From: Thermaurantimonas aggregans
GTDB taxonomy: Bacteria > Bacteroidota > Bacteroidia > Flavobacteriales > Schleiferiaceae
Direction: 5' to 3'
DNA: 43,436 bases
Assembly (NCBI RefSeq): GCF_003851885.1
Contig: NZ_BHZE01000025.1
Coordinates: forward strand, 1-43,436
The position numbers and the translations under genes are program-made. The notes under the pieces were generated by a model. It searched no databases, was not told the origin of the DNA, and saw only the letters and a program-made list of their open reading frames with translations. Shown piece by piece: positions 1 through 43,436 of the stretch; within the stretch, counting starts at the first letter, position 1; every line of letters starts with the position of its first letter.

Positions 1-1
1 T

Positions 2-109
2 TATCAAATCGAAATCACTACACCCAAGACGAAAGAAACCATTAGCAAAGTAATCCTTTTAACAGAGGAGCAAAAAAAAGTAGCTTCAATCTTCAATTTT
101 GGGTGTTAA
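2..109 (+). CDS. C-terminal fragment of an unidentified protein, possibly a transposase
   Basis: An open frame enters from the left edge and stops at TAA, leaving 35 residues that end in Phe-Asn-Phe-Gly-Cys. The piece is rich in Thr/Lys and ends with a Leu-Thr-Glu-Glu-Gln-Lys-Lys stretch. It reminds me of the C-terminal tail of IS4/IS1634-type DDE transposases of Bacteroidota, but that is recollection of style, not an alignment. Transposase debris would fit the neighbouring decayed defence locus. Being cut by the window edge, it cannot be identified firmly. It could equally be the end of an unrelated protein. Confidence 0.35.
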   Translation, partial: YQIEITTPKTKETISKVILLTEEQKKVASIFNFGC

Positions 110-226
110 AATGCGGAAGTCAGGAGAAAGTATTTTTATAAAAATCTCCTTAGTTAAAAAATTGTAAGTCTTGATCTTAAATGTTTTTTCTTTTGTGATT
201 TTTCTTAAGTTAAGGATAAATTAAAA

Positions 227-2905
227 ATGTTTAAGGTAATGCTTTTAGATAATTAAGACAAGACTCGATGAAAACGATTATTACAGTGTTTATGCGTTTA
301 TCAAATCCAACGTACAAAGAGGTTCATTGTATGTAGTAACAGGCTACTTTTCGATTAATGCACTTGCAGGATGTATTGTGAACTTAAAGATTTGGAGAAT
401 TTTAATTAAATTCTTAGGAATTTAATTTAAGACGAAAATGATGTGAATAAGATCATAGATCTTTTAGAAGGAAATGATGGCATCTCAAGTGGACTGTAAT
501 TAAGTCATTCGGTTAAAAATGCCGTGAATTTTCTTAACCAGCAAAAAGTTTAAGTTAAAAATATTCAGAAAAATTTTTGCCATGCGAAAATGTATATTTA
601 TTCAGATAAATAAAAAACTAAAAACTTTTTGATTTTAGGAAGTTCTAATTTAACTGATGCAGGGTTGGTTAAATAAGATAGTTTGAATATTTAATTAAAT
701 ATCACAAAACTCGATTATGAAGATGAATTTAAAAATTAAATAAATTGGTTTAATGAACAATGGGATTAGATAACTATTGATACTATTCAACTAAAAGATA
801 AATCAAAGAAAAAAGTTAAAATTATTATACCGATTTTAATATAAAATCTATAAAAAACACACTCCTCATGACTTATACTACAAAGTTCTGTATGAGATGT
901 TTAAGGATGATCTTATTCATCATTCTATTGATATTGAATTTAAAAGAGAAATAGCTCATTTATAAGAAACTACTATTTTTATAACACTTTATTCCCATCA
1001 ACAAAAGGGTGTTGTCAATTTAATTAAAATGCTTCAAAAATGTAATGGGATAATTTTAAATTGTATAGTGGGTTTAGGTAAAACTTGGACTGTCTGTTTT
1101 GTAATGAAATATTTTGAAGTAAAGGGCTATAAAGTTCTCTTATTATGTCTAAAACAATTTTCAAATAACTAGCAGTAGTAAAGAGTTGGTAATCGAAGCA
1201 TATTTAATAGAGATGAAATAGACTATTACATACGTTAATATACCGATTTACAAAAAGGTGATTTGATCGATATAATGCTAAAAGTCTTCGTATCTTTCAT
1301 TCTCTACCGAAATTTTTAATCGTAATTGATAAAAGTCATAATTTACGTAATGATAAAACTTCTCGTTATATGTTTTTAATTGAGAATTAACTATTACCAA
1401 GTGTTACAAGTAGATATGTTAATGTTTTACTTTTTTCGGCAAAATCTATCAATAATAAATTGATAGATATTCAAAATCAATTCAAACTTATTGCAAGAGG
1501 AAAAGGTGATGGGTTAAGAATACAGACCTAGAAGTTATTAGTCTCGAAAGTATTTTTAAAAATGTACATAAAGAATTTAACAAATGGGAAAAATAAAGAT
1601 AAAATAATTGCTGGCTTTACTTCAAAAAAGTCAAAGAAATTCGTAAATTTAGCAGATTCACTTAATGTTGCAAGGACTCGAAAACTCATCGAAGGAGAAT
1701 TTGGTCAATTAAATTTTCTAAAAAAGGAAGCACCTATTAATGAATAAGTTACACATGAAAATATAGGTAATTTAAAATTTTTTGTCGATATTCTAAATGA
1801 AATTAGTATTAATCTGACTGCATACAGACCAGCTGATTATATTTCTGATGAGGCATCTAAAAGTGTTTTGGAAGATAAGAAACAGCGCTAAATGTTCTTG
1901 TAAAAAGAATGTATATCCTTCTTATAAAAGTTTGGAGTCTAGTTAATTTGCTTTCGAAAGAACAGTTTAAAATATCTTGCAACATCATCAAAATAGACTG
2001 TAAAAGGTAAATATTTATCTTTAATATAAAAAAGACTTCGACTTGAGTGAGGACTTTTTTCGAGGAAGAAAAAGAAGAAATCGAAGAAACTGCTGCTGAA
2101 ATCGATGAACCTGATAATGAGGAATAAAAATTTACTTTAGGAAAAAAAATGCCGATAAACTTATCTGAATTAAGCATTATTAATCTTATTAGAAATCATT
2201 TAGAAAAAGATATAAAATAATTAATAATTCATAAAGATATTCCTGGTCTTTATAAAAGTGATTTTAACTCTTGATTGATTACTGATCCAAAGTTAGAAAG
2301 GCTTATATTCTTTTAAAAATAAAAAAAAGACAATAAATAAAAACGTTTAAATCTTTACTGATTACATAGATACTTGAAAGTTTCTTTACAACGAATTATT
2401 ATATTACGTGTTTAAAATATTGCATATATTTCTGGAACAATTACTGAAATATATAACGTATATTAAGGAGAGAATTTTGAACCATTCTTAGAACGATTTA
2501 TTTCCTATACATAACTTTACAAAAAGAAAGAATGAACCGAGCTTTATGAAAAAACAGTTCACGTGATTTATTTGATGAACTTGGCAAGTGGTTTGATTCT
2601 TATTAAGAATGAAAAAATATCATTAAAGAAAATGATAAGAAAAACTGGCTAATAATAATGAATCCTATAAATGTTTTAGTTGCTTCTGATTGCTTAAGTG
2701 AAGGTCAAACTTTACAAGATTGAGATTATGTGATTATTTATAATATTCGTTAGAATCCAGTTCGTTTGAAATTAAAAATGGGATATATTGACTTCTTATC
2801 CTGTTCTATTAAAAGCGATTAAGGAATCCATTTATGGCCTTAAGAAAATATGAAGATTATTTAAATCAAAAATCTCGTGCTGAGTGCACAGGCATAAGAG
2901 TCACA
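227..2905 (+). pseudogene. Decayed PLD-domain/SNF2-type DEAD-like helicase (defence-type)
   Basis: Stitching the three forward frames recovers a nearly full-length helicase of the type that carries an N-terminal phospholipase-D-like domain. The PLD signature His-Ala-Lys is at 581, followed by Gly-Ser-Ser-Asn-Leu-Thr at 638-655. Walker A (GLGKTW) is at 1071-1088. The DESH box has become DKSH at 1328-1339, and a SATPINN-like motif reads SAKSINN at 1436-1456. An SEGQ-like motif and the NPVRL motif VI region lie at 2679-2770. The frame is broken by more than 20 stop codons and several single-base indels, so no functional product is possible. The longest surviving open piece is about 61 codons (1562-1747). 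Such helicases usually sit beside an adenine methyltransferase in restriction or DISARM/BREX-like loci, and a methyltransferase relic follows here. Base composition is much more AT-rich than the core genes downstream. Confidence 0.78.
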
Positions 2906-2909
2906 CTGA

Positions 2910-3086
2910 ATCCACCCATTAATCACAAATAAAGATAAAATCAAAAAAATAGAAGCATTAATGGACAAGATTTTAGAAGCGAAGCAGCAGAAGACTGTAG
3001 CCCACACCACGGCATGGGTACGTGAGATTGACCGCTTAGTAAATGCCTTGTATGATTTGATGTAAGAGCAATAGGGGATTGTATAA
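2910..3086 (+). pseudogene. C-terminal relic of a PglX/Eco57I-type adenine-specific DNA methyltransferase
   Basis: An open stretch from about 2910 to the TAA at 3063-3065 encodes a Lys-Ile-Glu-Ala-Leu-Met-Asp-Lys-Ile-Leu-Glu-Ala-Lys-Gln segment. It is followed by Arg-Glu-Ile-Asp-Arg-Leu-Val-Asn-Ala-Leu-Tyr. This is the typical C-terminal helix pair of large PglX/Eco57I-type restriction-modification methyltransferases, which normally continues into a Leu-Thr-Glu-Glu-Glu-Ile tail. Here that tail is recognisable but interrupted by TAA and TAG codons up to about 3086. Everything upstream of this piece, including the catalytic NPPY domain, is missing. A large deletion has therefore joined the helicase relic to the methyltransferase end. 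The fragment is not expected to have any activity. Confidence 0.65.
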
Positions 3087-3098
3087 AAAACTCATTAA

Positions 3099-3422
3099 CT
3101 CTGTGTAACTCTGTGCCCTCAGTGGATGAAAAAAACCACCACGGAGAACTCAGAGTGCACGGAGAGGAAAATGAAAAAACTCTGTGTAACTCTGTGCCCT
3201 CAGTGGATGAAAAAAACCACCACGGAGAACTCAGAGTGCACGGAGAGGAAAATGAAAAAACTCTGTGTAACTCCGTGCCCACTGTGGTTAAAAAAAACCA
3301 CGACAGAGAACTCAGAGTGCACGGAGAGGAAAATGAAAAAACTCTGTGTAACTCTGTGCCCACTGTGGTTAAAAAAAACCACGACAGAGAACTCAGAGTG
3401 CATAGAGGGAAAATTGAAAAAA
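3099..3422 (+). repeat. Tandem array of four 81-bp hairpin-forming units (left array)
   Basis: The word CTCTGTGTAACT recurs at 3099, 3180, 3261 and 3342, and a degenerate copy begins at 3423. The period is therefore exactly 81 bp. Each unit holds two partly complementary arms of about 30 bp around an A-run: the left arm ends in GTGG(T/A)T and the right arm begins with ACCAC. Each could fold as a long imperfect hairpin. Units 1-2 carry CAGTGGATG and CCACCACGGAG, while units 3-4 carry CACTGTGGTTA and CCACGACAGAG, so two subtypes occur in blocks. Because 81 is a multiple of three, several frames stay open through the array on both strands. I regard those frames as by-products. The array stops about 60 bp before the GxxExxY gene. 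Confidence 0.93.
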
Positions 3423-3484
3423 CTCCTTACTCAATTTGGTAAAAAAATAATACATTTGAATTATAAAACTAAAAATGGAAGTAA

Positions 3485-3856
3485 ATGATAGAAAATGAAA
3501 TCACAGATAAAATCATTGGATGTGCTTTAGAAGTACATAAGTTTTTAGGTCCTGGGTTGCTAGAGAGCGCATATGAAGAGTGCTTATATTATGAATTAAA
3601 AAGCTCAGGAATAGAAGTAAGAAAGCAGGTCGTTTTGCCAGTAGTTTATAAAGGAATCAAGCTCAATGCTGGATATCGAATTGATTTATTGGTAGAGAAT
3701 AAAGTTATTGTTGAAATTAAATCTGTTGATGCCATTTTAGACATTCACAAAGCACAACTCATGACTTACATGAAATTGGCAAGTATTAAAGTTGGTTTGT
3801 TGATGAATTTTAATGTAAAGTTGTTAAAAGAAGGAGTAGTTCGTTGGATTATTTAG
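3485..3856 (+). CDS. GxxExxY family protein (PD-(D/E)XK nuclease-like)
   Basis: This 123-residue protein carries the family signature Gly24-x-x-Glu27-x-x-Tyr30. It also has a core resembling the PD-(D/E)XK fold, with Asp67 at the start of a strand, Glu77-Ile-Lys79 on the next, and Gln91 to Tyr95 on the following helix. The length matches the family, which averages about 125 residues. No biochemical function is established as far as I know. The nuclease fold suggests a nucleic-acid-processing role, possibly tied to the surrounding repeats. The gene stands alone between two arrays of the same hairpin repeat. It is fully intact while the helicase and methyltransferase to its left are ruined, which suggests it is maintained or recently acquired. 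There is no signal peptide or membrane segment. Confidence 0.88.
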
Positions 3857-3910
3857 TAAAAATCAACATCGAAAAGTTCTTAGAGTATAAAGAAGGAAAA
3901 TTAAAAAAAT

Positions 3911-4339
3911 CCCTGAGCCCACTGTGGTTAAAAAAAAAACCACGACAGAGAACTCAGAGTGCACTGAGAGGAAAATGAAAAAACTCTGTTAACTCCGTGC
4001 CCATTGTGGTTAAAAAAAAACCATGACAGAGAACTCAGAGTGCACTGAGAGGAAAATGAAAAAACTCTGTTAACTCCGTGCCCATTGTGGTTAAAAAAAA
4101 ACCATGACAGAGAACTCAGAGTGCACGTAGAGGAAAATGAAAAAAACTCTGTGTAACTCTGAGCCCACTGTGGTTGAAAAAAAACCATGACAGAGAACTC
4201 AGAGTGCACGTAGAGGAAAATGAAAAAACTCTGTGTAACTCTGTGCCCTCAGTGGTTAAAAAAAACCACCACGGAGAACTCAGAGTGCACGTAGAGGAAA
4301 ATGAAAAAACTCTGTGTAACTCTGTGCCCACTGTGGTTT
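3911..4339 (+). repeat. Tandem array of five ~81-83-bp hairpin-forming units (right array)
   Basis: The same repeat as in the left array recurs in the same orientation. The core CC(A/T)(C/T)TGTGGTT or CCTCAGTGGTT falls at about 3918, 4000, 4081, 4164, 4246 and 4327, giving spacings of 81 to 83 bp. Length differences come mainly from A-run and T-run changes and a missing GT in the CTCTGTTAACT variants. Three subtypes of right arm are visible: GCACTGAGAGG in the first two units, GCACGTAGAGG in the later ones, and a CCACCACGGAG unit near the right end. The array ends abruptly in TTTATAAAACACAG, just before the stop of the carboxypeptidase gene on the other strand. Confidence 0.92.
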
Positions 4340-4369
4340 ATAAAACACAGAAGAATAAAATTTCATTCA

Positions 4370-5056
4370 TCACCTCTCTTCAGGTAGGATAGACAATACG
4401 TAATTGTCAATCACATTCAGCGATTTGGCTATTTCAGCGCCAGAAAATCCATAAATATCGTCATACGATACCATCAACCGATAAGCCCATAAAAAGAGGT
4501 CAGCCAAGGGCTTATACGACCAATGCCACTTTTCTTCGAAATAGCCGCTACTACGAGTGTCGTCAAAAGACGTGTAGGGCTGAAAAAAGCCATACTTCCA
4601 AGCATTTTCGCGTAGCCACTTGTACACGCGTTGTCCGGCAGGGGTATTGAAATATTCTGGATCCACGGAATTCAGATCGAAGTCAGTTCCCCAGTGGTGG
4701 CGCGATGTGCCGGGCATGCTCGAGTATTGCAAAATGCGATGAACGCGGTCGAATGGAGTACCAGCAAATTTGTGATATTTGTTCTCCCAGATCGTTTTTT
4801 GGCGCGCATAGTTTCGTGTGGAGGATACAATGGTCAGCGTAATCCCGTCCCTCTGCGCTGCTTGAGCCATTTTATAAAAAGCTTCGGCAACTTCCTTTCG
4901 CAAATAATGATTAGGATGATTGGCGTATTCTGTTTTGATTCGCACAAAATCTGAGTGTGTTTCTGGATCAAAGCGACCCAAGAGCTCTTCTTTAGTGTAT
5001 TGGCTATGACCTAATGTTGTAATTATAAAGAAAAAAATGATGGCACAAACGCGCAT
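4370..5056 (-). CDS. M15-family D-alanyl-D-alanine carboxypeptidase (VanY-like), exported
   Basis: This is a zinc metallopeptidase that trims D-Ala from peptidoglycan stem peptides in the periplasm. A hydrophobic N-terminus of about 18 residues is a signal peptide. The zinc signature appears as Ser118-Arg-His120-His-Trp-Gly123-x-Asp125-x-Asp127, close to the SxHxxGxAxD pattern of M15B enzymes but with Asp in the usual Ala place. The second zinc/catalytic motif Glu175-Lys-Trp-His178 follows. At 228 residues it has the usual size for a single catalytic domain. The gene is transcribed toward the repeat array, whose last unit ends about 30 bp from its stop. VanY-like and DdcB-like activities cannot be told apart from sequence, and nothing nearby suggests glycopeptide resistance. 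Confidence 0.87.
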   Translation of the reverse strand: MRVCAIIFFFIITTLGHSQYTKEELLGRFDPETHSDFVRIKTEYANHPNHYLRKEVAEAFYKMAQAAQRDGITLTIVSSTRNYARQKTIWENKYHKFAGTPFDRVHRILQYSSMPGTSRHHWGTDFDLNSVDPEYFNTPAGQRVYKWLRENAWKYGFFQPYTSFDDTRSSGYFEEKWHWSYKPLADLFLWAYRLMVSYDDIYGFSGAEIAKSLNVIDNYVLSILPEER

Positions 5057-5142
5057 AAAGTTGACTTTTTTTCAAAAGTCGAAATTTTTGCGTTGGTTAC
5101 GTATTCAATGAAAAAAAATTATTTAGATGTCTTTGTTAATTG

Positions 5143-5319
5143 TCAATGAGTTGCTTTCATCTTGTCGATTTCGTCACTGATTTTTTTCGCCTCCTTTAAA
5201 AGTTCTTCACTTTTTGCTTTGTCGATTTTGCTTAAGCGATAGGCTTCAATTCTCAATTCTTCGTATTTTTCGTATAATTCTTCGAGTTTCGATTTTTTCT
5301 TGAGTAGGCGGAAAAGCAT
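5143..5319 (-). CDS. Lacal_2735 family small protein
   Basis: A 58-residue reading frame begins with Met-Leu-Phe-Arg-Leu-Leu-Lys-Lys-Lys and continues as a highly charged, Glu/Lys-rich helix containing a Tyr-Arg-Leu-Ser motif. This layout matches the Lacal_2735 family of tiny Bacteroidota proteins as I remember it: a Phe/Leu-Lys-Lys-Lys start, a coiled segment, and the 'hRLS' motif. Its function is unknown. There is no signal peptide; the short basic, hydrophobic N-terminus could touch membrane. It lies 86 bp upstream of the carboxypeptidase on the same strand and may be co-transcribed with it, although the pairing has no obvious functional meaning. Confidence 0.75.
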   Translation of the reverse strand: MLFRLLKKKSKLEELYEKYEELRIEAYRLSKIDKAKSEELLKEAKKISDEIDKMKATH

Positions 5320-5497
5320 CAGTGGTAGAGTTTGTGCAAATATTCATTTTCAAATTTGGATCTGATTAAAGATTCTTAAGGAATTTCGAATTATTGGCAA
5401 AGATTTATAAATTCTTGATGTAAAATGGTGTTTACAACCACTGCATGGGTCGGGCGCGATATGGCGTAATTTAGCACGGTCAATTTATGATGAATCC

Positions 5498-6784
5498 ATG
5501 GACTTTAATTTGCACTTTGACAATCAAACCTACAGCGACTGGTTAAAACTTTGGTTGAAAGAGTCTGGAGGCAAGCAGCCGGAGGAGTTTGTCAAAAAAC
5601 TGGATCGAGGGGTTGAACTAAAGCCGTTTTATCACTATTCCGAAAATAAAAACCCTCAATACACGTCAGATACGCTTCATGAAATTGCTGTTTCAGAATG
5701 GGTGGACCTTCCGGAAGAAAAGGATGAATATGTAAACGCTTTTATTTTAAAGGCCTTAAATTCAGGTGCATCTGGTTTATACCTCAATGTGTACAAGCAG
5801 CCCAATTGGGAGCTTTTGCTCAAAGAAGTAGGATTGGAGTACATTCAAACAACCATTGACTTCAAAACAGATTTTCACAAGGGTTACCGCAGTTTAGAAG
5901 CCTTTTTATCACTCACGCGCAATGAAAATTCGGCGAAAAAAGTTTACGTAGTACTTCCCTGGCATGGCCATCAAGAGGTTTTTAGTGAGACACTGCAAGA
6001 AATTCAAACGGATTTTCACGGTTTGCTGGTCGACCTTGCTGAGCCTTTAGAAGCGGGTTTACCCCCGGGCCTGGTATTGGCACTCGGACTCGAAATCCTC
6101 AATGCTATCAGGCAAACCAAGCCACAAATGTTGCAGCACACAGGTTTTTTAACTGCCACTGTGGGAAATACTTATCAAGATTTGGTTTTTAATCGGGCTT
6201 TAAAAATATTGGTTAAGGCGTGGATCGAAAAAGCAAATATTCAGATTGACAATGTGTACATCCATACACGCACGGGTCGGATGGATATGGGCTCGGCCGA
6301 CGTGTATAACAATTTGATTCGCAATTCGATTAAAACACTTTCTGCCATTATTAGTGGCACAAATTCGGTTACGGTACTTCCGTACAACTACTTTAAAACT
6401 TCTGCTGATTCTGATGCCTTGAGATGGGCGCGAAATCAAGCCTTGATAGCTATTTACGAATCAAAACTCACTTATTACAGCGATCCGGTTGCAGGCAGTT
6501 ATGCACTGGAAAGTTTGACAGAACGTTTTATCGATGCGGCACTTGAATATCAAAACGAGATACAGCAGTTTAAGACTCTATCAGATCTTTTTGAATCAAG
6601 TTATTACAGCGATGCTCTTTCACAGGCGCGCCAAACCATCCTTGAGGAGTATAAGAATGGTAACAAAGTAATGGTAGGTATATCGAAGTACAGGCCTACC
6701 AATGAGCAAGTGGAAGAGCTAAAAAAAGCGTTCAGAGAGGGATCGCCTTTTGAGCCATTTGTAATCCAAAATCACTTGGCATGA
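5498..6784 (+). CDS. mutA: Methylmalonyl-CoA mutase small (beta) subunit
   Basis: This is the non-catalytic partner of the B12-dependent mutase that interconverts methylmalonyl-CoA and succinyl-CoA in propionate metabolism. The protein follows the mutase TIM-barrel fold, for example the [11 protein letters not shown] segment and the Asp-Pro-Val-Ala-Gly-Ser-Tyr motif seen in both subunits. It has no DxHxxG cobalamin-binding site. At 428 residues it is shorter than proteobacterial or actinobacterial small subunits of roughly 600, because the degenerate B12 domain is absent; short versions are common in Bacteroidota. Its stop overlaps the mutB start by 4 bp (ATGA), indicating translational coupling. 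The chosen ATG is the first in a frame without upstream similarity. Confidence 0.9.
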
Positions 6785-8934
6785 AAATTTTAATTGACAA
6801 AAACGACATTTTACATGTGAAGCCAAACGGGAAGAGAAGTGCGCAAAACACAGTACGTCAATCTCCTGAAGGCATTGAAATCCCACACCTAGCTGAGCAG
6901 AAGTTGCTGGAGGGTGCGGTTCACTTGGGCTATGGCGCTGGTCAACCACCGTATTTGCGTGGTCCTTATGCCAGCATGTATGTAATAAGACCATGGACAA
7001 TCCGCCAGTATGCCGGCTTTTCTACGGCTGAGGAATCCAATGCCTTCTATCGCCGAAATCTGGCAGCTGGTCAAAAGGGGCTTTCCGTGGCCTTCGACCT
7101 TGCTACACATAGAGGCTACGACAGCGATCATCCTCGCGTGGTGGGCGATGTGGGTAAGGCAGGTGTAGCTATAGACACTGTTGAGGATATGAAAATACTC
7201 TTCGATGGCATCCCGCTCGACCAGATGTCGGTAAGTATGACGATGAACGGTGCGGTGATTCCAATCATGGCTTTTTACATCGTTGCAGCTGAAGAGCAAG
7301 GGGTTAGCCCTGATAAACTCTCGGGTACGATTCAAAACGATATCCTCAAAGAATTTATGGTGCGCAATACGTATATCTATCCGCCGGGTCCGTCGATGCG
7401 CATCATTGGCGACATTTTTAAATATACGGCACGCCACATGCCGAAGTTTAACAGCATATCCATTTCAGGCTATCACATGCACGAGGCTGGCGCTACGGCC
7501 GATTTAGAACTGGCTTACACATTGGCCGATGGACTCGAATACTTACGCACGGGCATACATGCAGGGCTCGACATCGACGACTTCGCTCCTCGCTTGAGTT
7601 TCTTCTGGGCGATAGGTATGAATTTCTTTATGGAAATCGCCAAAATGCGCGCCGGTAGAGTGCTGTGGGCCAGTATTGTGCGAGAATTTAATCCTAAGAA
7701 TCCGAAATCGCTTGCCTTGCGCACTCATTGCCAAACATCGGGTTACAGCCTTACAGAGCAAGATCCCTTTAACAACGTAACCCGTACAGCTATTGAAGCT
7801 CTCGCGGCAGGCTTTGGAGGTACGCAGAGTTTACATACCAATTCCCTTGATGAAGCTATAGCACTGCCCACAGATTTTTCGGCCCGCATAGCTCGCAACA
7901 CTCAACTCTATTTGCAATACGAAAGTGGAATTTGCGCTACGGTCGATCCTTGGGCTGGTTCGTATCATGTAGAGTATTTGACTCACCAACTCATCCAGAA
8001 GGCTATTGGACACATTCGCGAGATCGAAGAACTCGGGGGCATGGCCAAGGCGATCGAAGCCGGATTGCCAAAGTTGAAAATCGAAGAGGCCGCTGCGCGC
8101 AGGCAAGCCATGATCGAGAGCGGCAGAGAGTGGATTATCGGCGTAAATGTGTATCAGCCTGAAAAAGAGACCGAAATAGAGATATTAGAGGTAGATAATC
8201 AAGCTGTACGCAATAAACAAATTGCGCGCATTAATGAAATTAAAGCTTCACGCGATACACAGGCAGTAGAGGCTGCTTTAAAGCGCATCACCGATATTGC
8301 TGCTAATCGCATAGAAGGCAATTTATTGGAGGCTGCGGTAGAGGCTGCACGCGCCAGAGCCACCCTTGGTGAGATATCGCTGGCTATGGAAAAGGTATTT
8401 GGACGCTACCAGGCTGTAGTAAAAACCATTTCAGGAGTCTATGCCCAACAAATGAAAGAAAATGAAGCCTTTAAAAAAGCTCGAAAATTGGTAGAGCAAT
8501 TTATTGAGGTCGAAGGTCGTCGGCCGCGCATTATGGTGGCCAAAACAGGTCAAGATGGGCACGATCGTGGGGCTAAAGTGGTCGCTACTTCCTTCGCCGA
8601 TCTTGGCTTTGATGTAGATGTGGGTCCGCTGTTTCAAACTCCGGAAGAAGTCGCCAAACAAGCCGCAGAAAACGACGTGCACATCCTGGGAATATCGAGT
8701 CTGGCCGCTGGTCACAAGACTTTGGTCCCCGCCGTAATCGAAGAACTTAAAAAGCTGGGACGCGAAGATATCATCGTGATAGCCGGTGGCGTGATACCCC
8801 GCCAGGATTACGACTTTTTGTTTGAAAAGGGCGTTGCCGGGGTTTTTGGTCCGGGTACGAATCTGGCTGAAGCTGCCATACAAATTCTGGAAATGATGTT
8901 AAAAGCCAAAAGGGAATTAAATAACCTTCAGTGA
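6781..8934 (+). CDS. mutB: Methylmalonyl-CoA mutase large (alpha) subunit
   Basis: The 717-residue catalytic subunit has the full-length family architecture. An N-terminal substrate-binding TIM barrel carries [12 protein letters not shown] and Met-Thr-Met-Asn-Gly-Ala. A C-terminal adenosylcobalamin domain carries Asp592-x-His594-x-x-Gly597, where the histidine is the lower axial cobalt ligand. It converts (R)-methylmalonyl-CoA to succinyl-CoA, or the reverse when propionate is made. It is coupled to mutA upstream and to prmC downstream, each by 4-bp overlaps. The GTPase chaperone MeaB, which loads and protects the cofactor, is encoded about 10 kb away at 18.8 kb. Methylmalonyl-CoA epimerase and propionyl-CoA carboxylase are not in the window. 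Confidence 0.97.
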
Positions 8935-9794
8935 ATGTAGCTGATTTTAAATCCAAGGCTTTAGGCATATTATCCACGATGTATGACCTCTCAGAAGCTG
9001 AAACATTAATTAGATATGTATTAGAAGATTTTGCGGGGGTAAAAAGATGGCAGCAGTGGAGTGATGAGACAGTACAATTGAGCCAAGACCAAATTTTCAA
9101 ACTGCAAGAGGTACTCGACCGATTGTGCAAAGGCGAGCCTTATCAGTACATTTTGGGTAAGCAACTCTTTGCCGGTCAATGGTTTGAGGTAAATGGCAAT
9201 GTGCTTATTCCACGTCCTGAAACAGAGGAGCTCTTCCAGCTGGTAGTTGAGTGGTGTAAAAAAAGATCTTTTGCGCCTGATACGATTATTGATCATTGTA
9301 CTGGTAGCGGATGTTTGGCAGTTTCGCTGAAAAAAGCCTTTCCAAACGCTCGTGTGATGGGCACTGACGTTTCAGAAAAAGCACTTGATGTAGCTAAAAA
9401 GAACGCTAAGGCTCTGAATGCGCCAGTAGAATTCATACAAGTGGACTTGTTGAAACCCGATGTAGCACAACACTTGCCTGAAAGCGTTGATGTAATAGTC
9501 TCAAATCCTCCATATGTGTTGTTATCAGAAGCAAAAGCTATGCATGTGAACGTATTGAAATATGAGCCCCATATTGCACTTTTTGTGCCTTATGAGGATC
9601 CTTTAATATTCTATCGAAGGATTTTAGAAATATCTGTAAATACACTTAATCAAAAAGGTTTGATGGCATTTGAAATTAATCCATTGTATTACAGTGAATT
9701 AAAAGAATTGTTTTCTAAATTTTTTCTCGTTGAACTTTTGAAAGATCTATCCGGAAAAAACCGATTTTTATTCGCAACAAAACAGACTAAATGA
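8931..9794 (+). CDS. prmC: Peptide chain release factor N5-glutamine methyltransferase
   Basis: PrmC uses S-adenosylmethionine to methylate the glutamine of the GGQ motif in release factors RF1 and RF2, which is needed for efficient termination. The 287-residue length is typical. The protein has a helical N-terminal domain, then the SAM-binding Asp-His-Cys-Thr-Gly-Ser-Gly-Cys segment, and the catalytic Asn192-Pro-Pro-Tyr195 motif diagnostic of glutamine N-methylation. An Ile-Pro-Arg-Pro-Glu-Thr-Glu-Glu stretch matches the PrmC/HemK family. The start is GTG inside a GTGA overlap with mutB, so translation is probably coupled. The next gene also overlaps by ATGA. The link to the mutase genes is positional rather than functional. 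Confidence 0.93.
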
Positions 9795-11278
9795 AATTCT
9801 TGTATCTACATAAATTCCTGTTATTTGGATTTTTAGGTTTTGGACAATCAGAATTAAACACCTATTTGAGCGATTGGAGTAGAGCAGGATTAATTACTTC
9901 TGATTTTAAAACGGCGAAGGTTGTAAAGTTATCGCCCCATGCCGATACATCTGTACCAGTAAATGAAAGTTTTGAGAGTGCCTTTAAGGCATTGGGAGGA
10001 AAACCAGGAATTATTTTGTTAGCCGAAGGCAAATACTTGATTACAAAAACATTACAAGTACCATCAAATACACTCATCAAAGGAATGGGCCCAGGAAAAA
10101 CGGTGGTGTATATCAACAACGGAGGCAATGGACATGGCTTTAGCGTAGAGGGAGGATTGGAAGGCGCTCGATATGCTATCGTTCCGCCGAAGAAAGGCGA
10201 TCGCACCATCAAAGTACTGGAGCGCATTCCAGAAAACGTGCGCTGGATTCGTTGGATTCGCGAAGATCAAGATTTGTGTAAGGCCAATTGGTGCTATTCG
10301 ATGACAGGGCAGTTTTTCCTCATTGAACGGCGGAAGGGCGAAGTTCTTTATTTACACGACGCCATTCGCGACAGTACGCGTCCTACGGCCAAACACGTAG
10401 TAGCAGTAGTGCAGCCGGCTGAAAATGTGTTCTTTGAAGATTTTACCCTTATACGGCTCGATCGCACCAGCAGCCAGTCGTCCAATTTTCACTTTAACTA
10501 TGCTGTGAACTGTCGGGTTTCGGGTGTTGAGAGCTTTTACACCAACTATGCCCATGTAGAGGCGCGCAACAGTGCTCACATCGAAGTATCAGGCTGCTAT
10601 TTTACCCTGTCACATGGCTATGGAGGGGGTGGTAGAGGTTATGGCACTATGATACACCTTGGGTCGGTCAATTGTCTTGTTTTAGACAATACTTTCGATG
10701 TATTGCGACATGCAATGATTACGCAAGCCGGAGCCAATGGGAATGTTTTTGCTTTTAATTATTCCATCAATCCACGCCAAACAACTACCCTGTTTGGAAT
10801 CGACATTGAAAATGGCCTAACTGGCGATATGGTGTTACATGGCAATTACACCTATGCCAATCTCTTTGAAGGAAATCGGGCTGTGATGGCAATAGCTGAT
10901 AACGCGCACGGATTTTCTGGGCCGAATAATGTTTTCTTTAAAAATCACATTGGTCGAAATGGATTTTCAGTGACAGAACCCAATACCCATCGCATCGCGC
11001 TTCTAAACAACCGCATTGATGGTCCGGTGCTTCTCTTTTTTGGACAAAATCACCTGGAATTCAATACGATTACTACATCTTCTATCCGCAGACCTGCGGA
11101 TTTGGGCATAAAAAACCTCACATCAGCGCTGAGGCGCATGCCCAAAAACTTTCAGAAAGAATACCTCGACGCTACAAGTTTACATGCCATATCCTTGCCA
11201 GCAGAAGTGCGCTATCATACAACTTTAAGAGCTTCAGCCGAGTATTCCTTTAAAATTCCCAGGCTACGGTTGCGATGA
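9791..11278 (+). CDS. Exported right-handed beta-helix (pectate-lyase-like) protein
   Basis: A short hydrophobic N-terminus ending near Gly-Phe-Gly-Gln-Ser looks like a signal peptide. The next part, with Ala-Phe-Lys-Ala-Leu-Gly-Gly-Lys-Pro-Gly and Leu-Ala-Glu-Gly-Lys-Tyr, is the start of a pectate-lyase-3/right-handed beta-helix domain. Repeating rungs with Asn ladders (Asn-Asn-Arg-Ile, Gly-Asn-Val-Phe, Phe-Asn-Tyr) run through most of the 495 residues. Such proteins bind or cleave polysaccharides, or act as surface parallel-beta scaffolds. I see no clear lyase active site and do not assign a substrate. It overlaps prmC by 4 bp and appears to be the last gene of the mutA-mutB-prmC unit. The convergent pdxJ gene begins only 8 bp beyond its stop. 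Confidence 0.75.
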   Translation: MKFLYLHKFLLFGFLGFGQSELNTYLSDWSRAGLITSDFKTAKVVKLSPHADTSVPVNESFESAFKALGGKPGIILLAEGKYLITKTLQVPSNTLIKGMGPGKTVVYINNGGNGHGFSVEGGLEGARYAIVPPKKGDRTIKVLERIPENVRWIRWIREDQDLCKANWCYSMTGQFFLIERRKGEVLYLHDAIRDSTRPTAKHVVAVVQPAENVFFEDFTLIRLDRTSSQSSNFHFNYAVNCRVSGVESFYTNYAHVEARNSAHIEVSGCYFTLSHGYGGGGRGYGTMIHLGSVNCLVLDNTFDVLRHAMITQAGANGNVFAFNYSINPRQTTTLFGIDIENGLTGDMVLHGNYTYANLFEGNRAVMAIADNAHGFSGPNNVFFKNHIGRNGFSVTEPNTHRIALLNNRIDGPVLLFFGQNHLEFNTITTSSIRRPADLGIKNLTSALRRMPKNFQKEYLDATSLHAISLPAEVRYHTTLRASAEYSFKIPRLRLR

Positions 11279-11286
11279 GGATTGGA

Positions 11287-12036
11287 TTACTGGCTTAATC
11301 CATTACCCTCAGCTGCTAAAGCAATTTGGCGGAGATACATCTGAATGGTATTTTCTAGGCCGTAGTACAGGGCATCAGAAATAAGGGCGTGTCCGATGCT
11401 CACCTCAAGCAGGTAGGGTACTTCAGCCACGAAGTAGCGGAGATTCTCCAGATTTAAGTCGTGGCCTGCATTTACGCCAAGTCCAAGGCTGTGAGCGATT
11501 TCTGCGCACACGGCATAGGGCGCTACAGCGTTTTCAGGGTTGCGTACAAAACCGCGAGCATATTCTTCGGTGTAGAGTTCTATGCGGTCAGAACCAGCTT
11601 CAGCGGCTCCTTTGATGTCTTCTTCGTTTGTTTCGACGAAAAGTGATACACGCGCACCTGTTTTTTTAATGCGCTCGATCACCTGTTTTAGGAAATCTAA
11701 ATGGGCATAGGTGTCCCATCCGGCATTGGAGGTCAGCACACCTGGAGGGTCGGGCACAAGCGTCACTTGATGTGGCTTTACTTCTTCAATGAGAGACAAG
11801 AACTGCTCTGATGGATACCCTTCGATATTGAACTCAGTAGTGATAATTGGGGCTATTTCGCGTACATCGCTATAGCGAATGTGACGCTCATCTGGCCGTG
11901 GATGAACTGTGATGCCCTGAGCACCGAAGCGCTGGCAGTCGATGGCTGCCTGAAGTACGTTTGGTATGTTGCCCCCTCGTGCATTTCGAAGGGTAGCTAT
12001 CTTGTTAATGTTTACGCTCAGTTTTGTCTGAATCAT
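11287..12036 (-). CDS. pdxJ: Pyridoxine 5'-phosphate synthase
   Basis: PdxJ condenses 1-deoxy-D-xylulose 5-phosphate with 3-amino-2-oxopropyl phosphate to form pyridoxine 5'-phosphate, the last step of the DXP-dependent vitamin B6 route. The N-terminal [14 protein letters not shown] segment and the [10 protein letters not shown] phosphate and active-site region are diagnostic. The 249-residue length fits a single TIM barrel. The Gly-His-Ala-Leu-Ile-Ser-Asp-Ala segment near the C-terminus completes the phosphate site. Its start overlaps the pyrD stop by 4 bp, so pyrD and pdxJ form one unit. Several PLP-dependent or PLP-handling proteins (YggS, KynU, a deaminase) lie within the next 7 kb. Confidence 0.96.
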
Positions 12037-13061
12037 TTTTTCGAAAGATTTTTTACAATTCGTTGAACCATTTGGGGACCTTCATATACAAATCCAGTGT
12101 ACACCTGTACGAGCCTTGCTCCCAGGTCGAGTTTGCGCCGAACATCCTCGGCCGTAAAAATGCCGCCGACGCCAATCAATAAGGTATCGGAAGAGATCTT
12201 TTTCGCAATTTTACCCAAAACTATATCTGAAATTTTTTGGATGGGTAAGCCTGAAAGGCCACCGGAACCCATGGATTCCACTTGATTTTTTGAAGTTTTA
12301 AGCCCTTCTCTCGAAATGGTAGTGTTGGTGGCTACGATGCCGTCAAGGCTTGTATTGGCACACACTTCGGCAATATCGTCGATTTGTTCGTCGGTGAGGT
12401 CTGGTGCAATTTTTAATAGAACAGGTCGATAGGTAGTTGATTGCATGGGATGCTTTCGCAAGTGCGTGATGATTTCTTCCAGCGGCTTTTTGTCCTGAAG
12501 GGAGCGCAGACCAGGGGTGTTGGGCGAACTGACATTTATCGTGAAGTAATCGACCTGAGCATGGAGTGCTTCGAAGCAAGCGATGTAATCACGCAGGGCT
12601 TCTTCGTTTGGAGTGATTTTGTTTTTACCAATATTTCCACCGATAATTAGGTTTCGGGGTTTTCCTTGTTTCAGCCGAGCAGCTAAGGATTGAGCGCCTT
12701 CGTTATTGAAGCCCATGCGATTGATCAAGGCCTTATCGGCAGGTAAGCGGAAGAGGCGCGGTTTGTCGTTTCCGGGTTGGGGCAGAGGAGTAACGGTACC
12801 GACTTCGATAAACGAAAATCCTAATGAGGCCAAAGGATACAGGTATTTTCCATCTTTGTCAAAGCCGGCTGCTAGGCCAACCGGATGCCGAAAGTTCAGA
12901 CCTTTCCATTCAAAGGGTTGGAAATCAGAAGTTAAAAAGGTGGTTTTTAAGATAGTTTCGCCGAAAGGAAGTTTGTAAATCGTTTTGAGCGTTTCCATCG
13001 TAAAGTGATGTGCGCGCTCGGGTTCAAGAGCAAAGAGCAATCGGCGAAGAATGGAATACAT
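12033..13061 (-). CDS. pyrD: Dihydroorotate dehydrogenase (quinone), class 2
   Basis: This is a membrane-associated FMN enzyme that oxidises dihydroorotate to orotate with quinone as acceptor in pyrimidine synthesis. The N-terminal helical extension ([14 protein letters not shown]) is the class 2 membrane-binding region. The Gly-Leu-Ala-Ala-Gly-Phe-Asp-Lys-Asp segment and [10 protein letters not shown], with the catalytic serine, are diagnostic. I chose the ATG at 13061, giving 342 residues, over a TTG 21 bp upstream, because the family begins at Met-Tyr-Ser/Tyr. A sequence close to the Bacteroidota -7 box (GATATTTG) lies about 22 bp upstream. It overlaps pdxJ by 4 bp. Confidence 0.95.
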
Positions 13062-13620
13062 GTTAAAAGAATTGCGGTGCAAATATCTGCTTAATGAGGT
13101 AATTAATTTGGACGAGAGCTTACCTTCTACACGAGTGGAGAATTAAGATTTAAAACTCTGAATAATATGCATCAAGAATGTTTTAGGGAGAGAACAGATT
13201 TTTAATGAGTAAACTGAAGATTTTCACGAAAATTTTCTTTGTAGAGTCTAGTAAATGAGGACTACACCCGCAGAAATCGCTTAAAAGTGTCGAGGGAGTT
13301 TTAGTTTTAGTAGAAGTTTTTATCAAAATCTGCAGTAGGGCACACTTGCTGGTGATAAGGTGGGCGCGCAAGTCCGATGTTCGAAGGTGAAGAGATGGCG
13401 CACCGAAGTGTAGGTGCAAAGTGTAACCTGATGAAATGTTTCTTTTGCGTCAGCATTTTTGAGCTCTTTTGAAAAGCTCAATCCATACGAAGTCAGCCAG
13501 GTATCTTTTAATCTATTCAAGACCATACGAAGGTGCATTTTAGGCCCCTTGTCTGGACAAGCATAAGTTGCTGCCTTTGAGAGAACATTCTAAACCATAT
13601 GCTTAAAAAAGAAAGATTTT
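13062..13620. other. Gene-free stretch between yggS and pyrD
   Basis: About 560 bp lie between two minus-strand operons with no gene I can support. Short minus-strand frames of 71-78 codons are present, but they are rich in His/Leu/Ser and lack any recognisable family or good start. A small inverted repeat (GAGC...TTTTGAAAA...GCTC) occurs near 13459-13477. The pyrD promoter is expected at the left end. The rest could be an old gene remnant or an untranslated leader. I see no tRNA, riboswitch core or CRISPR. Confidence 0.5.
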
Positions 13621-14280
13621 TTAACGGGCGCCAAAGATGGCGCTGCCCACGCGAATCATATTGCTGCCGCAGCGAAGGGCAATCGGATAATCACCGCTCA
13701 TGCCCATCGAGAGGGTATCGATTGGCATAGTGGGAAAAGTGCTGCAGAGCTGGTCGTACACGCTCTTGAGGTGGCGAAATTCAGATTCGATTTTTGAGGC
13801 ATCGTCGGTATTTGTGGCCATACCCATAAGGCCGCGCAGTCTCACGTTTGGGTAGAGGCCTTGGTGAATCTTTTCGGCCAGTTGCAGACATTCGTTATCG
13901 TCGAGACCAAATTTGGTGGGTTCGTCCGCAATGAAGACTTGCAAGAGGATGTCGATGGAGCGATTTGCGCGCAGGGCCTGCTTTTGAACTTCTGTGAGAA
14001 GCTTCTCGCTGTCGATGCTGTGAATGAGGTGGATAAAAGGGGTGATGTATTTAACCTTGTTGGTCTGTAGGTGGCCGATCATGTGCCATCGGATATCTTT
14101 TGGTAGTTTTTCGGCTTTTTCGACCAGTTCTTGCACGCGATTTTCGCCGAAGTCTCTATGGCCGGCGTGGTAGGCTTCCAGTATTTGTTCAGGTGATTTG
14201 AATTTAGACACGGCCACAAGGGTAACGTTTTGGCCTATTTCAGAGCGAATGCGTGCGAGATTCTCAGCTATGGCGCTCAT
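13621..14280 (-). CDS. YggS family PLP-binding homeostasis protein
   Basis: A 219-residue protein of the YggS/PROSC (PLPBP) family. It binds pyridoxal 5'-phosphate on Lys26 in the Val-Ala-Val-Ser-Lys-Phe-Lys motif and buffers free PLP; it is not an active racemase. Other family marks are Phe-Gly-Glu-Asn-Arg-Val-Gln-Glu, Trp-His-Met-Ile-Gly-His-Leu-Gln-Thr-Asn-Lys, and Leu-Ser-Met-Gly-Met-Ser-Gly-Asp near the C-terminus. Its ATG overlaps the kmo stop by 4 bp, making it the last gene of kynU-kmo-yggS. Placing a PLP carrier behind a PLP-dependent kynureninase may be meaningful, but could also be chance clustering. Confidence 0.93.
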   Translation of the reverse strand: MSAIAENLARIRSEIGQNVTLVAVSKFKSPEQILEAYHAGHRDFGENRVQELVEKAEKLPKDIRWHMIGHLQTNKVKYITPFIHLIHSIDSEKLLTEVQKQALRANRSIDILLQVFIADEPTKFGLDDNECLQLAEKIHQGLYPNVRLRGLMGMATNTDDASKIESEFRHLKSVYDQLCSTFPTMPIDTLSMGMSGDYPIALRCGSNMIRVGSAIFGAR

Positions 14281-15632
14281 AATACAGGTTGAATTTCGCG
14301 AAGTTTGGCAATAATAGCTGCTTCGACTTCAGGACTATCCCAGTTAGATTCGATGTCGGGACGACTCATGATGTCGGCCATAATTTGGTCGTGCACTTTG
14401 CCAAGGGCGAGTGCTTCAGAATAGCGCATATGGCTGAAGGTGACCATAGAGTAAAGGGGTGTCCAAAGTTCAGGATATTTCTGCTGGATACGGGCCTCGA
14501 TTTTTTTCTGAAGCAGGAATTTGGGGTCAGCGGTGAGGTCGCGCATTTCAATAAAGTTACGCAGGGCGAGCTCTGCAATGGCGTCACCGTCGGGTTTGCG
14601 AAGTTTTTGGTACTGTTCAAGGGCTGCCGGCCAATCGGCGGTATGGTCGAGCAGTTGGAAGAGTACATCTACATCTTCGAAACCGCAATTCATTCCTTGG
14701 CCATAGAAGGGCACGATGGCATGGGCTGCATCACCGATCAGAGCGGTGTGATTGCGTACCCATGGATAGCAACGTATGATGCAAAGAGACGATACAGGAT
14801 TCTGCTGCCATTGCTGGTCGAAGTCGGGCATGAGCTCAAGAGCATCAGGGAAGGTTTGCCGAAAAAATTCGCGTGCCTTCTTTACGGAATCAAGAGCTGA
14901 GAAGGAGTTGTTGCCTTCGAAGGGCAAGAACAGGGTGACGGTGAAGGATCCGTCGATGTTTGGCAATGCGATAAGCATAAACTCATGGCGTGGCCAGATG
15001 TGCAGGGCGTTGTTTTCAAGCAAAAAGCTGCCACCCTCTCCAGCAGGTATTGTAAGCTCTTTATAGCCGTGCGAGATATACTGCTGCTGGTAGTCAAACC
15101 GGTCAGTCTTCATCATTTCACCTCGAATGGCTGAGAATGCCCCATCGGCACCGAAGATGTAATCAGCTTTGACAACCACTTCATTTCCGGCTTCATCCAG
15201 AAATTTTACCTCGTTCGTTTCGAAGTCAACATCCACGCACTTGTGATTGAAGAAGAGTTCCACATTTTCATAGGCGTCGGCAGCATTGAGGAGCAAAATG
15301 TTAAGACCTCCGCGCGATACAGAATAAATAGCCTGTCCGGGTTGTCCGTAGGGCTGACGTACATAGCTGCCATCAGGCTGGTGGAGCCCTCTATGATACA
15401 TGGGCAGCGCTATTTGGCGCACTTTTTCTTCAAGACCTACACCGCGAAGGGCCTTCCAGCCGCGGTCGCTGAGGGCCAAATTAATAGATCGACCGGCATA
15501 GATATTCGTCTTGCGGGCATCGGGACGGCGTTCGAAGAGGCGGACGCGATGACCTCTTTCAGCAAAATACACAGCTAGGAGTGAGCCTACTAGTCCGCCA
15601 CCGGCAATTACAATGTTTTTTTTGGTGTTCAT
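14277..15632 (-). CDS. kmo: Kynurenine 3-monooxygenase
   Basis: An FAD- and NADPH-dependent hydroxylase that turns L-kynurenine into 3-hydroxykynurenine. The N-terminal dinucleotide-binding motif is Ile-Ala-Gly-Gly-Gly-Leu-Val-Gly-Ser-Leu, and Glu/Arg-rich residues follow the second strand. The class A flavin hydroxylase GD motif appears as Leu-Ile-Gly-Asp-Ala-Ala-His-Ala. It is followed by Pro-Phe-Tyr-Gly-Gln-Gly-Met-Asn-Cys-Gly-Phe-Glu-Asp, the signature of KMO rather than other hydroxylases. The 451-residue length is typical, including a C-terminal helical region. It overlaps kynU upstream and yggS downstream by 4 bp each. Tryptophan 2,3-dioxygenase and 3-hydroxyanthranilate dioxygenase are not in the window. 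Confidence 0.95.
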   Translation of the reverse strand: MNTKKNIVIAGGGLVGSLLAVYFAERGHRVRLFERRPDARKTNIYAGRSINLALSDRGWKALRGVGLEEKVRQIALPMYHRGLHQPDGSYVRQPYGQPGQAIYSVSRGGLNILLLNAADAYENVELFFNHKCVDVDFETNEVKFLDEAGNEVVVKADYIFGADGAFSAIRGEMMKTDRFDYQQQYISHGYKELTIPAGEGGSFLLENNALHIWPRHEFMLIALPNIDGSFTVTLFLPFEGNNSFSALDSVKKAREFFRQTFPDALELMPDFDQQWQQNPVSSLCIIRCYPWVRNHTALIGDAAHAIVPFYGQGMNCGFEDVDVLFQLLDHTADWPAALEQYQKLRKPDGDAIAELALRNFIEMRDLTADPKFLLQKKIEARIQQKYPELWTPLYSMVTFSHMRYSEALALGKVHDQIMADIMSRPDIESNWDSPEVEAAIIAKLREIQPVL

Positions 15633-16897
15633 TTTTTGTGGATTAAAATACCTTTTTCTATGATTTCCAAGGTTTTAAAAATGTCTTCAAAAGAATTGTA
15701 AAGAGGTACAGGTGCCATGCGAATCACATCGGGATAGCGCCAATCGACTACCACGCCGTGTTGCGTGAGATGATCAAACATTGCTCTGCCATAGCCCTGG
15801 AAGATTACGCTGAGCTGGCAGCCCGATTTTTCATTTTCGTAGGGAGTAAGAATACTAATGTCAGCGTCGTAGGCATCTTGTAATTCGCATAAACCATTGG
15901 CTAGCAGCGTGGTAAGTGTCCGGCTTTTGGAGCGAAGGGCTTCCCAGCCGGCTTCAGCAAACATGGGCAATGAGGCCAGCAGGGGCGTCATTGACAGAAT
16001 GGGAGGATTTGACAGCTGCCATGCCTCTGCCGTAGAAATAGGCTCAAAGTCGTGAGGCATCTGAAAGCGCGTAGCCTTCGAATGTCCCCACCAGCCTTCA
16101 AATCTTGGAAGCTCTTTGCCGTGATGTCGCTCGTGTACAAAAATACCGGCCACAGCTCCCGGACCGCCGTTCAAATACTTATAGCTGCACCAGGCTGCAA
16201 AGTCTACACCCCAGTCGTGTAATTTGAGGGGAACATTACCAACGGCATGGGCCAGGTCCCAACCTACCACAATGCCCCGCTCACGGGCGAAGTGGGTAAC
16301 TTTCTCCATATCGAATACCTGACCGGTGTAATAATTCACCCCGCCCATCAGCAACAGAGCCGTATCGTCGGAATGTGCATCAATGAAGTCGAATAAAGTC
16401 GATTCAGATATAATTCCATGAGAATCTGTCGGAATTTCAACCACCGCATCTGGATAACCGTGAAAGCGCGCCTGGCTTTGAAGTGCATAGTAATCGCTCG
16501 GAAAAGCTTTTGTTTCGCATAGAATTTTATACCGCCATTTAGTAGGTCGATAAAAAGAGACCATCAGCAAGTGCAGATTGGCCGTCAGTGTATTCATAGC
16601 TACTACTTCAGTGGGCAGCGCACCTGCGATGTAAGCCAGGTATTCAGTCAGCAGTTCGTGATAGGGCATCCACTGACGGCGGGCGTGCGTATGGCCGTCT
16701 ACCCCGAGCGTTGCCCAGTCGTCGAGCTCCTCGATCAGAAGCTCGCGCACAGCTTTCGGCTGAAGGCCGAGGGAGTTGCCGGTGAGATATACTTTTTCGT
16801 TACCTTTTGGAGTTGTGGGTATATAAAATTTGGAGCGGAAGTCCTTTAAAACATCGACCTCATCGGCCTTGTGAACGTCAAATGATTTCCATTGCAT
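15629..16897 (-). CDS. kynU: Kynureninase
   Basis: A PLP-dependent hydrolase (fold type I) that cleaves kynurenine or 3-hydroxykynurenine to (3-hydroxy)anthranilate and alanine. The Schiff-base lysine is Lys240 in Cys-Ser-Tyr-Lys-Tyr-Leu-Asn-Gly-Gly-Pro-Gly. The PLP aspartate lies in Gly-Trp-Asp-Leu-Ala-His-Ala, and Thr-Gly-Asn-Ser-Leu-Gly-Leu-Gln-Pro is the conserved N-terminal segment. The 422-residue length is normal. It is the first gene of the unit with kmo and yggS. A TACCTTTG box sits just upstream of its ATG. With Kmo it makes 3-hydroxyanthranilate, either toward NAD synthesis or tryptophan breakdown; the window does not show which. Confidence 0.95.
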   Translation of the reverse strand: MQWKSFDVHKADEVDVLKDFRSKFYIPTTPKGNEKVYLTGNSLGLQPKAVRELLIEELDDWATLGVDGHTHARRQWMPYHELLTEYLAYIAGALPTEVVAMNTLTANLHLLMVSFYRPTKWRYKILCETKAFPSDYYALQSQARFHGYPDAVVEIPTDSHGIISESTLFDFIDAHSDDTALLLMGGVNYYTGQVFDMEKVTHFARERGIVVGWDLAHAVGNVPLKLHDWGVDFAAWCSYKYLNGGPGAVAGIFVHERHHGKELPRFEGWWGHSKATRFQMPHDFEPISTAEAWQLSNPPILSMTPLLASLPMFAEAGWEALRSKSRTLTTLLANGLCELQDAYDADISILTPYENEKSGCQLSVIFQGYGRAMFDHLTQHGVVVDWRYPDVIRMAPVPLYNSFEDIFKTLEIIEKGILIHKK

Positions 16898-16902
16898 GTG
16901 GA

Positions 16903-16910
16903 CAAAGGTA
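16903..16910 (-). promoter_or_regulatory. Candidate -7 promoter box for the kynU operon
   Basis: On the minus strand the sequence TACCTTTG matches the Bacteroidota -7 consensus TAnnTTTG and ends 5 bp before the kynU ATG, which would give an essentially leaderless mRNA. A TTG that could be the -33 element lies 24 bp further upstream, longer than usual. The match could be chance in a short AT-rich gap. Confidence 0.4.
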
Positions 16911-16978
16911 TAAGGCTAGTTTTCATTTAAAATGCAATACAGGACTATTAAGTTTAAAAAAATAAAAAGCCACTGAGG

Positions 16979-17863
16979 TTAATCGTTTTTCTTATATCCC
17001 CTCAAGTAGAGCACGTCGCCGGGTTTAGGCTGTTCGCCGGCTTTCATATGGTTGCGTTTGTACAAATATTTGAGCTTGATGCCAAACTGTTGGCTGATTT
17101 TGTACATGTCGTCTTCGGGTTTTACGGTATAAGTCTTCACCTTGCGGGCACGGCAACGCTTCGGCTGTAAGAAGACAATGTCGCCCGGCTGCAGGGCATA
17201 CGTATAGTTATGCTCGTTGTACTTTAAAAGGTATTCTACTTTGGTATCAAATTCTTCGGCGATCGACTCCCAGGTATCGCCTGCTACAGCTATTACGTAT
17301 TTTATGCGGTTTTCGTGGTATTTCAAGCGTTTTTCTGAAACCACCAAAGAGCCAAGTGCTTCTTGGTCGATGATGTAGAGCTGATAATCTTCGATGATTT
17401 TTATGAGCAACTCGGGATAGCGCGGATTTGTTGCATATCCGGCATCTTTTAATCCATAAGCCCACGCTTTATAATCGTAGATGGGCAGGGAAAACAATTT
17501 GCGATAGCGCTGTCGCTCGCTTAGGAAGAGCGAATGGTCGCGGTATGACTCCTCTACAGATTTGTATTTACGGAAGCACTCATTTTTCTGGTCGTCGTCG
17601 TGGTATACGGTTGGACCATCCCATTCGCGGTGGCATTTAATGCCGAAGTGATTGTTGGCTTTTACAGCTAGGACGCTTGTTCCATCTGCTGATTCAAGAG
17701 CTGCCTGTGCAAGTTTGATGCTTGCTGGTATCTTGTAGGTCTTCATCTCTTCGATGGCCAGCAGTTTGTGCTTTTGAATGTACTCCAAACGGCGTTTATT
17801 CAGGTTTTGGCCCATTAATGGCCAGGTGAGTAGCAGAGAGATGAGCCACAAGAGGTGTTTCAT
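16979..17863 (-). CDS. Exported glucosaminidase with two LysM repeats
   Basis: A GH73-type N-acetylglucosaminidase expected to cleave peptidoglycan in the periplasm. A signal peptide of about 19 residues ends at Leu-Met-Gly-Gln. The catalytic glutamate is Glu57 in Ala-Gln-Ala-Ala-Leu-Glu-Ser, followed by Lys-Ala-Asn-Asn-His-Phe-Gly-Ile-Lys, the family hallmark. Two LysM modules follow, starting near Tyr-Val-Ile-Ala-Val-Ala-Gly-Asp-Thr and Tyr-Thr-Val-Lys-Pro-Glu-Asp-Asp. The 294-residue layout (GH73 plus LysM pair) is common in Bacteroidota. Its start lies inside the end of the upstream deaminase gene, a same-strand overlap of 68 bp. A role in cell separation or wall turnover is likely. Confidence 0.93.
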   Translation of the reverse strand: MKHLLWLISLLLTWPLMGQNLNKRRLEYIQKHKLLAIEEMKTYKIPASIKLAQAALESADGTSVLAVKANNHFGIKCHREWDGPTVYHDDDQKNECFRKYKSVEESYRDHSLFLSERQRYRKLFSLPIYDYKAWAYGLKDAGYATNPRYPELLIKIIEDYQLYIIDQEALGSLVVSEKRLKYHENRIKYVIAVAGDTWESIAEEFDTKVEYLLKYNEHNYTYALQPGDIVFLQPKRCRARKVKTYTVKPEDDMYKISQQFGIKLKYLYKRNHMKAGEQPKPGDVLYLRGYKKND

Positions 17864-18755
17864 AGGCCAAATGAAGCTTTTTCTTTTTAATTTGGGGCAA
17901 TATACCTATCATTCCTTGCAGTCCACCGGTGTGAATCCACAATTTTCGTACACCCGACGGTGAATTACTGTGGTGAATAAACGCATATAATGACTTGGCC
18001 GTGTACACCAGGTCGGTCATAATTCCCGATTCCAGATAAAATTCATTGGCAAATTCGAGCAATTCTGCAGTCCATTTAGCGTAGCCTCCGAAGTGATAAT
18101 CATCAGCAAAAGCCAGATTTTCAGGAACTTTTATACAGTAAAGTGACATAAAATCGCTTAAAAGTTCTATTCCATTAACTTTGAGTACCGGAACGGCAAC
18201 TACGCGGGTATGTGGAGCAGCAAGTGCTACGCCTAAGGCTGTTGTTAGGGTACCTGCCGCTAGCCATATTTCGTCATACTTTTCAAAAGTGTTTTTATAG
18301 CTTAATCTCACACCCTCGACTCCAATTGGTCCCTTGCCGCCTTCTGGCACTGTAAGCCAATTAATGTTAGATGATTGACCTAAATTTTTACTTCTTCGGT
18401 AAGCATCGGAACTCATTTTCTGGAGCTGCATACCAAGCCGTTGACACATTTCAAGGGAGGGTGTATTTTGACACAATCCGCGCACATAAGCTCGACACGG
18501 AATTTTAAATGTATAAGCTGCAAACGCAGTGGCAATTAGGTGATTTGAAAACGGACCGCCAAAGGTTTCAATGCCCTTGTTATTCTTAAGAGCTTCTCTC
18601 AAATAAAGCCAAAGTTTGCGCAACTTATTCCCTGAAATGACAGGATGTATCAAATCGTCGCGAAGAACCTTAAAGTGCTTTCCCTGAAATTCAACATCCT
18701 GTATTTCAGTTTTTAGCCAACTTGAACGAAGGAAGTTCTCAAAAAAAGCATTCAT
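17796..18755 (-). CDS. 1-aminocyclopropane-1-carboxylate deaminase/D-cysteine desulfhydrase family protein
   Basis: A fold type II PLP enzyme of the ACC deaminase/D-cysteine desulfhydrase family. The PLP lysine is Lys44 in Ser-Gly-Asn-Lys-Leu-Arg-Lys, and the catalytic serine motif is Gly-Gly-Pro-Phe-Ser-Asn-His. The Ile-His-Thr-Gly-Gly-Leu-Gln-Gly segment near the C-terminus contacts PLP phosphate. I prefer the ATG at 18755, giving 319 residues. An upstream ATG at 18833 would add 26 residues unlike the family and run 33 bp into the divergent meaB. About 20 extra residues after the Gly-Leu-Gln-Gly region run over the start of the glucosaminidase gene. Substrate is uncertain; D-cysteine is the usual guess for non-plant-associated bacteria. 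Confidence 0.85.
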   Translation of the reverse strand: MNAFFENFLRSSWLKTEIQDVEFQGKHFKVLRDDLIHPVISGNKLRKLWLYLREALKNNKGIETFGGPFSNHLIATAFAAYTFKIPCRAYVRGLCQNTPSLEMCQRLGMQLQKMSSDAYRRSKNLGQSSNINWLTVPEGGKGPIGVEGVRLSYKNTFEKYDEIWLAAGTLTTALGVALAAPHTRVVAVPVLKVNGIELLSDFMSLYCIKVPENLAFADDYHFGGYAKWTAELLEFANEFYLESGIMTDLVYTAKSLYAFIHHSNSPSGVRKLWIHTGGLQGMIGILPQIKKKKLHLAYETPLVAHLSATHLAINGPKPE

Positions 18756-18800
18756 TTCAGAACTTTCATCAGGCAAAGAACCGGTAAAGTTTGCATAGTT

Positions 18801-19814
18801 TTGGGCGTGCTTAATCCGAATTTTAAATACCATCCCAGCGAGCTGCCATCGGCAGATGAACTTTTTGAAGCTTTAAAAAATGGTGACAGGCTTGCTTTGG
18901 CAAGAGCCATTTCGCTTTTAGAAAGCACAAATCCGTCGCATCGAAAGTTGGCAGCAGAACTCATACGCCGAAGCGTGGAGGTAAAAACGGATACGCTGCG
19001 TATCGGAATCTCGGGCGTACCGGGCGTAGGAAAGAGCACATTTATCGAGGCATTCGGCAATTTTTTGATCGATGAATTTGGTTACCGAGTGGCTGTATTG
19101 GCCATTGATCCCAGCAGTCAAACGGGTGGCGGAAGCATTATGGGCGATAAAACGCGTATGGCTCGCTTAGCTTCAAGGCCAGAGGCCTTTATACGCCCTA
19201 GTCCATCTGGAAATCAACTGGGCGGTGTGAATCGCACCACGCGTGAGTCGTTGCTTCTGTGCGAAGCAGCAGGTTTCGACGTCATTTTGGTCGAAACAGT
19301 GGGTGTGGGACAAAGCGAAACTGCCGTTTATCATCTCACCGACTTTTTTATGGTTCTAATGCTGGCAAATGCCGGTGATGAACTCCAGGGCATCAAGCGC
19401 GGCATCATGGAACTCGCCCATTTGGTGGTGATTAACAAAGCTGATGGAGAAAACCTTACAGCCGCTCGAAGGGCAGCTGCAGAATATGCCCGAGCCCTGC
19501 ACCTTCTGCAAGCCGGACAGTCGCAATGGAGCCCGCATGTTTGTACGGCAAGTGCTTTGACAGGCGCCGGAATGGCTCAGGTATACGACTTCATCGACCA
19601 GTATCGACGTCTGACACATGCCACCGGATACTGGAAGCAAAATCGCCTTTTGCAGCAGAGCTATTGGTATGAGCAAGCCATTGCCAGCGCATGGAGATAT
19701 TTCTTGCAAAAGAATCCGGAGAAGTTTCAAATCTATCAGCACTTAAAATCCTTAGTGGAGTCTGGTGAGGTCGATCCTTTTTTAGCTGCTGAAGAACTCT
19801 TTGAGGATTTGTAA
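18801..19814 (+). CDS. meaB: Methylmalonyl-CoA mutase-associated GTPase MeaB
   Basis: A G3E-family P-loop GTPase that gates adenosylcobalamin delivery to, and protects, methylmalonyl-CoA mutase. Walker A is Gly-Val-Pro-Gly-Val-Gly-Lys-Ser-Thr. The family motif Ala-Ile-Asp-Pro-Ser-Ser follows, then Gly-Asp-Lys-Thr-Arg-Met, the switch segment Glu-Thr-Val-Gly-Val-Gly-Gln-Ser-Glu, and the base-recognition Asn-Lys-Ala-Asp. The C-terminal dimerisation helices are present, and 337 residues is usual. No ATG suits the start. I use the TTG at 18801, with GTG at 18807 the alternative, so the N-terminus is uncertain by a few residues. Its partners MutA and MutB are encoded 10-13 kb upstream. The gene diverges from the deaminase. 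Confidence 0.93.
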   Translation: MGVLNPNFKYHPSELPSADELFEALKNGDRLALARAISLLESTNPSHRKLAAELIRRSVEVKTDTLRIGISGVPGVGKSTFIEAFGNFLIDEFGYRVAVLAIDPSSQTGGGSIMGDKTRMARLASRPEAFIRPSPSGNQLGGVNRTTRESLLLCEAAGFDVILVETVGVGQSETAVYHLTDFFMVLMLANAGDELQGIKRGIMELAHLVVINKADGENLTAARRAAAEYARALHLLQAGQSQWSPHVCTASALTGAGMAQVYDFIDQYRRLTHATGYWKQNRLLQQSYWYEQAIASAWRYFLQKNPEKFQIYQHLKSLVESGEVDPFLAAEELFEDL

Positions 19815-19994
19815 AATTTCGATTGAAGCAGTTTACTTACACTTCTGCGGTGCCCAAATTCCTTAGGCATTTTGACTTTAAAGCCACCGTTAAAATCAGC
19901 TTTTTAAAATACTTCACAGGCTAGTTAAAATTTCTTCACTCTAAAAAATTCAGTGATTGGATTGCATTATCTGATTATATTGTAGTCGAAAATA

Positions 19995-20020
19995 TGATAA
20001 AATAATTATCAAATTATCAT
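19995..20020 (+). promoter_or_regulatory. Candidate operator: inverted TGATAA/TTATCA half-sites before dnaE2
   Basis: TGATAA at 19995-20000 and TTATCA at 20006-20011 form a perfect inverted repeat around AATAA. A second TTATCAT at 20014-20020 overlaps the start codon and pairs equally with ATGATAA. Three half-sites just before and over the start of a polymerase gene of a damage-inducible type suggest repressor control, perhaps by a LexA-like protein. AT-richness makes chance occurrence possible. Confidence 0.4.
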
Positions 20021-22961
20021 GAAAGCTACGCCGGTGGCCATGTCGTGGTATTCGCTCAGATATGGTGTGATACCTGACAATTGGTGGATAGAGTATGCTG
20101 TAGAGCAAGGCTTTCGCAGGTTGGTAGTGGCTGATATCAACAGCACATCAGCCGTATTTGACATGATGCGCCGGGGGCAGAAAGTGGGCGTGCAGGTGAT
20201 ACCAGCCATTGATGTGCGGCAAGGTGTAGAAAGGCGCTTTACCCTTGTGGCGCAGACCTGGGCCGGATTTGCCGCCATCAACGAATGGCTTACCGGCTAT
20301 CTGCACTCCGGTGAGCCGATTCCGATGCGCGCGCCTGCTCTGGAAGGCGTATTTGCCGTATATCCGCTGCGCCGAGATTGGTTTTTTTCACCCGAGTCGC
20401 ACGAGTACATTGGCATTCGTCCGCATGATCTTTCCTTATTAAGTGCATCGCCCTGGCGGTATCATGCCCAGCGGCTCATTGCGTGGCCTGTAATGGCCTT
20501 TCGTCATAAGCGCGACTACAACGCACATCGATTGCTGCGGGCCGTTGATCTGAATTGTCTGCTCAGCAAGCTTTCACCAGACCAACAGGCATCGCCGGAG
20601 GAGCGCGTGCTTACGGCTGATGAGCTTCGGCATGCGTATGATCAGCAGCCCCAGCTGGTCAGCCAGCAGGAGAGGCTTATGGATTCCTGTTGCTTTCACT
20701 ATACCTTCGGACAGATGCAAAACAAGCGGGTCTTCGGTACATCGGCCGAAGACGATTGGCAGTTGCTCCAGCAGTTGGCTGAAGAGGGTCTCAGCCGACG
20801 ATATGGAAGCGAAACACCCGAGCTGCGCGCGCGCCTTCAGAAGGAGTACGACATCATTGTACAAAAAGGATTCGTGAGCTACTACCTCATCGCTTGGGAT
20901 GTAGTGCGCTATGCAGCTCACCGAGGCTTTTTTCACGTAGGGCGGGGGAGTGGGGCCAATAGCCTGGTGGCGTACTGCATGGGCATCACCGATGTGGACC
21001 CGGTGGAGCTCGATCTGTATTTTGAGCGCTTTATCAATCTCTACCGCGAGAACCCGCCCGATTTCGATCTCGACTTCAGCTGGCGCGACCGCGACGAGGT
21101 GCTAGCCTACCTCTTCGAACGCCACGGCAGACGCCACACCGCCCTCTTGGCAGCGGTCAATACCTTTCAGTACCGGGCTGTGGTGCGCGAACTGGGCAAG
21201 GTCTTTGGCCTGCCCAAGCCTGAAATTGACCGCCTGGCCGAAGGCGACCTCTCGGCGCACAACCTCGACGACATCAGCCGAATTATACTTCGGTATGCAC
21301 AGTACCTGCACGACTACCCCAATCACCTGACCATACACGCAGGTGGGATACTCATATCCGACAAGCCTATGAGTTGGTACACGCCCACCTTTGTGCCACC
21401 CAAGGGTTTGCCCACCACTATGTTTGACATGTACATAGCTGAAGATGTAGGCCTATACAAATTCGACATCCTCAGCCAGCGCGGGCTCGGGCATATACGC
21501 GATGCTGTGGAGCTCGTGCGCGAAAACCGCGGGGAAACTATCGACATACACGATATCCCGCGTTTTAAGGCCGACCCGGCCATCAGCCGTATGCTCAGCG
21601 AAGGGCGCACCATGGGCGCCTTCTATGTAGAGTCACCGGCCATGCGCCAGTTGCTCAAAAAAATGGGTTGTACCGACTACATCAGTCTGGTAGCGGCCAG
21701 TAGCATCATACGACCGGGGGTGTCGCGCAGCGGCATGATGCGCGAGTACATTCGTCGCTACCGCTTCCCCGAGGCTCGGAAGGACGCACATCCCATCCTC
21801 TACGACATTATGCCGGAGACTTTCGGCGTAATGGTGTATCAAGAAGATGTCATCAAAGTGGCACACTACTATGCCGGTCTCACCCTTGCTGAGGCCGATG
21901 TGTTGCGCCGGGGCATGAGTGGCAAATACCGCTCGCGCGAAGAGTTTGAGCGAGTGAAAAGCCGCTTTTTCGAAAACTGCCGACAGAGGGGCTATCCCGA
22001 CGACGAAGCCGCCGAAATCTGGCGGCAGATCGAGAGCTTTGCCGGGTACTCCTTTGCCAAGGGGCATTCGGCCAGCTTTGCTGTGGAGAGCTATCAAAGC
22101 CTTTACCTGCGGGCACACTATCCGCTGGAATTTATGTGTGCCGTGATCAACAACTTCGGAGGCTTCTACACCACCGAAATGTACATACACGAGGCCCGGA
22201 TGCTCGGCGCCGACGTACAGCCCCCTTGCGTAAACCACAGCCGCGAACTCACCTGCATCACAGGCCGCACTCTATGGCTCGGCCTCGGTCTGATAAAATC
22301 TTTAGAAGCCCCGCTCATGGAGCGCCTACTGAACGAGCGCGAAACGAATGGCCCCTATACCGGCCTCGAAAACTTCTACCGCCGTGTGCGCCCCGGCCTC
22401 GAGCAGCTTAAAATCCTCATTAAAGCTGGTGCGTTTCGCTTTACTGGCCTTGACAAGAAAGAACTCTACTGGCAGGCACACTGGTTGCTGTCGGGCGAAA
22501 AGCCTAAATCCACTCAGCCGGAGCTCTTTTCAGAACCTACCGTTGACTTTACGCTCCCACATCTTGAAACGGATCCGATTGAGGAAGCATATGACCAAAT
22601 GGAGTTGCTGGGTTTTCCGCTGTGTTCGCCCTTTGATTTGGCCGTAGGGTTGCCGGCTGATCTGCTTCGGTCACGCGACCTGCCAGATTTTGTAGGTCGA
22701 GAGGTGGACTTCTACGGCTATTTGGTCACCATCAAACCCACCCGCACAGTCAAGGGTGAGCGCATGTACTTCGGCACTTGGATCGACGTGGATGGCCATT
22801 GGGCCGACAGCGTCCATTTTCCTCAGGTAGCACTTCAATATCCCTTCCGGGGCAAGGGGGTGTATCACCTCCGCGGCCGGGTATGCGAAGAGTACGGAGT
22901 GTATTCCATCGAAGTCAGTTACATGGAGAAGCTTGGAATACGATCCAAAATAGAAGTGTAA
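20019..22961 (+). CDS. dnaE2: DNA polymerase III alpha subunit-like, DnaE2-type (error-prone) polymerase
   Basis: A 980-residue C-family polymerase, shorter than replicative DnaE (about 1150-1500). The N-terminal PHP domain is degenerate: where metal-binding His-x-His is expected, the sequence reads Met-Ser-Trp-Tyr-Ser-Leu-Arg-Tyr-Gly. The polymerase core is intact, with Gly-Arg-Gly-Ser-Gly-Ala-Asn-Ser and the catalytic aspartates in Pro-Pro-Asp-Phe-Asp-Leu-Asp-Phe. A Phe-Ala-Lys-Gly-His-Ser-Ala-Ser-Phe motif is followed by a C-terminal OB fold ending Ile-Glu-Val. This layout is typical of Bacteroidota DnaE2-like translesion polymerases, often found beside a Y-family polymerase. No such partner is here. 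The gene is clearly more GC-rich than its AT-rich downstream neighbours. It stands alone with a candidate operator at its start. Confidence 0.85.
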   Translation: MKATPVAMSWYSLRYGVIPDNWWIEYAVEQGFRRLVVADINSTSAVFDMMRRGQKVGVQVIPAIDVRQGVERRFTLVAQTWAGFAAINEWLTGYLHSGEPIPMRAPALEGVFAVYPLRRDWFFSPESHEYIGIRPHDLSLLSASPWRYHAQRLIAWPVMAFRHKRDYNAHRLLRAVDLNCLLSKLSPDQQASPEERVLTADELRHAYDQQPQLVSQQERLMDSCCFHYTFGQMQNKRVFGTSAEDDWQLLQQLAEEGLSRRYGSETPELRARLQKEYDIIVQKGFVSYYLIAWDVVRYAAHRGFFHVGRGSGANSLVAYCMGITDVDPVELDLYFERFINLYRENPPDFDLDFSWRDRDEVLAYLFERHGRRHTALLAAVNTFQYRAVVRELGKVFGLPKPEIDRLAEGDLSAHNLDDISRIILRYAQYLHDYPNHLTIHAGGILISDKPMSWYTPTFVPPKGLPTTMFDMYIAEDVGLYKFDILSQRGLGHIRDAVELVRENRGETIDIHDIPRFKADPAISRMLSEGRTMGAFYVESPAMRQLLKKMGCTDYISLVAASSIIRPGVSRSGMMREYIRRYRFPEARKDAHPILYDIMPETFGVMVYQEDVIKVAHYYAGLTLAEADVLRRGMSGKYRSREEFERVKSRFFENCRQRGYPDDEAAEIWRQIESFAGYSFAKGHSASFAVESYQSLYLRAHYPLEFMCAVINNFGGFYTTEMYIHEARMLGADVQPPCVNHSRELTCITGRTLWLGLGLIKSLEAPLMERLLNERETNGPYTGLENFYRRVRPGLEQLKILIKAGAFRFTGLDKKELYWQAHWLLSGEKPKSTQPELFSEPTVDFTLPHLETDPIEEAYDQMELLGFPLCSPFDLAVGLPADLLRSRDLPDFVGREVDFYGYLVTIKPTRTVKGERMYFGTWIDVDGHWADSVHFPQVALQYPFRGKGVYHLRGRVCEEYGVYSIEVSYMEKLGIRSKIEV

Positions 22962-23043
22962 GCAATTCTCCGTAACAGCCAAAATTCAAAATCATGCAAA
23001 TGAGGTATTTTTTTAATCCTGAAAGAACTTTCAACTTTGAAAT

Positions 23044-24513
23044 ATGAGAAAAATACCCACAATCCTTGTAGTGCTCTTCGTCCTTTGGAATATTAAGTTA
23101 TCTAACGCACAAATTTTTAGCTACAGTTACAATCCTCCAAGTCAATACAATTTTAAAAGCATTTTTTTTATTAATGATCATGAATTCATTGTTCGGAATA
23201 ATGAAAAAGTTAGTAAATTCAATTTAAATTCTCCAAATCCTTTCATTGAAAAATATGCCTTCGATGGAACGCTGCTCAATAAACTCTTGCATCTAGATGA
23301 AAAGTACATCATCACGACTACTGCGATATACCAACACAACTACTTTAAAGACCTTAAAAAAGTAGCTGATTTAACAATAATATTAAGAACTAAAAAAGAT
23401 AAAGATCCCTTTGAACATCAGAAGTTTTTATTTCACAAATCAAAAAATGTATTTATTGTATCCGACAGTAAAGACCGAATAATATACATAGTCAATCCTG
23501 ACGACGGAACTACCGAGATAATAAAACTTCCAATCGAAAAAGGCGATGAAGTATTTCCACTTACTCACGAATATGTATATGTGAAGAAAAAATACAACAA
23601 AAAGAAGGGAGGAAGATCGTATATTATCTTAAATTATCGAACAAATGAAGCAATCAATACCGTGAATTTTACACCTCTTCTCACTGTCTCTGATACACTC
23701 GCATTTGTAAGTAAAGAAAGATATTATTTCATAAATATTAAAACAGGTGAACTTCTGGATTGGGTCAGTACTTTTACAAATCCAAATATTCCATGTTGTG
23801 ATCATCATTTGAGCCAAAACGGTCAATATATCATTAGCCGGGGAGGAACACTCACGTACTCTGTTTATGATATTAAAAAGAAGAAAATATTGACTTCATC
23901 TGAATTCAATTCCCGCACTGAATATTTGAATGTTTATGATAGTAGAATGCGAAATATCATCTATGATGATATGTACTATCCATTTGATGATATTGAGGTA
24001 TCGCCTGACGGTAAAAAATATATCTATTCTGAACAAAATGGCTGGGTACTTGTAGCATCTACTGACGATTATTCCAAAATTTTTCAGTACGGTAAATATT
24101 ACCCAAATTCAAATCTTAAAAGAAAACAACAAGCTTCCGGAAGTCAAAATCAGGGACGATCTTCGGCTTCAGTTCCATCGGGAGTTAGAGAACTGAACTT
24201 AAATTTCCAATCAGAGTACCAATATCAATGGTTTAATAATACGGGTACATATAAAGAAATGCAAGTAAAAATCGTGGTAACACCTACAACAATTCAGGAA
24301 TATATCTGGGGAAAAGGAGCGTATGTAGAGTGGGGTGGGCCATGCACAATTGTTCACAGTAAAAATGAAACAATTGCAAATAAAACTGGTCTATTGTATG
24401 TGTGCTCAAGTGGTAAAAAATACTTCTTTTACTCAGACAAGGGAATAAATGCAGTACGCGTGGAAACATCACAAAATAATGTCTTCGATTATCTCCATGA
24501 TTTACCGAAATAA
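23044..24513 (+). CDS. Exported protein of unknown function with beta-propeller-like repeats
   Basis: I do not recognise a family. The 489 residues begin with a clear signal peptide (Lys-Ile-Pro-Thr, then a run of Val/Leu, ending Ser-Asn-Ala-Gln). The next 330 or so residues alternate short beta strands with Asp/Asn turns and contain Val-Ser-Pro-Asp-Gly-Lys-Lys-Tyr-Ile, as in WD40- or YVTN-type propeller blades. A Ser/Gln/Gly-rich linker near residues 365-382 separates a C-terminal beta-rich domain of about 110 residues with Trp-Gly-Gly-Pro-Cys and a second Cys. The gene is AT-rich. It lies 9 bp before another secreted orphan and likely forms an operon with it. A periplasmic or surface role is likely. 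Confidence 0.7.
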   Translation: MRKIPTILVVLFVLWNIKLSNAQIFSYSYNPPSQYNFKSIFFINDHEFIVRNNEKVSKFNLNSPNPFIEKYAFDGTLLNKLLHLDEKYIITTTAIYQHNYFKDLKKVADLTIILRTKKDKDPFEHQKFLFHKSKNVFIVSDSKDRIIYIVNPDDGTTEIIKLPIEKGDEVFPLTHEYVYVKKKYNKKKGGRSYIILNYRTNEAINTVNFTPLLTVSDTLAFVSKERYYFINIKTGELLDWVSTFTNPNIPCCDHHLSQNGQYIISRGGTLTYSVYDIKKKKILTSSEFNSRTEYLNVYDSRMRNIIYDDMYYPFDDIEVSPDGKKYIYSEQNGWVLVASTDDYSKIFQYGKYYPNSNLKRKQQASGSQNQGRSSASVPSGVRELNLNFQSEYQYQWFNNTGTYKEMQVKIVVTPTTIQEYIWGKGAYVEWGGPCTIVHSKNETIANKTGLLYVCSSGKKYFFYSDKGINAVRVETSQNNVFDYLHDLPK

Positions 24514-24522
24514 ATCTTAACA

Positions 24523-25605
24523 ATGATTCATCGCAAAAATCTTATCAAAATTTCCTTTTTTTTGATATTTTGTTGTTTTTATTTTATTTCATATTTAAAT
24601 GGTCAGTCTATATTGTATCTCGAATTTCCTGAATATGGATTTAAACATAAATTTCCTTCCGGATATTCAACATTTTCTTCTTCCAAACTTGGGTCTACAT
24701 TTCCTTTTGTGAAAGGATATTCTTACTATAGACAGAGTGGTCAAAGCGGAGTAGATATTATAATGGAAATTTATAAAGGTGATTGTTTAGATCCGAATCT
24801 AGTCTTACAGCAATTTGAAAAAAATTTGAGGAATTCAGGAAATTCAAATATCACTTTCTCAGACGTTAAATCCGAAATGTACATTTCACCATTTGGCTGG
24901 CTGATATTGAAAGGTACTGCACGCAGTTTTGGCAGCAATAATTATTATCACTTTTACAATTTGTATATTAGTAAAGATTATATCGTCGCAGTACATTCCT
25001 ATGTAAAAAATGACGGATATTGGGATGAAGGATATGGAACCCTGGCTGACAAATCTGATGGCTCTGCATTTGTACCATTACCTGTAAAAAGAAATCTCAG
25101 TGCATTGGGTATGTCACTTCGAATGCAAGGTTTTTTTGTGTTATTGCCCATCAGTGGCGATTTGACAGGTTATGAATTTATTCGCTGCTCCGATAATCTG
25201 ACAGCGGATCCCCTGTTTAGAATTTTTCTCTATGAAGGCAATGTAAAAAAGCGACATGAAGCAAGAGTTTTCGAACTTCTGGCTGCTAAAAGTCAGTTGC
25301 TTGCATTCGGGACTGACAGCATCTCATGGAACGCTGAGGGTAAGAGAAAATTCTCCCGCGGAAGCCGAAGTTATTACAAGTATATGAATACCTTTTCCGA
25401 TGGAAAATCCCTCCCTCTCTTTGAAGTGTATTACACATTCACTTTCAAAGGAAAACCTTATCTCGTGCAGATGATTCTTCCGTTGAAAAAGGAATTGCTA
25501 TTAAGAGGATATCAGGAATCAAATTTTGATTTGGAATATGTAGGTCGTGAAACACTGCATTGGTACGAACAAGGCCTAATTGAGATCCTGGAGACGATAG
25601 AATAA
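24523..25605 (+). CDS. Exported protein of unknown function
   Basis: No family is recognised in this 360-residue protein. The N-terminus has a basic start, then a long hydrophobic run rich in Phe/Ile and a probable cleavage after Leu-Asn-Gly-Gln, so it should be exported. The remainder is beta-rich with many Tyr and Gly residues. It contains Phe-Pro-Glu-Tyr-Gly-Phe-Lys-His-Lys-Phe-Pro-Ser-Gly-Tyr, reminiscent of proteins whose mature part starts with a 'fsv.fP.gf' strand, but this is a weak impression. It follows its upstream neighbour by 9 bp and shares its AT-rich composition. The two probably work together. It is convergent with the tetR-type gene 13 bp away. Confidence 0.7.
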   Translation: MIHRKNLIKISFFLIFCCFYFISYLNGQSILYLEFPEYGFKHKFPSGYSTFSSSKLGSTFPFVKGYSYYRQSGQSGVDIIMEIYKGDCLDPNLVLQQFEKNLRNSGNSNITFSDVKSEMYISPFGWLILKGTARSFGSNNYYHFYNLYISKDYIVAVHSYVKNDGYWDEGYGTLADKSDGSAFVPLPVKRNLSALGMSLRMQGFFVLLPISGDLTGYEFIRCSDNLTADPLFRIFLYEGNVKKRHEARVFELLAAKSQLLAFGTDSISWNAEGKRKFSRGSRSYYKYMNTFSDGKSLPLFEVYYTFTFKGKPYLVQMILPLKKELLLRGYQESNFDLEYVGRETLHWYEQGLIEILETIE

Positions 25606-25618
25606 TTTTAGATTTTTT

Positions 25619-26146
25619 TTATCGGCGAATGCCTTCTAATAGAATCTGATAGGCTCTTTGTAGATCTTTTTCTTTCTCATTGTCTGAAGAAAAGACAATT
25701 GCACCTGAAATCATCATGATCAGCAGGGTCAGATCTTTATCGACATTAAAATCACTTCGGATTTTTTTGCTTTTTAAGGTACATTCGGCTAAGGGTTTGA
25801 AAATAGCTAACAAGCGAAGGAGAAATGTTTTTCCAGGGTCATGGAGATAGAGTGATAATTCGTGAAAGTACATGTGCATATTGGCAGTTACCAAAAGCAG
25901 CTTTTCAAAACCCCGTTCATCACACTCAAGTCTTTTTGCATACCATGTTAACATATCGAGGTTTCGTTCGAAGATTCCATGAATCAAATCTGTTTTACTT
26001 GAAAAGTGCCGGTAGAAAGTAATGCGTGAAAGCCCAGAATGTTTGATTATGTCACTTAGCGTCACCTGCGGTCCTTCTTTCATAAAAAGCTTTCTGGCTA
26101 TGCGAATGATGGTGTGTCGGCTGTGTTCTGCATCGGATCGCTTCAT
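25619..26146 (-). CDS. TetR family transcriptional regulator
   Basis: A 175-residue one-component repressor-type protein. The N-terminal helix-turn-helix reads Val-Thr-Leu-Ser-Asp-Ile-Ile-Lys-His-Ser-Gly-Leu-Ser-Arg, then Thr-Phe-Tyr-Arg-His-Phe-Ser-Ser-Lys. Both are hallmark TetR sequences. The helical C-terminal domain is a little short and not assignable to a ligand class. It is divergent from the flavoprotein/SDR genes, and a 31-bp palindrome lies between them. It therefore most likely controls that cluster and itself, with a lipid- or steroid-like ligand as a guess from the neighbours. Confidence 0.93.
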   Translation of the reverse strand: MKRSDAEHSRHTIIRIARKLFMKEGPQVTLSDIIKHSGLSRITFYRHFSSKTDLIHGIFERNLDMLTWYAKRLECDERGFEKLLLVTANMHMYFHELSLYLHDPGKTFLLRLLAIFKPLAECTLKSKKIRSDFNVDKDLTLLIMMISGAIVFSSDNEKEKDLQRAYQILLEGIRR

Positions 26147-26166
26147 GAGAAAGTTTTTTTAAAAAC

Positions 26167-26197
26167 TGATAAATGTTACAATATGTTTCATTTATCA
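26167..26197. promoter_or_regulatory. Palindromic candidate TetR operator
   Basis: A 31-bp sequence with arms TGATAAATG and CATTTATCA that match perfectly over 9 bp; 12 of 15 possible pairs are complementary across the whole site. It lies 20 bp upstream of the tetR-type start and 38 bp upstream of the flavoprotein start, exactly where a divergent-promoter operator is expected. Long interrupted palindromes of this kind are typical TetR targets. Confidence 0.65.
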
Positions 26198-26235
26198 ATT
26201 TTTTTTTTACATCGGAAAACAAAAAAACAAACATC

Positions 26236-27894
26236 ATGAAAAATACTCAATGGGACAAAACCTACGACGTAGTCGTAGTAGGCAGCGGTGCAGGAGCTCT
26301 TACTGCTGCTCTCACTGCAATTCATCAGGGATTACGTGTTGTAATTCTTGAAAAAACTGCCTAATGGGGCGGATCCTCCGCTTATTCTGGCGGTGGACTC
26401 TGGATACCCGCTAATTTTCTGATGAAAAAAGCCGGGGCACTTGACTCACCCGAAGAGGCTCTGGAGTACATGAATGCCGTAATAGGGGAAGTAGGCCCTG
26501 CTAGTACAGAGGAAAAGCGCAAAATCTTTCTCAAGTTCGGCCCGGAAATGGTCGATTGGCTCACTTCACTTGGATTTAAATGGGTACGGGCACACTTGTA
26601 TCCGGATTATTATCCAAATGTGAAAGGTGCCAAAACAGGTCGTGTAATCGAAGGAGCTGTATTTGACGGTAAAAAGCTTGGCCCTCTGGCGAAGAGTCTG
26701 AACAAAGCGCCCGGTATGCCTGACATTGCTCTCAAATCCGGCGATGCATACCTGCTGCCGATGGTGACTCGTAGCTGGAAAGGATTTAGTACCATGATGC
26801 GTATCTTGGGTCAAACTTTGCAGTGGAAACTTACCGGAAAACAGCCGCTTACCCTTGGTCGGTCTTTATGTGGACAACTGATGTACCTCATTCAGAAAAA
26901 ACAGCCTACAGAAGTATGGCTCAATTCACCTCTTAAGGAAATCATCAGCGATGGAGATTCTGTAGTGGGTGTAGTAGTTGAACGCGACGGTAAGGCCACA
27001 AAAATCAAGGCAGAAAAAGCAATCATCTTGGCTGCAGGAGGTTTTCCGCACAATAAAGAAATGCGCAAAAAATACCACGGTCTGGATCAAGAGTGGTCAT
27101 CAGCTACTCCCGGAAATACAGGTGATGCCATTACCGCAGCTGAGTCGATAGGGGCTGCTACCGATCTGATGGACGACGCATGGTGGGGTGCAAGTTTTAT
27201 TCTCGATGGCAAAATCAACTTTTCCGTAACTGAGCGTTCGATGCCCGGTTGTATCCTGGTAGATCAGGATGGATTTCGCTTTGCCAATGAGTCTACATCT
27301 TATGTCGATCTTGGACATAGGATTTTAGAACACCACCGCAATACTGGTAAAGCCATTCCCTGCTGGCTCATTATGGATGGGTTATACCGAAAGAGATATC
27401 TTTTTGGCATGATGCCGCCAGGTCTTACTCCGAAGAAATTTATTAGAAATGGCGAAATCATTAAAGCCGATTCGCTGGAATCTTTGGCTAGACAATGCAA
27501 TATACCGTATGATAATTTGAAAGCTACCTTGGTGAGATTTAACAGTTTTGCTCTGCATGGCAAGGATGAAGACTTCGGTCGTGGTCAGGATATATATGAC
27601 AGATATTATTCCGACGACTTTATCCGACCAAACAGCAATTTGGCACCCATCACAACCCCCCCCTTTTATGCCATCCGATTCTACCCAGGCGATTTAGGTA
27701 CTAAGGGAGGCTTGCTAACAGATGAATTTGCAAGGGTGCTCAGAAAAGATGGAACAGCAATAAAAAATCTCTATGCGACAGGAAATACCACAGCTTCAGT
27801 GATGGGTCGCACCTACCCCGGTCCAGGTTCTACATTAGGTCCGGCCTGTACCTTCGGATACATTGCTGTAAAACACCTAACAAATACATTATGA
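26236..27894 (+). pseudogene. KstD-like FAD-dependent dehydrogenase interrupted by one in-frame TAA
   Basis: A flavoprotein of the fumarate reductase/3-ketosteroid Delta1-dehydrogenase superfamily, 552 codons if the TAA at 26362-26364 is read through. The N-terminal FAD motif (Val-Val-Gly-Ser-Gly-Ala-Gly-Ala and Val-Ile-Leu-Glu-Lys-Thr-Ala) lies before the stop. The family motif Trp-Gly-Gly-Ser-Ser-Ala-Tyr-Ser-Gly-Gly-Gly-Leu-Trp follows directly. No other damage is visible, and the C-terminal Thr-Gly-Asn-Thr-Thr-Ala, Tyr-Pro-Gly-Pro-Gly-Ser motif is intact. The stop replaces a residue that is usually Lys or similar. Re-initiation at the ATG at 26422 would give 490 residues without FAD-binding motif. 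It may be a fresh nonsense mutation, a sequencing error or readthrough. The downstream SDR overlaps by ATGA. Substrate is not assignable. Confidence 0.8.
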
Positions 27895-28682
27895 AAATCT
27901 CCGGTAAAGTCTGGGCTGTAACCGGTGCCGCCAGTGGCATCGGTTTAGCATTGAGCCGCGAAATTTTATCTCGTGGTGGAAAAGTGGCCTTGATCGATAT
28001 TGCGGACGAAGCCTTGCGGCAAGCAGAGAAAACGTTAAATGTTCCCTCAAGTATCAGTATTCACAAAGCTGATGTGTCAGACATCGATCGCATTCGAGAA
28101 CTTCCCAGTGAAATCATTCAAAAACACGGTCAAATTGACGGGCTGGTAAACAATGCTGGTATCATTCAGCCGTTCGTGGACTTTGTTGAATTACCAGATG
28201 AGAAAATTTTAAAAATTCTACAGGTCAATTTAATAAGTGTTGTGCATTTGACTCGCATCTTTTATCCACACATAAAAGCTCGACCCGAGGCTCACCTTGT
28301 AAATGTGAGCAGTATGGGGGGGGTATTTCCCTTTCCGGGACAAACGTGGTATGGAGCAACGAAATCCGCAGTAAAACTTCTGACCGAAGGCATGTACGCC
28401 GAGCTGTTGAATTCATCAATCAAGGTGACACTGGTAATACCCGGAGCAGTGAAAACCAACATCGTGCAAAACTCCGGCGTGAGCATGTCTACACCACAAC
28501 CAGCTAAAAATCAAAAAACACTAACCGCCGAAGAAGCTGCTTTGAAAATATGTAATGCCATTGAGAAAAATCAATTCAGACTACTACTCGGCAGAGAAGC
28601 TAAAATGCTTGATGTTTTATATCGACTGATGCCGGAAAGATCCATTGGAATAATTGCCCGCCGAATGAAGAAAATTTTTTAA
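27891..28682 (+). CDS. Short-chain dehydrogenase/reductase (SDR)
   Basis: A classical NAD(P)-dependent SDR of 263 residues. The coenzyme motif is Thr-Gly-Ala-Ala-Ser-Gly-Ile-Gly; Asn-Asn-Ala-Gly follows the fourth strand. The catalytic residues are Ser in Val-Ser-Ser-Met-Gly and Tyr-Gly-Ala-Thr-Lys (YxxxK). Asp after the second strand (Leu-Ile-Asp-Ile) points to NAD preference. It overlaps the KstD-like gene by 4 bp (ATGA), so the two were built to be translated together. Its substrate is probably the same lipid or ketosteroid-like compound. The stop lies 30 bp from the convergent lipase gene. Confidence 0.92.
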   Translation: MKISGKVWAVTGAASGIGLALSREILSRGGKVALIDIADEALRQAEKTLNVPSSISIHKADVSDIDRIRELPSEIIQKHGQIDGLVNNAGIIQPFVDFVELPDEKILKILQVNLISVVHLTRIFYPHIKARPEAHLVNVSSMGGVFPFPGQTWYGATKSAVKLLTEGMYAELLNSSIKVTLVIPGAVKTNIVQNSGVSMSTPQPAKNQKTLTAEEAALKICNAIEKNQFRLLLGREAKMLDVLYRLMPERSIGIIARRMKKIF

Positions 28683-28712
28683 AAAGAATAGTATGTATGA
28701 GTCTAAAACCAA

Positions 28713-30014
28713 TCAATCAAACACAGCTATTGTAATACCACTGGCCGAAGGTTTGTTTTCAACATTGAGTGTTCTGCCGTTGAGTTTACAGCTGATGGTT
28801 CCTCGAGGTGAAGTAGGAAAATACACATCAGCACCCACCAAAAAAGGAAATTGTGAAAACAATCCTACCGGTGTCAATTCTGACTGTCCATTGTTGTTAC
28901 CGTCATAAAGGAAAAAGGCGATGGCATTTTTACCTGGAGGAGCCAGAGAAGATGTAGATACATGTAAATTATTGACAAGAAGTGAATCTCTACCTGCCGA
29001 AACACCTTGACTGGCAGCAAATATGGTTAAAAGTGACTGATCGGCACTATTTGGCAGCCCACTGAATAAAAGACCTACGAAAGAATTGGCCGGTGGCAAA
29101 GTGCGAAGATAGACCAAGGGGTTGCTTCTTTTAAAAGGTTCCCGATAGTAGTACACCACCCGATCTCCTGAGATCCTGGTATTTACTTCAAACTCATAAT
29201 ACGTTTGTTTATTTAATTCAACTGGACCCCATTGACCCCGCGCATCAGAAGTAAGCGTATGTAGAGGAGTCGTTGTCTTCCGAAATCCGGTGGTGGCATC
29301 TATTTCATATATTTTAACATCAGCTCCGGCTCTTGGCTGATTTTCGCCGAGCGTAAGTACTTTTCCACTGATACTCAAGGTATTTTCAGGAAGAATATCG
29401 AGATTTTTTGGCTTTTTGCCAGAAGTAAAAAATTCATACATGGCTTCAAATGCTTCTTTACAGGTAGCTACTTCGTAATGGTCCTTTCCATCGAGACGCA
29501 CATTGGTAGCTCCGTTGATATTTCCGCCTTGTACTATGAGGTCTTGTGGCGACCATATATTGAGCGTTGGTACGGAACCATTTCCTGCTGGACCGCTCTG
29601 CACATTGCTGCCGATGTGTACATACTGCGCCACTTTAGCAGCGCGCTGATTGTTAGACAAATACGTGTATCCCAGTCCACCGCCAGCAGAATGCCCTACA
29701 AGGTTGACTTTTGAGGCTTTGGTAATCTGCAATACTGAATCAATAAAGCGATCGAGTAGAGATGCATTATCTGCTCCCTGAGATAGGGTGTTCCAATCGA
29801 AGGCATAGAGTCGATCGGCACAATATCCATTTGAAGTAAATCTCATCACCTGACCGGCCCAAGTGTCACCCGATGCTAAAAAACCGTGGATAAAAACGAT
29901 GGGTGTGTACTGATTGCAAGGATTGAGATTATTATTATTTGCAGAGTTTTTATCCTTCCGACAAGCCATTAAAGCAAGCCAAAGTAAAGTGCTTATAAGT
30001 AGAATTTTTTTCAT
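28713..30014 (-). CDS. Lipoprotein alpha/beta-hydrolase (lipase/esterase) with Ig-like C-terminal region
   Basis: A 433-residue lipoprotein. The signal peptide ends with lipobox Leu-Met-Ala-Cys18, followed by a polar linker with an Asn run. Residues 36-210 form an alpha/beta-hydrolase: the oxyanion region is Phe-Ile-His-Gly-Phe, the nucleophile Ser109 is in Gly-His-Ser-Ala-Gly-Gly, and the acid/base residues probably include Asp in Ser-Pro-Gln-Asp and His in Lys-Asp-His-Tyr. The remaining 220 residues look like a carboxypeptidase-regulatory/Ig-like beta domain plus a less clear beta-rich end. It should hydrolyse a lipid ester at the cell surface. It is convergent with the SDR gene and may supply its pathway. 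Confidence 0.82.
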   Translation of the reverse strand: MKKILLISTLLWLALMACRKDKNSANNNNLNPCNQYTPIVFIHGFLASGDTWAGQVMRFTSNGYCADRLYAFDWNTLSQGADNASLLDRFIDSVLQITKASKVNLVGHSAGGGLGYTYLSNNQRAAKVAQYVHIGSNVQSGPAGNGSVPTLNIWSPQDLIVQGGNINGATNVRLDGKDHYEVATCKEAFEAMYEFFTSGKKPKNLDILPENTLSISGKVLTLGENQPRAGADVKIYEIDATTGFRKTTTPLHTLTSDARGQWGPVELNKQTYYEFEVNTRISGDRVVYYYREPFKRSNPLVYLRTLPPANSFVGLLFSGLPNSADQSLLTIFAASQGVSAGRDSLLVNNLHVSTSSLAPPGKNAIAFFLYDGNNNGQSELTPVGLFSQFPFLVGADVYFPTSPRGTISCKLNGRTLNVENKPSASGITIAVFD

Positions 30015-30095
30015 GGTATTTTAAATAATGGAAAATATTTTTTCAGTAAAAATAATTAATTTCATTGAAACTTTTGAATGGAGATTAATAAAATA

Positions 30096-30122
30096 AAAAA
30101 GTCGCCTTTATGGCGACTTTTT
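30096..30122 (-). terminator. Rho-independent terminator after the response regulator
   Basis: A perfect 11-bp stem (AAAAAGTCGCC / GGCGACTTTTT) with a 5-base loop is followed by a T-run on the minus strand. It lies 20 bp past the stop of the response regulator. The A/T symmetry means it could also stop transcription in the other direction. Confidence 0.85.
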
Positions 30123-30142
30123 GCTGAAATTTTATCGAAATT

Positions 30143-30790
30143 TTACAGCAATACCTTACCTTCAGGCAAATCCTCGCCTTGAACATAATATTTAGCGAAA
30201 TTAACCAAATCAACAAGGCTTTTTGCCTTTAATTTTTTAAGCAAACGAAGTTTATAGGTACTTACGGTTTTATCTGAAATATTGAGTTCGTCAGCGACTT
30301 CTTTATTGGATTTTCCTGCAGCTAATAGGCTTAGCACTTCACTCTCTCTTTTTGAGAGTTTTACTACAGGTCGTCCGGGAGCTTTGGCTCTTGCTCGGGC
30401 CAGGATGTCGCGGTCGAAATACTCTTGGCCAGCCATTATTTTTCTAACAGCTTTAAGGATCATTCTGGGTTCAGTACTTTTTGTTATATATCCATCGGCA
30501 CCCAGTTTTCTGGCGGCCAGTCCGTAAAGTTCCTCAGGATACATAGTCACCATCAGAACTTTAATGTTAGGTTTTATTTTCTTGATATCTCTCAGAGCAG
30601 CCATTCCATTTTTAACCGGCATTTCGATGTCGAGAAATATCATATCTGCATCAATGTTAGGAAGCATGTTTAGTAATTCCTCTCCATTTGATGCTTCTCC
30701 GACAACCTCTACTTCTTTATCGCGATTGAGGTATAATATCATGCCCTTTCGGAACATGATATGGTCATCACAAATAATTACCTTTGTCAT
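30143..30790 (-). CDS. NarL/FixJ-family response regulator
   Basis: A two-component DNA-binding response regulator of 215 residues. The receiver domain carries the acidic pair Asp8-Asp9, the phospho-acceptor Asp54 (Ile-Phe-Leu-Asp-Ile-Glu-Met-Pro) and the conserved lysine in Tyr-Ile-Thr-Lys-Ser. The C-terminal LuxR-type helix-turn-helix has Leu-Ser-Lys-Arg-Glu-Ser-Glu-Val-Leu, then Lys-Glu-Val-Ala-Asp-Glu-Leu. No histidine kinase is next to it, so it is an orphan here. A consensus-like promoter is present upstream and a strong terminator downstream, so it is probably a single-gene unit. The target is not visible. Confidence 0.95.
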   Translation of the reverse strand: MTKVIICDDHIMFRKGMILYLNRDKEVEVVGEASNGEELLNMLPNIDADMIFLDIEMPVKNGMAALRDIKKIKPNIKVLMVTMYPEELYGLAARKLGADGYITKSTEPRMILKAVRKIMAGQEYFDRDILARARAKAPGRPVVKLSKRESEVLSLLAAGKSNKEVADELNISDKTVSTYKLRLLKKLKAKSLVDLVNFAKYYVQGEDLPEGKVLL

Positions 30791-30821
30791 TATGGTTTGT
30801 TTTAGTCAGGCTTACACATGT

Positions 30822-30850
30822 CAAATGTACGAAAAAATAAATAAATCAAA
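30822..30850 (-). promoter_or_regulatory. Candidate promoter of the response regulator
   Basis: On the minus strand TTTG, 17 bp, then TACATTTG matches the Bacteroidota promoter pattern TTTG/TAnnTTTG well. It would give an untranslated leader of roughly 25 bases. It is the best promoter match I noticed in the window. Confidence 0.6.
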
Positions 30851-30978
30851 TTTTTTTCATACATTTATTTTCATATATATAAAATTTTTTGTAACAAGTA
30901 CGTTTTACTAACGCTCATTTAATTTCCTTAAAAAAATGAAAAAATGAAATTTTTATTTTTGATAAAATTCTATTTATT

Positions 30979-31533
30979 TTATTTAGGTAATAAAGTTAAG
31001 TATTCTGCAGCCTCTGAAAGAAGTTCCTCACCATCACTTTCTCGAATGGTAAATTCTTTCTCGTCTGATAAATTAACCTCTTTTAAGACTGCATCATTAT
31101 TAAAATAGTACATTTTATCAATTCCTTTATTGCGATCTTCTGAATCTTCTACTCCTGAATCTCTGATTATTGCTAAAATCAGTTTTCCATCATAAAAATA
31201 AAATTCTTCAGTGCGTTTTGAAATATTTTCATAAGGATAAGTTTTGATACGGATTACAGAATTACCATCTAAATAGTAATGAATTTTTTGCCATTTTTGC
31301 TTGATTTTTTCTCTTAGATTTTCGGTCAAAAGTTCGATTCGGTTGTCTTTTTTATCTTCTGCAAGTGCTCTTTTAGAATCTATAAATTCAATGAGCGAAT
31401 CAATTTGCTCCTTGGATAATCTCACCTCCGATTCTTCTTCAGCTGTATTTGCTACGTTTTCATCTGCAGTGGGAGTTGTGGTGCAGGAATACATTACAAT
31501 TAAAAGCAAACCTGATAAAATAAGTGACTTCAT
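30979..31533 (-). CDS. Lipoprotein of unknown function
   Basis: A 184-residue protein with a lipoprotein signal peptide: Met-Lys-Ser-Leu, a Leu/Ile run, and lipobox Val-Met-Tyr-Ser-Cys17. An acidic, Thr/Glu-rich linker follows. The rest is a charged helical segment (Glu-Asp-Lys-Lys-Asp-Asn) and a short beta-rich region with Tyr-Phe-Tyr-Asp-Gly-Lys-Leu, typical of small Bacteroidota lipoproteins. I do not recognise a named family. I chose the ATG at 31533 because it begins the signal peptide; an upstream start would add 24 residues that mask it. TACATTTG lies 17 bp upstream of this start. Confidence 0.72.
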   Translation of the reverse strand: MKSLILSGLLLIVMYSCTTTPTADENVANTAEEESEVRLSKEQIDSLIEFIDSKRALAEDKKDNRIELLTENLREKIKQKWQKIHYYLDGNSVIRIKTYPYENISKRTEEFYFYDGKLILAIIRDSGVEDSEDRNKGIDKMYYFNNDAVLKEVNLSDEKEFTIRESDGEELLSEAAEYLTLLPK

Positions 31534-31550
31534 TGGTTTTAATTTTAAAT

Positions 31551-31558
31551 CAAATGTA
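31551..31558 (-). promoter_or_regulatory. Candidate -7 box of the lipoprotein gene
   Basis: TACATTTG on the minus strand, identical to the box before the neighbouring response regulator, ends 17 bp upstream of the lipoprotein start. No well-spaced -33 TTTG is evident. Confidence 0.4.
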
Positions 31559-31759
31559 TACATATCGCCACAAATGAGATACTTACATTGGGTAACAAAA
31601 CACAATTTTTTTTGTAAATTACATATTTTAATAAATAATTTACTAAAATTAATTCATGACCAAAAGATGTAAACTGTGATGGAAGTCAATGTGTTTACTA
31701 TTTGTGGTCAAGTACCTTAATTTTTTTTTAATTAAGATATGGTGCATACACCTGTTATC

Positions 31760-31767
31760 TATTTTTG
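31760..31767 (+). promoter_or_regulatory. Candidate -7 box of the sdhCAB operon
   Basis: TATTTTTG fits TAnnTTTG and ends 21 bp before the sdhC ATG. A -33 TTG at normal spacing is not obvious. Confidence 0.4.
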
Positions 31768-31788
31768 CCAAATTAAGAATTAAATGGT

Positions 31789-32472
31789 ATGGAAGTGAAA
31801 AGCGCTTTGTTAGGTTCTTCAATTGTTAAAAAGTACTGGATGGCCCTTACGGGTCTCTTTCTGTGTACGTTTCTCGTGGTGCATTTAGGTGGCAACCTGG
31901 TGCTATTGCGCGGGGAGGAGGCTAGGTTAGATTTCAATGCTTATGCAAAGTTTATGACCACCTTCCCTGTTATTAAAGCAATTTCTTATTTGTTGTATTT
32001 CAGCATTTTATTTCACTCGTTTGACGGTATATTGCTTACGATTCAAAACAGAGCAGCCCGTCCTGTTAAATATTATTACAACAAACCTGAAGCTAATAGC
32101 ACCTGGCAATCCAGAAATATGGCATTGCTAGGAACCATCATTTTGGCATTTATAGTAACGCACATGGCCAACTTTTGGTACAAAATGCACTTTGGCGATA
32201 TTCCTTTAGATGCAAATGGAAATAAAGATTTATATGAAGTGGTAGTAACGTTTTTTAAAGATCCGAGCATGGGAATCGTTTATGTATCTCTCTACGTGGT
32301 AAGTATGATTGCTTTAGGATTTCACTTGCTGCATGGTTTCGCTTCAGCATTCCAAACATTGGGTCTTTACCACAAAAAATACAATCCAATAATTAAAAAT
32401 GTAGGTGTGCTTTTCAGCGTCTTTGTTTCGATCCTTTTTGCAATTATTCCTATTTTCATTTATTTACAATAA
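31789..32472 (+). CDS. sdhC: Succinate dehydrogenase/fumarate reductase cytochrome b subunit
   Basis: A 227-residue membrane anchor of the b558 type. It begins with [13 protein letters not shown], typical of this family, and shows about five membrane segments. These carry His residues (His in Val-Val-His-Leu-Gly, Phe-His-Ser-Phe, Thr-His-Met-Ala, and Gly-Phe-His-Leu-Leu-His-Gly) that ligate two hemes. It fixes the flavoprotein and iron-sulfur subunits to the inner membrane and passes electrons to menaquinone. It is the first gene of sdhCAB, followed by sdhA after 11 bp. A single anchor gene replaces SdhC plus SdhD, as usual in Bacteroidota. Confidence 0.94.
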
Positions 32473-32483
32473 ATATTGAACAC

Positions 32484-34484
32484 ATGAAGTTGGATTCAAA
32501 AATTCCAGGAGGTCCATTAGAAGAAAAATGGACTCGCTACAAGGGTTCGGTAAACCTTGTAAGCCCTGCTAATAAGCGCAAGTTAGACATTATCGTTGTT
32601 GGTACCGGTTTAGCTGGCGCATCGGCTGCTGCATCACTGGCTGAGCTCGGTTATAATGTAAAAGCCTTCTGCTTTCAAGATTCGCCTCGAAGAGCCCACT
32701 CCATAGCTGCACAAGGTGGTATAAATGCTGCGAAAAATTACCAAAACGACGGTGACAGCGTTTACAGGCTTTTTTACGATACCATAAAAGGTGGCGACTA
32801 CCGTTCACGCGAGGCCAATGTGTATCGATTGGCTGAAGTTTCAGCTAACATCATAGACCAGTGCGTGGCTCAGGGTGTACCTTTTGCACGCGATTACGGC
32901 GGATTGCTCGACAACCGTTCATTCGGGGGAACTCAAGTTAGCCGAACTTTTTATGCCAAGGGTCAGACTGGTCAGCAACTTTTATTAGGAGCTTATTCAG
33001 CTTTGAGCCGCCAGATTGCCAAAGGTACCGTGAAGATGTACGCTCGCCATGAGATGCTCGATGTAGTGGTGATCGATGGTAAAGCCAGAGGTATAATCGC
33101 ACGTAATCTGGTAACTGGTGAAATCGAGCGCCACGGAGCTCACGCTGTGATTTTGGCTACAGGTGGTTATGGCAATGTGTATTACCTCTCTACAAATGCG
33201 ATGGGCAGCAATGGATCAGCGGCATGGAAAGCGCATAAAAAGGGAGCACTCTTTGCCAATCCGTGCTTTACGCAAATTCACCCCACTTGCATTCCGCAAT
33301 CTGGCGAGTACCAGAGCAAGCTTACGCTCATGTCCGAATCTCTGCGAAATGACGGTCGTATTTGGGTGCCAAAAGACCGAAAAGATGCTGAACTTCTTAG
33401 ACAAGGCAAATTAAAACCCACTGACATTCCTGAGGAAAAAAGAGACTACTACCTTGAGAGAAGATACCCTGCCTTTGGTAACCTGGTACCACGCGATGTG
33501 GCGAGTCGTGCAGCCAAGGAGCGTTGCGATGAAGGCTATGGTGTCAATCCTACGGGTAAGGCAGTGTATCTTGACTTTGAAAGCGCTATAATGCGCTATG
33601 GGCAGATCGAGGCCAATCTACAAGGTATTAAAAATCCATCTCCGGAAAAAATTCGTCAGTTAGGTGAAAAAATCATCGAAGCCAAATACGGCAATCTTTT
33701 CCAGATGTATGAAAAGATTACCGACATCAATCCATACAAGAGTCCAATGATGATTTACCCTGCTGTGCACTACACTATGGGAGGCATCTGGGTAGATTAC
33801 GAGCTGATGACTACCATTCCTGGTCTCTTTGCGTTAGGTGAAGCAAACTTCTCAGACCATGGAGCTAACAGATTGGGAGCTTCTGCACTAATGCAAGGCC
33901 TTGCCGATGGATATTTCATCATACCTTATACAATTGGAAACTACCTCTCTGGTGAGATTAGAAGTGGAAAGGTGGATACAAATGCCCCAGAGTTCGAAAC
34001 TGCTGAAAAAGCCGCTCGCGAGCGAATCTCGCACTTCCTTGGCAATAACGGTAAGACATCCGTCGATACCTTCCACCGCGAGTTGGGCAAAATCATGTGG
34101 GATAAGTGCGGTATGAGCCGCAATGCGCAGGGACTTCAAGAGGCTATTCGTGAAATTCAAGCTCTTCGCGAGGAGTTCTGGAAAGATGTGAAGGTACCAG
34201 GCAGAGCCGATATGTACAATCCGGAGCTCGACAAAGCTGGAAGAGTGGCTGACTTCCTCGAGCTTGGAGAGCTTATGTGTCTCGACGCTCTGCATAGAAA
34301 TGAAAGTTGTGGTGGCCACTTCAGAGAAGAATATCAGACCGAAGATGGCGAAGCCCTGAGAAACGATGCGGAATACGCCTATGTAGCAGCATGGGAGTAC
34401 ACCGGTAAACCATCTGAAGCTGTTTTGCACAAAGAACAACTTGTATTCGAAAATGTTGAATTAAAGACTCGCAGTTACAAATAA
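32484..34484 (+). CDS. sdhA: Succinate dehydrogenase/fumarate reductase flavoprotein subunit
   Basis: The 666-residue catalytic subunit binds FAD covalently at His72 ([10 protein letters not shown]) after the Gly-Thr-Gly-Leu-Ala-Gly dinucleotide motif. It interconverts succinate and fumarate. Further family features are the His-Pro-Thr segment (Gln-Ile-His-Pro-Thr), Tyr-Thr-Met-Gly-Gly-Ile-Trp-Val-Asp, and [10 protein letters not shown] near the active site. The length fits the b558-type long SdhA. It lies between sdhC (11 bp) and sdhB (14 bp) in one unit. The direction in vivo cannot be told from sequence. Confidence 0.97.
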
Positions 34485-34498
34485 AAAATCCGGATCGT

Positions 34499-35242
34499 AT
34501 GAACTTGACATTGAAAATATGGAGACAAGCTGGTCCTAACGACAAGGGGCGCATGGAAACTTATAAGGTTTCGAATGTAAACCCCGACATGTCGTTTCTT
34601 GAAATGCTGGATGTATTGAACGAAGATCTCATTGCTAAAGGCGAAGACCCGGTAGCATTTGATCACGATTGCAGAGAAGGCATTTGCGGAATGTGTTCGC
34701 TCTACATAAATGGTGAGGCACATGGTCCAGGTCGTGGTATTACAACGTGTCAGCTGCACATGCGTTCTTTCAAAGATGGAGATACTATTACTATCGAGCC
34801 GTGGAGAGCTAAAGCCTTTCCGGTGATCAAAGATTTGGTAACAGATCGCTCAGCCTTCGACCGCATCATTCAAGCAGGTGGCTACATCAGCGTAAACACA
34901 AGTGGTAATACCATTGATGCCAATGCGATTCCCATTCCAAAAGAAGATGCTGATAAAGCCTTTGACGCTGCTACATGTATCGGTTGTGGTGCTTGTGTGG
35001 CTACATGTAAAAACTCCTCAGCCATGCTCTTTGTGGCAGCCAAGGTGAGTCAGTTTGCTCTCTTGCCACAGGGTAGAGTAGAAGCTAAAGAACGTGTGCT
35101 AAAAATGGTACACCAAATGGACCTCGAAGGCTTTGGCAATTGTACCAATACTGGTGCTTGCGAAGTGGAGTGCCCTAAAGGCATCAGCCTCGAAAACATC
35201 GCCAGAATGAACAGAGAATATCTTAAGGCTACATTGTCGTAA
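34499..35242 (+). CDS. sdhB: Succinate dehydrogenase/fumarate reductase iron-sulfur subunit
   Basis: The 247-residue electron-transfer subunit contains three clusters. A plant-type 2Fe-2S domain is marked by Cys-Arg-Glu-Gly-Ile-Cys-Gly-Met-Cys and a later Thr-Cys-Gln-Leu. A ferredoxin-like domain has Cys-Ile-Gly-Cys-Gly-Ala-Cys-Val and [12 protein letters not shown]. It passes electrons from the FAD of SdhA to the hemes in SdhC. It is the last gene of the operon, with a strong hairpin terminator 23 bp after its stop. Confidence 0.97.
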
Positions 35243-35265
35243 TTAAGATTTTTCTTTAATAAGTT

Positions 35266-35291
35266 AAAACCCGGTTTGGCCGGGTTTTTTT
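35266..35291 (+). terminator. Rho-independent terminator of sdhCAB
   Basis: A perfect 9-bp stem (AAAACCCGG / CCGGGTTTT) with a 5-base loop is followed by seven or so T residues. It lies directly after sdhB. Confidence 0.9.
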
Positions 35292-35400
35292 ATTGGCATA
35301 TTTAACTTTTGAACAAGCTGAAAGCGATGTGTATATTTCATTTATTCTTGTGTCGAATAATTAAAATGCTTAAATATTTTAGCCCTGAAATTTGAATTTC

Positions 35401-36111
35401 ATGAGAATTTACCTTGTTGCGACTATCGCATTTGCTTTGACCTTTTTGACATCGTGCTCCATGCGTACAGTGGATGCTTCTGGAATTCAAATAGAAAAGT
35501 CAGCAGCACTCGAAGACTTTTCTCAAATCACCCTTGCCGGTAATTTTACATTTAAGCTAAAGCCCGGTGAAAACACAGCTATACTTCTGAAAGGTGACAG
35601 TGCATTTTTAGAATACATCTCTTATTCTGTAAAAAGAAAAAAATTGATCATTGAGACAAAACGCGATTGGAAGGGAGGTGAACCACCTGTGATTGAGGTT
35701 ACTACGAATGCGCCAATTACTCATATGGAACTGGCCGGAGCTGTTAAAGTGATTAGCAATCGACGCATAGCGGTCGATAAGTTTCAGATAGATATGGCGG
35801 GAGCTTCTTATGCCGACCTGAGTTTGCGTGCAAACGAGGCATTTATCAATCAAAGTGGCGCTGCTCAATTGAAAATAGCAGGTGCAGTCGAAAATTTAAT
35901 TCTCAATACCACGGGAGCATCTTATACAGACGCTAAAACCTTACCCGCTCGTAATGTAAAAACGACTGTAAATGGAGCTTCAAAAGCGGAAGTTTTTGCT
36001 ATCGATCGTTTAAACGTAACCCTTTCAGGTGCCTCATCGCTAAAGTATCTGGGGAGTCCGGCCATCAAATCCAGTATATCGGGCAATGCAACTTTATCAG
36101 TTATCGAATAA
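35401..36111 (+). CDS. DUF2807 (GIN-domain) lipoprotein
   Basis: A 236-residue lipoprotein with lipobox Phe-Leu-Thr-Ser-Cys19. The mature part is a beta-solenoid of the DUF2807/'head GIN' type. It shows repeating Gly-Ala-(Ser/Ala) turns such as Ala-Gly-Ala-Val-Lys-Val, Ala-Gly-Ala-Ser-Tyr-Ala and Ser-Gly-Ala-Ser-Ser-Leu, each followed by a short strand. The family is abundant in Bacteroidota and is thought to be a cell-surface or adhesin-like domain, without a proven function. I chose the ATG at 35401 over an upstream TTG because it starts the signal peptide. It is followed after 14 bp by the phosphohexomutase gene. Confidence 0.85.
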   Translation: MRIYLVATIAFALTFLTSCSMRTVDASGIQIEKSAALEDFSQITLAGNFTFKLKPGENTAILLKGDSAFLEYISYSVKRKKLIIETKRDWKGGEPPVIEVTTNAPITHMELAGAVKVISNRRIAVDKFQIDMAGASYADLSLRANEAFINQSGAAQLKIAGAVENLILNTTGASYTDAKTLPARNVKTTVNGASKAEVFAIDRLNVTLSGASSLKYLGSPAIKSSISGNATLSVIE

Positions 36112-36125
36112 AATTCTTTTTGACC

Positions 36126-37838
36126 ATGGAAACACACATCATCGAAAGCGCAAAAGTATGGACGCAACTCCCTTTTGACGAACAAACACGCAAAGAGGCC
36201 CAACAGCTCATAGATGCTGGAGGGAAAGAATTAATCGATGCCTTTTACACAGATCTCGACTTTGGTACCGGTGGCTTGAGGGGCATCATGGGTTGTGGAA
36301 CCAATCGCATCAACAAATACACCATAGGCCAGGCTACTCAGGGATTGGCGAACTATTTAAAAAAGCAATTTCCCTATCAATCCATTTCAGTAGCTATAGC
36401 TCACGATACTCGAAATGGCAGCCGACAGCTTTCGGAGTTAACAGCGGAAGTCCTAAGTGCTAATGGAATACATGTTTTTCTATCAGAAAGTTTTCGCCCA
36501 ACCCCTTGGCTGAGTTTTACCATACGCGAGCTGGGATGCTTGTCGGGAATTGTGCTTACCGCTTCGCACAATCCACCGGAATACAACGGTTACAAAGTCT
36601 ATTGGAGCGATGGAGGGCAGCTCGTTCCCCCTCACGACAAGGCTGTGATTCAGGAAGTGCGCGCAGTGCGATTTGAAGACATCCGCTTTGACAAGAAACC
36701 TGAGCTCATTAAGCTCGTCGGCAAAGAAATCGATGAAAAATACGTTGCCCGCATTAAAGGCCTGTCGCTCAATCAGGCAGGAAAAGATCGCTTGAAAATT
36801 GTGTTCACACCTCTGCATGGCACTTCGGTAGAGCTTCTGCCAGCTGCACTTCGAGCTTCGGGATTCACAAATATTCAAATCGTCGAAAAGCAAAAAACAC
36901 CGGATGGCAATTTTCCAACTGTTAAATCGCCTAATCCTGAGGAAGCAGAAGCCCTGAGCATGGCCTTACAAATGGCTCAGGACGAAGATGCTGACTTAAT
37001 CATTGGTACTGATCCCGATGCCGATCGAGTGGGTATTGGGGTGAAAAACTTAGAAAATCAATGGATTTTGCTGAACGGCAATCAGACTGGTGCTGTATTG
37101 ATTTGGTATATACTTGACCAATACAAACAGGCAGGGCGCTTGCGAACTAACAGTTTTATTGCTAAATCTATCGTAACAACCGACTTGATCAACGAAATAG
37201 CCCGTGCCTACAACGTGGAATGTATGGAATGCCTTACCGGCTTCAAATGGATTGCTGATTTCATCCGTCGATTCGAAGGCGTGAAAGAATTTATCACCGG
37301 TTGCGAAGAAAGCTATGGCTATCTGGTAGGTGACTTTGTGCGAGATAAGGATGCAATCGGTTCGGCTGTAATGATTGCCGAAGCTGCTGCCTGGGCAAAA
37401 AGCCAGGGATCGTCGTTTTACAAACTGCTTACAGACATCTGGCTGAAATTTGGTTATTACGGTGAAAAACTCATTTCCATCACTAAAAAGGGTAAAGAAG
37501 GCTTAGAAGAAATCGACCGCATGATGGAAAATCTTCGCCGTCAGCCTCCGAAGGAATTGGGTGGAGAGCAAGTTGTTCGGATGTTGGATTACAAATCGCT
37601 TAAAGACACCAATACGCTGACAGGTGATGTTACTGCGATTGAACTTCCGACTTCGAATGTTTTACAATTCTATACTCAATCTGGAGCACGGATTACAGCA
37701 CGACCCAGTGGCACAGAGCCGAAGATCAAGTTTTATTTCAGTGTTAAAATCCCTGTGCACTCCTATGACGACATTCCTCAGGCAGCGCTTACAGTTGAAA
37801 AAAAGATCAACAGCTACATGACTTCCCTCGGACTGTAA
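36126..37838 (+). CDS. Phosphoglucomutase/phosphomannomutase (alpha-D-phosphohexomutase)
   Basis: The 570-residue enzyme moves phosphate between C1 and C6 of a hexose. The N-terminal Phe-Gly-Thr-Gly-Gly-Leu-Arg-Gly motif is followed by the phosphoserine loop Leu-Thr-Ala-Ser147-His-Asn-Pro. The metal loop is Gly-Thr-Asp-Pro-Asp-Ala-Asp-Arg, the sugar-binding loop Gly-Cys-Glu-Glu-Ser-Tyr-Gly, and the phosphate loop Arg-Pro-Ser-Gly-Thr-Glu-Pro-Lys. Length and motifs fit the long PgcA-like group acting on glucose or mannose phosphate, or deoxyribose phosphate in some members. The ATG at 36126 is preferred to a TTG 6 bp upstream. A membrane glycosyltransferase follows after 12 bp. Confidence 0.93.
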   Translation: METHIIESAKVWTQLPFDEQTRKEAQQLIDAGGKELIDAFYTDLDFGTGGLRGIMGCGTNRINKYTIGQATQGLANYLKKQFPYQSISVAIAHDTRNGSRQLSELTAEVLSANGIHVFLSESFRPTPWLSFTIRELGCLSGIVLTASHNPPEYNGYKVYWSDGGQLVPPHDKAVIQEVRAVRFEDIRFDKKPELIKLVGKEIDEKYVARIKGLSLNQAGKDRLKIVFTPLHGTSVELLPAALRASGFTNIQIVEKQKTPDGNFPTVKSPNPEEAEALSMALQMAQDEDADLIIGTDPDADRVGIGVKNLENQWILLNGNQTGAVLIWYILDQYKQAGRLRTNSFIAKSIVTTDLINEIARAYNVECMECLTGFKWIADFIRRFEGVKEFITGCEESYGYLVGDFVRDKDAIGSAVMIAEAAAWAKSQGSSFYKLLTDIWLKFGYYGEKLISITKKGKEGLEEIDRMMENLRRQPPKELGGEQVVRMLDYKSLKDTNTLTGDVTAIELPTSNVLQFYTQSGARITARPSGTEPKIKFYFSVKIPVHSYDDIPQAALTVEKKINSYMTSLGL

Positions 37839-37850
37839 AATCCTGACAGG

Positions 37851-39533
37851 ATGACGCGTTGGAAGTTTGAAAATACCCTTTGGCTCTTCTTTTACATCAC
37901 GGTAAGCCTCGTGTATTTGCGAGGCCTTTTTCTCGGCATTATGGATGTAGATAGCGCTCAGTACGCCTCCATAAGCAGAGAAATGTATGAAACGGGAAAT
38001 TACCTTCAAGTGTACCATCAAGGACGTGACTATCTCGATAAACCGCCTTTTTTGTTTTGGACATCGGCGCTTGGATACAGAATTTTTGGTGTCAATGAAT
38101 TCGGATTTCGATTTTTCTCTTTTCTGTTCAGCATTTTAGGCGTTTATTCCACATACAGATTGGGAAGGCTGCTATACAACGTATGGGTGGGAAAAGTGTC
38201 TGCTTTGATTCTGGCTACCAGTCAGGCCTGGTTTCTTTTTAATCACGATGTGCGAACGGATACAATTCTGACTGGGTCAGCAACCTTTGCAGCTTGGCAG
38301 CTTTTGTATTATTTAAAAGGCAAGAAGTTATGGCCTTTTATAGGTGGTTTTACGGGAATTGCCATAGCTATGATGAGTAAAGGGCCCATTGGATTGGTAA
38401 TACCAGCCATAGCAGTGGGTACGTATCTTTTAAGTTTAGGTAAGTGGAAAAAAGTCTTCCACTGGCGTTGGCTGGTTGGATTGGCTTGGACGCTTCTCTT
38501 GCTTTTGCCAATGCTCTATGGTTTATATACTCAGTACGATGCCCTGCCCGAAAAGGAAGTGGAATTAATCACCAGTTCAGGTCCTCAGAGGTACAAAGGT
38601 TTGTCGGGAATAAAATTTTTCTTCTGGACACAAAGTTTCGGACGAATCACCGGAGAGAGCGATTGGAAAGACGAAAGCTCTCCGTTTTATTTCGTTCACA
38701 ACTTTTTGTGGTCATTTGCGCCTTGGAGCCTTCTAGCTTTTCTGGCGCTGTATTCACGACTTAAGAACAACCTCGCCTCTGACAATCGCTACAAAGAATG
38801 GGTTTCACCGGTTACTTTCTTGGCAGCCTTTTTTGCTTTTTCAGCTTCTCGATTTAAGCTGCCGCATTACTTGTTTATCGCCTTTCCATATGCTGCCCTC
38901 TTTACGGCTTACTTCGTAGTAATGCGCTTGCCGAAACTTAAAGGATGGGTGAAAACAATGGCTGTTGTTCAACAGTATGTTTTTGCCCTGGTTAGTGTAG
39001 TAGTGGCTGTATTGCTTATGGCAGTGGTTTTTCCAGAAAAAGAATATACATCAGTAATTATTTGGTTAACGGGTGTTGTGGCTATTATCATCTCATTGCT
39101 CAAATTGCCTTATACCCGCGCGATACTGGCTGCAGGTGCTTTTACAGGAGTGATGTTTAACGGAGTTTTAAACTTCCGTTTTTATCCCGAACTCATGGAA
39201 TATCAACCAGGTTACTATTTGGCTAAAAAAATTCATCAGTCCCATATTTCGCCGTCAGAGGTTTGTATTTCATTTGTGCGCTCTATTCACGCATTAGAGT
39301 TTTACAGCCAACATATTTTTTGCAAAAACGCTGATATAGATCCAGATAAAAGCAAATTTTGGATTTGCTCGAGTGACCAGCTCAAATCCATTGAAGCGAA
39401 AAAACTCAAGTTTCAAATTCTCTATGAAAGACCAGCTTTTCACATCACCTTGCTCAATGCTGCTTTTTTGAATCCTGCCACGCGTGAAAGCCAGCTCGAA
39501 AAGGTGTATTTAATTGAAATAAAGGATGAATAA
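37851..39533 (+). CDS. GT39/ArnT-like membrane glycosyltransferase
   Basis: A 560-residue integral membrane protein with about ten or more membrane segments. The first periplasmic loop has Asp-Val-Asp-Ser-Ala-Gln-Tyr, matching the Asp-(x)-Asp/Glu catalytic motif of ArnT/PMT (GT39, GT83) transferases. It continues with Tyr-Leu-Asp-Lys-Pro-Pro-Phe-Leu-Phe-Trp. These enzymes transfer a sugar from a polyprenyl phosphate to lipid A or proteins. The large C-terminal soluble part contains a few Cys residues. The acceptor cannot be read from sequence. It overlaps the following thioredoxin-like gene by 8 bp and follows the phosphohexomutase, which may supply its sugar. Confidence 0.88.
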   Translation: MTRWKFENTLWLFFYITVSLVYLRGLFLGIMDVDSAQYASISREMYETGNYLQVYHQGRDYLDKPPFLFWTSALGYRIFGVNEFGFRFFSFLFSILGVYSTYRLGRLLYNVWVGKVSALILATSQAWFLFNHDVRTDTILTGSATFAAWQLLYYLKGKKLWPFIGGFTGIAIAMMSKGPIGLVIPAIAVGTYLLSLGKWKKVFHWRWLVGLAWTLLLLLPMLYGLYTQYDALPEKEVELITSSGPQRYKGLSGIKFFFWTQSFGRITGESDWKDESSPFYFVHNFLWSFAPWSLLAFLALYSRLKNNLASDNRYKEWVSPVTFLAAFFAFSASRFKLPHYLFIAFPYAALFTAYFVVMRLPKLKGWVKTMAVVQQYVFALVSVVVAVLLMAVVFPEKEYTSVIIWLTGVVAIIISLLKLPYTRAILAAGAFTGVMFNGVLNFRFYPELMEYQPGYYLAKKIHQSHISPSEVCISFVRSIHALEFYSQHIFCKNADIDPDKSKFWICSSDQLKSIEAKKLKFQILYERPAFHITLLNAAFLNPATRESQLEKVYLIEIKDE

Positions 39534-40719
39534 ACTCTTTTCTCTACTCTTTACGGCATTATCTTTTTCTGCGTCCGCTCAATTGATATACATCGGAGAA
39601 TTGGAAATGAATGGTGAGACACCTCTTCGCTTTAATGCCATCATCAAACCTTTTAAGAATTCAGTCGAATTAAACATTATTAATTCCCAAGACACCATAA
39701 AATTGGTAGGAAAACCGATACCCGGTACTCAAACATGGAGATTTGATTTTCCTGTCTTTAACACTCATATCCGACTGCGCCGACTATTGAAGCATTGGGT
39801 TGGTACTTTTATCGATGACGATAAGGGCGATACAATTCCTGTAGTATTTAAACCCGCTTCAAAGGAAACACCTCGCTACAATTTATCAAATATGCAAGCA
39901 GTTGAAAACAGATTTCAAATCACCTTCGAACCAGGTACTTCTAACGAACGTGTAGCGGTTTTGGAGTATTTTCCTTATACAAAAAGTGAAATTCGAGGTT
40001 CAATACTTACTACAGCGGGCGATTACCGTTTTTTACAAGGTAGTGTTTCCTCAGATTCATTGATAATGAGCACTTTTGACGGAAAATTTGCCTATGTATT
40101 TGTCGCCCGCTTACAAGGCGATAGCATTTTTGGTTATCAATTTTACACCAAAGCAAATCCCCGCCAATTTAAAGGAGTAAAAAGTAATGCTGCAAGACTG
40201 CCTGATCCAAAGGCTCTGACTCAAGTTAAGAACGACGCCGGAAAAATTCGCTTTTCATTACCTGACACAGAGGGCAAAATAGTGGAATTCAACGCAAACG
40301 ATCCTGGAGCAAAGCTTACTTTCATCACCATAGGTGGTTCGTGGTGCCCAAACTGCATGGATGAAGCTCGCTTTTTAAATCAATTGTACCAGAAATACAA
40401 TGATAGAGGAGTAAAAATAATCGGAGTCTATTTTGAATACACTGATAAAGAATCAGTTGCACTACCAATTTTAAAACGCATGGCGACGCAGCTAAAACTC
40501 GAGTTTCCCATCCTTTACGGAGGTAGTGTTCGTCAACAAGCCGCTGCCCGCGTTTTTCCGCAAATTCAAAAGGTATTGGCATATCCCACCCTGATTGCAC
40601 TTGATGCTCAGGGAAATATCTTAAAAACCTACACCGGCTTTTATGGTCCTGGCACAAGCCTTTTCGCCGATTATGAGCGTGAAATGATCGAGTGGATTGA
40701 GCAAGTGGTGGGAGATTAA
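39526..40719 (+). CDS. TlpA-like exported thioredoxin-fold protein
   Basis: A 397-residue exported protein. The signal peptide ends near Ala-Ser-Ala-Gln. A beta-rich N-terminal domain of about 210 residues resembles the barrel-like domains that precede many Bacteroidota TlpA proteins. The C-terminal thioredoxin domain has Gly-Gly-Ser-Trp-Cys274-Pro-Asn-Cys277, the redox pair, and a later Ala-Tyr-Pro-Thr cis-proline loop. It should reduce or otherwise handle disulfides in the periplasm. It overlaps the glycosyltransferase by 8 bp, so the two are probably co-translated. No cytochrome-maturation genes are nearby. Confidence 0.88.
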   Translation: MNKLFSLLFTALSFSASAQLIYIGELEMNGETPLRFNAIIKPFKNSVELNIINSQDTIKLVGKPIPGTQTWRFDFPVFNTHIRLRRLLKHWVGTFIDDDKGDTIPVVFKPASKETPRYNLSNMQAVENRFQITFEPGTSNERVAVLEYFPYTKSEIRGSILTTAGDYRFLQGSVSSDSLIMSTFDGKFAYVFVARLQGDSIFGYQFYTKANPRQFKGVKSNAARLPDPKALTQVKNDAGKIRFSLPDTEGKIVEFNANDPGAKLTFITIGGSWCPNCMDEARFLNQLYQKYNDRGVKIIGVYFEYTDKESVALPILKRMATQLKLEFPILYGGSVRQQAAARVFPQIQKVLAYPTLIALDAQGNILKTYTGFYGPGTSLFADYEREMIEWIEQVVGD

Positions 40720-40818
40720 ATAAACACTGTATCTCCTAAGTTCCTATTTTTCAATTTCTACTTGTGTTTTTGGGATTTTTAAAAGAATGGTTTAGCATAA
40801 ACACGCGTAAAGAACCAG

Positions 40819-40826
40819 TATTTTTG
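40819..40826 (+). promoter_or_regulatory. Candidate -7 box of pheT
   Basis: TATTTTTG, the same form as before sdhC, ends 23 bp before the pheT ATG. No good -33 TTG is seen at the usual distance. Confidence 0.4.
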
Positions 40827-40849
40827 CCCAACTTTTAGAAACCTGACAA

Positions 40850-43273
40850 ATGAAAATTTCCTATAATTGGCTTAAAGAATACATTGATTTAAAGGGTTTA
40901 AGTGCAAATGAAGTTGGTGAAATACTTACAGAAATAGGCTTAGAGTGTGAGGCGGTTACTCCGTTGGGAGGAGGGCCGGAGATCGACGAAAGGGTGGTGG
41001 TCGGATTTGTTGTTTCTGCTCAGAAGCATCCTAATGCTGATAAACTCACTCTATGTCAGGTAGATACTGGCGATGGACAACTGCTGCAGATCGTTTGTGG
41101 AGCTCCGAATGTGGCCGCAGGTCAAAAAGTACCTGTAGCATTACATGGTGCTACGCTGCGCCCCTACGGTGGTGAGGTGATAAAGATAAAAAAAGGAAAA
41201 ATACGCGGTGAAGTAAGTGAAGGAATGATTTGTGCTGAGGATGAATTAGGCATCAGCGCTGATCACTCGGGAATTATGGTTCTCGACAATGCATTTGAAC
41301 TGGGCGCTTCATTGGCCAGCTACATCCAATCAGATGCTGATTACATTCTCGAAATAGGCCTCACCCCTAATCGAGCTGATGCGATGAGCCACTACGGGGT
41401 AGCGCGCGATTTATATGCAGCTCTTGCCCACAGAAAGAAAAAAGTGGAATTAAGCCTGCCTTCTGTTTCGGGCTTTAAAGTAAGCAATACACAGTTGACC
41501 ATCGACATTGAAATCGCAGACCGTAAAGCCTGTAAGCGCTATGCAGGCGTAAGCATTATGGGTGTAAAAGTCGGACCGTCGCCCGAATGGCTACAAAAAA
41601 GATTAACATCCATAGGATTAAATCCCATAAACAACGTGGTGGATGTTACTAATTTCGTTTTGCACGAGTGTGGGCATCCGCTACATGCCTTCGACGCCGA
41701 TCGAATTGCCGGGCGTAAAATCGTTGTGCGAAAGGCCGAGGAAGGAGAAAAGTTCGTTACCCTCGACGGTGTAGAGAGAACCCTATCAGCCGAAGATCTC
41801 ATGATTTGCGATGCCGAAAAACCGCTGGTTTTAGCCGGAATTTATGGAGGTCTGTATTCTGGTGTTAATGATCAAACGACGAATGTATTTCTGGAATCAG
41901 CGGTGTTCGATACTGTTCACATCCGTCGTTCGGCGCGCAGACACGGTTTGCAGACCGATGCCTCTTACCGCTATGAGAGAGGAGTGGATCCCGAGATGAC
42001 CATCTATGCCCTAAAACGCGCGGCTAATCTCATTCGCGAAGTGGCAGGGGGTGAGATTTCAATGAATATTCACGACGAATACCCATCTCCTATTGCTCCG
42101 CACATGGTAGATGCCAACTTGCAGCGCATTCGAAAGTTCATTGGCAAGAAAGACATTAGCAACGGTGACATCAAATCTATTCTTGCTTCATTGGAAATCA
42201 AAATCTTAGCAGAAATTGAGGACACCCTACGACTTGAAGTACCTGCATACCGCGTAGATGTACAGCGCGAGGCCGATGTAGTGGAAGAAATCTTGCGCAT
42301 TTACGGACTCGATGCTGTGGAGCCTCCGCGTAAAATCAAGTTTGCATGGCATCAGCCTGGCCATGACCACATAAAAGTCTCTAAAAAGGCTGATATTTCA
42401 AAACTATTGGTGGCTAGGGGGTACAATGAAACGATGAACAATTCCTTGACCTCAGCCGAGTCTTACAATGAAGAAAACAAAACACAGCTTGTAGAACTCA
42501 TAAATCCGCTGAGCAATGAATTAGCTGTACTGCGCGGCACTATGTTGTATGGATTGCTCGAAAACATTCGCTTCAATATTTATCGTCAAGTACCCAATCT
42601 GAGACTTTTTGAATTTGGCAAAACCTACAAAAGGCTGAATGGACACTATGCCGAAGAGGAATTTTTAGCTTTAGTTCTTACTGGCTCTTATTGGACGGAT
42701 ACTTGGCTTGAGGCAGAGAAAAATTCTACGTTTTATCATTTGCTCAACGATGTAGAGGCCATTTTACAACACTTTAAACTTTATAACGTAAATAAAAGCT
42801 ACTCTCAATCTAACAAAGGTGAGGGGATAACAATACAACATGATGGTGAACATCTTCTTACACTTCTGTCTATTTCCGGTTTGATTTTGAAAAAATTTGA
42901 CATAGGGCAACCTGTTTATTACGCGGAAATCAACTGGAATGCTCTGCTCAGAGCTGCTGGACAAGTAAAAACAACTTTCACGCCTTTGCCTAAGTTTCCA
43001 GAGGTGGTTCGAGATTTGGCTCTTGTAATCGATCGAACAACCACATATCAAGCCTTAGAACAGGCAGTTTTAAAACTTAACATCAAAGAATTGCGCAATA
43101 TTACCCTTTTTGATGTGTACGAAGGTAAAAATTTACCCGAAGGCAAGAAGTCATACGCTATGCGTTTTACCTTGCGTCACGAGGAAAAGACGCTTCACGA
43201 CCAAGAAATTGATCAGATCATGCAACGCATTCTAACTTCGCTACAAACAGAGTGCGAAGCAATGTTAAGATAA
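40850..43273 (+). CDS. pheT: Phenylalanine--tRNA ligase beta subunit
   Basis: The 807-residue beta subunit of the (alpha-beta)2 enzyme that charges tRNA-Phe. It starts with Met-Lys-Ile-Ser-Tyr-Asn-Trp-Leu. Next is the EMAP/tRNA-binding domain (residues 40-150, with Lys-His-Pro-Asn-Ala-Asp-Lys-Leu). The B3/B4 editing domain carries Gly-Leu-Asn-Pro-Ile-Asn-Asn-Val-Val-Asp-Val-Thr-Asn, followed by B5. A C-terminal anticodon-binding FDX-ACB domain (Phe-Pro-Glu-Val-Val-Arg-Asp-Leu-Ala-Leu-Val) completes it. Length is normal. The alpha-subunit gene pheS is not adjacent upstream, as in many Bacteroidota. A terminator closes the unit. Confidence 0.97.
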   Translation: MKISYNWLKEYIDLKGLSANEVGEILTEIGLECEAVTPLGGGPEIDERVVVGFVVSAQKHPNADKLTLCQVDTGDGQLLQIVCGAPNVAAGQKVPVALHGATLRPYGGEVIKIKKGKIRGEVSEGMICAEDELGISADHSGIMVLDNAFELGASLASYIQSDADYILEIGLTPNRADAMSHYGVARDLYAALAHRKKKVELSLPSVSGFKVSNTQLTIDIEIADRKACKRYAGVSIMGVKVGPSPEWLQKRLTSIGLNPINNVVDVTNFVLHECGHPLHAFDADRIAGRKIVVRKAEEGEKFVTLDGVERTLSAEDLMICDAEKPLVLAGIYGGLYSGVNDQTTNVFLESAVFDTVHIRRSARRHGLQTDASYRYERGVDPEMTIYALKRAANLIREVAGGEISMNIHDEYPSPIAPHMVDANLQRIRKFIGKKDISNGDIKSILASLEIKILAEIEDTLRLEVPAYRVDVQREADVVEEILRIYGLDAVEPPRKIKFAWHQPGHDHIKVSKKADISKLLVARGYNETMNNSLTSAESYNEENKTQLVELINPLSNELAVLRGTMLYGLLENIRFNIYRQVPNLRLFEFGKTYKRLNGHYAEEEFLALVLTGSYWTDTWLEAEKNSTFYHLLNDVEAILQHFKLYNVNKSYSQSNKGEGITIQHDGEHLLTLLSISGLILKKFDIGQPVYYAEINWNALLRAAGQVKTTFTPLPKFPEVVRDLALVIDRTTTYQALEQAVLKLNIKELRNITLFDVYEGKNLPEGKKSYAMRFTLRHEEKTLHDQEIDQIMQRILTSLQTECEAMLR

Positions 43274-43309
43274 GCAAACGATAAGATTTGTTTAAATAAA
43301 AGACAAGAC

Positions 43310-43351
43310 AAAAAAGAAGGTGTCCAAAAAGTAAAGGACGCCTTCTTTTTT
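43310..43351 (+). terminator. Rho-independent terminator of pheT
   Basis: A 16-bp stem with one G-T pair (AAAAAAGAAGGTGTCC / GGACGCCTTCTTTTTT) and a 10-base loop ends in a T-run, 36 bp after the pheT stop. It is nearly symmetric and may work in both directions. The last 85 bases of the window after it hold no gene I can see. Confidence 0.88.
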
Positions 43352-43436
43352 ATTTTGATAAAACCCTTAATTGAAGTAAATTAGAGCCATCATAGACATT
43401 TTAAGTGAGGCGAGTAGTCTTTAAACAGCAACCCGG

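Follow-up and report, generated by a model that had tools for sequence, protein, structure and literature searches.

A single in-frame TAA in a 3-ketosteroid dehydrogenase-like gene of Thermaurantimonas aggregans, probably a recent nonsense allele

Steroid dehydrogenases of the KstD type are represented among solved structures by PDB 7p18 (3-oxosteroid 1-dehydrogenase) and PDB 4c3x (3-ketosteroid dehydrogenase), and active-site roles of Tyr119, Tyr318, Tyr487 and Gly491 of KstD1 are described in PMC5348764. Interruption of bacterial coding sequences by in-frame stops is itself a described phenomenon. According to the survey by Belinky et al. 2021 (PMC7918605), such stops are widespread in bacterial genes and mostly short-lived, at the scale of population polymorphism; many of the affected genes are argued, from dN/dS below 1, not to be pseudogenes, and readthrough is argued to be widespread. 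Lowered expression is proposed there as a possible use, and the vast majority of cases are assumed to lack functional recoding.

The locus described here lies in a stretch of 43,436 nucleotides of the T. aggregans genome, referred to below as the window. Its KstD-like frame shares with 7p18 and 4c3x the GxGxxA motif, Glu39 and counterparts of four active-site residues, and differs from them by a TAA at codon 43 and by a score below the cut-off of the family model PRK12844. Like the cases published in PMC7918605, it carries a single stop in an otherwise selected-looking frame, likely short-lived; the stops of that survey, however, are common to orthologues of two or more species, whereas the window stop is seen in one genome only. 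The authors of the survey lean to readthrough for many of their cases, and their view backs readthrough more than our data do. For the window gene we prefer a null allele, because the stop has been seen in a single genome and the orthologues give no hint of a conserved device. Under either reading, the stop is an ordinary further case of the published phenomenon.

The interrupted frame and its gene neighbourhood

The features of the locus are as follows.

26236..27894, plus strand: frame of a KstD-like FAD-dependent dehydrogenase, 552 codons before the final stop, with one interruption
26362..26364, plus strand: in-frame TAA, codon 43 in the frame of the ATG at 26236
26236..26361, plus strand: piece 5' of the stop, 42 codons, with two elements of the dinucleotide fold, Glu39 and GSGAGA (residues 16-21)
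26365..27894, plus strand: piece 3' of the stop, with GGSSAYSGGG and the active-site counterparts Y125, Y356, Y527 and G531
26422..27894, plus strand: longest open reading frame remaining after the stop, 490 amino acids from an ATG, without the FAD dinucleotide motif
27891..28682, plus strand: short-chain dehydrogenase (SDR; adh_short, E 1.1e-47), its start overlapping the end of the KstD-like gene by 4 bases (ATGA)
25619..26146, minus strand: divergent TetR-family regulator (TetR_N, E 2.4e-11)
26161..26203, no strand: imperfect palindrome between the TetR and KstD-like genes, with arms of 20 bases (26161-26180 and 26184-26203), 85% complementary, and a 3-base spacer

At the window GC content of 42%, about 34 stops are expected per 552 random codons, and the probability of finding at most one is 7e-14. 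The single stop therefore marks a genuine coding frame with one interruption, and together with the family matches given below it bears out the preliminary description of a KstD-like flavoprotein with a single in-frame TAA. The position assigned to the stop in that description, between the FAD-binding motif and the next conserved motif, is likewise confirmed: on one side of the TAA lie GSGAGA and Glu39, which belong to the FAD fold, and on the other the GGSSAYSGGG motif. Beyond the TAA the frame is open for 509 codons, up to the TGA at 27892-27894, and the first in-frame ATG, GTG or TTG is found at 26422. The alignment of the read-through frame with two intact orthologues is gap-free at the stop, which indicates that the TAA was created by a substitution and not by an indel; an indel or compensating frameshifts near codon 43 are ruled out by this alignment.

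The read-through frame matches the whole FAD_binding_2 model over residues 11-534 (E 2.5e-79), and the profile search of the own genome, with an E-value of 1.1e-79, places one TAA inside the match. The best NCBIfam model is PRK12844 (3-ketosteroid-delta-1-dehydrogenase), matched over residues 4-550 with 667 bits against a cut-off of 789, so that a 3-ketosteroid is only a putative substrate; none among the best 25 of the 56 NCBIfam families matched by the product reached its cut-off. The closest solved relative is 7p18 (residues 8-549, E 5.6e-120), and 4c3x is matched in two stretches (E 2.5e-93). In the alignment with 4c3x, residues Y125, Y356, Y527 and G531 are the counterparts of Tyr119, Tyr318, Tyr487 and Gly491 of KstD1, with the numbering counted by hand and the 4c3x chain assumed to run 20 ahead of the published numbers, an offset that fits all four residues. 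The frame also contains the GxGxxA/G motif and the acidic residue ending the second strand, as expected of the KstD family, and departs from the expectation of a continuous frame by the TAA at codon 43. Judged by these resemblances, its product is like a 3-ketosteroid delta1-dehydrogenase and is predicted to be a relative of these enzymes.

Two other genomes of the same family, G015 and G016, carry intact KstD orthologues with 63-64% identity to the window copy. In both, the TetR, KstD and SDR genes form a cassette with the same order and orientation as in the window. The SDR counterpart near KstD is 46-47% identical, and the TetR counterpart, in the same divergent place, is 34-35% identical. 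The G015 and G016 cassettes differ from that of the window by an uninterrupted KstD gene and by an extra SDR-like gene (named by eye) between KstD and the shared SDR. At L094 9727-11444 (G016) and L095 6433-8093 (G015), two SDR-like genes follow KstD, and the window holds the counterpart of the second only. The TetR and SDR genes of the window remain open frames, and the overlap with the downstream SDR, noted in the preliminary description, is present, with the SDR ATG at 27891 within ATGA (4 bases). The palindrome at 26161-26203 is a plausible candidate for a TetR operator; in the orthologous intergenic regions of G015 and G016, only different and shorter inverted repeats were found.

Conservation around the stop and the extent of decay

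The window copy was aligned with the two same-family orthologues and with 80 relatives from named genomes, the highest-scoring of 550 that were confirmed, giving 83 rows. All 82 relatives have a sense codon in the column of codon 43, and no internal stop was found in any of them. The flanking motifs are conserved, Gly16, Gly18 and Glu39 being identical in 82 of 82 relatives and two glycines after the stop being invariant, and the four active-site residues are likewise identical in 82/82. The column of the stop has an entropy of 3.02, above that of 98.6% of the 552 columns. The occurrence of the stop in a column of such top variability is a point against random inactivation, with the weight of a single test made after the fact.

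Each row was compared only with relatives less than 60% identical to it, which left 80 of the 82 other rows for the window copy and between 51 and 82 for the rows as a whole; departures were counted where at least 97% of these relatives agree. Of 131 such columns, 9 are changed in the window copy and 12 in either intact same-family orthologue; the window copy also departs at 4 of 81 fully invariant columns, against 6 of 81 in the same-family orthologues. By number of departures it ranks 73rd of the 83 rows, 72 rows having fewer and 10 more, in an alignment dominated by relatives from the densely sampled groups Nocardia, Amycolatopsis and Heimdallarchaeota. Because both intact same-family orthologues depart more, we put this rank down to the remoteness of the lineage, an attribution that falls short of proof. 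Codon use, as mean log frequency, scores -3.93 on the 5' side of the stop and -3.97 on the 3' side, within the range of -3.90 to -4.06 of 27 other open reading frames of the window; the two alternative frames score -4.21 and -4.28. That the remainder of the gene is intact, as the preliminary description had it, holds: there is no second stop, the active-site residues are encoded and the conserved columns carry no more changes than in the two same-family orthologues.

Comparison with the orthologues yields a dN of 0.33 and a pS of 0.75-0.77, with synonymous sites saturated. The resulting dN/dS can therefore reveal only long-term constraint and is unable to date the stop, and the argument for recency rests on the missing second lesions. 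In the downstream part of the gene, 155 of the 509 codons are one change away from a stop, and none has been hit by a second nonsense mutation; given equal rates of all base changes and neutrality, this bounds the neutral divergence since the loss at roughly 4.5%. A disabling lesion in the presence of intact relatives, as in a pseudogene, is found here. Relaxed constraint after the lesion is not, which fits a very recent loss and, equally, an intact or a read-through gene.

Decoding of the stop and the competing explanations

A change of the genetic code is ruled out by the terminators of 27 window open reading frames, which end in TAA in 18 cases and in TGA in the other 9; these frames were hand-picked, and likely genes such as 18801-19814 and 30979-31605 are left out of the count. 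None of the 36 tRNAs found in the own genome (RF00005) has an anticodon reading UAA, and a suppressor tRNA is thus absent from this set, which may be incomplete, with 150 of 177 first-look candidates scored and tRNAs for Ile (GAU) and Ala (UGC) missing. The RNA of 150 bases around the stop folds better than its shuffles (z -3.95). Among 39 sliding stretches, the two lowest (z -4.33 and -4.26) contain the stop and span 26236-26445, the first 70 codons; these z values are approximate, since the control was limited to the KstD and SDR genes, with 60 shuffles per stretch and unfixed seeds. Folding is weaker in a third stretch containing the stop (z -1.51) and in the 100 bases that begin with it (z -1.08), placing the signal mainly in and 5' of the stop. 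Neither orthologue is structured at the same place (z -0.29 and -0.51), and the window has no Rfam match at gathering scores. A pattern scan of 26100-26600 on both strands returned 3 terminator-like sites, against 0.7 expected from shuffles, and no match to a sigma-70-type promoter. One of these sites, a hairpin at 26365-26380 on the plus strand, directly follows the stop, with 5 pairs and a broken T-rich tail; we judge it too weak for an attenuator.

The TAA is probably a recent nonsense mutation in a rare accessory KstD-like gene, with an effectively null allele as the outcome. Translation from 26236 would end after 42 residues, and the resulting peptide would comprise the initial beta-alpha-beta portion of the FAD fold but no catalytic part. 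A protein restarted at 26422 would have 490 residues and retain those of the active site, while lacking both GGSSAYSGGG and the dinucleotide motif. Considering the fold, neither piece would be expected to be active, so that the allele should be effectively null, apart from any trace leakage through the UAA; the neighbouring frames, of the SDR and of the TetR regulator, remain open. From the sequence we infer both the loss of activity and its recency, and within the sampled population the allele may have reached fixation or may still be segregating. The preliminary description had offered four options for the stop (a very recent inactivation, a mixed population, a base-call error and true readthrough), the first of which is the best supported, the relatives being intact and the gene bearing neither excess damage nor a second nonsense codon. 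A mixed population would be one form of the recent nonsense allele and no separate case.

We consider it unlikely, though worth bearing in mind, that the stop is an error of the consensus, that is, a wrong base call or assembly at codon 43 or a merging of strain variants, and that the gene is intact; this estimate is a judgement and not a calculation. The rest of the KstD-like gene looks as if nothing were broken, one substitution is enough to produce the TAA, and the genome is a draft of 57 contigs. On the other side, inner stops occur in none of the genome's 34 ABC-transporter, 16 SDR and 7 other FAD_binding_2 matches, so that false stops do not pervade the assembly, although this is a weak control for a single base given that many of these matches are short, and the error would have to be a substitution, whereas long-read errors are usually indels. 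Functional readthrough, in which the UAA would be passed often enough to supply the full-length enzyme and the stop would tune its level, is very improbable. The selected look of the remainder of the frame agrees with it, the variable column of the stop should tolerate nearly any inserted residue, and the unusually stable RNA fold around the stop (z about -4) is a real hint in its favour. Against these stand the unstructured RNA at the same place in both orthologues, the weaker folding of the third stretch and of the bases from the stop onward, the lack of a UAA-reading tRNA among the 36 found, the use of UAA as the commonest terminator in the window, and the absence of the stop from all 82 relatives (0/82), among which a stop serving readthrough would be expected to be conserved. 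The survey PMC7918605 weighs on both sides, arguing that many in-frame stops are read through, perhaps usefully lowering expression for a time, and assuming that the vast majority lack functional recoding. Slighter still is the chance that the UAA, at one of the codons of the protein most tolerant of substitution and within the loop formed by a stable local hairpin, is passed at a useful rate and acts as a translational damper, a low-expression allele of a costly flavoenzyme being under selection. The least credible reading is a gene fission, with both products, of 42 and 490 residues, made and cooperating. It could draw on the ATG at 26422 and the long downstream frame; the break, however, splits the FAD dinucleotide fold at a point after Glu39 and before the GGSS motif, codons 44-62 (19 residues, including GGSSAYSGGG) belong to neither product, and an internal stop is seen in 0/82 relatives.

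Taken as a recent nonsense allele, the locus adds one more bacterial gene in which a nonsense codon stands alone, with no clear sign of additional decay. In annotation it should be flagged as interrupted, not entered as a shortened enzyme of 490 amino acids. It would gain greater weight only if true UAA readthrough were shown by peptides spanning the stop.

Distribution of the gene and other features of the window

At E 1e-60 or better, 3 of the 88 family genomes examined, among them the own genome, carry a KstD-like gene, as do 3 of 296 in a sample of the order that overlaps the family. In the class and phylum samples, of 395 genomes each, overlapping each other and with at most three candidates scored per genome, the own genome alone carries the gene at this threshold. 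The genus has a single further genome, with a completeness of 70%, in which just a weak partial match was found. Among the best 80 of 550 relatives in the scan of named genomes, no match exceeds 49% identity to the KstD-like protein. By these searches the gene is a rare, accessory and sporadic one in the family. FAD_binding_2 has 8 matches in the own genome, and the whole model is covered only by the KstD-like frame and by a flavoprotein at 32484-34484, which by its sequence we take to be succinate dehydrogenase-like. A paralogue able to stand in for the KstD-like enzyme was rejected on this count.

Elsewhere in the window, two repeat arrays of a similar 81-base unit lie within 3097-3425, 3485-3856 and 3913-4345, with 4.1 and 5.3 copies and 92-95% matches. 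Between the two arrays, a small PD-(D/E)XK-type protein is encoded (PDDEXK_3, E 1.8e-44), of the kind often called GxxExxY. The repeats and the nuclease-like gene may constitute a mobile or repeat-associated unit. The start of the contig (window positions 1-2900) has no Rfam match, and its longest internal frame extends for 112 codons from stop to stop, the remainder of the window being densely coding. Within this region, a short frame at 966-1172 appears by eye to be a fragment of a protein with an ATP-binding motif.
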